A stretch of DNA of 41,786 nucleotides, from IMG/VR virus record IMGVR_UViG_3300031699_000004, positions 1 through 41,786 of that record. The stretch is one strand, 5' to 3'. Under the pieces are notes generated by a model. That model had not been told where the DNA came from and ran no database searches. It saw only the letters and a program-made list of their open reading frames with translations. How positions within the stretch are numbered: the first letter of the stretch is position 1; the number at the start of each line of letters is the position of its first letter. The DNA is from a virus. The translations under genes and the position numbers were made by a program. Shown in pieces: positions 1-41,786 of the stretch.

Positions 1-9
1 ATATTGCAG
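1..9. repeat. 9-base terminal direct repeat (left copy)
   Basis: The first nine bases (ATATTGCAG) are identical to the last nine (41778-41786). A chance match of this length at both exact ends is unlikely, so the contig is probably circular or cohesive-ended. The integrase lies about 30 kb away, which argues against the repeat being an attachment-site core. It could also be an assembly overlap. Confidence 0.6.
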
Positions 10-229
10 CTCGCGCAGTTTTTCGCGGTGCGCATGCGATTTAGGGTGTGACGTGACGTTGTTTGGAGGCCCGGGCCGGGAGGGTGCCAGCCCTCCCGGG
101 GTCGGGGACTTGGGGCTGATCGACCGACGCGCCGTGAGACGCGCCCCCGGGTGTGCAAACTTCCGTGGTATCGGTCAGGACCGCCTATCACTTGAGCGTA
201 GTGGACTTGGGGGGAAGCGACATTGTGAC
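10..229. other. non-coding leader at left end, with perfect hairpin
   Basis: No convincing gene lies here. The open frame from a GTG at 53 is GC-rich filler before the methyltransferase. A perfect 9-bp hairpin lies at 76-84/91-99 with a six-base loop and no following T run. Together with 41522-41786 this forms a roughly 490-base non-coding junction if the ends are joined, a candidate site for packaging (cos/pac) or regulation. Confidence 0.5.
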
Positions 230-1585
230 GTGAAGGATCTGGTCAACGTCGAAGAGTTGGAGCTGGCCTGCATCGAAAGGTGGGCCGAGAATCCGCGGGA
301 GATCTCGCCAGAGGCCCGCGCGGGTCTGCGCGCATCGCTGGATCGCTTCGGCCTGGTGGAGCCCATCGTGGTCAACCGCCGGGGGCGGAAGCTGTGGCTG
401 GTCAGCGGGCACCAGCGTCTGGACCTGCTCGTCGCTGCCGGCGTGCGCAAGGCGCGCTGCGTGGTCGTCTCCATTGCGGAGCCGGAGGCGAGGGCGATAT
501 CGATCACGCTCAACAATCGCGCCATCCAGGGCAACTTCACGGCGCAGGTGGCGGTGCTGATCGACGAACTGCGCGAGGACCTCGGCGCCGAGGCCTCCGA
601 GCTGTTGCACTTGGAGATGCTCCGGGACGAGGTCGCGGCTGCGGCCGAGCCCGCGGCCGAGGGCCGGCGCGATCCCGACGCCGTACCGCCGGCGCCCAAG
701 CGCCCCACGAGCCGCCGCGGCGACCTCTGGCAGATGGGCGACCACCGCGTTTTCTGCGGCGATGCTACCTCCGAGAAGGATGTCGCTCGGGTCACCGCAG
801 GCAAGCGGGTTGACCTTGTGTTCACCGACCCGCCGTACAACATGGACTACCGTTCCAAGAAGCTGGGCGGGTTGATGAACGACTCGCTCAAAGAGGCGGC
901 GTTCGTCCGTCTCATCCTGGGGTCGGCCGGGAGGATGTTCGACGTGCTGCGCCCGGGCGGCACCTGGTACCTGTGCATGTCCAGCACCGAGGCCTCCACC
1001 GTGCACCACCAGCTGCGCAAGCTGGGGATGCAGCATCGCGTGATCGTGTGGGCCAAGCCTTACCCGGGCCTCGGCAGTCAGGATTACCGCCCCGCGCACG
1101 AGCTGGTGCTCTACGGGACGAAGCCTCCGCGATCGCGGCGCACGTGGCGCGGCGGGCGCGGCGAGGGCGACGTTTGGGAGTTCGATCCCGACCGCCCGGT
1201 GATCGCCAGGCGCGAGGGCAAGGGCATGGTGCTGGAGTTCGGCTCCGGCGTCGAGACGGTGATGGTCACACTCGCGAGGGCCTCCACAGGCCAGGTGCTG
1301 ACCTTCTCCGGTGAGGTGTCCGACCTCTGGCGACTCAATCGCGAGACCGGTGAGTACCTGCACCCCACGCAAAAGCCTGTGGTGATGGTTGAGCGTGCGC
1401 TGCGCAATTCCAGCCGCCCCGGCGACCTGGTGCTCGACAGCTTCGCCGGCAGCGGCACCACGCTGATCGCATGTGAACGCCTGGGGAGGGCGTTCGCTGG
1501 CCTCGAGCTGGACCCGGTCCGCTGCGACGTTGTGGTGCGCCGGTGGGAGCAGTTCACGGGGCGAAAGGCCAAGAGGCGAAGGTGA
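230..1585 (+). CDS. ParB-like / DNA methyltransferase fusion
   Basis: This is a probable DNA methyltransferase that transfers a methyl group from S-adenosylmethionine to the phage's own DNA, for protection or regulation. Residues 1 to about 110 resemble a ParB/Srx nucleotide-binding domain (PEARAGLRASLDRFG, then SGHQR). The methyltransferase half follows, with the catalytic DPPYN at residues 200-204 and the AdoMet-binding FAGSGTT at 405-411. The order catalytic-then-AdoMet is that of beta-class adenine/cytosine-N4 enzymes. The GTG at 230 is chosen because homology-like sequence begins there and a GGGGAAG ribosome site lies upstream; an open frame reaches back to 53. The ParB-methylase fusion is common in phages. 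Target base and site cannot be read from the sequence. Confidence 0.88.
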   Translation: MKDLVNVEELELACIERWAENPREISPEARAGLRASLDRFGLVEPIVVNRRGRKLWLVSGHQRLDLLVAAGVRKARCVVVSIAEPEARAISITLNNRAIQGNFTAQVAVLIDELREDLGAEASELLHLEMLRDEVAAAAEPAAEGRRDPDAVPPAPKRPTSRRGDLWQMGDHRVFCGDATSEKDVARVTAGKRVDLVFTDPPYNMDYRSKKLGGLMNDSLKEAAFVRLILGSAGRMFDVLRPGGTWYLCMSSTEASTVHHQLRKLGMQHRVIVWAKPYPGLGSQDYRPAHELVLYGTKPPRSRRTWRGGRGEGDVWEFDPDRPVIARREGKGMVLEFGSGVETVMVTLARASTGQVLTFSGEVSDLWRLNRETGEYLHPTQKPVVMVERALRNSSRPGDLVLDSFAGSGTTLIACERLGRAFAGLELDPVRCDVVVRRWEQFTGRKAKRRR

Positions 1586-1684
1586 CCCGACTGCGCTTCC
1601 GATCCCGGCCGGCCCCGAAGTCGCACCGCAAGGCCGGACAGCGCCGTCGGCGCAGGCCGAAGCAGCTCAGCTGCAGGAGGCGTC

Positions 1685-2590
1685 ATGGGTAGCAAGTCGA
1701 AAATCGAATGGACCGACGCCACATGGAATCCGTGGCAGGGCTGCCGGAAGGTTTCGGCCGGCTGCGCGAACTGCTACATGTACCGCGACAAGAAGCGGTA
1801 CGGGCAGGACCCCAGCAAGGTGGTGCGCAGCAGCTCCCGCACCTTCAATCTGCCAAAGCGCCTGCCGGCCGACACGCGCGTCTTCGTCTGCAGCTGGTCG
1901 GACTTCTTCATCGAGGAGGCCGACGCCTGGCGCGATGACGCGTGGGGGATCATCTGGCAGCACCCGGAGCTGCGCTTCATCATCCCCACGAAGCGCACCG
2001 AACGGATCGCGTCCTGCCTGCCGAGCTACTGGGGCCCGGGCTGGCCGCACGTGTGTCTGCTGGCCAGCGTCGAGAACCAGGAGTCCGCAAACAAGCGGAT
2101 ACCGGAATTGCTGGCCGTGCCTGCGGCCTGCAGGGGAATCAGCGCCGAGCCCCTATTGGGTCCGATCAACTTCCGATGGACGAACTGGTGCGAATGCGCC
2201 TCTGGCGAGACCTATCGGGAGTACCTTGAGCGCGGCGGTAGCGTCAACGAATACGAGGCCCTTCGCGCCCTCGACTGGGTCATTGCCGGTGGCGAATCAG
2301 GTCCTGGTGCCAGGCCGATGCATCCCGACTGGGTTCGCGGACTGCGCGACCAATGCGGTGGTGCCGGCGTGCCATTCTTCTTCAAACAATGGGGCGAGTG
2401 GCTCCCGTGGGGGCAGTTCGGCGACCGGGATCTCGACGAGTTTCTTCGCATGACCCGCGCAGAGCGTAGACCGCAGGAGCCAGATGTCAATGGCGCTGCA
2501 GCCACTTACCGCGTCGGCAAGAAGCGCGCCGGCCGGTTCCTCGACGGTCACGAGCACAGCCAATTCCCGGAGGTACTTCAGCATGCCTAA
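1685..2590 (+). CDS. phage Gp37/Gp68-type (DUF5131) protein
   Basis: The 301-residue protein matches the Gp37/Gp68 (DUF5131) family in its opening KIEWTDATWNPWQGC and in the later VIAGGESGPGARP and PFFFKQWGEW segments. Cysteines at 20, 27 and 30 (C-x6-C-x2-C) form the family's three-Cys motif, which resembles a metal or iron-sulfur site; some members are described as radical-SAM-like. The biochemical role is not established. The ATG follows a strong GCAGGAGG site, and the gene overlaps the next start by eight bases, so the two are probably translated together. Length is normal for the family. Confidence 0.85.
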   Translation: MGSKSKIEWTDATWNPWQGCRKVSAGCANCYMYRDKKRYGQDPSKVVRSSSRTFNLPKRLPADTRVFVCSWSDFFIEEADAWRDDAWGIIWQHPELRFIIPTKRTERIASCLPSYWGPGWPHVCLLASVENQESANKRIPELLAVPAACRGISAEPLLGPINFRWTNWCECASGETYREYLERGGSVNEYEALRALDWVIAGGESGPGARPMHPDWVRGLRDQCGGAGVPFFFKQWGEWLPWGQFGDRDLDEFLRMTRAERRPQEPDVNGAAATYRVGKKRAGRFLDGHEHSQFPEVLQHA

Positions 2591-3698
2591 ACCCGTCTAC
2601 CGAATCCGCAACTGGAAGGACATCTACGAGAGCAGCGGCACGCGCCGTTACGCCCGGCTGAAGTGGGTGCCCGTAAGCAACAACCTGTCATCGCGGGAGT
2701 ACGCGCACCTGATCGGCGGCGAGCCTAACGGCTACGAGCATGTGCTGGCCTGGGACTTGATCCTGCGTGTGGCCAGCGCGGTCGAACACCGCTCGCTGCG
2801 CGGTTACCTTGTGGACTGCCACGGCGTACCGCTGGACGCCCAGGACCTCGCGGACATGACCCGGGTGCCCTGCAGGATCTTCGAGGAGGCCCTGACCCGG
2901 CTGCTGGGCGCGAGGCTGCGGCTCCTGGAGGTCGCCCCGGCCGAGGAGTACTCCGCTGCGCTGCGCGAGGCTGAGCTGCTGCCCGACGGGGGTGGCGACG
3001 GAGCGCCGTTACCGGACGCAAGTGTCGCGGGCGACGTGTCTTCTGTCGACGCTGCCGAGAGTGCTCGTGGCGCCGGCGCCGAGGCCTCTGCAGCAGTCTG
3101 CACCAACTTGCAGCAATCCGCTGCAGGTTGTCGCCCTAGAACTGGAACTGGAACGAGAACAGGAACGGGTAACCCCAAGACCTACGGGGGTTGCTCTTTG
3201 GACGCTGGCTTACAAGCCAAGTGCGCGCACGCGCGCGCGCGTACTTACTCAACCGGCCCCGACCTGACCGGCCGGGATCTACCCACGCACCTTGCGGTAG
3301 CCGCGTCCGGCTCGGGGGTCTCGGCGCACCTGGTGGCCGAGGCGCTTCACGAGGGCCGAGACGAGGCCTGCGTGCTCTCCTGGCTCGGCAAGGCGGCGCG
3401 CTGGCGGGAGTGCCGCAGCCCCGATGCCTTCTTCCGCTGGGGGGTGGCCACCGGTGGCGAGAGCACGCTCGGCGACCACAACGCGGCCAAGCGCATACTG
3501 CGCGGGGCGTTCCGGCCGGCGCCGGCGGTGGCCCGGGCCTGCCGGGCCGAACGGCTCGCGAAGCGCGAGCGCGATCGCGCCGTCTGGAAGTACCGCCGAC
3601 TCCGCAAGCTCGCCGGCCGGCTGCCGCTGGGCAAGCGTGGCCCGGTGCTGCGCGAGATCTCCAGGCGCGAGTCCGCCGAGTTGGAGGGAGCAGCCTGA
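2583..3698 (+). CDS. probable phage replication initiator / replisome organiser
   Basis: The 371-residue protein has an N-terminal segment (about 1-115) built like the winged-helix part of phage replication initiators. It has a low-complexity Ala/Gly/Arg/Thr linker (about 120-235) and a basic C-terminal helical region. The linker DNA carries five tandem GAAC-type hexamers (3139-3168) and a long alternating purine-pyrimidine tract, reminiscent of lambda O, whose gene contains the origin. The ATG at 2583 is chosen over upstream in-frame starts because GGAGG lies just before it and it overlaps the previous gene by eight bases. The function is inferred from architecture and position only. Confidence 0.55.
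   Translation: MPKPVYRIRNWKDIYESSGTRRYARLKWVPVSNNLSSREYAHLIGGEPNGYEHVLAWDLILRVASAVEHRSLRGYLVDCHGVPLDAQDLADMTRVPCRIFEEALTRLLGARLRLLEVAPAEEYSAALREAELLPDGGGDGAPLPDASVAGDVSSVDAAESARGAGAEASAAVCTNLQQSAAGCRPRTGTGTRTGTGNPKTYGGCSLDAGLQAKCAHARARTYSTGPDLTGRDLPTHLAVAASGSGVSAHLVAEALHEGRDEACVLSWLGKAARWRECRSPDAFFRWGVATGGESTLGDHNAAKRILRGAFRPAPAVARACRAERLAKRERDRAVWKYRRLRKLAGRLPLGKRGPVLREISRRESAELEGAA
3139..3168 (+). repeat. five tandem hexamers (iteron-like)
   Basis: Five consecutive units of the form GAAC followed by two variable bases (TG, TG, GA, AG, GG) run without interruption inside the putative initiator gene, encoding an alternating Thr/Gly/Arg run. Such arrays inside an initiator gene can be initiator-binding sites. 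They could equally be a simple coding repeat. Confidence 0.5.
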
Positions 3699-3919
3699 TG
3701 GGCCTGATGAAGAACCTCGCCACCGAGGGCCGGTCGCCGCGGACGCGGGACTTTGACTTCCTCTACCCCGGGGCGCTGCAGGTGCTGGAGGCATGGCGGC
3801 GCGTGAAGCCGGAAGCCGCCGCCGTGCTCGAAGAGCTGCGCGCCGGCGGGGGCACCCCCGAGCAGGCCGTCGAGTGGGACGCATGGTACCGGAAGTACCG
3901 GGCGGGATGTCGCCGATGA
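3698..3919 (+). CDS. small hypothetical protein
   Basis: The 73-residue protein has no recognised domain. It is rich in Trp, Ala and Arg toward the end (DAWYRKYRAGCRR). The ATG overlaps the stop of the preceding gene (TGATG), and the next ATG overlaps this stop, so it sits in a tightly coupled operon between the replication-like gene and the terminase. A GGAGGGAG ribosome site precedes it. Function unknown. Confidence 0.65.
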   Translation: MGLMKNLATEGRSPRTRDFDFLYPGALQVLEAWRRVKPEAAAVLEELRAGGGTPEQAVEWDAWYRKYRAGCRR

Positions 3920-4167
3920 GTCTCTGCAAGCACAAGCACCAGGACGTGCTGATCCTCGACGTCGACGATCCCGCCGAGCGCGTTTACTGGCTGCAGTGCT
4001 TCGACTGCGGCCGGGTATCGCAGGAGTTGTGCGGGGCCCGTCACCGGGCGGTGCACCGGTTGGTGACCGCGCTGGGCTTCGGTGTTGACTGGGAGAAGGC
4101 TTACTATCGCTTTGCGGCAGAAACCGCCGCGCAGCGTGTCGCCGGGAACGGGGTGAGCCGTGGCTGA
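3916..4167 (+). CDS. small zinc-finger-like protein
   Basis: The 83-residue protein contains an early Cys/His group (LCKHKH) and a CFDC pair, a spacing compatible with one zinc site. The start forms an ATGA overlap with the previous stop; an alternative ATG lies nine bases upstream at 3907. It directly precedes the terminase small subunit, with overlapping ends. Phage proteins of this kind often bind DNA or partner proteins, but no function can be assigned. Confidence 0.6.
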   Translation: MSLCKHKHQDVLILDVDDPAERVYWLQCFDCGRVSQELCGARHRAVHRLVTALGFGVDWEKAYYRFAAETAAQRVAGNGVSRG

Positions 4168-4780
4168 GAAGTCCATCGCCGAGAAGGCCGAGAACGAACT
4201 GGCGCTGGATGCGCTCAAGAAGCGCGCTCTCGACAAGAAGCTCACCCGCGCGGAGATCGCCGCGGTGCGCCGCTACGAGAAGCGCCACGCCGCTGCTGCG
4301 CGCGAGGAGGTGCTCACCGGCGCCAGCCAGGTGGAACTCTGCCGGGTGCTGGACGTCAAGCGGCAACAGGTGAAGCGATACGAGCAGAAGGGCATGCCCC
4401 GCAACCCCGACGGCACCTACGATCTCACGCGCTGCGTGCCCTGGCTGAAAGATCACGAGCGCGAACTCTACGAGCAGCAGAAGGAAGTCAACGTGACCGC
4501 GCTGGAGGTTCGCCGGCAGATCGCCGCGGAGGCCGACGCCTTGAAGCTGCAGGAACACAAGGGCGATGTCGCGCCGGTGGACCACTTCGAGTCGGTGATC
4601 TGGAGGCTGTTCGGCGGCTTCAAGGCCCGCCTGGAGTCGTGGCCGCGCCGGGTGGCCAAGACCAAGGCGCAGGAGAAGCATTTGTCGAAGGAGCTGAAGA
4701 AGCTGCTCGGCGAGTTCTCGGACGGGACGGCCTCACTGCTTGAGGACACCCGCCCGAAGAGGAAGCGCCGGCGTGGATGA
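4160..4780 (+). CDS. terminase small subunit (Nu1-like)
   Basis: The 206-residue protein is a probable DNA-recognition subunit of the packaging motor. After a charged N-terminal helical region, a helix-turn-helix segment (SQVELCRVLDVKRQQVKRYEQKG) is followed by a wing-like PRNPDGTYDLTRCVPWL, the pattern of Nu1/MerR-like small terminases. The C-terminal half is helical and would assemble with the large subunit encoded at 6759. In lambda, Nu1 binds cos just upstream; here the two terminase genes are separated by about 2 kb of small genes. GTG start, overlapping the previous gene. Confidence 0.75.
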   Translation: MAEKSIAEKAENELALDALKKRALDKKLTRAEIAAVRRYEKRHAAAAREEVLTGASQVELCRVLDVKRQQVKRYEQKGMPRNPDGTYDLTRCVPWLKDHERELYEQQKEVNVTALEVRRQIAAEADALKLQEHKGDVAPVDHFESVIWRLFGGFKARLESWPRRVAKTKAQEKHLSKELKKLLGEFSDGTASLLEDTRPKRKRRRG

Positions 4781-5129
4781 TCCCCGCAAGACCCTCCGTG
4801 GCAGGGTGGCGGTGCTGCGTTCGCACGGGCTCGACGATCTCGCGGCGCGCATGGTGGTCATGCCCGACATCAGCGTCCGGGCCGCTCGCGAACTCGAGCA
4901 CGTGTGGCGCAACTACCGCGGAGGTCTGCAGCGGATCAAGGAAAACGAATGCGGGGAATTCTGGCGCAGCGTGTGGGCCATGCTGCGCTACAGCACCGAG
5001 CGCGGCGACCGCGAGGCGGCGGTCGAGGTCCTGGACCGCGCCCTGGATAGGGTGGAGCCGGCGACGGCGAGGCGCGGCCCGTGGGGATTCTTACGTTGCG
5101 TTGGCAAAGGGGAAGATGATGAGCGTTAG
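4773..5129 (+). CDS. hypothetical protein
   Basis: The 118-residue protein is charged and mostly helical (ELEHVWRNYRGGLQRIKENE), with no known motif. The GTG at 4773 overlaps the end of the small terminase by eight bases, and this frame reads as natural protein, whereas the other frame open here does so only from 5119. The position right after Nu1 might suggest a packaging accessory, but that is only context. Confidence 0.6.
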   Translation: MDDPRKTLRGRVAVLRSHGLDDLAARMVVMPDISVRAARELEHVWRNYRGGLQRIKENECGEFWRSVWAMLRYSTERGDREAAVEVLDRALDRVEPATARRGPWGFLRCVGKGEDDER

Positions 5130-5382
5130 AATTGTATCGGGCAGCCCGAAGTGTCCCAAGTGTGGTCATCCGCCAGTGAGAATCGAAATCAAGCGTTCTG
5201 GCGGGGTGCCTTGGGAATACGCGGAAATTGACTGGTGCATGGTTTCGCTGGTAAAGGCGCTGAACAACGCAGGATTGGAAACCAGATGGAGTTGTTGCGG
5301 TCATGGCGAAGCAAATCCGGTGGTGATTCTGCGCGATGGACGGAAGGTAGAGGTATTCCCGCTAGAGGAAGGAGGTGCGTGA
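5119..5382 (+). CDS. small zinc-ribbon-like protein
   Basis: The 87-residue protein has a CPKCGHPPVRIEI knuckle near its start and a second CCGHGE motif, consistent with one zinc ribbon. It overlaps the previous gene by 11 bases. Two adjacent ATGs (5116 and 5119) follow AAAGGGGAAG; 5119 has the better spacing. Base composition is visibly less GC-rich than the head genes, as in the next few genes, suggesting recent acquisition. Confidence 0.65.
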   Translation: MSVRIVSGSPKCPKCGHPPVRIEIKRSGGVPWEYAEIDWCMVSLVKALNNAGLETRWSCCGHGEANPVVILRDGRKVEVFPLEEGGA

Positions 5383-5581
5383 TGGACGCTGAGAGCGGTT
5401 ATGACGCCGTGGAAGGCTACAGAACGCCCGAGTGTGAGATTAACCCTACGACATCGGCTACTGGAAGCGATACGATGGCAAGAGCCGAAACGCGTGCGGC
5501 ATTGATGAGATAGAGCGGGCAGGATGGGATGCGTGCGATGCGGAGCTAAGGGCCGAGCGCCGGGGCGGGGGTGAGAAGTGA
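5382..5581 (+). pseudogene. small gene broken by a one-base frameshift
   Basis: From the ATG at 5382 (AAGGAGG upstream, TGATG overlap) the frame reads sensibly to about CEINP at 5445, then continues as poor sequence to a stop at 5513. In the frame one base back, the DNA from about 5446 reads PYDIGYWKRYDGKSRN and then IDEIERAGWDACDAEL, ending at 5581 with a GTGA overlap to the next gene. That overlap shows the second frame is the true 3' end. A single missing base near the CCC at 5443-5445 explains both halves. It may be a real mutation, a sequencing error, or rarely a recoding site. Confidence 0.7.
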
Positions 5582-5775
5582 GCTGGGGAGAACGGAGCTG
5601 CAAGCATTACTGCGCCGATTGTCCGGTAGAGAATCCCACCATCGGCACCTGCAACCCCAACTGTCCGAGCTACGAGAGCAACGGCGAACCGCCCGACACA
5701 ATTGACGGGCCAACTATACTAGGTCAATTCTTCTTGGCGAAACACAAGGCCGAGCGCGGGGACGGGGGTGAGTGA
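5578..5775 (+). CDS. small Cys-rich protein
   Basis: The 65-residue protein has six cysteines in about 28 residues (SCKHYCADCP, then GTCNPNCPSY), which suggests a metal-binding knuckle. It starts at a GTG overlapping the previous stop. The last residues (KAERGDGGE) are the same as those of the next gene because they lie in a duplicated gene-boundary sequence. Function unknown. Confidence 0.65.
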   Translation: MSWGERSCKHYCADCPVENPTIGTCNPNCPSYESNGEPPDTIDGPTILGQFFLAKHKAERGDGGE

Positions 5776-5779
5776 TGGC
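5745..5779 (+). repeat. 35-base gene-boundary repeat (copy 1)
   Basis: This segment is identical over 35 bases to 6161-6195, and a diverged version lies at about 5548-5576. Each copy encodes the C-terminal RAERxGGGE or KAERGDGGE tail, supplies the GGGGGTGA ribosome-site-like sequence, and ends at the start of the next gene. It could act as a homologous joint for swapping small genes. Confidence 0.85.
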
Positions 5780-6191
5780 CGTACATATTGGGTATGACGC
5801 AGACGGGGCTAACGAGCCAGAGGAAGCCGTGAGCGGGGAAGCAGTGATGGACGAAGCGATTGAGCGTGCGGCAAATGCTGCCGACCTGGCGTTTCAAGAG
5901 TTCCTTGCTGGTGACATGCCCGATGACTGCCAGTGGCCGTTTGTTGTCCGCGCCGCCATCAAGGCGTACTTGGCGGGGACGCCGGAAGTGAGCGACAGTG
6001 CCAGTACACAACAGCTCATTGAAGACTATAGCCAGCTTCGCAGTGCAGGTTGCGAACTGGCGTCTGCGGCCATGCGGGTGATTGGTCACTTTGATGGTTG
6101 CCACAGATTGGCGTCTGCGGTAGCTGAGTGGGCTAGGGTCGTATCCGAAGAAGGCGGCCGCAAGGCCGAGCGCGGGGACGGGGGTGAGTGA
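5775..6191 (+). CDS. hypothetical protein
   Basis: The 138-residue acidic protein has no recognised domain. It is preceded by the boundary repeat, whose GGGGGTG provides the ribosome site, and it ends inside the second copy. The ATG at 5775 is preferred to a GTG three bases earlier. The body includes AIERAANAADLAFQEFLAG and a C-terminal helical half. Composition is lower in GC than the structural genes. Confidence 0.6.
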   Translation: MAVHIGYDADGANEPEEAVSGEAVMDEAIERAANAADLAFQEFLAGDMPDDCQWPFVVRAAIKAYLAGTPEVSDSASTQQLIEDYSQLRSAGCELASAAMRVIGHFDGCHRLASAVAEWARVVSEEGGRKAERGDGGE

Positions 6192-6195
6192 TGGC
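6161..6195 (+). repeat. 35-base gene-boundary repeat (copy 2)
   Basis: Exact copy of 5745-5779 at the junction between the 138-residue and 74-residue genes. Confidence 0.85.
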
Positions 6196-6415
6196 TAAGA
6201 AGAAACGCAAGTGTACCGAGCGTCCCGAGCGTTGCCAAAACTGCAAGCACTTCACGACCTACTACAACTCGTGTTCCTATGTTCTATCGCGGGGCGGCAG
6301 CTACGACGAGTGCGTATGCAGTACGCCGCTGGGGCACCTTTGCATGGCCGACAAGGACCGCCCGCAGGTCTGTAGCGAAAATGGCTGGTGCGAGTTGTTC
6401 GCCAAGGTCCGATAA
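6191..6415 (+). CDS. small Cys-rich protein
   Basis: The 74-residue protein begins with a basic tail (AKKKRKC) and has eight or more cysteines, including CQNCKHF and CVCSTPLGHLC, a pattern typical of small phage zinc-binding proteins. It starts at the ATG at the end of boundary repeat copy 2. No function can be assigned. Confidence 0.65.
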   Translation: MAKKKRKCTERPERCQNCKHFTTYYNSCSYVLSRGGSYDECVCSTPLGHLCMADKDRPQVCSENGWCELFAKVR

Positions 6416-6452
6416 CAGGCGACATGTTTCACTCGCAAGAGGAGAACTGACC

Positions 6453-6758
6453 ATGCCGAAACTGCATCTTGCCCACGAAGCCAGCGGCCTCTACATGTTC
6501 GGGTGCCCGGGCTGCGGCTGCGCCCACGGCTTCTACACGATGCCCCACAAGAATCATGCGGGCAATCCGGGACCGGTGTGGGAGTTCAACGGCGACCTTG
6601 AGCGGCCGACGTTCAAGCCGTCACTGCTGGTTAACGGCAGCGAGCCTGAGAGCCGCTGCCATCTCTTCATGCGCGACGGCCGGATCCAGTTCCTGGGCGA
6701 CTGCCACCACGAGCTCGCCGGCCAGACGGTTGACTGTCCGGATTGGGAGGGGTTCTGA
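6453..6758 (+). CDS. DUF6527-like phage protein
   Basis: The 101-residue protein has the features of a small phage family annotated as DUF6527: an early CPGCGCAHGF zinc knuckle, WEFNGDLERPTFKPSLL, then CHLFMRDGRIQFLGDC and HELAGQTV. Family members often lie just before or within packaging and head genes, as here, where the large terminase starts right after the stop. AAGAGGAGAA is the ribosome site. Biochemical role unknown. Confidence 0.75.
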   Translation: MPKLHLAHEASGLYMFGCPGCGCAHGFYTMPHKNHAGNPGPVWEFNGDLERPTFKPSLLVNGSEPESRCHLFMRDGRIQFLGDCHHELAGQTVDCPDWEGF

Positions 6759-8774
6759 TTGACCCCCTCCGCCCACTCCGTCCCCGCCGTTTGGGACGCC
6801 GCCGATCTGGAGGAACGCGAGCGGCGGTACCACTCCTGCGCGCGCGCGGCGCTCGAGCCCACGCCCGAGCTGTCGCTGGCCGAGTGGGCCGAGGATCACA
6901 TCGAACTGCCGGAGACCGAGCCGATCCCCGGCCGGCTGGACCTGGACTACTCGCCGTACATGCGCGGCGTCCTGGACCTCTTCAGCAACCCTGACGTGGT
7001 CGAGGTCACGATGGTCAAGAGCACGCAGGTGGGCTGGTCGCTGATGCTGGTGATACTGTCGCTCTTCACGGCCGTCTATCGCCGGGCGCGGGTGCTGCTG
7101 GTCGAGCCCAAGGACCCGGCGGCCAGGCGCTTCAACACCACGCGCGTGCAGCCTGTGCTCGACGCCTCATCGAAGATCGCGCACCTGGCGCCCCGGGGAC
7201 GCGGCCGGCGCGAGTCGCAGGTGGACTTCGCCAACGGCGCGCTGATCCGCTTCGCCGGCGCGGGCTCGCCCACGGACCTCGGCGAGATCTCCGTCCCCGT
7301 CGTGATCAACGACGAGTTCGAGAAGTACCCCAAGCGCGCGCAGCAGGAGGCCGACCCGATCAAGCTGGGCGCCGAGCGCCTGCGCTGGTGGCGCGACAAG
7401 TTGCACGTCAAGGGCACCACCCCCAGCACGGAAAGCGGCTACGCCTTCCGGGAGATGAACGCCGCGCCCTGCCAGATGCGCTACTTCGTGAAGTGTCCCC
7501 ACTGCAAGACCATCCAGGCGCTCTACTGGGACGGCGAGCCCGAGGTAATCACTCGCGAGGTCAAGGGCGAGGAGGTTCATATCCGGGTGCCCGGCCCGGC
7601 CGGCCGCATCAACTGGCCGAAGGACGAACGCGGTCACGCGCTCAACACCCCCGAGGAGATCGACGTGCAGGGCCTGGCCTGGTATGAGTGCGGCAAGTGC
7701 GAGCGCAGGTGGACCGAGCAGCAGAAGGACCGCATCATTGCCGGCGGCGAGTGGCGGGTGATCGGCGGGGGTGCGCCGCGCGGCCACGTGGGCGTGCACC
7801 TGTGGGCGGTTCTGAGTTCGCAGCTGTCATTCTCGCGCATCGCCCGGGAGTGGCTGCAGAGCGAAGGCAAGAGCGAACTGGAACAGAACTTCGTCAATTC
7901 CTGGCTGGGCCGCACCTATCGCCAGAAGGGCGACCGCCCCACGTACGAGTTCATGGTCACGCGCAAGCGCGCCGGCCGGCTCTGCGGCCAGGTACCCGAG
8001 GGCGCGCGGTTCCTCACCGCGGGGATCGACGTGCACAAGGCGATGCAGTACTGGATGGTGTGGGGCTGGGGCGCGGGCTTCACCGGTTGGCTGATCGACG
8101 CCGGGCGCGAGGACGTGGCCGCCAGCGGCGAGGATGCCTGGCAGCGGGTCTACCGGGCGGTCACCCGCGATTACCCGGTACTGACACACGACAAGGCCCT
8201 CGGCAGCCTGGCGGTGGGCGACGGCGCGGGCATCGCGCTGATGGACTCCGGCTGGTACAAGCGCCAGGACAACGACCCCGACGAGAACGTGAACGAGGCC
8301 GAGGTCATCGAGCGCTGCGCCAACTGGAACGATGCGCACGGCTCGCGCATCTTCCACCCGTCGAAGGGCGGATCGAACCGCGCGCAGTTCCCGCCGCTGA
8401 ACTTCAGCGGCAAGACCTACGACGTGACGCGCACGGGCTACAAGCTCAAACACCGGCTCGAGCTGCATGTCTTCAATCCGTGGTTCTTCAAGAAGGACTT
8501 CTACGCGCGCCTGGCGCGCCCCGGGGAGGTCGGGGGCCTATGGCTGCCGGCGGACCTCCGCGAGATCTACATGCGCCAGATGATGGCGGAGGAGCGCGTG
8601 ACCAGTCCCGACGGCAGCGAGGACTTCGAGAAGCGCGGCGAGAACCACGGCCTCGACTGCGCGGTGATGTGCCTGGCGGCGGCCTGGCGCTTCCGGCTGT
8701 ATCTCGAAGCCGGGCGCGCTGCACCGGGCGGAAGCACGCGGCTCTCCGACATCCAGAAGAACCGGAGGCGCTGA
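6759..8774 (+). CDS. terminase large subunit (GpA family)
   Basis: The 671-residue protein is the ATPase and nuclease of the DNA-packaging motor, acting at the portal of the prohead. It belongs to the lambda gpA-type (GpA) family. The ATPase has a Walker-A-like KSTQVGWS at residues 87-94 and a Walker B VVINDE ending at D185-E186. A zinc-knuckle region (CPHCK, then CGKCERRW) lies in the middle and the nuclease half follows (TAGIDVHK, then the C-terminal GLDCAVMCL). Length is close to lambda gpA (641). The TTG at 6759 directly follows the previous stop; no better start is seen. It should work with the Nu1-like protein at 4160. Confidence 0.93.
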   Translation: MTPSAHSVPAVWDAADLEERERRYHSCARAALEPTPELSLAEWAEDHIELPETEPIPGRLDLDYSPYMRGVLDLFSNPDVVEVTMVKSTQVGWSLMLVILSLFTAVYRRARVLLVEPKDPAARRFNTTRVQPVLDASSKIAHLAPRGRGRRESQVDFANGALIRFAGAGSPTDLGEISVPVVINDEFEKYPKRAQQEADPIKLGAERLRWWRDKLHVKGTTPSTESGYAFREMNAAPCQMRYFVKCPHCKTIQALYWDGEPEVITREVKGEEVHIRVPGPAGRINWPKDERGHALNTPEEIDVQGLAWYECGKCERRWTEQQKDRIIAGGEWRVIGGGAPRGHVGVHLWAVLSSQLSFSRIAREWLQSEGKSELEQNFVNSWLGRTYRQKGDRPTYEFMVTRKRAGRLCGQVPEGARFLTAGIDVHKAMQYWMVWGWGAGFTGWLIDAGREDVAASGEDAWQRVYRAVTRDYPVLTHDKALGSLAVGDGAGIALMDSGWYKRQDNDPDENVNEAEVIERCANWNDAHGSRIFHPSKGGSNRAQFPPLNFSGKTYDVTRTGYKLKHRLELHVFNPWFFKKDFYARLARPGEVGGLWLPADLREIYMRQMMAEERVTSPDGSEDFEKRGENHGLDCAVMCLAAAWRFRLYLEAGRAAPGGSTRLSDIQKNRRR

Positions 8775-8776
8775 GC

Positions 8777-9085
8777 ATGGCGCTGCGGTTGAGCGATCTC
8801 CAGAACCGCGACGAGAGCGACGTGCTGCGCTGCCGTGCCTGCGGATGCCGGCACATCGACGGCGGCAGGTGCCGGCATTGCGGCGCCCCGGTGGTGCGCG
8901 GCGAACAGCGGGGCGCGCCAGAGGAAGAGGGCGTGGGTATCGCCTGTCCGGGTTGCGGTGGGATGCGCACGGTGCCTATCCGCAAGCGCGCGATGCCAGG
9001 CCGGGTGATCCGTCGCCGGGAATGCCTCAGCTGCGGACGGCGATGGAACACCGTCGAAATGACCCGCCAGGACGAGATAGGCTAG
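8777..9085 (+). CDS. double zinc-ribbon protein
   Basis: The 102-residue protein has two zinc ribbons: CRACGCRH/CRHCG in the first half and CPGCGG/CLSCGRRW in the second. The second half, with RRRECLSCGRRWNTVEM, resembles the NrdR zinc ribbon but lacks the ATP-cone domain. A zinc-ribbon gene between the large terminase and the joining protein is unusual for lambda-like phages. It follows the terminase by two bases and is followed by the oppositely oriented module. Possible nucleic-acid binder. Confidence 0.7.
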   Translation: MALRLSDLQNRDESDVLRCRACGCRHIDGGRCRHCGAPVVRGEQRGAPEEEGVGIACPGCGGMRTVPIRKRAMPGRVIRRRECLSCGRRWNTVEMTRQDEIG

Positions 9086-9094
9086 CGCCGGCGC

Positions 9095-9418
9095 TCAGTC
9101 CTGCAGCGATGTCCACAGCGCATAGAGGTGGTGCGCGGGGATGTTGCGCCCGCCCTCCCAGCCCTCCCATGTGCGCGGCGAGACCCCATCAGGCAGCAGT
9201 TCCCAGCCGCGCAGATCGCGTAGCGCCTGCAGCCAGCCGCGCTGCGCCTCGCGCTGGTCGAGGCTGCTCAGCACCCCGCCGCCGCCGCACCACCATCCGG
9301 TCGGCAGCCAGAGCAGCGCCTGCGTGCCGACTGTCCCGCAGAGCAGCGCGCCCTGCGGCAATGGCGACCGGCCCCAGTATTTGCGGCCAGCCTTGGTATC
9401 AACGGTTATGGTGCTCAT
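9095..9418 (-). CDS. small HTH-like regulator in leftward module
   Basis: The 107-residue protein is encoded opposite to the head genes. Its C-terminal 40 residues (VSPRTWEGWEGGRNIPAHHLYAL) look like the recognition end of a Cro/CI-type helix-turn-helix; the N-terminal half is Gly/Trp-rich and unrecognised. The ATG overlaps the upstream partner's stop (ATGA). The shared promoter contains a palindrome between its -10 and -35, so autoregulation is likely. Expression in a prophage as an independent 'moron' is an inference. Confidence 0.6.
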   Translation of the reverse strand: MSTITVDTKAGRKYWGRSPLPQGALLCGTVGTQALLWLPTGWWCGGGGVLSSLDQREAQRGWLQALRDLRGWELLPDGVSPRTWEGWEGGRNIPAHHLYALWTSLQD

Positions 9419-9675
9419 GCCGGCCACGCAATCGCGGCCAAGCGATCCAGCTCGACCTGCACATCCGCAGGCTTGTTAGGGCCGGCGTGCTTACGGTTGA
9501 GCGCGCACCAAGCCAACTCGGCGTCGTACTTGGTCATCGCCGCCTTGGATTCCGCGCGGTGCGCCGGCGTCATGGTCCAGGCATCGCGGCGATTTGCGGC
9601 CACGTCTCCATGATCAGTGGCGGCTGTCTCGCGACTGTCGTCGTAGCGGGCGTCATTGTCAGGTCTGCCGGTCAT
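9415..9675 (-). CDS. first gene of leftward module, unknown function
   Basis: The 86-residue charged protein (MTPAHRAESKAAMTKYDAEL in its centre) has no known domain. The ATG is preceded by a strong GAGGAGG ribosome site and by a sigma70-like promoter. It is coupled to the HTH-like gene by a four-base overlap, an arrangement also seen in toxin-antitoxin and immunity pairs. There is no specific evidence for either. Confidence 0.6.
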   Translation of the reverse strand: MTGRPDNDARYDDSRETAATDHGDVAANRRDAWTMTPAHRAESKAAMTKYDAELAWCALNRKHAGPNKPADVQVELDRLAAIAWPA

Positions 9676-9702
9676 CTCGTATCCTCCTCACTGCGTCCAC
9701 CT

Positions 9703-9732
9703 ATAATATACGCAAATTTTGCGGGGAGTCAA
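9703..9732 (-). promoter_or_regulatory. sigma70-like promoter of leftward module
   Basis: On the minus strand a TTGACT -35 (9727-9732) is followed by TATTAT (9703-9708, 18-base spacer) or TATATT (9705-9710, 16-base spacer). Both -10 options match consensus at five of six positions. It lies just upstream of the gene starting at 9675 and is AT-rich against a GC-rich background. Confidence 0.75.
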
Positions 9733-9755
9733 CGCAAAATCCCGCAAAAAATGCG
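9711..9755. promoter_or_regulatory. operator-like palindromes
   Basis: A perfect 13-base palindrome (CGCAAA-T-TTTGCG, 9711-9723) sits inside the leftward promoter spacer. Further CGCAAA half-sites occur at 9733-9739 and in an imperfect copy at 9743-9755. This is the layout of a repressor operator, probably for the HTH-like protein encoded at 9095-9418. Confidence 0.6.
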
Positions 9756-9817
9756 TATCCCCGTTTTTCGCGCGGCGGCGCGATTCTGGCGGTTCGGGCC
9801 GCCCCAGTGATATAAAC

Positions 9818-9831
9818 CGCAGTATACTGCG
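9818..9831. promoter_or_regulatory. 14-base perfect palindrome upstream of head-joining gene
   Basis: CGCAGTATACTGCG is a perfect palindrome in the 217-base gap between the divergent units. It is flanked by GATATAA repeats at 9809 and 9841. TATACT within it would match a -10 box, but no good -35 is visible. It may be an operator controlling rightward transcription. Confidence 0.45.
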
Positions 9832-9892
9832 CTTCGCCGCGATATAACCCCCAACGCCTAAATGCCGCCGTCGGTGCCGTCGATTATCGAGC

Positions 9893-10138
9893 ATGGCAAA
9901 AACGGCGTCCGAGATGGTCACCCTCATCGACGAAGCTATCGAGAGCATTCTCGGCAGCCAGTTCGAGAGTGTGAACGTCAACGGCCGCAGCTTCACGAAG
10001 CACGATCTCGGCGACCTGCGCGAGATGCGCGACTACTACCAGCGCCAGGCGCTACGCACCGCCAGCACCGCTCCGCGCGGGCTGCGCACTTCTCCCATAC
10101 ACCTGGGCGGCACGGTCACCACCGGGGGACAGGACTGA
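9893..10138 (+). CDS. head-tail joining protein, gpW-like
   Basis: The 81-residue protein has the size, helical N-terminus (EMVTLIDEAIESILGSQFESVNVNGRSFTKHDL) and position, between terminase and portal, of lambda gpW. gpW binds the portal after packaging and provides the tail attachment site. The ribosome site is weak. The stop overlaps the portal start. The assignment rests on family pattern and synteny. Confidence 0.72.
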   Translation: MAKTASEMVTLIDEAIESILGSQFESVNVNGRSFTKHDLGDLREMRDYYQRQALRTASTAPRGLRTSPIHLGGTVTTGGQD

Positions 10139-11709
10139 TGACTCTGGCCATCGTCCCCGTCGACCGCGCGAAGATGGAGAACCCCTTCTACCTGCCGGCG
10201 CCAGTGCAGGCCTCCCAGGCGAAGATCCTCAACGAGTTCGGCCGGCCGCTGCAGCGTGTTGCCCGCATGCCGGCGCGGGCCAGCTACGACGCCGCGCGCT
10301 CCGGCAACCAGACCAGGAACATCTGGACCGAGGCCACCGGCCGCAGCGCCGAGGCCGAGGCCACCCCGGCGATCCGCGCGACGCTGCGCAACCGCGCGCG
10401 CTACGAGATCCGCAACAACAGCTACTTCCGCGGGATGGTCGACACCAAGGCCTACTTCACAGTCGGGCGCTGCCCGCGGCTGCAGATCGACACCGACGAC
10501 GAGCAGTACGACCGGACGAAAGAGCGCATCTTCCGCGACTGGGCCGACGAGATTCGCCTCGGCGAGAAGGCCCGGCTCAGCGAGGTCCAGATGGTCGAGA
10601 GCGGCGAGGCCATATGGGTGCTGGTCCACAACCCGCGCCTGCGCAGCCCGGTCAAGATGGACGTCATTCTCATCGAGCCCGACCGGCTCACCGGGCAGAT
10701 GGACAAGCTGCGCCGCAAGCGCTACGCCGACGGCATCGAGTACGACGAGGTCGGCAACCCGATCTCGTACGACATCCTCGACGACCACCCCGGGGGCACG
10801 ATGTCCGCCGCGGCATTCGGGGCGGCCGGCAGGCGTAGCTATACGCCCTACGCCGCCGACCAGGTCATTCACCGTTTCCGGCGCACTCGCCCGGGGCAGA
10901 AGCGCGGCGTCACCGAGCTGGCCCCCGTGCTCAACCTCGGCGCCATGCTGCGGCGCTATTCGCTCGCGGTACTGACCGCCGCCGAGACGGCCAGCGCCTA
11001 CAGCTTCATCCTCCAGAGCACCGGGGCGAACGCCGAGCCGGTGACCATCGACCCGATGGACGTGATCGACCTGGAGTACGGCAGCGGGCTGACCCTGCCG
11101 GCCGGCTGGGAAATGAAGCAGATGAACCCCCAGCAGCCGGCGACCACGTACAAAGAGTTCAAGCGCGAGGTCCTCAACGAGGTCGCGCGCTGCATCATGA
11201 TGCCGCTGAATATCGCCCTGGGCGACAGCAGCGGCTACAACTACGCCTCGGGTCGCCTGGACCACCAGGCCTTCTTCAAGCGCATCTCGATTGACCAGTA
11301 CGAACTGGGGCTGGACCTCAGCACCATCTACCGCCGGTGGAACGACGTCTACCAGTTCACGCCCGGCGCGCTGCGCTCCAAGAGCTGGTACCCCGGCTTC
11401 GCCGAGCCGCACACCTGGCACTTCGACGGCATCAAGCACGTGGACCCCTACAAGGAAGCCATGGCCCAGGCGCTGCGCCTGCAGAACCGCACCACCACCT
11501 ACGCCATCGAGTGGGCCGAGCAGGGCATGAGCTCCGAGGAGGGCCACGAGCGCCTGGCCCGCGAGGTCAGGAAGCTCCGCGAAGACGGCCTGCTGCCCAA
11601 GGACCCGACCGGCGAGGCCGGTGCGCCGGCGGCGGCCCAGCTTAACCAGCTGGCCTGGATGATCGCCGACCACCTGGCCGACCACCTGGCTGCGCCCATG
11701 GCCGCGTGA
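10138..11709 (+). CDS. portal protein, lambda family
   Basis: The 523-residue protein forms the dodecameric DNA channel at the head vertex. It shows lambda gpB-family features: RNRARYEIRNNSYFRG near residue 100, the central VILIEPDRL and a helical C-terminal region (LDLSTIYRRWNDVYQF). The ATG overlaps the previous stop (TGATG) and follows CGGGGGACAG. An open frame extends upstream in this reading frame but overlaps the gpW-like gene and lacks protein-like sequence. Length is normal for the family (lambda gpB is 533). Confidence 0.9.
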   Translation: MTLAIVPVDRAKMENPFYLPAPVQASQAKILNEFGRPLQRVARMPARASYDAARSGNQTRNIWTEATGRSAEAEATPAIRATLRNRARYEIRNNSYFRGMVDTKAYFTVGRCPRLQIDTDDEQYDRTKERIFRDWADEIRLGEKARLSEVQMVESGEAIWVLVHNPRLRSPVKMDVILIEPDRLTGQMDKLRRKRYADGIEYDEVGNPISYDILDDHPGGTMSAAAFGAAGRRSYTPYAADQVIHRFRRTRPGQKRGVTELAPVLNLGAMLRRYSLAVLTAAETASAYSFILQSTGANAEPVTIDPMDVIDLEYGSGLTLPAGWEMKQMNPQQPATTYKEFKREVLNEVARCIMMPLNIALGDSSGYNYASGRLDHQAFFKRISIDQYELGLDLSTIYRRWNDVYQFTPGALRSKSWYPGFAEPHTWHFDGIKHVDPYKEAMAQALRLQNRTTTYAIEWAEQGMSSEEGHERLAREVRKLREDGLLPKDPTGEAGAPAAAQLNQLAWMIADHLADHLAAPMAA

Positions 11710-11719
11710 GGAGAGAGGC

Positions 11720-14017
11720 ATGAAGGACTTAGAACTTCGGGACATCATCGCCGCCGCCCAGACCTATAACTGCGAGTGTCTGGATTGCGGTCACATCCTG
11801 AAGACGAGCGAGCATTGCAATGAGGTGAGCTGCCCGGAGTGCGGTGGTCAGATGCGCCGGGCCGAGCGGCCCGGGCCTGGCCAGCGCGCCGCCGCGTCCA
11901 GCGCCGATCGCCCGCTGCGGTTCCGCGGCGGTGCCGGCAGCGTGGAGCTGCTGCAGGCCGTCGAGCCCGAGGGCGATGGCGACGCCCGGCTGCCGCGCTT
12001 CAAGATGGTGGCCTACAACGGCCGCCAGATGAACCTGGGCTACTACGGGTCGGTGATCGTTGACCTCGACGGCGTGACCTTCGCCAATCCCATTCGCGCC
12101 TTCAAGGATCACGACCCCGGGCAAATCGTCGGCCACGGCGACGGGCGCAGGCAGGGTCAGCGGATCATCGCCGAGGGCGTGATCAGCGGCACCGGCCCGG
12201 CCGCGCAGGAAGTAGTCTCCACCGCCAAGAACGGCTTCCCTTGGCAGACCAGCATCGGCGCGCCGGCCGAGAGCCTGGTGCTCGAGGAAGTCCAGGCGGG
12301 GGCCAGTGTGAAGGTAAACGGCCGGAACGTTTCCGGCCCGATCATTGTGGTCCGCAAGAGCGAGATCCGAGAGATCAGCTTCGTGCCGCTTGGCGCGGAC
12401 AAAACCACGAGCGGCACGATAGCCGCGACTTTTTCTGGAGGGAAACAGATGAAATTCGAGCAGTGGTTGAGAGCACACGGCTACAACCCCGAGGAACTGA
12501 GCGACGAGGAGAAGGCCCTGCTCGCCAAGGCCTTCGACTCCGACGCGGCCAAGCCGCCCGCGCCCGTGGCCCAGCCGGTAGGCGAGCCCAAGCCCGCCCC
12601 GGCGACCGGCACTCCGGCCGCGCCCGTCCAGGGCCAGCCCGCCGATGAGCCCGTCGACCCCAAGGCAATCGCCGAGGACGCGATCAAGGCCGACCGCGCC
12701 CGTGTCGGCGCCATCGAGGCCGCGTGCACTTCGGCGCTGGCCGCCGGCTGGTGCAAGGGGGAGGTCATGGTCAAGAAGGTCGAGAGCCTGCGTTCCAAGG
12801 CCATCCAGGATGGCCTGAGCGTCGAGGCGGTCAACAGCGAACTCCTGAAGGCCTCCTACGACGCCATGCCGGCCACCGGGCCGGCGATCCTGGTGCCGGA
12901 CGGCGGCACCGGCCGGGGCAGCCTGTCGGCCGCGGCCTGCATGCAGGCCGGCGTGCCGCTAAAGGAGCTGGAGGCGGGCTTCAGCGAGCAGGACCTGGAC
13001 GCGGCCCACAAGCTGCGCGGCATCACCCTGCGCGGTCTGATGGCCGAGGCCGCGGCCCTGGACGGGGTGATCCTGCCCCGCCACTCGCAGAAGTCGAACG
13101 AGTGGATCCGCGCGGCGGCCACGTCCGTCTCGCTGCCGAACATCCTCGGCGACGCCTCCCACAAGGTCATGCTCAGCGCCTTCCAGCGCCGCGAGAGCGT
13201 GATCGTCAAGATCTTCAAGCGCGGAACGGTCAGCGACTTCAAGGCGCACAACCGCTTCCGGCTCAACGGCGACATGGTTCTGCAGTCGCTCGGGGCTGGC
13301 GGCGAGCTCAAGACCGGCGTCCTGGACGAGCAGGCGTTCAGCGTGCAGGCCGACACCGAGGGCGTGATCTTCTACCTGACCCGCAAGATGATCGTGAACG
13401 ACGACCTCGGCGCCTTCCTGCAGCTGCCCGAGCTCCTGGGGCTGGGGGCGTTCCTGGCGCGCGAGCGCGCGGGCTTCACCCTGATCCTCGACAACACCAG
13501 CAGCTTCTTCGTCAGCGGGAACAACAACTACATCTCCGGCTCCACCACCACGCTCACGACCACCGGTCTGGGCCTGGCCGAGGCGGCGCTGGAAGACCAG
13601 ACCGACCCCGAGGGGCACCCCATCATGGTCGAGGGCATGTACCTGCTGGTGCCCACCGCGCTGCGCGTGGCGGCCGAGCGGCTCTACACCTCGGAGAAGC
13701 TGATCCTCACCGGGACCACGGACGCCGAGGCGCTGGACAACAACATCCACCGCAGCAAGTACCAGCCGCTCAGCTCGCCGTACCTGGGCAACACCAGCTT
13801 CCACGCCTCGGCCAGCTCGCTGGCCTGGTACCTGTTCGCCGATCCGGCGCTGCTGGCCGCCTTCGAGGTCGCGTACCTCAATGGCGCCGACGCCCCGACC
13901 ATCGAGCAGGTCGCCCCGCCCCCGGACCAGCTGGGGCTCGGGATGCGCTGCTACTGGGACTTCGGCGTGGCCCAGCAGGATCCGCGCGGCGCGGTCATGA
14001 GCAAGGGAGCTGCCTAG
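11720..14017 (+). CDS. prohead protease / major capsid protein fusion
   Basis: The 765-residue protein has an N-terminal zinc ribbon (Cys 18, 20, 23, 33, 38, 41) and then a prohead-protease domain (about 70-235). The protease domain includes AFKDHDPGQ with H131 and FPWQTSIG with S178 as likely catalytic residues. A Pro/Ala-rich scaffold-like segment follows (about 245-360), and the major capsid protein occupies the rest. The protease cleaves scaffold and capsid during head maturation. Protease-capsid fusions are known in phages. A strong internal start at 12449 would yield the capsid part alone. The N-terminal zinc ribbon is an unusual addition. Confidence 0.88.
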   Translation: MKDLELRDIIAAAQTYNCECLDCGHILKTSEHCNEVSCPECGGQMRRAERPGPGQRAAASSADRPLRFRGGAGSVELLQAVEPEGDGDARLPRFKMVAYNGRQMNLGYYGSVIVDLDGVTFANPIRAFKDHDPGQIVGHGDGRRQGQRIIAEGVISGTGPAAQEVVSTAKNGFPWQTSIGAPAESLVLEEVQAGASVKVNGRNVSGPIIVVRKSEIREISFVPLGADKTTSGTIAATFSGGKQMKFEQWLRAHGYNPEELSDEEKALLAKAFDSDAAKPPAPVAQPVGEPKPAPATGTPAAPVQGQPADEPVDPKAIAEDAIKADRARVGAIEAACTSALAAGWCKGEVMVKKVESLRSKAIQDGLSVEAVNSELLKASYDAMPATGPAILVPDGGTGRGSLSAAACMQAGVPLKELEAGFSEQDLDAAHKLRGITLRGLMAEAAALDGVILPRHSQKSNEWIRAAATSVSLPNILGDASHKVMLSAFQRRESVIVKIFKRGTVSDFKAHNRFRLNGDMVLQSLGAGGELKTGVLDEQAFSVQADTEGVIFYLTRKMIVNDDLGAFLQLPELLGLGAFLARERAGFTLILDNTSSFFVSGNNNYISGSTTTLTTTGLGLAEAALEDQTDPEGHPIMVEGMYLLVPTALRVAAERLYTSEKLILTGTTDAEALDNNIHRSKYQPLSSPYLGNTSFHASASSLAWYLFADPALLAAFEVAYLNGADAPTIEQVAPPPDQLGLGMRCYWDFGVAQQDPRGAVMSKGAA
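12449..14017 (+). CDS. internal in-frame product: scaffold-major capsid protein
   Basis: An ATG at 12449, in the same frame as the protease fusion, is preceded by CTGGAGGGAAACAG, an excellent ribosome site at ideal spacing. Protein from here (522 residues) starts with a helical charged scaffold-like segment (MKFEQWLRAHGYNPEEL) and contains the full capsid domain. This echoes the nested C/Nu3 genes of lambda and would let the phage make far more capsid than protease. Confidence 0.65.
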   Translation: MKFEQWLRAHGYNPEELSDEEKALLAKAFDSDAAKPPAPVAQPVGEPKPAPATGTPAAPVQGQPADEPVDPKAIAEDAIKADRARVGAIEAACTSALAAGWCKGEVMVKKVESLRSKAIQDGLSVEAVNSELLKASYDAMPATGPAILVPDGGTGRGSLSAAACMQAGVPLKELEAGFSEQDLDAAHKLRGITLRGLMAEAAALDGVILPRHSQKSNEWIRAAATSVSLPNILGDASHKVMLSAFQRRESVIVKIFKRGTVSDFKAHNRFRLNGDMVLQSLGAGGELKTGVLDEQAFSVQADTEGVIFYLTRKMIVNDDLGAFLQLPELLGLGAFLARERAGFTLILDNTSSFFVSGNNNYISGSTTTLTTTGLGLAEAALEDQTDPEGHPIMVEGMYLLVPTALRVAAERLYTSEKLILTGTTDAEALDNNIHRSKYQPLSSPYLGNTSFHASASSLAWYLFADPALLAAFEVAYLNGADAPTIEQVAPPPDQLGLGMRCYWDFGVAQQDPRGAVMSKGAA

Positions 14018-14034
14018 CGGCATGACGATGACGA

Positions 14035-14060
14035 GGGGGGCGGCCTGAGTGCCGCCCCCC
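14035..14060 (+). terminator. strong hairpin after capsid gene
   Basis: A perfect 10-bp stem (14035-14044/14051-14060) with a six-base loop follows the capsid stop by 18 bases. There is no T run, so termination would be weak. It may instead protect the very abundant capsid message from 3' decay. Confidence 0.45.
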
Positions 14061-14113
14061 ACCGAAACACGACGAACTGACGAACTTTCGAGTCTTTGCA
14101 GGAGGAATCTGAA

Positions 14114-14884
14114 ATGTCGAAACCCAAGGGCAAGATCTACCAGACCGGCGACGTGGTGGACTACACGCCGACTGCCGCCAAGAGCGGCGGGGCGGTGGTC
14201 CAACTCCCCGACGGCCGGACGGGGATCGTACTGAACGACATCGCCGCGAACGTGCTGGGCGCGGCGGCGGTGGAGGGCATCGCCCGGATCGAGAAGGCGA
14301 ACCTGGCCATGGCCGTCGGGGACCGCGTGTTCTTCGACAACGACGGCAGCCCTTACGGCGGCACGGCCAGCTCCGGCGCGGCCACCGATCTGCCCGACGA
14401 CGGCGACTTCTACGTCGGCCGTTGCTTCGAGGCCGCCGCCGCCGACGCCACGCACGTGCTGGTGATCCTCAACCGGGACATCTTCGACGGCCGCAAGTGC
14501 GTCTTCAGCGAGTTCGACTGCGAGACCACTAAGGACGCTGCCGCGCACGTGCTCATCCCCGCGTACCTCAACCCCAACGGCCTGGTGATCACCGCGATCT
14601 TCGGGCTGGTCACCGAGGTGATGGCCGGCAGCGGCGAGGACCAGGGCGTGGTCACCGTTTCCGACGAGTCGAACAACTCGCTGGCTACCCTGACCGCCTC
14701 GGACGCCGCGGCCGACGCGGAGAACGACATAATCGAGGGTTACTTCGCGCACGAAGCCTCGACCGGCGACGCGGCCAAGGTGGTGGCGGCCGGCGAGTAC
14801 GTCGACGCCATCGTGACCCAGGCGACCAGCGGCGGGTCTCCGGCCGGCAAGATCAAGGCCTTCGTCGAGTTCATCGCGCTCTAG
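14114..14884 (+). CDS. capsid decoration protein, DUF2190-like
   Basis: The 256-residue protein begins with the DUF2190 pattern (YQTGDVVDYTPTAAKSGGAV, later VLGAAAVEGIARIEK and AVGDRVFFDN), typical of trimeric capsid cement proteins that stabilise the head. Residues beyond about 130 form a second beta-rich domain with no clear match. The gene lies right after the capsid gene, as lambda D lies next to E. GCAGGAGG precedes the ATG. Confidence 0.82.
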   Translation: MSKPKGKIYQTGDVVDYTPTAAKSGGAVVQLPDGRTGIVLNDIAANVLGAAAVEGIARIEKANLAMAVGDRVFFDNDGSPYGGTASSGAATDLPDDGDFYVGRCFEAAAADATHVLVILNRDIFDGRKCVFSEFDCETTKDAAAHVLIPAYLNPNGLVITAIFGLVTEVMAGSGEDQGVVTVSDESNNSLATLTASDAAADAENDIIEGYFAHEASTGDAAKVVAAGEYVDAIVTQATSGGSPAGKIKAFVEFIAL

Positions 14885-14900
14885 TCGCGTCCTGGACACC

Positions 14901-14935
14901 GGGAGGGCGCGACCGAAACTCCGGCGCGCCCTCCC
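14901..14935 (+). terminator. probable intrinsic terminator or attenuator
   Basis: A perfect 11-bp stem (14901-14911/14925-14935) is followed by a pyrimidine-rich, partly T-rich stretch (GTCTTCTCTT). It lies after the decoration gene and could reduce transcription into the tail genes relative to the capsid genes. Confidence 0.55.
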
Positions 14936-14968
14936 GTCTTCTCTTGACCATTGACCGTGGAGGTCCCG

Positions 14969-15406
14969 ATGAATCCAAATCTCAAATGCCCGGAGTGCGA
15001 CAGCTCCGAGCTCGAGGTACTCCCGCGCAAGTACCGCCTGCGCGAGAAGACCTGGCAGGGCGTAACCTGCCAGGGGTGCGGCTACCACTGGGGCGTAGAG
15101 CTCGAGAAGCTCAAGGCCCCCGAGCCCGCCGAGGTCGTGGCGGTGCTGGCGGCCGCCGAGCCCTTCAAGGGCAAGATCAGGCCGCTGATCGAGGGCGTCG
15201 AGGTGCGCGCGGTGCAGGCCGAGGACCTCAAGCAGTTGCGCGAGGCCATCGTCGGCAAGGCCATGGCCTTCGAACGCGATGGTGAGAGCCTGGTCTGCGA
15301 GGTCTCCAAGGTGACCAAGACGCGGGTGTACCTCGACGTAGAGGACGCGCCGGACACCTGGGTGACCCACGAGCAGGTTCTCGGGCTCGTAGCCGCGGGC
15401 GAGTAG
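14969..15406 (+). CDS. zinc-ribbon head/neck-region protein
   Basis: The 145-residue protein opens with a zinc ribbon (CPECDSSELEVLP, then CQGCGYHWG). A charged domain of unknown fold follows, with a C-terminal KTRVYLDVEDAPDTWVT. GTGGAGGTCCCG before the ATG at 14969 favours this start over an in-frame start at 14951. Its place between decoration and head-completion genes suggests a virion or assembly role, but no family is recognised. Confidence 0.65.
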   Translation: MNPNLKCPECDSSELEVLPRKYRLREKTWQGVTCQGCGYHWGVELEKLKAPEPAEVVAVLAAAEPFKGKIRPLIEGVEVRAVQAEDLKQLREAIVGKAMAFERDGESLVCEVSKVTKTRVYLDVEDAPDTWVTHEQVLGLVAAGE

Positions 15407-15425
15407 CGCCGGGAGCGCACTCGCC

Positions 15426-15785
15426 GTGGGCACCTTCGCCGACTCCGAACTCGCCGAGGCCGCGTCGGAGATCGCCGACACGGTCTCGGCTGAGTACTGG
15501 CCCCTCGGCGTCGAGGCCAACAAGGTCACGCTTTCGAGTGTCACCTGGAACCCGGGGCGCGTTGCCGAGCTGCGCTTCAGCGACGGCCAGCAGCAGATGC
15601 AGCGGGGCATTCTCGCGATTCTCGACGGCACCGTCACCAGCCCCGACACCCGCGACGCCTACAAGATCGCCGGCACGATCTACGCCTGCGAGGAGGTCCT
15701 GGAAACCGTGCCATTCGTCGAGGTGCAGCTGGTGGCCGCCGACGAACTGGAAATCGTCAGAGAGGGTCACCGCATAAGGAGGTAA
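15426..15785 (+). CDS. probable head-completion / neck protein
   Basis: The 119-residue protein starts with helices and continues with beta-strand-like segments (EVQLVAADELEIVREGHR). Size and location, just after the head genes and before the tail genes, fit a head-tail adaptor or stopper. No motif proves it. GTG start after the previous stop; the next gene follows two bases after the stop. Confidence 0.5.
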   Translation: MGTFADSELAEAASEIADTVSAEYWPLGVEANKVTLSSVTWNPGRVAELRFSDGQQQMQRGILAILDGTVTSPDTRDAYKIAGTIYACEEVLETVPFVEVQLVAADELEIVREGHRIRR

Positions 15786-15787
15786 CC

Positions 15788-16468
15788 GTGCGCGCGACCA
15801 TCTACATCGCATTGGCGATCACCGCCGCGAGCGTCGCGCTCGTGGCGGTCTCCTGTGCGCCGCCGGTGCGCCGCGGTAACCAGCCGGCCGTTCACGACGA
15901 GAAGCCCGACAGCGAAAAGAGCGCCGACGAACTCCGCACCGAGGTCCGCGATCTCAAGGCCCGGATCAAGGTCAAGGAATCGCTGATCGAGCAGAAGGAG
16001 ATAGAGAAGCTGCAGGCCTACGCCCGCGCGCTGGGGATCGGCCTCTTGGCCCTGGCGGTGGTGCTGGTCTTCGTGGGGATCTTCACGCCGGTCAAGTGGC
16101 GCGCGGCCATTGGCGTCGTCGCCTGCGTGGGCGTGGCGATGTTGTGCTTCTTCTTTGCGCGCGAGATCGCCCCGCGCATGGGCCTGGGGGGCTTCCTCAT
16201 CGCGCTGGCGGTCCTGGCCGCCTTCGGCATCGCCGTCGTCTACTACGTGGCGAAGAACTGGAAGAAGCTCAAGGCCGAGTGGACCGAGGTGCGGGAGGGC
16301 TTCGCGGTTACTTCACGGGTCGCCGACAAGCTGGGCAACAAACTCCAGGAGGTCGGCAGCGCCGAGCCCCGGGAGAAGATCGAGGCCTTCCTGGAGGAAC
16401 TCAAGAAGACCGAGAACCTCACCCGCGAGCAGCTCAAGCAGCTGCGCGACACGCTGGCGAGGGCGTGA
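15788..16468 (+). CDS. membrane lipoprotein, possible lysis protein
   Basis: The 226-residue protein has a lipoprotein-type signal (IALAITAASVALVAVSC, lipobox Cys near residue 22) and a charged helical stretch. Three hydrophobic membrane segments follow (roughly 80-95, 105-122 and 135-155), then a cytoplasmic-type C-terminal coiled coil (ELKKTENLTREQLKQL). This is not a known virion family. In the middle of a tail operon it could be a holin- or spanin-like lysis function or a superinfection-exclusion protein. GTG start with AGGAGG upstream. Confidence 0.5.
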   Translation: MRATIYIALAITAASVALVAVSCAPPVRRGNQPAVHDEKPDSEKSADELRTEVRDLKARIKVKESLIEQKEIEKLQAYARALGIGLLALAVVLVFVGIFTPVKWRAAIGVVACVGVAMLCFFFAREIAPRMGLGGFLIALAVLAAFGIAVVYYVAKNWKKLKAEWTEVREGFAVTSRVADKLGNKLQEVGSAEPREKIEAFLEELKKTENLTREQLKQLRDTLARA

Positions 16469-16472
16469 GCCC

Positions 16473-16841
16473 ATGCCCGAGAACAACGTGCCGGAGACCA
16501 TCTGCCAGGAGCGTCGCGATCACTGCCAGAAGTCGCTCGAGGCCGGGTTCTCGCGGATCGAGGGGTTGATCAAGGCCGACCGCGAGGCCGCCGAATCGCA
16601 CCGCCAGGAGCTGCGCACCGAATTCCGCGAGAGCTGCGAGTACATGAAGAAGAAGGCCGACGAACTCAACCAGGCCAACGTGCGCCTCGCCGCGGTGGAC
16701 ATGCAGACCCAGCAGCAGGAGAAGCGCCTCGACTTCGGCAACAAGCTGCTGATCGTCCTGGTGGGCTCGGTCGGCGCGCCGCTGCTGGTGACCGCGATCA
16801 TCGGCGGGATTCTGGCGTGGAAGTACTTCGGGGGCAAGTAA
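16473..16841 (+). CDS. coiled-coil protein with C-terminal membrane anchor, holin-like
   Basis: The 122-residue protein has a long helical coiled-coil region (about 12-90), then a hydrophobic C-terminal segment (LLIVLVGSVGAPLLVTAIIGGILAW) and a short basic tail. This tail-anchored layout is like XhlA/BhlA-type holin partners. It follows the lipoprotein by four bases, so the two may form a lysis pair. No endolysin is seen nearby. Confidence 0.5.
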   Translation: MPENNVPETICQERRDHCQKSLEAGFSRIEGLIKADREAAESHRQELRTEFRESCEYMKKKADELNQANVRLAAVDMQTQQQEKRLDFGNKLLIVLVGSVGAPLLVTAIIGGILAWKYFGGK

Positions 16842-16857
16842 CACGCCCGTCTGGATA

Positions 16858-16926
16858 GTGGTGCCCTGTTGGGTTGGCCTGTTGGTGATCGCGATCATCA
16901 TCTGGCCGGGGCCGGGGGAGAAATGA
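16858..16926 (+). CDS. candidate 22-residue membrane peptide
   Basis: A very short frame from a GTG encodes an almost entirely hydrophobic peptide (CWVGLLVIAIIIWPGPG). No ribosome site is obvious, so it is tentative; it is listed because membrane genes adjoin it. Confidence 0.2.
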   Translation: MVPCWVGLLVIAIIIWPGPGEK

Positions 16927-16940
16927 GGGAGTAACCTGAC

Positions 16941-17327
16941 ATGATGCGCGACGACCTCTTGAGGCTCCGCGCCTGGATAGACGCGCTACTGGCCGCGCAG
17001 GCCGCAGCCGACGAACCCGAGCCCGAGCAACCCGAGAAACCCGACCTTGACGCTTGGCGCACCAGTGTCCGCAACCGCATCCTTGCCGGCAGCGGCGACA
17101 AGGCTGCGCTATTGGGGACGCTGAGCACTGAGCCAACTATTCGGAATGCGCGCCAGCTGGCTGATTTGCTTGGATTCGAAGTCTGGTTACCCGATGAGGC
17201 TGAACCGGCGTGGCCCAGTTGGGTGGATGACTTCATATCCGAGTGCTCCCGTGTGCGGGCGAGGGCACTGGAGCTTGATTCGCAGATAGGGCTTGTCGGC
17301 GCGGTGCCGAAGTTGCCGGTGAGGTAG
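16941..17327 (+). CDS. hypothetical protein
   Basis: The 128-residue protein has an acidic Pro/Glu linker (DEPEPEQPEKPD) and helical ends. No family is recognised. GAGGGAGTAACCTGAC provides the ribosome site. Base composition drops from here to about 18450, compared with the flanking tail genes, suggesting this gene and the next gene's 5' half arrived together. Confidence 0.6.
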   Translation: MMRDDLLRLRAWIDALLAAQAAADEPEPEQPEKPDLDAWRTSVRNRILAGSGDKAALLGTLSTEPTIRNARQLADLLGFEVWLPDEAEPAWPSWVDDFISECSRVRARALELDSQIGLVGAVPKLPVR

Positions 17328-17331
17328 AGTA

Positions 17332-19269
17332 ATGCCGCGTATCCCTTGGGGCACGCCGACGCTTTCCGACTCCGACAAGCTGGAGTGGGCTACGCGCGAC
17401 TACATCGGCGCTGAGGAGCTAATTGCGAGGCTGAAATTTCAGCTCGTGGAATCTGACGACTTTGCCGACCTGTCCGCATGGGATGAAACTGATAGCGGGG
17501 GAAAGGTTAATCTTGCCGCAGGAGTTGTCAGTCTAGATGGTAACGACAACTGGGGCGCTAATGGCATTGCACGTTCCGTTGGAGTGGCCAGAGCGCAAGG
17601 CTATTTTGAGTGGAAAGAGCGCGGCGATGCTCTCGATGGCTCAAGTCTGGTCGGCATAGACGCTGCCAATGCCTTAATCACTAGCGCGGACGTAAGAGCA
17701 TATAGAGCCACGGCCAGCAATCTTTCTTTGTCTGGGTACTACACAGGAGCAACGGTCTCGTCGTACGCGGACTTTGCGTTCGACGCAGCCACATGGTACA
17801 CGTTGCGAATATACATATTGAACGATTACAACGGCAACCCACGCAAGGTTGAGCTGACCGTCCAGGGCGGCGCATACCCGGCAGAAACAAGCCTGGGGGT
17901 CTTGTTTGGCGCTGCGGATATCCCAGCGACCTTGTACTGGTTGATTCAGCGCAGAACTAGTAACGCAGCCAAGAAGGTCGAGATAAAGGAATGGCGTTGG
18001 TATTCCGGTTATGACACCGGCGGCGAATACATGGAATTTGTGGCCGATGCTGGCGCGGGACAGGTGTTCGATGGGTTGGACTGGTCAAACGTCGATCTTC
18101 CCTCCGGGCTTGCCGGCACGAATCTCAAGTACAAGACCAGCTATGATGATGACCCGGCCAGCTACGATGGCTCATGGTTGACCAAGGCGCAGCTTAACGA
18201 CAAGGGCGCGGTGGCCGGTAACAAGCGATACATCCGTTTGCGTGTGCAGATCAACAGCGACGGCGACACCCAGGAATACGGTGCGGCGGTCAACGCGGAC
18301 GATGGGATCAGCGGCGTATTCGCGCAGCCGTCTGCGGCTATCATCCTGACCGGGAACACGGTCAACGCGGTTGTCGGAACATTCGACGAAGCCGCCCGCA
18401 ACACCATCACCGCCAACAAGGTCGAGGACGGTCACGAGTATCTGCACCTCGGCGAGGCGGCCACGGGTTCGCTTGCGACGGGCGCCCATCCCGACCCGGT
18501 CACCAGCCTGTCCGCCACCGCCGGCAACGGTCAGGCGACGCTGACCATTGTCACACCCAATCCGACCGATGTGGTCTACGCCCGCTACCGCAAGGGCGGC
18601 GACGGCTGGTCTGACGAGTCTGAGTCGCTCAAGCGTACCGGCTCGGGTGACATCACTGTGCCGTCGCTGACTAACGAGGCCGGTTACGAGTTCATCGTTT
18701 ATGTCAAGTCCGCCGGGGTGACCTCCGACTGGTCCGACCCCGCATTCGCCACGCCAACGGCGGGCAGTACCCCCAGCGGCCACCTCAGCCTGCCCTTGAA
18801 GTATCTGCGCGACACCGTCGCGGCCAGCTCCACCTTCCAGGGTGGGGTCGGCGCGGCCAACGCGGAAGAGGCGGCCGAGAAGGTCTACTACGTGGCCGTG
18901 TCGGGTCCGGAGGCGGACTTCGCAGTGGTGGACTGGGAGGCGAACTACGCCCGACGGGCCGAGGCCGGCGGGTCGCGCAACTGGTTCGAGGGCGAGGGCG
19001 ACCTGGTGCTGGTGCTCCGCGCGGCGGTCAGTTCCGAAGACGACGCCGGTACCGCGGCGATCAAGTTCCAGAACTGGGTCGGCGGCGTGCTGGCCGACAT
19101 GGAGGAACTGGCCGGCACGGCCGGGTACCTGGACATTCGCGCGTTCGAGCTGATGGACCAGCCGGCGCGCCCGGAGACCGACGAGAAGCAGGCCAAGAAG
19201 AACGCGGGCGGGGCGCTGGTGGGCGACTTCTACCAGGTGGCCTACCGCGTGGTCTTCGGGAGCATCTGA
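17332..19269 (+). CDS. lectin-like / FN3 / tail-terminator-like fusion protein
   Basis: The 645-residue protein combines three parts. Residues 1 to about 230 are beta-rich and look like a concanavalin-type carbohydrate-binding fold. Residues about 386-476 are a fibronectin type III domain (HPDPVTSLSATAGNGQATL, then GYEFIVYVKSAGVTSDWSDP). Residues about 483-645 (LSLPLKYLRDTVAASSTFQG) resemble a phage tail-completion or terminator protein, which caps the tail and joins it to the head. The first part is less GC-rich than the last. Its stop overlaps the next start. The fold assignments are inferred by eye. Confidence 0.6.
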   Translation: MPRIPWGTPTLSDSDKLEWATRDYIGAEELIARLKFQLVESDDFADLSAWDETDSGGKVNLAAGVVSLDGNDNWGANGIARSVGVARAQGYFEWKERGDALDGSSLVGIDAANALITSADVRAYRATASNLSLSGYYTGATVSSYADFAFDAATWYTLRIYILNDYNGNPRKVELTVQGGAYPAETSLGVLFGAADIPATLYWLIQRRTSNAAKKVEIKEWRWYSGYDTGGEYMEFVADAGAGQVFDGLDWSNVDLPSGLAGTNLKYKTSYDDDPASYDGSWLTKAQLNDKGAVAGNKRYIRLRVQINSDGDTQEYGAAVNADDGISGVFAQPSAAIILTGNTVNAVVGTFDEAARNTITANKVEDGHEYLHLGEAATGSLATGAHPDPVTSLSATAGNGQATLTIVTPNPTDVVYARYRKGGDGWSDESESLKRTGSGDITVPSLTNEAGYEFIVYVKSAGVTSDWSDPAFATPTAGSTPSGHLSLPLKYLRDTVAASSTFQGGVGAANAEEAAEKVYYVAVSGPEADFAVVDWEANYARRAEAGGSRNWFEGEGDLVLVLRAAVSSEDDAGTAAIKFQNWVGGVLADMEELAGTAGYLDIRAFELMDQPARPETDEKQAKKNAGGALVGDFYQVAYRVVFGSI

Positions 19270-19841
19270 TGGTGCACGTCGAGGTCAAGACCACCCGCGA
19301 CTCGGTCGGGCTTTCGCTCCGGGACTGGAACGACCTCCTGCGCGCGGCCTGGCTGCACGCCATCCGCTTCTGGTTCCGGTTCATCCTGCCCAAGCACTTT
19401 ACGCACCGCGGGGCGACCGAGTACAAGTACAAGCCCCGCGACATCAAATACAACCGCCGCAAGCTGCGGAAGTTCGGCCACACCTACCCGAACGTGTTCA
19501 GCGGCAAGATGCGTGCGGAGGCCCTGGCCAACGTTACCGACATCCGCGTCACCCAGGCCGGCGGCAAGGCCTACATCCACGGCCCGAAGTACCTCTTCAA
19601 GTACCGCAAGTACGGCGGGCGCAAGGCCGCCCGGTACCTGCGCCGGCGCAGCCATCATGCGGGGACCGATCCGGCCCGTTACGTGCTGCACGACCAGCCG
19701 GACAAGGCCGCCGAGCTGACCGCCGTCAGCAAGGCGGACATGGAACTCATCGCCAAGATCATGGACCGGTTCATCCAGCGTGCCGTGGGCTCTGCCGGCG
19801 GCATGCGCGATCTGACCGCGGGGCACAGAGTCTCCGCGTAG
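19269..19841 (+). CDS. probable head-tail connector / minor tail assembly protein
   Basis: The 190-residue protein is basic and Tyr/Arg/Lys-rich (KYKPRDIKYNRRKLRKFGHTYP), with a central strand region ending in KYLFKYRKYGG. Size and position between the terminator-like domain and the major tail gene fit a tail-completion protein of the HK97 gp10 type. The ATG overlaps the preceding stop. No unique motif is present. Confidence 0.5.
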   Translation: MVHVEVKTTRDSVGLSLRDWNDLLRAAWLHAIRFWFRFILPKHFTHRGATEYKYKPRDIKYNRRKLRKFGHTYPNVFSGKMRAEALANVTDIRVTQAGGKAYIHGPKYLFKYRKYGGRKAARYLRRRSHHAGTDPARYVLHDQPDKAAELTAVSKADMELIAKIMDRFIQRAVGSAGGMRDLTAGHRVSA

Positions 19842-19852
19842 GAGGGCTTTCG

Positions 19853-20803
19853 ATGTCACTGAGCAAGAAGTTCCTTCCCTGGGGCGTCAAGCTCCACACC
19901 AAGACCGCGCAGTCGGGCGGCGCCGTCTACGTCGAGACGCAGTCGCAGGGACTCAACAGCCAGCTGCAGACCCGCCTGAGCGGGCCGGCCGGCGCGGTGT
20001 ACCGCACGTTCGGTGCGCTGGTCAGCGGGGCGCCGGTGCTGCGCTTCTCCTCGCGGGATCTCAAGGCCTTCCTGGACGAGTGCGGCGCCGAGGGCATGCT
20101 CATCGACGCCGACGGCTCGCACCCGGGCGTGGTGCCCTACTGGCAGAAGATCGCGCAGGGGGGTACGCGCGTCGCTGCCGACGGCTCGGTGCACATCTCC
20201 GAGACCATCGCCAACGGCATCCTTGTGCCGAGAACCGTCTCCATCGACCACCAGGGCACGGCGGTGCTGTCCGCCGAGGCGCTGGCCCGCAAGGAAAGCA
20301 CCACTGCCCCGGTGGTCTCCAGCGAGACCGCCGACCTGCCCGACGGCGTGGACCCCGCGGCCGACGCCGAGTGGGGCATGGGACCGATCGACCTCAACGG
20401 CACCGACTTCGACGGCCTGCGCAACATGCAGCTGGACTTCGGCATCGAGGTGGCGGTCGAGAGCTCGGGCGGCGACCTGTACCCCACGCTGACGTACATC
20501 GGGGCGATCATGCCGGTCATCACCGCCAGCGGTCTGCACATCGACGCGCTGTCCACCCTCACCGAGGACGGCAAGTACTACGCCGCCGAGACGGTCATCG
20601 CCTACCTCCGCAAGAAGGACGAGGGCGGCTCCTACGTTGCCGACGGCACCGCGCAGCACATCGGCTTCACCCTCGGCAAGTGCCGCGTCGACTGGGAGGA
20701 GATCGGCGACGAGATGATCAACGTGCGCATGACCCCCTGGCGGACGCCCGGCGTCTCGCCGGTGGCCTCGCTGGCCATCAACACCGCTACCGCAATCTCT
20801 TAA
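19853..20803 (+). CDS. major tail tube protein (probable)
   Basis: The 316-residue protein would be the repeating subunit of the tail tube. Support comes from its length and beta-rich, Gly/Asp/Thr-rich sequence. It also sits immediately before the chaperone pair and tape measure, the invariant order in siphophages. GAGGGCTTTCG precedes the ATG. No cross-family motif can be read. Confidence 0.65.
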   Translation: MSLSKKFLPWGVKLHTKTAQSGGAVYVETQSQGLNSQLQTRLSGPAGAVYRTFGALVSGAPVLRFSSRDLKAFLDECGAEGMLIDADGSHPGVVPYWQKIAQGGTRVAADGSVHISETIANGILVPRTVSIDHQGTAVLSAEALARKESTTAPVVSSETADLPDGVDPAADAEWGMGPIDLNGTDFDGLRNMQLDFGIEVAVESSGGDLYPTLTYIGAIMPVITASGLHIDALSTLTEDGKYYAAETVIAYLRKKDEGGSYVADGTAQHIGFTLGKCRVDWEEIGDEMINVRMTPWRTPGVSPVASLAINTATAIS

Positions 20804-20815
20804 GGAGTTTCGAGC

Positions 20816-21139
20816 ATGGCGAAGAAGAAGACGGAAGAGGCGATCCAGGACAAGGTCACATCGATCAAGGGAGTGCCGGTGATCGGGAGCCTGGTCCACC
20901 ACCGCAAAGGGCCGGCCATCGTGGTCGGAGTCGGGATGGCCCGGCGCGGCAACTCCGTTGCCGAGGACCTCAAGCCGCTCGTCGGCACGGTGACCAACTG
21001 CCTCTTCGTGCAGAAGGTCGGCGACGGGCCGGCTTACAGCTTCGCGCGCGCGAAGTTCGCCTGGCCCGAGGAGGTCGAGGAAATCGCCGCCACCTCCGCC
21101 AATCTCGCCGACGAGTTCGATGCCTGGATAGAGGGCTGA
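20816..21139 (+). CDS. small tail-assembly protein
   Basis: The 107-residue protein has a basic N-terminus (AKKKTEEAIQDK) and an acidic C-terminal helix (EEVEEIAATSANLADEFDAW). Position between the major tail gene and the frameshifting chaperone suggests a tail-assembly role. A clear AAGGAG site precedes the ATG. No family recognised. Confidence 0.55.
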   Translation: MAKKKTEEAIQDKVTSIKGVPVIGSLVHHRKGPAIVVGVGMARRGNSVAEDLKPLVGTVTNCLFVQKVGDGPAYSFARAKFAWPEEVEEIAATSANLADEFDAWIEG

Positions 21140-21144
21140 GCGCC

Positions 21145-21858
21145 GTGGCCGGACTGGTCTACTACCTCCCGGGCAAGGGCGCGGTCAGCGAGAAGAACGT
21201 GCTGGATGCCGGGCTGGGCTACGCCTACGTCAAAAAGCTCGCGCACGTCGGCATGAGCAGCGGCCCCGACGGCAAGTCGGGCGCGGCCTTCCTGCTCGCC
21301 GAGGGCAGCCTGGCGCCGCTGGCCGACGCCGCCACCCGGAGGAAGACCTGGACGCAGATCCCGAACTCTGCGGCGTGGGTGGGCTACGACCCCGACAACC
21401 GCCCGGCGCCGGCGGAACTCGCCCGCGCCGAGCGGATCGGCGGGCACATGACCCGCCTGGCCGACGGACAGGAGTGGCTGGTGCCGGTGGCGCGCGAACT
21501 CGGCGGAGGCTCCGCCCTGCCGCGCAGGCTCAGCTGGGATGGCGCCAGCTGGACCCCGGGGGACGTGCTGCCGCAGTACCGCCGGCTGTGGGAGGCGGCC
21601 TGCCGGGCGTTCGACCAGCTCCTGGGAGTCGAGGGCCACGGCGACATGGCCATGCTTCTCAGCGAGGAGTGCGACCTGGCTGCGCAGGCGCTCTGCTGCA
21701 ACTATCGCGTGGGCCCGGCGGAGATAAGCCTGCTGGGCCTGTTCGCCACCGGGACGCAGGCGGCGGTCATCGGCAGCCTGATCGACCTGCCGACCATGGC
21801 GATGCTGCAAAAAAAAACTCCCGCCGCGCCGGGCTCGAAGCCTGGTGGCGGGGGCTGA
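21145..21858 (+). CDS. tail-assembly chaperone, zero-frame product (gpG-like)
   Basis: The 237-residue protein lies directly before the tape measure, the place of lambda gpG. Near its 3' end an A9 run (21809-21817) creates the heptamer A AAA AAA in the correct phase, followed by a strong stem-loop. Ribosomes that slip back one base continue for 35 more residues to 21923. The GTG at 21145 follows the previous stop by five bases and reads GLVYYLPGKG. It is longer than gpG (140), so it may carry an extra domain. Confidence 0.72.
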   Translation: MAGLVYYLPGKGAVSEKNVLDAGLGYAYVKKLAHVGMSSGPDGKSGAAFLLAEGSLAPLADAATRRKTWTQIPNSAAWVGYDPDNRPAPAELARAERIGGHMTRLADGQEWLVPVARELGGGSALPRRLSWDGASWTPGDVLPQYRRLWEAACRAFDQLLGVEGHGDMAMLLSEECDLAAQALCCNYRVGPAEISLLGLFATGTQAAVIGSLIDLPTMAMLQKKTPAAPGSKPGGGG

Positions 21859-21923
21859 GGCCGGACTACCGGCCGAGTGTGACCGAGCTGGCTGAGGCCA
21901 GCAGGATCTTCGGAGAGGGCTGA
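21145..21923 (+). CDS. tail-assembly chaperone, -1 frameshift product (gpGT-like)
   Basis: After residue 224 the ribosome would slip -1 at 21810-21816 and read NSRRAGLEAWWRGLRPDYRP onward, stopping three bases before the tape-measure start. The full product would be 259 residues. In lambda the analogous T extension lets the chaperone bind the tail tube subunit. The extension is protein-like (two Trp, charged helix, EASRIFGEG end). The recoding is inferred from the sequence. Confidence 0.7.
21809..21852 (+). promoter_or_regulatory. programmed -1 frameshift signal
   Basis: Nine A residues (21809-21817) contain the canonical A AAA AAA heptamer at 21810-21816 in zero-frame phase. A stem of 6 + 8 bp (21820-21825/21847-21852 and 21828-21835/21839-21846, two-base bulge, three-base loop) follows after a short spacer. 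Long A runs are otherwise rare in this GC-rich sequence. Confidence 0.8.
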
Positions 21924-21925
21924 AC

Positions 21926-23302
21926 GTGGCCAAGGTACCCGTACAGTTCAGCGGCGACGCTCAGAAGGTGCTGCGCGAGCAGCAGAAGGTCATCGACAAA
22001 CAGCGTCAGCTGATCTCCGAGTTCAACAAGGGCAGCGCTGAGACGGCGCGCTCATCCGACCGCGCGGCCAGGAGCCTGCGCGACGCCGGCAAGAGCCGGG
22101 ACGAGGCTTTCGGCTCCCGCGGCATGGGCCAGCTGAGTTCATTCGCCGCGCGCATCGGGATCATCGCCACGGCCGCCAGCGGGCTCAAGAAGATCCTCGC
22201 CGAGGTCAACAAGGCTCGCGAGGAGGCCGGCGCCCGGGGCCTGGCGTCCGAGAGCGGGCTGAGCTCGCTGGCCCAGCTCGCCGGCGGCAACAAGGCCCGG
22301 CTGCAGCAGCTGATCGGCGCGGCCCGCAAGACTTACGCGGAAGGCGGCGCTTCCAGCCTGGACGCGGCGGCCAAGCAGGTCTTCGCCCTGGAGAGCGCCG
22401 GCGCCCTCGGCGGCCGGCAGTTCTTCTCGCGGCTCTATGGCATCGTGGAAGACCCCGCGGCCATGGCGCGCGCGGCGGCGACGATGCGCAAGAGCGTGGG
22501 CGCGAAGGAGACCGGCGGGTTCTCGCAGATCGTGTCCAAGGCCTTCGCGGCCTCGAAGTACTCCCCGGCCAGCGCCGAGGCCCTGCTGACCGCGGCGTCG
22601 CGAGGCGGGCAGGGCATCCGCGCGATAGGCGGCAGCGACGAGGAGCTGCTCGCGGCGACGGCGATCATGGCTACGGCCAGGGGCAGCGCCGAGGAGGGTG
22701 GTACCACCGTGGCGGCGCTCCTCAAGCAGCTGCAGAAGAAGGGCGGGTTCGAGGGCCTGGGGCTCAAGGGGTCGCTCGAGAAGCTCAAGGCCAAGGGGCT
22801 TTCCGGCCGCAAACTCCTGAAGTTCCTGGGGGGCAGGCAGGAGGCCTCGATAGCGGCCGACGTGCTGATGCGCAGCATCCCCCAACTCGACGAGATCACC
22901 GGGGCGCAGGCGGTGGCCGAGCATACGAATCTCGCGGGGAGGATCATCAGCAGTCGCGAGGCGATCCCCGAGATAGAGGTCGCGCGGGCGGCGCGTGCCG
23001 CGCGGGCCAGGCGCGAGATCGGCGAAACGCGCAAGGGCGCGCTGCGCAATGTCTCCGAGGCGACCTTCGAGAAGGCCCGGGCCTACGACGAGGCGGAGTA
23101 CGGCGAGTTCATCGCCGGCTTGAGCGATGTGGTCCGCCGCAGCGACCGCTATCTCTTCGGCGACGAGGGGGCGATGAGCTCCTGGGGCACGAAGGGCGAG
23201 CGCCAGAAGTTCTTCGAGGTCAAGCGCCAGGTGTCCGGCAACTACGACGTCAAGGTCGAAGTCACGCCCAAGCGGTCGGACCCCAACGCAGGCGGTGAGT
23301 GA
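21926..23302 (+). CDS. tail tape measure protein (short)
   Basis: The 458-residue protein is helical throughout, with an N-terminal coiled-coil (QKVIDKQRQLISEFNKGSAE), Ala-rich repeats and a TMP-like central region. It lies right after the chaperone pair. The usual relation of about 1.5 angstroms of tail per residue would give a tail near 70 nm, which is short for a siphophage. GTG start. The final segment is beta-rich (NYDVKVEVTPKR). Confidence 0.72.
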   Translation: MAKVPVQFSGDAQKVLREQQKVIDKQRQLISEFNKGSAETARSSDRAARSLRDAGKSRDEAFGSRGMGQLSSFAARIGIIATAASGLKKILAEVNKAREEAGARGLASESGLSSLAQLAGGNKARLQQLIGAARKTYAEGGASSLDAAAKQVFALESAGALGGRQFFSRLYGIVEDPAAMARAAATMRKSVGAKETGGFSQIVSKAFAASKYSPASAEALLTAASRGGQGIRAIGGSDEELLAATAIMATARGSAEEGGTTVAALLKQLQKKGGFEGLGLKGSLEKLKAKGLSGRKLLKFLGGRQEASIAADVLMRSIPQLDEITGAQAVAEHTNLAGRIISSREAIPEIEVARAARAARARREIGETRKGALRNVSEATFEKARAYDEAEYGEFIAGLSDVVRRSDRYLFGDEGAMSSWGTKGERQKFFEVKRQVSGNYDVKVEVTPKRSDPNAGGE

Positions 23303-23694
23303 TGAGCGCATCTATCGGCAGTTACGACTTCATCTCCCTGCGCGGCCGGCTGCGCGGGCTGGGGGAGCGCCTGGCCGAGATCACCCGCCCGAACGTGGAC
23401 GGCCAGGCCTACAAGAAGGCCGGCAAGCGCGCGCCGGTTTCGACCCTGGCCTCGCTGCGCGACATCGACACCGAGGCGAACGCCGAGGCCCTGGCGCTGG
23501 CCTACGAGGCCTTGAAGGGCACGCTGGTCACCGTGGTAGACGATCACGCCAACCAGACGGACTACGTCGCGGTCATCGACGTGGACGTGTCGCTGGCCGA
23601 GGAAATCAAGGGGGCCAGCGGGGGACTGTGTGAGGCGGGTTCGAACTACCTGGTGCGCGCCGTCTGGCAGCTGCAGGTAACGGAGCTGAGCTGA
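23302..23694 (+). CDS. tail-tip region protein
   Basis: The 130-residue protein begins SIGSYDFISLRGRLRGLGERL and contains a beta-rich middle (GTLVTVVDDHANQTDYVAV). It overlaps the tape-measure stop by one base and the next start by one base. Its place after the tape measure suggests a distal-tail or minor tail protein. No family match is certain. Confidence 0.55.
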   Translation: MSASIGSYDFISLRGRLRGLGERLAEITRPNVDGQAYKKAGKRAPVSTLASLRDIDTEANAEALALAYEALKGTLVTVVDDHANQTDYVAVIDVDVSLAEEIKGASGGLCEAGSNYLVRAVWQLQVTELS

Positions 23695-24221
23695 TGGCGG
23701 TGACCATGAACGCGCCCGTCTGGCTCGACGCGCACACCGTGCGGCTGTCCTGGTCCAGCGACCTGGGCGACCCGGTGTTCTACGTGTGGAAGGACGGCGC
23801 GCTGGTCGCCACCACCGCCGCGACCTGGATGGACTTCGCCCTGGACCCCGGCGAGGTCCTGGTGGTGGACGTATTCGACGATGCCGACGAGGTTCAGAGC
23901 GACGCGTGGCCGGGGCGGCTGACCCTCAACTGGTACGACGCGGGCGACGGAGTCGACTACTACCGGCTGGAGGAGTACTACGGAGGGGAGTGGGTCGAAC
24001 GCGGGCAGGTCGACGAGGCCGGCCGCGGCTACTACCAGTGGCGATCGCGCTTCCTGGAAGACGTCACCGAGCACCAGTTCCGGATCGTTCCGATGGGCAC
24101 CAACGGCAACGACGGCACGCCGGCGAGCTTCACCTGCCTGATGGTCCGGCGGCCCGATCCCCCGGACGTGGATTACGCATACGCCGACGGCACGCGCAAG
24201 GTAACCGTGTCCGCCGCTTGA
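23694..24221 (+). CDS. FN3-like minor tail protein
   Basis: The 175-residue protein is beta-rich with two FN3-like halves (VRLSWSSDLGDPVFYVWKDG, later RLEEYYGGEWVERGQVD and HQFRIVPMGTNGNDG). FN3 and Ig-like folds are common on phage tail tips and can bind surface sugars. The ATG overlaps the previous stop (TGATG). Function is inferred from fold pattern and position. Confidence 0.55.
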   Translation: MAVTMNAPVWLDAHTVRLSWSSDLGDPVFYVWKDGALVATTAATWMDFALDPGEVLVVDVFDDADEVQSDAWPGRLTLNWYDAGDGVDYYRLEEYYGGEWVERGQVDEAGRGYYQWRSRFLEDVTEHQFRIVPMGTNGNDGTPASFTCLMVRRPDPPDVDYAYADGTRKVTVSAA

Positions 24222-24231
24222 GGAGAGAGCC

Positions 24232-25284
24232 ATGCCAGACGAAAAGACGCACGCAGACAGTCTCCGCTTCTACCATACCGGCGCGAGCAGCGACGGGGAC
24301 GCGCAGACCGATCCCGACGCCTCGCTCGGCAAGAACCGCTCAAGCACCGAGATCACGCAACTCGGGGCCACGGTCACCAGCCCGATTTCAAACGTGACCG
24401 TGGACTTCGTGGCCGGGGCCAACGGGACCGGGGCGGGCACGCTGACGGCCTCCGGCGTGGACGAGCTCAAGTGGACGCCGCCGGGCGGCAGCCAGGGCGC
24501 CGGCGTGACCATCGCCAACGGCGAGACGAAGATTCTCGAAGGCGGCGGGGGCGAGACCGAAAAGTTCATCCGGGTCACGCGCACCACGGCCGACAACCTC
24601 ACGGGCACGGCCACCGTCACGCTGGCCGACGAGTTCAACAACGCCGTCGGCCTCGACAACGTGTCCTCCGCCGAGGCGACGACCGGCGATAACGAGTACC
24701 GCTGCATCGGCATCAAGAACGATTCATCGAGCCAGGTCAAGTCGCTCAAGGCCTGGATCGGCACGCTGGGCACGCAGATGACCACTTCCACCAACCAGCT
24801 GGGGGCCAGCGGTGCGGGGACCATCGAGGGCGGCGCCGGCGACTTCGCCGACTGGCCAGACACCGGCTACGCGCACATCCGGACTTCCGGAGGCGTCACG
24901 CGCGAGGTCGTCTATTACAGCTCGCGCACGGACGATGTGCTCACGGTGCCGGCCAATGGCAGGGAGTTGCTGGGCACCAGCGCTGCGGCGGGCGCCAGCG
25001 ACGACACCGCCGACGCCGTGCCGGGCATCGCCATATGCGCGGAGGCCCCGGCCAGCCAGCCCACCGGCGCGGTCGAGGACGAGACCGGCACGGGAGAGGG
25101 CACCGAACCCTCGAGCTGCAGCGGCAGCTGGAACGTGGGCATCACTGCCGCCGACGGCGAGGATATCGGCGACCTGGCCAGCGGGTACTGGGAAGGCCTC
25201 TGGATCAGGCGGGACATCGCGGCCGGTGCGGTGGCCGACGCCTCGCTGCTCAACCTCCTGGAGTTCAGCTTCGACGCGGCGTAG
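24232..25284 (+). CDS. putative virion structural / tail-tip protein
   Basis: The 350-residue protein is rich in Thr, Gly, Ala and Asp and appears all-beta (NVTVDFVAGANGTGAGTLTA). Similar proteins occur in tail modules as tip or fibre-associated components. GAGGAGAGAGCC precedes the ATG. No catalytic motif is seen. Confidence 0.55.
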   Translation: MPDEKTHADSLRFYHTGASSDGDAQTDPDASLGKNRSSTEITQLGATVTSPISNVTVDFVAGANGTGAGTLTASGVDELKWTPPGGSQGAGVTIANGETKILEGGGGETEKFIRVTRTTADNLTGTATVTLADEFNNAVGLDNVSSAEATTGDNEYRCIGIKNDSSSQVKSLKAWIGTLGTQMTTSTNQLGASGAGTIEGGAGDFADWPDTGYAHIRTSGGVTREVVYYSSRTDDVLTVPANGRELLGTSAAAGASDDTADAVPGIAICAEAPASQPTGAVEDETGTGEGTEPSSCSGSWNVGITAADGEDIGDLASGYWEGLWIRRDIAAGAVADASLLNLLEFSFDAA

Positions 25285-25304
25285 AAACGGGACAGGGATA
25301 GACC

Positions 25305-26897
25305 ATGCCCGGATTCGGCCATTCGGTACTCGACGCTCATATGGAGCACCTGCTCCATGTCTGGAGGATGGAGGAATCCTCCGGAACGCGCGTGGATTCC
25401 GTGGGCTCGATGGATCTGTCCGATCCGGCAACAGCGGCGCAGGGGACCGGCAAGGCTGGAAACTGCGTGGACCTCGAACGGGGGGGTTCTGACCGGCTTT
25501 ACAATGCCGCGGGGCTGACCGGCGGCAAGACGATTGTATCCCTGTCCTGCTGGATCAAGCTCGAAAGTACCGGTCTCGCCCAGGCTATCGCCTGGGAAGA
25601 CACGGGGGTCGACGGGTATTCGCGCTATCTCATTACGGTAACCGACAGCGATACGCTGAAGATCTATATGCGTGACAGCGCGACGGGGGCATATGCCGAC
25701 GCGGAAAGCGTTGACACATTCAGCAGCGGTGCATGGTATCACCTGCTGGTGGTGGTGGACACCGTTACGGACAGGATCTACGCGTGGGTAAACGGATCTG
25801 AATGGATCAACTCCTCCGAAAGCATGGGTGCATTCCACGATGCCTCGCCCATGCGCGGGTTCCAGGTGGGTGCGCGGTATTCCTCCGGATCGCCCGTAGA
25901 TCACTTCGACGGTCTTATCGACGAGATCTACGTGTGGGATTCGGCGTTGGGGCTGGCCGAGGCCGGCCTGCTCTACAATGGAGGGGACGGTATCTTCTGG
26001 ATGCCGTATGGAGCCATCGCCCGCGGCGTTTTCAGCGTGCTCAATGGGTTCGAGGCGGTTACACGCGGCGGGTGGGCAATCAGCGGGCCATATACGGCAC
26101 GCGGTCGAGGGCGGTTCGCGGTTACCAGCGCCTATACGGCCGAGGGGCGCGGGAAGTGGGCGGTCTGTTCGTCGTATACGGCCTCCGGTCGCGGCGCCTT
26201 CAGCATCCTGCTGGCGTGCCTGGCGACGGGGCGGGGCCGCTACCGGACGATGAACGATGCCCTGACGGGCTACGAACTCTATCGCGGAATCGACGCCGAG
26301 CCCGACTTCGACTCGGCGCCGTGGGAGACCTTCACCAGCCTGCCGCACGAGACGGCGGCACTCGACGTGGCGCCCGCGGGCACGGAGCGGACCTACTACT
26401 TCGTGCTGCGCGCGCGCAACAAGTACGGCCTGGCGTCCGAGAACGTCCTGTCCTGGACCGTCACGGTCGACGATGCCGGGGCGCAGGTTACCACGCGGCC
26501 CAGCGCCCCGGCATGGTACTCCGTCGAACCGGCTGCCGGCGGCACGGCGCTGGTCACCGCGGAGTACTTCTACACGCCGGACGGCGCCTACGCGGCCACG
26601 AAGTGGCTCGTCTATCTCACGTCCGATGGATCGGACCCGGATCCGGACCTCGACACGCCCACCGAAGTGTCAATGATCAAGAGCGACGGTGTCGCCCGGC
26701 TGAGCTGGACCTCCGGGGCGCTGGGCGATGGGGCCACGGTCAAGGTCATTGTCCGGACCAGGCGCGTGGACGCCGGCCCGGTGAACGTCGACAGCGACAA
26801 CACCGACATCGAGAGCACCACCGCCGACACCGACGGGCCGGCGGCGCCGTCGCCCGCGGGCATCTTCTTCGGCTCGCTCTACGAGCAGGGGCAGTGA
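25305..26897 (+). CDS. LamG-domain tail fibre-like protein with 14-residue repeats
   Basis: The 530-residue protein starts with a LamG/concanavalin-type domain (about 5-220: HVWRMEESSGTRVDSVG, VSLSCWIKLESTG, LIDEIYVWDSALG), a fold that binds sugars. Five tandem 14-residue repeats follow (residues 242-311), then two FN3-like segments. It is probably an adhesion component at the tail tip. The LamG part is less GC-rich than the 3' half, suggesting domain acquisition. Confidence 0.7.
   Translation: MPGFGHSVLDAHMEHLLHVWRMEESSGTRVDSVGSMDLSDPATAAQGTGKAGNCVDLERGGSDRLYNAAGLTGGKTIVSLSCWIKLESTGLAQAIAWEDTGVDGYSRYLITVTDSDTLKIYMRDSATGAYADAESVDTFSSGAWYHLLVVVDTVTDRIYAWVNGSEWINSSESMGAFHDASPMRGFQVGARYSSGSPVDHFDGLIDEIYVWDSALGLAEAGLLYNGGDGIFWMPYGAIARGVFSVLNGFEAVTRGGWAISGPYTARGRGRFAVTSAYTAEGRGKWAVCSSYTASGRGAFSILLACLATGRGRYRTMNDALTGYELYRGIDAEPDFDSAPWETFTSLPHETAALDVAPAGTERTYYFVLRARNKYGLASENVLSWTVTVDDAGAQVTTRPSAPAWYSVEPAAGGTALVTAEYFYTPDGAYAATKWLVYLTSDGSDPDPDLDTPTEVSMIKSDGVARLSWTSGALGDGATVKVIVRTRRVDAGPVNVDSDNTDIESTTADTDGPAAPSPAGIFFGSLYEQGQ
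26028..26237 (+). repeat. five tandem 42-base (14-residue) coding repeats
   Basis: Each unit follows the pattern aromatic or Ala, small, Val/Ile/Ser, three variable, Tyr-Thr-Ala-x-Gly-Arg-Gly (WAISGPYTARGRG is a typical core). Five units of exactly 14 residues run in phase; the DNA copies have diverged. The first unit is the most degenerate. Confidence 0.8.
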
Positions 26898-26898
26898 C

Positions 26899-29460
26899 GT
26901 GGGCCGGGTAAGCGTCCAGGCGCCGGACTCGTCGGGGCTGATCGCCGACAAGATCGAGGTCCGCGTGCTCGTCAAGCGCAACTGGGCTGACGAGTGGCAG
27001 CCGGTTGATTACCTGCAGCCTCTGGTCGCGCGGGAGTGCGTGGCGCCCACCATTGGCCTGGCCGAGTTCAAGTTCGACTACGGGCTGATCAAGCGCGAGG
27101 ATCGCACCAGTTTCGAGAGCGTGTCCCCCTCGCGGTTCTCCGGCTGGTACGTGCAGATCCAGCGGATCGTCACGGCGGCCGACCCCGGGGATTGGGTACA
27201 GCCCATGTGGACGGGCATCCTGGTGGACGATACCACGGTCATCGACGGGTCCAGGACCTCGAGCCCGTCGCAGGGGCACCAGGTCGTCTCGGCGCTCGAG
27301 CTGTCTTACCTGCTGGACCGCGTGCCGCTCAAGGCCGCGGTGGTGGACCAATCGGGCTCGCCGATAGGGCTGGGGCGCATGCCGGCCTTCAACCGCCGGG
27401 TCGGCCGGGGACCGGGGGCCGCGATCCTCGGCAACAGGAACGCCAGCAAGATCGGCAGCAGCTATTGCTTCGGCACCGACGGCGAGGTATGGGATCATTA
27501 CGACGTCTGCGAGTACCTGTGCGTGCGCCACTCGCCCACCGGGCACGTGCTGAAGCTGGGCGGCCAGGCCTCCGAGCTCCTGACCGGCTACACGAGCGTC
27601 TACGACGCCTCGGGCAAGACCTTGAAGCAGGCCCTGGACCACCTGATCAGCCGCAGGCGCGGGATGGGCTGGTGTCTGAGGACCAGCGGCAGCGGGGACC
27701 TGGTGGTGCACGTCTTCTCCACGCTGGCTTCGCCGGTCTCGGTGGGCGCACTGACCATCCCCGCGAACACCGAGGACGCGTCCATGCTGCTGGGCAGCGA
27801 CAAGGACGTGCGCGAGCTGACCGTGCGCGCCACCGACAGCGTGCGCTACGACAAGGTGACGGTCAGGGGCGCTCGCCTGCGAGCCATGTTCACGGTCAGC
27901 TTCGCGGACGGCACGCTCGAGGAACTGTGGTCGTCTACGGAAGAGGCCGCCTACGAGGCCGGCACGGGCACGCCGGAAGACGAATCAGAAGAGCACGACC
28001 GCGAGCGCGCCACCGACAAGTACGCGCGGGTCTATCAGGCCTTCAGGATCCCCGCGGCCTGGGACTGGATGGCCTACGACGGAGAGGGCAATGGCGGGCA
28101 CAACGTGGCGCTTTCGGTTTCGGCCGACGGGACGGTCTACCCGGCCGTGCCGGCGCAGTACTTCCCCGACGACCGCCCGCTTCTGCGCCACCTGATCCTC
28201 GCCGAAGACACTGACAATGCACCGGCGGGTGTGGTGGCCGAATACCGTAAACCGCTGGTCTGCGTCAAGGACGCCGAGGGTGCCTGGCACCAGGTGGACA
28301 CGCCCTACGTCAACGACGAAGACACCAGCGTGACCATGCATGTCCGGATGCTGGATCGGGGGATGGGCCTGCTCGTCAAGGTCAGCCCGAATCACCTGCT
28401 GGCGCTCAATCACTGGGCCGGCGGCGCGGCGGACAGCGACACCGATCCGCTCTTCGATTACGAAAACCTGGTCGCCACGGTCTGCGTCGAAACCGACGAG
28501 CATCTGAAGGTCGAGGCGGAGGTTTCTGCGTCCGACCAGATCGAGGCCGCGCCCGAGCTGGTGATCGACGTGCCCACCGCGCACTACTGGTACGTGGTCC
28601 CCAACACGGTGACCGGCGTGACCGCCGGCGCGCTGGTGCGTGACTCGGCCGGCGGTGCCGTGCGTGACGATGTTGAAAGGCTGCGGCGCATTGCCGCATT
28701 GGCCCGCGCCTGGTACGGCCAGACGCGGCGGGCTGCGACGATACCGCTGCGCCGCCTGGAGATGGGCTACGCGGCCGGGTCGCTGGTTACGAACGTAGGC
28801 TCGGATAGCTACTCCGAGCCCGTGAATGCGATCGTCAGCGCCCGCGCCTGGGATTTCGAGAAGCCCGGCGGCTTCACGACCATCAGCACCGACTTCGCGG
28901 AGCTGGACGTGGTCGGTATGGTGGACTTCCCGGGCCTCAGCGACGTGCGCGCGGTAGCCCGGCATATTCGCGGGCAGGACGCCAGGCTCGACGATCTCGA
29001 GGAGCATGTCGGCAATCTGCCGGTCAGGTGGGCGACGGTGCCCGGTCGAGCGTCCTCTACGGCCCCGACGGTCTGCCGGGTGGAGATGTCCTCCGCGCAG
29101 AACGTCTCATCGCAAGCCGTGCTGGAACTCGACAACATTCTGGAGGATGACGGAAACTTCGACGACGAGGCGTACGAATGGACCGCACCCTGCGCGGGGG
29201 TGGTCCAGGTGTGCGTCAACAGTATCTGGAACAAGTTGCCGGTAGCGACGCTGACCCAGCGCCGCACGAAGATCTCCGTGGCGGGTTCTGTAGTGGCGAC
29301 GTATCAGGAGGAGTCGGAGACGCGCACGGGCGCGACGCATGCTCCCGATGCTTTTGCCATAGTCGCGGAGGGAGAAGTGGTCAAGGTCTACGTGGATGCC
29401 GGCGCCACCGTCGAGGTGTCCGCGGCGGAATTCAGCCTGGGCTTCTGGCCTACCGGTTAG
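26899..29460 (+). CDS. large tail-tip protein with C1q-like C-terminus
   Basis: The 853-residue protein is the last gene of the tail operon. The N-terminal 250 residues resemble a baseplate or hub component (IEVRVLVKRNWADEWQP, YLLDRVPLKA). The C-terminal 130 residues (AYEWTAPCAGVVQVCV, VYVDAGATVEVSAAEFSLGFW) look like a C1q/TNF-type jelly roll, a trimeric receptor-binding head. Receptor recognition is therefore its likely job. GTG start. Its stop lies two bases from the end of the convergent integrase gene, with no terminator visible between them. Confidence 0.6.
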   Translation: MGRVSVQAPDSSGLIADKIEVRVLVKRNWADEWQPVDYLQPLVARECVAPTIGLAEFKFDYGLIKREDRTSFESVSPSRFSGWYVQIQRIVTAADPGDWVQPMWTGILVDDTTVIDGSRTSSPSQGHQVVSALELSYLLDRVPLKAAVVDQSGSPIGLGRMPAFNRRVGRGPGAAILGNRNASKIGSSYCFGTDGEVWDHYDVCEYLCVRHSPTGHVLKLGGQASELLTGYTSVYDASGKTLKQALDHLISRRRGMGWCLRTSGSGDLVVHVFSTLASPVSVGALTIPANTEDASMLLGSDKDVRELTVRATDSVRYDKVTVRGARLRAMFTVSFADGTLEELWSSTEEAAYEAGTGTPEDESEEHDRERATDKYARVYQAFRIPAAWDWMAYDGEGNGGHNVALSVSADGTVYPAVPAQYFPDDRPLLRHLILAEDTDNAPAGVVAEYRKPLVCVKDAEGAWHQVDTPYVNDEDTSVTMHVRMLDRGMGLLVKVSPNHLLALNHWAGGAADSDTDPLFDYENLVATVCVETDEHLKVEAEVSASDQIEAAPELVIDVPTAHYWYVVPNTVTGVTAGALVRDSAGGAVRDDVERLRRIAALARAWYGQTRRAATIPLRRLEMGYAAGSLVTNVGSDSYSEPVNAIVSARAWDFEKPGGFTTISTDFAELDVVGMVDFPGLSDVRAVARHIRGQDARLDDLEEHVGNLPVRWATVPGRASSTAPTVCRVEMSSAQNVSSQAVLELDNILEDDGNFDDEAYEWTAPCAGVVQVCVNSIWNKLPVATLTQRRTKISVAGSVVATYQEESETRTGATHAPDAFAIVAEGEVVKVYVDAGATVEVSAAEFSLGFWPTG

Positions 29461-29462
29461 GT

Positions 29463-30458
29463 CTACCTTACCTCGATCTTGTCGCTCCACTCCCCGCTGA
29501 GCGCGGCGTAGTGCCGCCGGCAGACGTTCGGTGAGTTCCCCATCCACTCGGCGATCTGGTACAGGCTGACGCCCTGCTGGGCCAGCAGGCTCCCGAAGGT
29601 GTGCCGGAAGATGTTCCATCCGCACGGCTGTCCGCTGCGCTTCGACAGGTCCTCTATGTAGTGGTTGAGGTACCCCCCGATGCGGCCGGACATGATCTTC
29701 TCGCGATAGCTCGCCGGCAGGGCGTCGCTGGCGTCAGGGGTGAAGAGCGGATCGCGTTCTTTGGCGCCGGCCTTCCGGCGGGCGGCGATGTGGCTGCGCA
29801 GAACGGTCACGAGCTTCCTGTCCAGGGGCACCGACCGGCCGCGACGGGTCTTGGTCTTCCTGACGGCAAGCAGCCGGCGCTTCAGGTCGACGTCCCGGAG
29901 GTCCAGGTGGACCAGCTCCCCGAAGCGAGGCCCGGCGTAGATCGCCGTGTCCACCAGCGCCCGGTAGTAGTCTTTCCGGGAGGCCTTCAACACCGCGGCC
30001 CGGGCCTTCTTGTCGAGGTAGGAGATCTCCGGCTGGTCGGGCTCGAGCACCCGTGCCCCGTCGAGGGGGTTATCCCGCGCCCAGCCCTTGCGGACGCAGT
30101 AGGCCAGGAAGGCCCTGGTGATGAGCATGTACTGATTGTAGGTGGTCTTCGCGCCCTTCTCGAGGACGCCGGCCAGGAACTCCTCGACGCCGGCGCGTTT
30201 GAGGTCCCGGAACGTGGATACCCCTGTTTGCGCGCACAATCGCTTCAGGCGGTTGAAGTCGGTCTGCCAGGTGGTAGGTGCCACCTTGCCCTTGCGCGTG
30301 GCCATGAAGGCATCTACGGCGGCAAGGGCCGCCATTCCTGAGCGCGGCACGGTCTGATCGGGGAAGATCGCCTCGCCCCGCCGCCAGCGCTTCTGGAGAT
30401 CCTTGTGCTTGGCCCGGGCGATGGCGTCCTGCCGGGGCGACCGCAGGCGCAGGGACAT
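29463..30458 (-). CDS. int: tyrosine-recombinase integrase
   Basis: The 331-residue enzyme joins phage and host attachment sites through a covalent Tyr-DNA intermediate. An N-terminal SAM-like core-binding domain (about 45-130) is followed by the catalytic domain with R178 (YAGPRFGEL), a Lys near 203, R285-H286 (FRHTFGSLL) and nucleophile Y317 (RRHYAAL). Asn 282 and Asn 308 (WMGNSP) stand where His or His/Trp are usual. ATG at 30458 is chosen; a TTG six bases upstream is possible. It shows the phage is temperate, and it is transcribed against the tail operon. Confidence 0.92.
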   Translation of the reverse strand: MSLRLRSPRQDAIARAKHKDLQKRWRRGEAIFPDQTVPRSGMAALAAVDAFMATRKGKVAPTTWQTDFNRLKRLCAQTGVSTFRDLKRAGVEEFLAGVLEKGAKTTYNQYMLITRAFLAYCVRKGWARDNPLDGARVLEPDQPEISYLDKKARAAVLKASRKDYYRALVDTAIYAGPRFGELVHLDLRDVDLKRRLLAVRKTKTRRGRSVPLDRKLVTVLRSHIAARRKAGAKERDPLFTPDASDALPASYREKIMSGRIGGYLNHYIEDLSKRSGQPCGWNIFRHTFGSLLAQQGVSLYQIAEWMGNSPNVCRRHYAALSGEWSDKIEVR

Positions 30459-30537
30459 TCGCAAGCTGCGTCTGCGTGAGTTTCTTGCGTTTTCTCGCGC
30501 GCCGCAAATGCATGGCTATCTCACTGTCCCAAGGCAT
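30450..30537 (-). pseudogene. XRE-like HTH fragment overlapping integrase start
   Basis: A different minus-strand frame, from the ATG at 30537, encodes about 25 residues (IAMHLRRARKRKKLTQTQLA) that look like the first helices of an XRE repressor. It then runs into the integrase gene in the wrong frame. This may be a decayed repressor or a frameshifted extension of the integrase. Only the start is protein-like. Confidence 0.35.
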
Positions 30538-30598
30538 TATGGCCTCCACATCTCGCGCCATTCCGCCAGCGCGAGTCATTTGTTTTCTGGGAAATCAT

Positions 30599-30627
30599 TT
30601 GACTTCCGGGTGAACTTGAGCTATCCG
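30599..30627 (+). promoter_or_regulatory. possible early rightward promoter
   Basis: TTGACT (30599-30604), 17 bases, then TATCCG (30622-30627). The -35 is good and the -10 is weak. The region is AT-richer than its surroundings and contains TCATTTG twice (30576-30602). It lies between the divergent integrase and early genes, where a control region is expected. Confidence 0.4.
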
Positions 30628-30677
30628 TGTAAGCAGACACGCCGACCAGGAGGCTACCACGGTGACTCACCACGGAG

Positions 30678-30770
30678 CGAGCGGAACGGGCCAGCCAGCG
30701 ACCAGGGCATCCTGCCCACCTTCTGGTCGGCGCCAAAGGGGGGAGTTGGCTGTCCCGTCCCGCCCGCTCG
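30678..30770 (+). ncRNA. strongly folded leader upstream of zinc-ribbon gene
   Basis: Nested helices close one on another: 30678-30684/30764-30770 (7 bp), 30686-30690/30754-30758 (5 bp), 30692-30697/30747-30752 (6 bp), 30699-30705/30723-30729 (7 bp) and an inner 4-bp hairpin. The fold ends right before the ribosome site (GAGAGGAG) of the gene at 30785. It looks like a cis-acting leader or small RNA. A competing frame from a GTG at 30662 crosses it. Confidence 0.55.
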
Positions 30771-30784
30771 GAGAGGAGCCCCCC

Positions 30785-31078
30785 ATGGCCATGCTCTATC
30801 GCTGCATCGAGTGCCACAAGATCATCACGGAAACCGGCTTCGACGGTCGCGGCTCGTGCCCGGGCTGCGGCTGCAAGAGCGCGCCCGCGCTCTCGCCCGC
30901 CGCCATGGTTGCGTACACCGAGCGCGGTGCTGACGCGCTCTGCGACGACTGCGGCGAGGCCATCGATCCCGACACGCTGTGCTGTACCGCCTGCGGCATC
31001 GGGCACATGGAGCCCTGTCCGGACTGCGGACGGCGCGGCGTGCACCGCGACGGATGCCCCGCGCTGGTGGAGTTCTGA
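30785..31078 (+). CDS. zinc-ribbon protein
   Basis: The 97-residue protein has three Cys clusters: CIECHK/CPGCGCK, CDDCGEAIDPDTLCCTACG and CPDCGRRGVHRDGC, enough for two or three zinc sites. ATG at 30785 follows GAGAGGAG. A GTG at 30662 also has a good AGGAGG site but would add 41 low-complexity residues across the folded leader. It is the first gene of the early region and may be a nucleic-acid-binding regulator. Confidence 0.65.
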   Translation: MAMLYRCIECHKIITETGFDGRGSCPGCGCKSAPALSPAAMVAYTERGADALCDDCGEAIDPDTLCCTACGIGHMEPCPDCGRRGVHRDGCPALVEF

Positions 31079-31081
31079 GCG

Positions 31082-31333
31082 GTGGATGCTCAGCACATGG
31101 ATATCACGGTAACCGGCAGCGGCCGCGTTACCGACAATGGCGATTCGACGTTCGAGGTGCGTTGCTACGAACTTCGCACATCGGGTACTTGCCTCGGCAG
31201 GTTCTTGAGACGCTGGCAGGCTGTGAACGCCAAGAAGCTGCAGCGCTATCCCGGGGCATGCGCCATCGTGAAATGCATTGCCCGCTTCTCGCTGTCCAAC
31301 GCCGACGAGATCGAATGGCGTGGGGATTCCTGA
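31082..31333 (+). CDS. small hypothetical protein
   Basis: The 83-residue protein has a beta-rich N-terminus (MDITVTGSGRVTDNGDSTFEV) and a Cys-containing basic C-terminal half. It begins at a GTG three bases after the previous stop; ATG at 31097 is an alternative. Composition is less GC-rich than the structural genes. Function unknown. Confidence 0.55.
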   Translation: MDAQHMDITVTGSGRVTDNGDSTFEVRCYELRTSGTCLGRFLRRWQAVNAKKLQRYPGACAIVKCIARFSLSNADEIEWRGDS

Positions 31334-31534
31334 CGTGTCGCGCGGTTGCATCGAGTTCAGGGGCACCTTCTCACCAAGACTGCTGACGGGGAGTGCGCTC
31401 GACGGGTCGCCTTCGCCCGCGAGCCGCCGGCGCGCGCACGCACGCGCGTCGGCCTCCCCAACCGGTCCGAGCTTATCCATAGTCCCCTCCCCCCGCAAGC
31501 AGTCTGCCGCAACAAAGCAGGGGGCACAAGGCCA
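31334..31534 (+). other. 200-base non-coding leader with inverted repeats
   Basis: No convincing gene lies here. An 8-bp perfect inverted repeat (31377-31384/31498-31505) brackets most of the gap, and an alternating GC/AC tract lies near 31430-31450. It precedes the HTH gene at 31535, so it may hold its promoter and leader. Confidence 0.4.
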
Positions 31535-31948
31535 ATGAGCAAGGCAGAAGTGGCCTTCGACGAGCTGCGTGATCCGCTGTGGTTGCTGGCCAGGCTGTGC
31601 GATGTGGTCCACAAGCGCAAGGGCACGCTGAAGAAAGACCCTATCCAATTCGTGGCTAACAGGATTGGGGTGTCCGTGCGCAACCTCTATCACTGGATGC
31701 GCGGGACCAAGATCGTCCCCACCAAACGGCTTGAAGAGATAGAGGGTGCCCTTGCCGCCTATGGCGTGGGAGTGGCCAGCCTGCTGGACGAGGTCGCAGA
31801 CGTGATGAAGGCGCACGCGCAGGCCCTGGCCAATGACGGTGAGATAAACATCCCCGAAGCCATCGAGATTCAGCAGGAGGCCGAAGAGGCGCAGGCCGTC
31901 CTGGCGCTGATCGTTATGGCCGCGCAGCAGGAAGCGGGGCTACGGTGA
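31535..31948 (+). CDS. HTH transcriptional regulator candidate
   Basis: The 137-residue protein contains a helix-turn-helix segment (VANRIGVSVRNLYHWMRGTK, then RLEEIEGALAAYG). Helical regions that could mediate dimerisation follow. The ATG at 31535 is chosen because the protein-like sequence begins there; an open frame extends to 31346 but reads as low complexity. It is coupled to the next gene by a GTGA overlap. A repressor role, or that of an antitoxin, is possible. Confidence 0.6.
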   Translation: MSKAEVAFDELRDPLWLLARLCDVVHKRKGTLKKDPIQFVANRIGVSVRNLYHWMRGTKIVPTKRLEEIEGALAAYGVGVASLLDEVADVMKAHAQALANDGEINIPEAIEIQQEAEEAQAVLALIVMAAQQEAGLR

Positions 31949-32925
31949 GAAAGACGCACTTCGAGAGATTGCTTGAGAGGCTTCGCATCCTGATGGAGCG
32001 CCAAGGAACGGCGTTGCCAGAGATCGATGCGGTCATGCGGGAACTGGAGTGCCGACCGTCTGCACTGGCAGAGTTCCTGACCAGACTGGGCCTCATCGAG
32101 AACAGGAGTACATGGACCAACGGGAACGCTTGGTGGATGGTGTCGACCTTCGTTGAGCATGGTCGGAAGTGTTTTGACTTTCGCTCGCGCCTAGTTGTCG
32201 ACCTCTTAGAGGCGTGTCCCCGGGCAATGACCGATGAGCTGCGCCTCCCATATGCCGCTTGCTATTTCGCATTGCGTCCCGGGTTGGCATGGAGGGAACG
32301 GAAGACGCTGGGTGGCATCGAGCGCGATGATCTGACGGGCATATACCTCGCAGATAATGAATTGGTTCCGGGGGCACCATGCAAAGGTTTGTATGTCATT
32401 CTTTGTTTCGAACCGGACCCGGGTCTGCACGATCCGTTCGTCCAAGGGTACCTGCCCACTAGTGGCGAGCGACTCTCGAATGCATGGGTGCGAGCATGCG
32501 CAAAGCATTTTGAGAAGGGTGGAGTGAGTGTGACCGCTTTGCGGATGCTCACAAACATGATCCTCTACCTCAACGCCGAGAACGCCATCATCAGTCCGGC
32601 GCACATCCACCCGATGCCCACCAGCAAGAAGAAGTCCAGTAAGAAACGCCGGCGCGAAGCGAAGCTGGTGCAGTTCGCGGGTATGTCGGGCATGGAGCAC
32701 TTTGACGTCGGCCGGAAGATCCGGATCGACACGAGTCTTCCGCGGCACATTTCCGCGGATGGAGGAGGGCATTTCCACATGAGCATCAGATTCACGGTCA
32801 GGGGTCACTGGCATCACTACCGGCACGGACCGGGCAGGTCGCAGGTCAAGCTGCTGTGGATCGACGAATACTGGAAGGGCCCGGAAGACGCGCCCCGCGT
32901 GCACCGCGGATACGACGTAGGCTGA
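31945..32925 (+). CDS. conserved protein with C-terminal RGHW/GPGRS motif, unknown function
   Basis: The 326-residue protein is mostly helical. Its C-terminal segment (RFTVRGHWHHYRHGPGRSQ, then WIDEYWKGPEDAP) resembles a motif I associate with uncharacterised actinobacterial and phage proteins. A Lys/Arg-rich stretch (TSKKKSSKKRRREAK) lies before it. Translation is coupled to the HTH gene by a four-base overlap, so the two probably act together, perhaps as regulator plus effector. Composition is lower in GC than the late genes. Confidence 0.6.
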   Translation: MRKTHFERLLERLRILMERQGTALPEIDAVMRELECRPSALAEFLTRLGLIENRSTWTNGNAWWMVSTFVEHGRKCFDFRSRLVVDLLEACPRAMTDELRLPYAACYFALRPGLAWRERKTLGGIERDDLTGIYLADNELVPGAPCKGLYVILCFEPDPGLHDPFVQGYLPTSGERLSNAWVRACAKHFEKGGVSVTALRMLTNMILYLNAENAIISPAHIHPMPTSKKKSSKKRRREAKLVQFAGMSGMEHFDVGRKIRIDTSLPRHISADGGGHFHMSIRFTVRGHWHHYRHGPGRSQVKLLWIDEYWKGPEDAPRVHRGYDVG

Positions 32926-32928
32926 CAG

Positions 32929-33081
32929 ATGACGCGCCTCTGGCAACTGCTTCGCATGGACACCGACGAGTTCGAGGCGCGCTACCCCGAAGCGGCGGCG
33001 GTGATCGCCGCGGTGATGGTGGCCGTGATCCTGGCGGGGCTGCAGGCGGGGTGCCTGCTGGCGGCGAGGGCGGTGCAATGA
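32929..33081 (+). CDS. 50-residue single-pass membrane protein
   Basis: The protein has a short charged start (MTRLWQLLRMDTDEFEARYP) and one hydrophobic segment (AAAVIAAVMVAVILAGLQAG). Its stop overlaps the next start (ATGA). It is the first of three tiny membrane or exported proteins and could be part of a lysis cassette. Confidence 0.55.
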   Translation: MTRLWQLLRMDTDEFEARYPEAAAVIAAVMVAVILAGLQAGCLLAARAVQ

Positions 33082-33233
33082 CTCGCTGGCAGCGGTTCGT
33101 CCGGTGGTTCTGGCTGCGGCTCTGGCGCGAGACCTGGCGGGTGATCGCGGCCTGCGCGGTCTACGGCATTTGCGCGATTCTGATGCACCAGGTCCTCGCG
33201 AACCTCGCGAAGTTAACGGAGGCCATGCCATGA
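33078..33233 (+). CDS. 51-residue membrane protein
   Basis: A Trp/Arg-rich N-terminus (TRWQRFVRWFWLRLWRETWR) is followed by a hydrophobic helix (VIAACAVYGICAILM). The amphipathic first part could lie on the membrane surface. Overlaps both neighbours by four bases (ATGA). Function unknown; lysis or superinfection exclusion are candidates. Confidence 0.55.
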   Translation: MTRWQRFVRWFWLRLWRETWRVIAACAVYGICAILMHQVLANLAKLTEAMP

Positions 33234-33436
33234 GAGAGCGGCAGCGATTCGCGCTGGTGTGCTCCATGGCCGGGCTGCTGTTCGCCGGCGCCGTCAGTCC
33301 GGCGGTCTGCGTGGAACTCGCGGAGCATTTCTCGCGCGTGGCAAAGCGGGCCGAGACCGAACTCGGCGCGCGAATGGATGAAGAACGCATCGAGACGCGC
33401 AAGTTGATGCGGCTGGCCGGGGGGGCTGGCCGGTGA
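33230..33436 (+). CDS. 68-residue protein with signal peptide
   Basis: A clear signal-type N-terminus (RFALVCSMAGLLFAGAVSP) precedes a charged helical mature part (HFSRVAKRAETELGARMDEERIETRKL). This size and layout fit a small spanin-like or periplasmic protein. Coupled by ATGA to the previous gene. Confidence 0.5.
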   Translation: MRERQRFALVCSMAGLLFAGAVSPAVCVELAEHFSRVAKRAETELGARMDEERIETRKLMRLAGGAGR

Positions 33437-33708
33437 CGGGGAAGGAGATCGTCGCGAGCCTCGCGGAGGAACTCCGCGACGATCTTCTTACCCATGAGGA
33501 AGCCGCGGCGCTGCTGCGCCTGAGCCCCGCGCGACTCCGGGCCATCCGGCACAAGCTGGCGGCGATGGGCGCACGGTATATGGTGCTGCCCGGTCGCGGC
33601 AAGGGCAAGAACGAAACATGGCGGTGGTCGCGGCAGAGCCTGCTGGACCTCGCGCGCACGGCGGAGGACCAAGCGGGGATTCACGCCGGGGGGCGCGGCC
33701 GTGCTTGA
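33433..33708 (+). CDS. small HTH protein (excisionase/MerR-like)
   Basis: The 91-residue protein has the excisionase-type pattern LLTHEEAAALLRLSPARLRAIRHKL, followed by a wing-like GARYMVLPGRGKGKNETWRWS. Such proteins bind DNA and can direct excision by the integrase or regulate genes. The GTG start overlaps the previous gene by four bases. Confidence 0.65.
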   Translation: MTGKEIVASLAEELRDDLLTHEEAAALLRLSPARLRAIRHKLAAMGARYMVLPGRGKGKNETWRWSRQSLLDLARTAEDQAGIHAGGRGRA

Positions 33709-33830
33709 TTGCATGAAGTGCAGCATGTACTCGCGCGAGACGCTGGCGGTGGCCAGGGCCTTCGGCAACTGCGGCCGGATGTTCTACTGCCGCGGATGCC
33801 GCGCGAAGGAGATTTCCGAGGGCTGTGGGA
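33701..33830 (+). CDS. zinc-knuckle N-terminus, 3' end uncertain
   Basis: From the GTG at 33701 about 37 residues read as a real Cys-rich protein (CMKCSMYSRETLAV, then CGRMFYCRGCRAKE). The frame then stays open to 34408, but the rest is Gly/Pro/Ser/Arg-rich, has a different third-base pattern, and coincides with the densely folded segment from 33818. No stop exists near 33830. The natural end is therefore unclear: either the protein is extended through the folded region or only its start is meaningful. Confidence 0.4.
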
Positions 33831-34402
33831 AGGGAGCGGCGGGCACTGAAAAACTACGATCGCAGCGCCCTGCGGTGGAAGTCCGCAACGAAAGCCCGGA
33901 CGGGGGCGCTCAAGGTCGCATCGGCGGCCAAAGTAGCGGGGCACCGAAAACCCGCGAAGCGGTCGCTGCTCCCTTCCCACATTCCTCCGACGAGTCAACG
34001 TCCCGGGCGCTGCCGGGGGGGCAGCGGCCGAAGCACACGGCGCGTGCAGGCCGCGAGGGCGCGGACCGCCCTCGGCCCGGGACCAGCCATACCTCATGCG
34101 AGGCGAAGAAGCCTGGGCGAAGCGCGGATAGCCCCGGCGGAGCCGTGAATGGTCTGAGCGGAGACACGCCGAAACTCAGCGGCGAGATCGACGCCGGCGG
34201 GAAGCATAGCGCCGGGTCGAGAGGAATGGGGGCGCCCGCCGAAACCCGGCGCCCCCACACAAACGAGCAGCCAGGGCAACTAGGCCCTGCTGAGGTCCCG
34301 GCGCGCGGCAATGTGCCGGCGGGGGCGGTCCAATCCAGATCTCTTACTGAAAAACCTCACGCCCTTGACAGCCGGGGGACCGTGTCCCCCCGCGCCGGGA
34401 CC
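33818..34402 (+). ncRNA. large structured RNA candidate (about 585 bases)
   Basis: Four successive domains fold by long perfect helices. Domain 1: 33824-33842/33963-33981 (19 bp, two G-U), enclosing 33864-33870/33904-33910, 33871-33875/33883-33887 and 33936-33940/33951-33955. Domain 2: 34000-34008/34075-34083 (9 bp) around three hairpins, including 34054-34061/34067-34074 (8 bp). Domain 3: 34154-34158/34175-34179, 34189-34199/34210-34219, 34227-34236/34248-34257 (10 bp) and 34268-34277/34284-34292. Domain 4: 34294-34305/34391-34402 (12 bp) closing 34306-34310/34314-34318 and 34374-34380/34384-34390. GAAA-type loops recur. Size and multi-domain layout recall GOLLD and ROOL phage RNAs; no such identity is proven. 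Confidence 0.72.
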
Positions 34403-34410
34403 AACTGATT

Positions 34411-34599
34411 ATGGAGCGATGGGTGGTGGAAGAGGTCAGCACCATGGGCGGCGAGGCGCGGGGATACCGGGTGGTCACAGCCAAGCGGCGCAAGGTGATC
34501 TGCGAGGGCATCCGCAGCCTGAAGACCGCCAGGCTCATCGCGGCGACGCCGGTACTGCAGGAGATCCTGCGGCGGGGGCGGGAAGGGTCGGTGAACTGA
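34411..34599 (+). CDS. small hypothetical protein
   Basis: The 62-residue basic protein (GYRVVTAKRRKVICEGIRSL) starts nine bases after the last helix of the folded segment. No clear ribosome site lies between. It overlaps the next start by one base. A small phage protein of unknown function, possibly a nucleic-acid binder. Confidence 0.55.
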   Translation: MERWVVEEVSTMGGEARGYRVVTAKRRKVICEGIRSLKTARLIAATPVLQEILRRGREGSVN

Positions 34600-34979
34600 T
34601 GGCCCACCGCAAGAAGAAGTACCCGCCCCGCCGCGTCGCGCAGCTCGCCGACTGCAGGCGCTGCGGCAAGAAGGTGCTGTGGCTGCCGGAGAGCGAGGAC
34701 TACTGCGCGCGGCGCGACGGCCCGTGCAACCCGGAAGCTGTGGGTATCGACTGCTGGACGCGATCCGAGGAAGCGGACACCCACGGCTTCACCCGTACGG
34801 GCATGCGCCTCGACGGCCGGCGGGTTGACACCCGCGACCAGGCCACGCGCTACGTCCAGGTCTACACCCGGCACTACTGCGACCCGGCGGACATCGAGAA
34901 GCACCGCGAGCGGGCCGAGACCGCGGCCGAGCCTGTGCCCGCCGAGACGTGGGGCGCGGGGAGAGGGATGGTGGACTGA
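34599..34979 (+). CDS. small Cys-containing protein
   Basis: The 126-residue protein has an N-terminal basic segment and a CRRCGKKVLWLP zinc knuckle. Further Cys residues (DYCARRDGPC, then CW) could complete a zinc site. The ATG overlaps the previous stop. No known family. Confidence 0.6.
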   Translation: MAHRKKKYPPRRVAQLADCRRCGKKVLWLPESEDYCARRDGPCNPEAVGIDCWTRSEEADTHGFTRTGMRLDGRRVDTRDQATRYVQVYTRHYCDPADIEKHRERAETAAEPVPAETWGAGRGMVD

Positions 34980-35158
34980 TGCCGAAGTACGCGCTGGTGA
35001 TGGACGTGCCCGATGAGGTGGAACCTGAGCAACTGCGCACGGCAGTGCTCGAGCTTCTGACGGACAGGCTGGGCGAATACGAGATCGACCCCGACGTGGT
35101 GATGGGCGGCGATGTCGAGGAGGAAGTGCTGGCCTCGCTCTCGGTCGCGGAGCAGTGA
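34979..35158 (+). CDS. small acidic protein
   Basis: The 59-residue protein (YALVMDVPDEVEPEQLRTAV) is acidic with an alternating strand-helix pattern. It starts in a TGATG overlap. Acidic small proteins of phages can mimic DNA, but nothing specific supports that here. Confidence 0.55.
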   Translation: MPKYALVMDVPDEVEPEQLRTAVLELLTDRLGEYEIDPDVVMGGDVEEEVLASLSVAEQ

Positions 35159-35159
35159 C

Positions 35160-35444
35160 GTGTACGAAGGCGACACCCTGGACGAGCAGGTCAAGCACAT
35201 CCCGGCCGAGGACTGGGAGCTGGCCATGCGCTACCACCACGAATGCATGGAAGCGGGGCGGTGCATGAGGTTCCTGGCTCTGGTCGAGGCGATAGGCGGG
35301 GGACTCGACGAGGACAGCCTGTCCCGCGCGGTCGTAATCCTAGAGCGGATGGTCCGCAGCAACCTGGCCGAGATCACCGACACGCCGGCACTGTACAGGG
35401 CGCGCAATGCGTTCATGGCCCGGCGGTTTCTGGAGAAGCAATGA
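35160..35444 (+). CDS. hypothetical protein
   Basis: The 94-residue helical protein (EDWELAMRYHHECMEAGRCM) has no recognised motif. GTG start immediately after the previous stop; the next gene follows at 35455. Confidence 0.55.
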   Translation: MYEGDTLDEQVKHIPAEDWELAMRYHHECMEAGRCMRFLALVEAIGGGLDEDSLSRAVVILERMVRSNLAEITDTPALYRARNAFMARRFLEKQ

Positions 35445-35454
35445 GGAGACTGAG

Positions 35455-36078
35455 ATGAGCGGACCTTGGATCGAGACCTTTACGGGCAAGGCCTTCGTCT
35501 TGCAGGAGCCCAGCATTACGACGCTCGACTGGCACGATGTCGCTGGGCACCTTTCACTGGTCAACAGATTCAATGGCGCCACCGGCGTGCATATGGCTGA
35601 CGGCGAACGACGCCTGGTCGCTTGGTCCGTCGCTCAGCATTCTCTCGTGTGTGCCGGCATTGCCCGGCGCATGCATAGACCGAAACCGCAAATACTGGGC
35701 GCCCTCCTACATGACGCACATGAGGCCTACCTGGGCGACCCCACCCGACCGATGAAGCTCGCCGGCCTGGTCGGCGATGAATGGGGGCGGGCCGCGGGGA
35801 GAATCGACGATTTGATCGCAGAACTGTCGGGCGCGGTGCAGCCGGACTGTATGCGGGATATCGACAATCTCGCGCTCAGTTGCGAAGCGAAGGTCTTGAT
35901 GGCCAGCGGCGGGAAATACTGGTCAACGCCATGCAATGAGGAGATGGCCGAGAAGCATCGTAATTGGGTAACCCGGTGGGTGCGCACCGAGGCCGGCCGA
36001 GAGGTGAGCGCGGTGAAGCGTCGATTCATGGAGATCCTGCGCAGGTACTGGTCGGGGATGGAGGAGCTGAAGCCTTGA
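35455..36078 (+). CDS. HD-domain phosphohydrolase (YfbR-like)
   Basis: The 207-residue protein has the HD signature: H62 (SVAQHSLV), H86-D87 (LLHDAHEAYLGD) and a later Asp near 138 in DIDNLAL. Phage members of this group hydrolyse nucleotides, for example dNMPs, and may reshape the nucleotide pool. GAGGAGACTGAG precedes the ATG. It leads a run of nucleotide-related genes. Confidence 0.82.
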   Translation: MSGPWIETFTGKAFVLQEPSITTLDWHDVAGHLSLVNRFNGATGVHMADGERRLVAWSVAQHSLVCAGIARRMHRPKPQILGALLHDAHEAYLGDPTRPMKLAGLVGDEWGRAAGRIDDLIAELSGAVQPDCMRDIDNLALSCEAKVLMASGGKYWSTPCNEEMAEKHRNWVTRWVRTEAGREVSAVKRRFMEILRRYWSGMEELKP

Positions 36079-36587
36079 CCGGCACAGCTTACTTCTCCAA
36101 GTGCGGTCGTTATCGTTACCGCTTGACGCGCAACTGGGAAGGGCTGCCGCTCTTCTACCGGGCGTCCAAGCCAGCCGTCTTTATCGGCCTCAACCCATCC
36201 ACGGCCAACTCACGAACCGATGATCCTACGATTCGGAGATGTGTCGGGTTCGCAAAGGAATGGGGCTGCGGCGGGATAGTGATGGTCAATCTGTTCGCCC
36301 TGGTCAGCGCCGATCCTCAGAAGCTGATCACCGAGTATAACCCCGTAGGGCGGCCCGAGAATGATTCCATCCTGGATGCTGCGACCTGGCTCGAGGGTGC
36401 GGTCGTCGTGGCCTGCTGGGGCGCATTCCGTCAGGCGAAGGCCCGGGCGGCCGAGGTCGCGGCGCGCCTCGGCGACCGCGGGCTGCAGTGCCTGGGCACC
36501 AACGCCGACGGCAGCCCGAAGCATCCGCTCTACCTGCCGAAGGGCACGCCGCTAGTGCCATTCGGCGGGGCGGAGGTGCGGCCGTGA
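36075..36587 (+). CDS. DUF1643 protein
   Basis: The 170-residue protein has the DUF1643 pattern: YRYRLTRNWEGLPLFY, FIGLNPSTANSRTDDPTIRR and VMVNLFALVSADPQKL, ending with LGTNADGSPKHPLYLP. The family is common in phages and its activity is not settled. TTG start overlapping the HD gene by four bases (TTGA). Confidence 0.85.
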   Translation: MTGTAYFSKCGRYRYRLTRNWEGLPLFYRASKPAVFIGLNPSTANSRTDDPTIRRCVGFAKEWGCGGIVMVNLFALVSADPQKLITEYNPVGRPENDSILDAATWLEGAVVVACWGAFRQAKARAAEVAARLGDRGLQCLGTNADGSPKHPLYLPKGTPLVPFGGAEVRP

Positions 36588-36826
36588 AGACCGTCGCCAC
36601 CTACCGCTATTTCACCATCGAGAAGCTGCCTCGGGATCCGGACCGCAGGACGGACAAGTTCGAAGTGCGGGCGCTCAGCGGCGAGACGCTGGCGACCATC
36701 GGCTGGTGGAACGCGTGGCGCAGGTATTGCCTGTACCCGCACGCCTTGACGGTATGGAGCGCGGGCTGCCTGGCGGACATTCAGGACTTCATCGGCAAGT
36801 TGATGGCTGAGAGGAAGAAGCCTTGA
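36584..36826 (+). CDS. small hypothetical protein
   Basis: The 80-residue protein is aromatic-rich (TIGWWNAWRRYCLYPHAL). It overlaps both neighbours by four bases. Phages often carry such small proteins between nucleotide-metabolism genes; no function can be read. Confidence 0.6.
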   Translation: MKTVATYRYFTIEKLPRDPDRRTDKFEVRALSGETLATIGWWNAWRRYCLYPHALTVWSAGCLADIQDFIGKLMAERKKP

Positions 36827-37485
36827 AGAGCGCTCGCTGCCTGACCATGTCTGCGCCGATGATCCTGGCCTACCAGGAGGGGCGGAAGCGGCAGACGCGG
36901 CGGGTGGTCCGGCCAGACCTATGGCCAATCTTCGAGGAGAGCGCGAAGGCAAACGGAGGGCGCGCATCGCACCAGATGCTTGACTTCGACGTGCCCTGCC
37001 CATACGGCGAGGCTGGCGACGAGCTGCTCCTGCGGGAGCCTTACCGCATCGACTCATACAACGATTGGTCCCCGCGCAACGATGATCGGCGCGTCATAGG
37101 TACCTACAGGGCCGATGGCATGCCCTTCGAACTCGAGCTGACCCGCGATGAGTACTGCAAGCTCAGGGCGAGGAAATTTCCGCACCGCGCCCAACCAGGG
37201 CGCTTCATGTATCGGAGCCTATGCCGGCACCGCGTGCGCCTGACGGGCGTGCGCGTCGAGCGTCTGCAGGAGATCAGCGGCGCAGACGCGAAAACCGAGG
37301 GCGTCTATCGCGAGTGGGACGGCACCAAGTGGTGGTATGCAGTCGGGCCGGATCAGGACATGACGCCCAATCCCCGGAGAGCCTTTAAGGATCTTTGGAA
37401 CAGCATCAACGCCAAGCGCGGGTGGGGCTGGGATACGAACCCGTGGGTATGGGTTCTGGAGTTCGAACCGATGGAGGAGGAGTGA
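36823..37485 (+). CDS. ASCH-like phage protein
   Basis: The 220-residue protein starts with the phage pattern SAPMILAYQEGRKRQTRRVV, contains GDELLLREPYR and VRLTGVRVERLQEIS, and ends with a KDLWNSINAKRGWGWDTNPWVWVLEF tail. This fits the ASCH/PUA-like fold group implicated in RNA or modified-nucleotide binding. TTG start by coupling; ATG at 36847 is an alternative. Confidence 0.75.
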   Translation: MKSARCLTMSAPMILAYQEGRKRQTRRVVRPDLWPIFEESAKANGGRASHQMLDFDVPCPYGEAGDELLLREPYRIDSYNDWSPRNDDRRVIGTYRADGMPFELELTRDEYCKLRARKFPHRAQPGRFMYRSLCRHRVRLTGVRVERLQEISGADAKTEGVYREWDGTKWWYAVGPDQDMTPNPRRAFKDLWNSINAKRGWGWDTNPWVWVLEFEPMEEE

Positions 37486-37486
37486 C

Positions 37487-37789
37487 GTGGCAAAAGCACA
37501 TGCGACCATGGATATGTTCGTCGACGAGAAGACCGGTGAGACGCTGGACCCGGTCAGGACCAGGGCGGTGCTGAGGCTCAGCGGGCCGATCAGCCGGCTC
37601 TGCGCGCAGCAGTATCGCTTGGAGCGCCGCAAGAAGGAAACGGCGGCGCAGGTCAAGCTGAACAAGGAACGGCTCGGCAAAGCAATGGCCCTCCTGGACC
37701 AGGTGCGCTTCGGCGAGTGGCAGGAGGTCCTGGTCGACGAGATCGCCGAGATCGAGAGCGACGCCGAGAAGAGCGAGGAAGAGGAGTAG
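37487..37789 (+). CDS. helical small protein
   Basis: The 100-residue protein is a likely coiled coil (AQQYRLERRKKETAAQVKLN) with a strongly acidic tail. GTG start one base after the previous stop. Its place next to the helicase gene suggests a partner protein, but this is context only. Confidence 0.55.
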   Translation: MAKAHATMDMFVDEKTGETLDPVRTRAVLRLSGPISRLCAQQYRLERRKKETAAQVKLNKERLGKAMALLDQVRFGEWQEVLVDEIAEIESDAEKSEEEE

Positions 37790-37791
37790 GC

Positions 37792-39402
37792 ATGACCGCC
37801 TGCGTCGACTTCCTTTCCGACCGCTTGAGGATCCGGTTTAAGGACTGGGACCGCGACGAATACGCGCTGTTCCTGCGGTCGAAGAAGTTGCCGGAGCACC
37901 GCCTGGACTACGACCACGAGAGCGACGTCTACGAGCTTACGGCCCCGGCCCGCTTCGCGCCGATCCTCGGCGTCGATCCGCCGTCACGGCCGGGCGGCAA
38001 GCTGCCGATATTGCCGAGTCTGTTCGACTACCAGGACTTCATGGTGCGCCGGGCGCTGGAGGCCAGGCGCTACGCGATATGGGCCGACACCGGCCTCGGC
38101 AAGACGCCCATGGGGCTGGAATTCTCCCGCCAGGCGGCGCACCGGACGGGCTCGCGCGGACTGATCATATCGCCGCTCAACATCATCGAGCAGTGGTGCG
38201 ACGAGGCGCGGAAGTTCTACGACGGCGGCTTGGAACTCGTGAAGCTGGCCAGCAAGGCCGAGCTGCGCGACTTCTGCGAGGGCGCGGCGCGCGATACATG
38301 CATAGGCATCACCAACCCCGAGAAATTCATCCCCCGCCGTGGCGAGCCGGAGCGCATGAGCGAGCTCTCGCGGCTCGGCAGCTTGGCTCTCGACGAGGCC
38401 AGCCTGCTCAAGAGCGGCGGCGGGCGTATCAAGTGGGCGCTGGTCAAGAGCGCCCGCGGCATCGAGCACAAGCTGTCATTGACCGCCACGCCGGCGCCGA
38501 ACGATACGATGGAGTACGCCTCGCAGGGTTCATTCCTCGAGAAGCTGCGTAACGAAGGTGAAATCATCTGGACGTTCTTCCGGCGAGAGAAGTCCGGCGA
38601 GTGGAAGGTCAAAGAGCACGCGCGCGAGGCATTCTACCGCTTCATGGCCGGGTGGAGCGTCTACCTGCGGCACCCGGCGCGCTACGGCTTCGCCGACAAC
38701 CTCAAAGACCTGCCCGAGCCGGAGATCCTGGTGCGGGAGATAGAGCCGACGGCCGAGCAGCGCGAAGCGGTCAGGGTGGTACCTGATTCGGCCGGGCAAT
38801 GCAGGCTCTTCGAACCGCCGAGCCTCGGGGTGGTCCAGCGCGCCAAGTTCAGCCAACTGGCCAAGGGCTTCTACTACGACGGCGGCAAGGCGGTGCCTGT
38901 CAGCAGCCGCAAGCCGGAGATCGTGGCCGGGATCGTGCGCGACGAGGTGGCGGCAGGCCGTCAGGTCCTGGTATGGACCTGCTTCGACGCCGAGAGCGAC
39001 ATCCTGGCAGAGCTGCTCTCCGATGTGGACGGGCTGGAGGTGTTGACCGGCAAGGTGCCCACCGCCCGGCGCCCGGCGATCATCGAGCGCTTCCGCAAGG
39101 GCGGCGCGCCGGCCATGATCACGCGCGCGCGGCTCCTGGGCCACGGGCTCAACTTCCAGAACTGCACCGCCATGGTGTTCAGCGGGTTCGACGACAGTTT
39201 CGAGGCTTTCTACCAGGCCGTGCGCCGCGCCTACCGCTATGGCCAGCGTTCCGTGGTGCGCGTGCATATTCCGTACATCCGCGCGCTCGAGGGCGTGGTG
39301 TGGGACAACGTCCAGGGCAAGTCCGCGGCCTTCGAGCGGGACACTGAGATCATGGAGCGCTGTTACTGCGAGGCGATGAAGGAGGTGCTTGGTGCCGCGT
39401 AG
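37792..39402 (+). CDS. SNF2/DEAD-like helicase
   Basis: The 536-residue protein is an SF2 helicase or translocase. Walker A is WADTGLGKTP with K104, and the DEAH-box equivalent is LALDEAS with D201-E202. Later motifs include SLTATPAPND (motif III) and the SF2 C-terminal GLNFQNCTAMVFSG and QAVRRAYRYGQ (motif VI). It resembles phage SNF2-like helicases used in replication or recombination. ATG preceded by GAGGAGTAG. No separate DNA polymerase or primase is seen in this phage. Confidence 0.88.
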   Translation: MTACVDFLSDRLRIRFKDWDRDEYALFLRSKKLPEHRLDYDHESDVYELTAPARFAPILGVDPPSRPGGKLPILPSLFDYQDFMVRRALEARRYAIWADTGLGKTPMGLEFSRQAAHRTGSRGLIISPLNIIEQWCDEARKFYDGGLELVKLASKAELRDFCEGAARDTCIGITNPEKFIPRRGEPERMSELSRLGSLALDEASLLKSGGGRIKWALVKSARGIEHKLSLTATPAPNDTMEYASQGSFLEKLRNEGEIIWTFFRREKSGEWKVKEHAREAFYRFMAGWSVYLRHPARYGFADNLKDLPEPEILVREIEPTAEQREAVRVVPDSAGQCRLFEPPSLGVVQRAKFSQLAKGFYYDGGKAVPVSSRKPEIVAGIVRDEVAAGRQVLVWTCFDAESDILAELLSDVDGLEVLTGKVPTARRPAIIERFRKGGAPAMITRARLLGHGLNFQNCTAMVFSGFDDSFEAFYQAVRRAYRYGQRSVVRVHIPYIRALEGVVWDNVQGKSAAFERDTEIMERCYCEAMKEVLGAA

Positions 39403-40378
39403 GCGCAAGGGGGCCGACGCCGCCGCCGTCGAGGCCAACCGTGCTAAGGCGCGAGGGCGCAGCAGTGCTGCCGACATCGCCATTTACAACCGGGACTGCA
39501 TCGAGGGCATGCACGACGGACCGGCGGACTCGGTCGACCTGGTGGTGAGCAGCATACCCTTTGGGGCGTTGTTCATGTACTCCGGCAAGACCGAGGACAT
39601 CGGCAACAACTCCGACGGCGTGGACATGCACGCCGGGCAGTTCGGGCTGCACATGCGATTCTTCTTCCAGGAGCTGGTGCGGGTGATGGCACCAGGTGCC
39701 GTCTTCGCCTGCCATGTGCAGCAGCTGAACACTACCAAGGTGCAGCACGGCTACATGGGCATGCGGGACTTCCGCGGCGCGGTGATCACGCTGGCCCGCA
39801 ACCACGGCTTGGACCCGCATGGCGAAGTGGCCATTCCCAAGAACCCGCAGGCGGTCGCGCAGCGCCGCAAACTGCACTCGCTGATGTTCGTGACCGGCAA
39901 GCGCGACAGCCGGGCGCTGGCGCCGGCGGCCAATGATTACGTGCTCTTCTTCCGCAAGCCGGGTGAGGGTCAGGCAGTGCGCGGGCTATATGACCCCAAG
40001 GACAATCCCGAGGGATGGTTCTCGCAGGATGATTGGATCAGGTGGGCGCGTGGCGTATGGGATGACATACTCGAAATCGACGTGCTCGAGGGCTACCGCG
40101 CGGCCAGGGGCAGCGAGGAAGAGAAGCACGTCTGCCCGCTGCAACTGGAGGTTATCCGCCGGTGCATCTACCTATACAGCCGGCCGGGCGACTGCGTGAT
40201 GGACCCGTTCATGGGCATCGGCTCGACGGCCTGGGTGTGCGTCGAGACCGGCCGCTGCTGCACGGGCTTTGAACTCAAAGAGAGCTACTACCGCACGGCG
40301 CAGCGCAACGTGAAACGCGCGCTGGAGAAGTTCTCGCGGGAAGAGGTCGACCTGTTCAAGGTGAAGGGTGATAGATGA
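39392..40378 (+). CDS. phage DNA methyltransferase (SIPF type)
   Basis: The 328-residue enzyme has the catalytic motif SSIPFGA (S54-F57) in place of DPPY, a form found in phage N4-cytosine or N6-adenine methylases. The AdoMet site is DPFMGIGSTAWV from D271, and FELKESYYRTAQRN follows. It probably protects phage DNA. A second methylase is encoded at 230-1585. GTG at 39392 after GGAGGTGCTT; TTG at 39389 is possible. Confidence 0.85.
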   Translation: MPRRRKGADAAAVEANRAKARGRSSAADIAIYNRDCIEGMHDGPADSVDLVVSSIPFGALFMYSGKTEDIGNNSDGVDMHAGQFGLHMRFFFQELVRVMAPGAVFACHVQQLNTTKVQHGYMGMRDFRGAVITLARNHGLDPHGEVAIPKNPQAVAQRRKLHSLMFVTGKRDSRALAPAANDYVLFFRKPGEGQAVRGLYDPKDNPEGWFSQDDWIRWARGVWDDILEIDVLEGYRAARGSEEEKHVCPLQLEVIRRCIYLYSRPGDCVMDPFMGIGSTAWVCVETGRCCTGFELKESYYRTAQRNVKRALEKFSREEVDLFKVKGDR

Positions 40379-40959
40379 AGGCGGCCGAGGCGGAAGCCCT
40401 CGTGGATGAGTTCATGCCCTACGCCTACAAGGTCGCGCACGAGTTCTCCAAGACTCGGGGGATGAGGCATCCGGGGGTGGACATCGATGGCGCGGCGAAT
40501 GAAGCGATGGCCGAAGCGCTGCGGACCTGGAAGAAGGGCAGGGGCGCGTCGTTCAAGACCTGGCTGACGGCCAGGGTGTGCTACCGGATTCGGGACGCGT
40601 GGAGATCTGCATACAAGTACCGCTGCAACAGCCGGGGCGAGATAGTCAAGCTGCACAGCATCGAGGGATATCTCGACAAGATGACCGTGAATGGCGTGGA
40701 TCATCCGCTCTGCGCGATCCTGCCGCCGGTCCCCGCTGTCGATGTGGAGTCGCAGATGGAAGGTGTCGGAGAGGCCTGCGCGCGGCTTGAGAGGCAAATG
40801 GGGGTGTGTTTCTCGCTGCGTGAGCGCGATGTGCTTATCGCCTACATCGAGTATGGCACCTTGAAGAGAGCCGCCGAATACCTGGGGGTCAGCGAGAGCC
40901 GCGTTTGCCAGATCGTGGGCGATGTGCGCCGGCGCTGTGAGATCGCGCTGAGCAACTAA
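40375..40959 (+). CDS. phage sigma-70-like factor
   Basis: The 194-residue protein matches the sigma-70 group. Region 2 spans about residues 8-75 (FMPYAYKVAHEF, then NEAMAEALRTW and FKTWLTARVCYRIRDAW), and region 4 lies near the C-terminus (LKRAAEYLGVSESRVCQIV). It may redirect host RNA polymerase to phage promoters. It overlaps the methylase by four bases and lies just upstream of the end junction and the late genes, so it may act as the late switch. Confidence 0.75.
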   Translation: MKAAEAEALVDEFMPYAYKVAHEFSKTRGMRHPGVDIDGAANEAMAEALRTWKKGRGASFKTWLTARVCYRIRDAWRSAYKYRCNSRGEIVKLHSIEGYLDKMTVNGVDHPLCAILPPVPAVDVESQMEGVGEACARLERQMGVCFSLRERDVLIAYIEYGTLKRAAEYLGVSESRVCQIVGDVRRRCEIALSN

Positions 40960-40969
40960 GGAGGTTGAC

Positions 40970-41521
40970 GTGAGCAACGAAGGCCGTGCATTCGCCTCGA
41001 ATGGTGAACCGAATGCACGCGCGGCTGTCGGCCGGCTACTCGTCTACCTACGCGCCCACAGCGGCGAGGAGATCACCGGCCGGGAGATGGACCGGGCCGT
41101 CGACGAGCTCTACGGGGACCGCTGTGCGAGCACCCGCAAGAGTGGACTGAACGAGCGGATCGATCCGCGCGTGGAGTGGATCTGCCATTCGTCAAAGCGG
41201 CAGAGCGGAAGGAAGACGGAAATCTACAAACACGTCTGGACCCGCGGACGCTTGCCCTACGAGAAGCCCTTGCGCAAGGGGTGTCAGACGCCGGCGACCA
41301 GGCTGAAGGCTCTGCTGGAGGGCAAGCACGTGCCGCCGCAGGGCTACTACGAGAGGGCTCGAGCCGAGGGACGCCTGCCTGTGGGCTTTGAGCCGCCCGA
41401 GCAGGACGAGCAGGCAGGGCCTGATGCCAAGAGGCCTGCCGCACCCACACGGCGCCCTGACGTAACAGGGCGCACGCCGGAGCCCACTCAAGGACAGCTC
41501 TTCAACCTGCACAGGAACTGA
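40970..41521 (+). CDS. hypothetical protein
   Basis: The 183-residue protein has a helical N-terminal half resembling a DNA-binding region (LLVYLRAHSGEEITGREMD) and a Pro/Arg-rich tail ending in GQLFNLHRN. GTG start with AGGAGG. It is the last gene before the non-coding junction. A regulatory or DNA-binding role is possible but unproven. Confidence 0.55.
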   Translation: MSNEGRAFASNGEPNARAAVGRLLVYLRAHSGEEITGREMDRAVDELYGDRCASTRKSGLNERIDPRVEWICHSSKRQSGRKTEIYKHVWTRGRLPYEKPLRKGCQTPATRLKALLEGKHVPPQGYYERARAEGRLPVGFEPPEQDEQAGPDAKRPAAPTRRPDVTGRTPEPTQGQLFNLHRN

Positions 41522-41786
41522 GTGACTTGAGGATATCACCACCTGCCCGCCGACGTAACACACCCGCGCCTCTCACGCGAGATGCGGCTGCGCGGGCGAT
41601 ACGACATTGGCAGGGTTACTTGAGGATACCGCGCCCCGCGCGGGAGTCGAGAGGCGCTCGCCGTCTGTCCATCGCGAGGCCCAGCGAGGACCTGCTCTCC
41701 CTGATACGAAGTATGCTCGCCGCCACGCGTAACCCACGTGTTTACGGGTCCTTCCGACCGGGGGGCCATCGCCCGCGATATTGCAG
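41522..41786. other. non-coding right end with direct and inverted repeats
   Basis: No gene is supported. The 11-base sequence ACTTGAGGATA occurs at 41525-41535 and 41618-41628. A 10-bp inverted repeat lies at 41591-41600/41768-41777, a small perfect dyad at 41704-41714 and an imperfect palindrome around CACGTG at 41728-41746. The last nine bases repeat the first nine of the window. This is a candidate cos/pac, origin or recombination region. Confidence 0.55.
41778..41786. repeat. 9-base terminal direct repeat (right copy)
   Basis: Identical to bases 1-9. See the left copy for interpretation. Confidence 0.6.

Follow-up and report, generated by a model that had tools for sequence, protein, structure and literature searches.

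A leftward two-gene accessory module with its own promoter and predicted operators among the head genes of a temperate phage

Results

Position and coding signal of the gene pair

In the window (the whole 41,786-base stretch of phage DNA analyzed here), a leftward gene pair lies among the head genes, between plus-strand genes. The features of this region, together with the integrase, are as follows.

8777-9085, plus strand: zinc-ribbon-like gene after the terminase (102 aa), left neighbor of the module
9086-9795 (±10 bp), ~710 bp: segment missing from a related lineage, based on comparison with contigs L001 and L002
9095-9418, minus strand: gene 2 (107 aa), orphan, HTH-like C-terminus (residues ~57-107), candidate autorepressor
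9415-9675, minus strand: gene 1 (86 aa), first in the operon, orphan, candidate effector (anti-defense or other)
9703-9732, minus strand: sigma70-type promoter of the module, with -35 hexamer TTGACT starting at 9732 and -10 hexamer TATTAT (spacing 18) or TATATT (spacing 16)
9711-9723: palindrome IR1, CGCAAATTTTGCG, candidate operator within the -35/-10 spacer
9733-9740: additional half-site, CGCAAAAT, touching the -35 hexamer
9743-9755: palindrome IR2, CGCAAAAAATGCG, candidate operator just upstream of the -35 hexamer
9800-9846 (~45 bp): noncoding element of the head-gene backbone, 5' of the gpW gene and outside the module (L001 equivalent, ~7333-7380)
9818-9831: 14-bp palindrome CGCAGTATACTGCG, inside the backbone element
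9893-10138, plus strand: gpW-like gene (PHROG head-tail adaptor), right neighbor of the module
29463-30464, minus strand: integrase (PHROG integrase, E 4e-36), at the end of the tail genes

Gene 1 starts behind a GGAGG-type ribosome site, and its junction with gene 2 is an ATGA with a 4-bp overlap. In the minus frame, GC content by codon position is 0.66/0.55/0.75 for gene 1 and 0.68/0.58/0.84 for gene 2, which supports minus-strand coding in the pattern of a high-GC phage; a competing long plus-strand frame over the module is flat in this respect (0.72/0.72/0.62). The open reading frames, the overlap, and the codon-position GC thus agree with the initial annotation, which had proposed two coupled minus-strand genes inside the head operon. 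Both genes have a lower third-position GC than the terminase, portal, and capsid genes (0.92-0.94), yet one that falls inside the range of other genes in the window (0.71-0.94), so it points only faintly to a foreign origin of the pair.

Promoter and candidate operators

The module promoter is the sole sigma70-like site scoring at least 10/12 on either strand of the window, and the near-consensus promoter that had been proposed here is therefore unique. The 13-base palindrome noted earlier in its spacer was recovered as IR1, and a further one, IR2, lies upstream; their centers are 32 bp apart (~three helical turns). The pattern CGCA-N5-TGCG occurs three times in the whole window, and two of these occurrences are IR1 and IR2. 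Two such patterns never appeared together when the intergenic region was shuffled with dinucleotide content preserved (0/2000 shuffles); these predicted operators are non-random. The repeated CGCAAA half-sites described previously are likewise present, as 4 of the 22 CGCAAA/TTTGCG hexamers in the window start within 9711-9743. A scan of viral contigs for the promoter plus operators returned 23 matches, none of which has a comparable two-gene module downstream and which we take as chance.

Absence of the module from a related lineage

Using the terminase to scan viral contigs, we identified two close relatives, L001 and L002 (terminase 86% identical). These contigs share a long stretch at 99.8% identity, so we treat them as one lineage. 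In both, the stop codon of the zinc-ribbon gene runs directly into GTGATATAAACCGCAGTATACTGCGCTTCG, and the DNA corresponding to ~9086-9795 of the window is missing; neither gene 1 nor gene 2 had a match elsewhere in these two contigs, both of which are fragments. This clean absence, albeit from one lineage, indicates that the gene pair is accessory (a moron), as the initial annotation had proposed. A single comparison of this kind fits both a gain in the lineage of the window and a loss in the other. A search for further occupied or empty sites with the zinc-ribbon gene as the query returned only L001 and L002 again, and the terminase had no match in genome contigs.

Two properties by which a moron is recognized, clean absence from close relatives and possession of its own promoter, are thus found together, the former from one independent relative lineage. 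A textbook moron would also carry its own terminator, whereas no terminator-like site was found 3' of gene 2 in a scan of 8700-10200. The empty site also corrects the extent of the module, which had been given as 9095-9860: the leftward module is real, but the right part of that interval does not belong to it, and the bounds are ~9086-9795.

The right part of that interval contains the 14-base palindrome upstream of the gpW-like gene, which had been counted among the module operators. It exists, but the backbone element around it is ~96% identical in the module-less L001 and L002, compared with 71% for the adjacent gpW-portal DNA. Because the palindrome is kept in relatives without the module and the element is almost unchanged, we assign it to the head-gene backbone and rule it out as part of the module. 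The backbone element, for which no second copy was found in the window, probably serves to regulate the head operon, perhaps as a promoter or operator for the gpW, portal, and capsid genes. The window also encodes a phage sigma-70-like factor at 40375-40959 (Pfam Sigma70 r2 and r4; PHROG RNA polymerase sigma factor), and late promoters may be read by this factor; that the backbone element is among its targets is speculation.

Other features of the window

The integrase marks the phage as temperate. A perfect 35-nt direct repeat (5745-5779 and 6161-6195) lies just upstream of a DUF6527 gene, with a third copy (74%) at 5548-5582; this repeat could be the trace of a further site of shuffling. A DUF5131 family gene (1685-2590; Pfam E 3e-74) lies upstream of the terminase genes. 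Two N6/N4 DNA methyltransferases, at 53-1585 (fused to a ParB-like N-terminal domain) and 39389-40378, have a possible anti-restriction function.

Predicted gene products

No homologue of gene 1 was found in Pfam, PHROGs, NCBIfam, PADLOC, PDB, annotated phages, plasmids, or viral contigs, and no link to an Acr emerged from these searches; no toxin family match was obtained either (Pfam, NCBIfam, PHROGs, PADLOC). A single-sequence structure model is all-helical (pLDDT 70, pTM 0.27), and we give it low weight.

Gene 2 also lacked a homologue in Pfam, PHROGs, NCBIfam, PADLOC, annotated phages, plasmids, viral contigs, and genome contigs; for both genes, the contig scans for homologues were sensitive to close relatives only. 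No HTH-clan or Aca profile from Pfam, NCBIfam, or PHROGs matched gene 2, even at relaxed E, and in the same profile search Aca2 of Pectobacterium phage ZF40 matched PF08965 and HTH_31. When gene 2 was compared with sequences of solved structures, the sole relevant match was Aca2 (7ezy), which was non-significant (E 0.7; E 0.14 with the C-terminal part of gene 2). In this alignment, VSPRTWEGWEGGR of gene 2 is paired with VSPRSWQYWESGR of Aca2, whose recognition-helix motif reads VSARSWQYWESGR; the gene 2 motif VSPRTWEGWEGGRNIP resembles Aca2, and R82 is aligned with Aca2 R30, the arginine required for autoregulation (PMC8434428). Among 1.6 million six-frame residues, the XRE-type recognition-helix motif was found only in gene 2 and ZF40 Aca2, with a pattern defined post hoc, after the Aca2 match had been seen.

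From the first helix to the recognition helix, gene 2 is ~5 residues shorter than Aca2. Because of this deficit and the lack of an HTH profile match, we regard the gene 2 HTH as plausible yet shortened or divergent, and gene 2 may lack a functional HTH. The XRE-like HTH end proposed in the initial annotation is therefore upheld as regards the recognition-helix motif in common with Aca2, but not as regards an HTH profile or full length. The N-terminal half is Trp/Gly-rich, and a single-sequence structure model of gene 2 (pLDDT 40) was unusable. In terms of the Aca2/YdiL family (PF08965), the motif and the arginine are present but at the C-terminus, and PF08965 itself gave no match.

Discussion

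Comparison with known systems

Several known operons are built in a similar way. The acrIF8-aca2 operon of ZF40 is likewise a minus-strand pair of small genes opposite late genes, with the effector first (92 aa) and the regulator second (116 aa), and with a palindrome, GTTCGCGATTGCGAAC, in the -35/-10 spacer before TATAAT. ZF40 Aca2 and gene 2 have in common the motif VSxR(S/T)WxxWExGR, including the essential arginine; however, Aca2 has an N-terminal HTH and a C-terminal dimerization domain, whereas the gene 2 motif is at the C-terminus, the operator sequence differs, and gene 1 is unrelated in sequence to the ZF40 effector. The acrIF1-aca1 operon of Pseudomonas phage JBD30 is also accessory, with overlapping genes, and also sits amid head genes, between a neck gene and a head-protease gene; it is, however, co-oriented with the head genes, and its sequences are unrelated to those of the module. 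MqsRA and HigBA toxin-antitoxin operons resemble the module as read here, with the effector first, an HTH autorepressor second, and promoter operators, but the module has no toxin or antitoxin profile match. In MqsA the HTH is at the C-terminus, and in both HigBA and MqsRA operons the operators lie in the promoter.

In a survey of acr-aca operons, IR1 was inside the core promoter in every set, and several families had a similar IR2 up- or downstream (PMC9410906); in the module, IR1 is in the core promoter and IR2 just upstream. The short-gene-operon rule of AcaFinder (same strand, all genes <200 aa, intergenic distance <250 bp; PMC9765179) also describes the pair, which consists of 86- and 107-aa products encoded on the same strand with a 4-bp overlap. 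Only 15% of Aca-like genes (3% of Aca2-like genes) lie beside known acr genes (PMC9410906). Among these systems the acr-aca operon, a role that was missing from the list in the initial annotation, is the closest in architecture. No Aca profile matches gene 2. We would not class the module as an acr-aca operon, and describe it only as a self-regulated moron built like one.

Proposed function

We tentatively favor, at a little short of an even chance, the reading that the locus is a self-repressed two-gene moron in which gene 1 probably encodes an anti-defense protein, with an anti-CRISPR as the leading candidate. The pair would have been inserted into a temperate phage in opposite orientation, with the post-terminase zinc-ribbon gene on one side and the gpW gene on the other. 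When phage DNA enters a cell without repressor, transcription from the strong host-type promoter would begin immediately, providing early gene 1 product, and the gene 2 product would be made from the same mRNA by translational coupling. This product would then bind CGCA-N5-TGCG at IR1 (and IR2) and shut the promoter. Expression would thereafter stay low, also in the lysogen, and the head operon would be spared antisense transcription. Because a burst followed by shut-off and an effector-first order are typical of acr-aca operons, an inhibitor of host defense would be the most likely identity for gene 1.

The reading is limited in that both genes are orphans, and operator binding is predicted. 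Of the autoregulated moron proposed initially, the moron part is borne out by the empty site, the own promoter and operators, and minus-strand coding, and autoregulation is predicted. It is possible, though on balance doubtful, that gene 1 is the first of a new anti-defense (possibly anti-CRISPR) family and that gene 2 represents a new family of Aca-type repressors whose C-terminal HTH is shortened and whose N-terminal domain is Trp-rich.

Alternative explanations

Other functions would be compatible with parts of this architecture. Lysogenic conversion genes often carry their own host-type promoter, and a superinfection exclusion or prophage defense module, expressed in the lysogen and regulated by gene 2, would suit a temperate phage with an integrase and a leftward operon with a promoter of this kind; we consider such a module improbable, given that PADLOC returned no match, that neither a membrane domain nor a defense domain was found in the pair, and that strong self-repression suits a short burst better than steady lysogenic expression. 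A type II toxin-antitoxin operon of the HigBA/MqsRA order, with gene 1 as toxin, gene 2 as antitoxin, and repression of the operon by the C-terminal HTH together with the toxin, would account equally well for the toxin-first order, the HTH second, its C-terminal position as in MqsA, and the promoter operators, and PMC9410906 discusses a link of acr-aca operons to toxin-antitoxin systems. The absence of a toxin family match for gene 1 in the four databases and an all-helical gene 1 model that is not RelE-like, although this single-sequence model is of low confidence (pTM 0.27), speak against it, and we regard it as unlikely. The third role considered initially, that of a lysogenic immunity region, is disfavored by the position of the module amid head genes, its distance from the integrase, and its absence from relatives.

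The pair might instead be a repressor and anti-repressor acting on the head-operon element at 9800-9846, in which case it would not be an accessory trait. The backbone palindrome, ~60 bp from IR2, reads CGCA-N6-TGCG and has the same outer ends as the module operators, but its spacing is N6 rather than the N5 of IR1 and IR2; moreover, relatives without the pair keep this palindrome and its flanks nearly intact, which shows that the head operon can do without the pair, and we regard this role as very unlikely. That the open reading frames are not genes, and that the minus-strand frames and palindromes arose by chance, would be consistent with the complete lack of homologues for either protein, but is scarcely credible given the codon-position GC, the ribosome site, the ATGA overlap, the flat plus frame, and a unique promoter with correctly placed operators.

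Implications

A self-regulated phage moron is of an ordinary kind; the unusual part is that both proteins are orphans. At a minimum, the locus shows an accessory unit, presumably self-regulated, that is cleanly present or absent at one defined position in a head operon, and a relative with the empty site serves for comparison. If gene 1 blocks host defense, as in the favored reading, it would add an unrelated inhibitor family, and the new autorepressor could serve as bait for guilt-by-association searches.

Follow-up and report, generated by a model that had tools for sequence, protein, structure and literature searches.

In the rightward early operon of a temperate phage, we found an element of about 117 nt (domain 4) that looks real and, judging from comparison with the sequence of one relative, appears to be kept by its structure rather than by a protein code. 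It lies in a longer stretch, 33830-34405, and the interpretation that we tentatively prefer for this stretch is that of a non-coding structured part of the early-operon transcript, in which domain 4 acts in cis whatever gene follows it. The window analyzed, that is, the whole stretch of 41,786 bases (G+C 66%), is a virus record from IMG/VR and contains terminase, portal and capsid-protease genes. Because it also carries an integrase gene (29463-30464, minus strand), the phage is by inference temperate. The rightward early operon opens with the gene for a CII/YdaS-like regulator at 31346, spans the structured region (33818-34402), which sits mid-operon amid densely coding early genes, and continues with genes for a helicase, a methyltransferase and a sigma-like protein. 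The last of these, a small protein encoded at 40375-40959 at the end of the operon, matches sigma-70 regions 2 and 4 and is perhaps a late-gene regulator. Elsewhere in the window, the first half of the single protein encoded at 53-1585 resembles ParB-like partition families and the part nearer its end resembles DNA methyltransferase families (PHROGs), which suggests a putative ParB-like/methyltransferase fusion, and further long stretches with little coding signal are present at 5011-6360, upstream of the terminase gene. The features of the structured region and its borders are as follows:

33701-33830, + strand: start of a small zinc-knuckle gene, with a GTG start and CxxC...CxxC; G+C by codon position 0.48/0.56/0.88
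33815-33990, + strand: domain 1, a long closing helix (33824-33842/33963-33981) around several hairpins; z -4.7
33855-33922, + strand: sub-threshold twister-sister-like match within domain 1, with the would-be cleavage between 33911 and 33912
34000-34086, + strand: domain 2, a four-way junction with a 9-bp closing stem, GTCCCGGGC/GCCCGGGAC; z -2.5
34092-34291, + strand: domain 3 block, a branched element (34092-34223) and hairpins at 34227-34257 (10 perfect pairs) and 34268-34291; z -2.9
34290-34406, + strand: domain 4, a four-way junction of about 117 nt with closing stem 34294-34305/34391-34402; z -3.9
34411-34599, + strand: next gene, 62 aa, its start codon 8 bases past the domain 4 helix; kept in the related contig L017, replaced by an unrelated gene in the related phage L038

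A sequence-only reading of this DNA had held that the open frame is non-coding beyond its zinc-knuckle start, and both the frame scores and the G+C content by codon position agree with this. Under a codon model built from 17 clear genes, frames switch cleanly from gene to gene both before and after the region, and between approximately 33830 and 34405 no frame clearly scores as coding; the signal fades near 33830 and is back at 34411, while the frame itself stays open to 34408. The three codon positions of the open frame have G+C contents of 0.72/0.66/0.71, compared with 0.65/0.49/0.86 in the clear genes. The stop-free frame comprises 189 codons, a length that about 5% of shuffles reach, and the lack of stops therefore argues only mildly for coding. 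A protein-coding gene continuing past 33830 would be expected to leave codon periodicity and a codon-position bias of substitutions; we found neither, the latter having been assessed in domain 4, where the changes relative to the relative's copy fall 17/14/16 over the three codon positions.

Folding of the region was stronger than expected from its composition. The predicted energy of 33818-34402 was -317.2 kcal/mol, compared with -279.8 +/- 8.2 kcal/mol for dinucleotide shuffles (z -4.6), and none of 100 shuffles folded as well. The minus strand folds equally well (z -4.8), and folding alone therefore picks neither strand, nor RNA over DNA. When 200-nt windows were scanned across the genome (n = 416; z -0.46 on average, sd 1.26), that at 33801 had the second lowest value (z -4.7), although several other places in the genome reach a similar z. 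The lowest value of all (z -6.7) belongs to a window containing a strong hairpin of 12 perfect pairs at 14900-14936, after the head-decoration gene; a T-rich stretch follows this hairpin, giving it the look of an intrinsic terminator. No perfect inverted repeat in the genome is longer than the one of 14 bp inside the structured region, which also holds one of the genome's four 12-bp repeats. Given that 3 of 40 whole-genome shuffles also reached 14 bp, the long helix of domain 1 is unusual rather than extreme, and it is the accumulation of helices that stands out. The dense, long, nested helices described from the sequence alone do form at the places proposed in an unconstrained fold; however, the stem at 33824-33842/33963-33981, described as 19 perfect pairs, consists of 17 Watson-Crick and two G-U pairs (33838/33967 and 33842/33963). 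The signal is uneven, ranging from z -4.7 in domain 1 to z -2.5 in domain 2, and the region is not distinguished by A-richness of its unpaired bases. Taken with the coding scan, the fold z-scores bear out the proposal of a large, non-coding and unusually structured segment within the early region of a phage.

Searches with neighboring proteins identified two close relatives of the operon among viral contigs, L017 (24,016 bp) and L038 (32,077 bp). L017 stops at the beginning of its homologue of the 34411 gene, so that the position of the element is unreadable there. One 100-residue protein (37487-37789) is 97% identical to its L017 counterpart, several of its neighbors being approximately 50-70% alike, and either recent exchange or strong constraint may account for this. 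L038, likewise a temperate phage, carries an integrase and a repressor-like gene. In its operon, a small gene is followed in turn by a two-zinc-ribbon gene (9106-9534), a homologue of domain 4 (9541-9660), an unrelated gene of 92 residues and a homologue of 34599-34979; the domain 4 homologue thus occupies the matching operon position. In the middle of the two-ribbon gene, 9258-9425 has an open frame, no codon periodicity and an ordinary fold (z -1.0). The zinc proteins of the two phages have no detectable likeness and matching structural proteins are just 25-41% alike, which indicates that these phages are mosaics with this piece in common. The genes immediately flanking domain 4 differ between the two phages while domain 4 itself stays, and it is therefore not tied to one gene.

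When folded separately, domain 4 and its L038 copy give the same four-way junction. Across the 27 proposed pairs, 94% of the cells stay paired in the alignment with L038, and paired columns changed less often than unpaired ones (22% and 56%, respectively). At four pairs both partners are altered and pairing is retained: in the second hairpin a G-C pair is replaced by C-G, and in the third two G-C pairs are replaced by C-G and an A-U pair by G-C; none of the four involves a G-U pair. Registers slid by 1-3 columns gave 0 or 1 compensatory changes. In simulations at the paired-column rate, at least four double changes arose in 0.4% of runs, and at least four together with at least 24 of the 27 pairs kept in 0.01%, figures that concern two sequences and a structure read from those same two, for which a letter shuffle is uninformative. 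Unpaired letters, such as AACCTCACG, are kept as well. The proposed structure is thus backed by compensatory change in domain 4, against a single homologue. A covariance model of domain 4, run over 37 loci and 13 whole records, yielded no further convincing copies: domain 4 itself, read on the reverse strand, ranks third (22 bits), and the weak matches in L018, L004, L006 and L021 (14.8-17.1 bits, E 0.5-1.6) were discounted as chance.

In the collections searched, we found no relatives of domains 1-3. Queries with the open frame and with the next gene returned nothing among viral contigs, the phages reached through the helicase and capsid proteins were distant and lacked the element, the phage and plasmid collections gave nothing convincing, and no relative emerged when bacterial genomes were searched at the protein level. 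Two stretches from a DNA-pattern scan were rejected, as the domain 4 model did not support them. Domain 2 has its junction shape, closing stem and 3′ end in common with domain 4. However, the domain 4 model gives it just 8.6 bits, and about 1% of the 130-nt windows of this genome fold into such a junction; that domain 2 is a diverged copy of domain 4 is therefore possible, no more. The ten letters ACTGAAAAAC occur in both domain 1 and domain 4, which may be due to chance.

Domains 1-3 may in fact belong outside the cis element. There is a real, if minor, chance that they are sequence in decay or under no selection, or else form a disordered, fast-changing tail of the zinc protein, folding well by chance, and that only domain 4 is functional. 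The end of the open frame, two bases ahead of the next start codon, would fit this reading, as would the aperiodic middle stretch of the L038 zinc gene, and the lack of homologues and the similar z-scores found elsewhere in the genome point the same way. Against this, the third codon position has the G+C content of 0.71 given above rather than the 0.86 of clear genes, and domain 1 taken alone folds better than every shuffle.

How the element might act can be framed as follows. The region would fold during transcription into a string of compact branched domains, and domain 4 would work in cis on the early transcript irrespective of the gene that follows. It might do so by engaging the transcribing polymerase in an antiterminator-like manner, by analogy with the put RNA of HK022; alternatively, it may serve in separating or processing mRNA between two gene modules. 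That domain 4 is kept in place while its neighbors change argues for an element acting on the transcript rather than a switch for one gene. We infer an action in cis, through RNA rather than DNA, with an effect on the transcript. This is favored by the location of the element, which is in the rightward early operon of two phages that both carry an integrase, by the absence of a T-run terminator from the region (no intrinsic terminator was called in 33700-34410) and by the G-U pairs of the domain 1 helix, which can form only in RNA of the + strand. On the other hand, the equal folding of the minus strand and the lack of G-U pairs among the compensatory changes count against a cis-acting RNA, so a DNA cruciform is possible; a promoter-like site, too, was looked for in the region and not found.

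We consider it rather unlikely that the whole region is a stand-alone ornate RNA acting in trans, resembling GOLLD or ROOL in manner and belonging to another family, with domain 4 as the conserved 3′ domain and domains 1-3 as the fast-changing 5′ part. Its size, elaborate folding and phage origin would suit such an RNA. However, L038 has domain 4 without domains 1-3, there is no sign of a promoter or terminator of its own (no promoter-like site was found for the region), and no Rfam family matched. Membership of GOLLD or ROOL itself, suggested in the sequence-only reading, did not hold: Rfam searches at gathering and relaxed thresholds gave no match, GOLLD (RF02032) being absent up to E 10 and ROOL (RF03087) likewise unmatched, although the single-family ROOL search was silent in control genomes too and is weak alone. 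Neither the window nor the L038 record has a tRNA gene (ARAGORN, RF00005). Group I introns (RF00028, up to E 10) and group II introns (a D1-D4 model and other Rfam group II models, RF01998 being among those used) were not matched either.

A DNA element, such as an origin or a recombination or protein-binding site working as extruded hairpins, is quite unlikely. In its favor, both strands fold alike and domain 4 is located where the two phage mosaics change partners; however, a G+C content of 70%, lacking any A+T-rich stretch or iterated direct repeats, is unlike known replication origins, and the conservation of unpaired letters also speaks against it.

Two further proposals involve the twister-sister-like match in domain 1, which we treat as a lead only. 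This is the sole match of the family (RF02681) in the genome and it falls within the structured region, with a predicted cleavage at the C-A step of the cleavage strand (C33911-A33912). It scores 15.6 bits against a cut-off of 34, short of membership, and its E value of 0.035 for that family in this genome becomes 3.6 when all families are counted. Where the family has its SL4 loop and cleavage strand, domain 1 carries similar letters, GGUGGAAGUCC and GCGCUCA. However, GCAG(C) stands in its core loop in place of the family's GCAAG, and the best local structure is more stable than the twister-sister-like fold by approximately 10 kcal/mol. In twister-sister cores described in the literature, the internal loops comprise five and six nucleotides (PMC11620745). 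It is very improbable that the region represents an undescribed class of large phage RNA, a string of branched domains with repeated cloverleaf-like modules ending in ACCA (domains 2 and 4) and, in domain 1, a diverged twister-sister-type ribozyme that would free the 3′ part from the early mRNA. That domain 1 holds an active, diverged twister-sister ribozyme, self-cleaving to separate the 3′ part from upstream mRNA, is hardly to be expected given the low score and altered core.

To our knowledge, few structured RNAs of phage early operons have been described. Domain 4 provides a concrete and testable new element of about 117 nt, whose neighboring genes differ between the two phages that carry it. 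Should it act on transcription, it would be one more RNA regulator of that sort, and if domains 1-3 prove to belong with it, the whole would represent a new class of ornate phage RNA.

Comparison with known systems helps to place the region. Domains 2 and 4 resemble tRNAs in being three-armed junctions whose 3′ strand ends in CCGGG-ACCA; they differ from them in lacking a T loop and in their stem lengths, and the ACC is paired in the window. GOLLD and ROOL are often near tRNA genes or islands, and GOLLD has a conserved 3′ part and a variable 5′ part (PMC12286853). Our region is likewise large, multi-domain, phage-encoded and non-coding, whereas it has no match to their models and no tRNA island, and is conserved in domain 4 only. 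The HK022 put RNA, of about 70 nt with two stem-loops, lies close to the PL or PR promoter and makes polymerase read through terminators (PMC9378689). Domain 4 does not have the two-stem fold of about 70 nt near an early promoter that is typical of put; it folds into a four-way junction, measures about 117 nt and lies roughly 2.5-3 kb inside the operon. What it would share with put, as a proposal only, is being a compact structured RNA in the early operon of a temperate phage, independent of the following gene. While the region is undescribed in Rfam 15, a structured phage RNA in an early operon is itself a known kind of thing.
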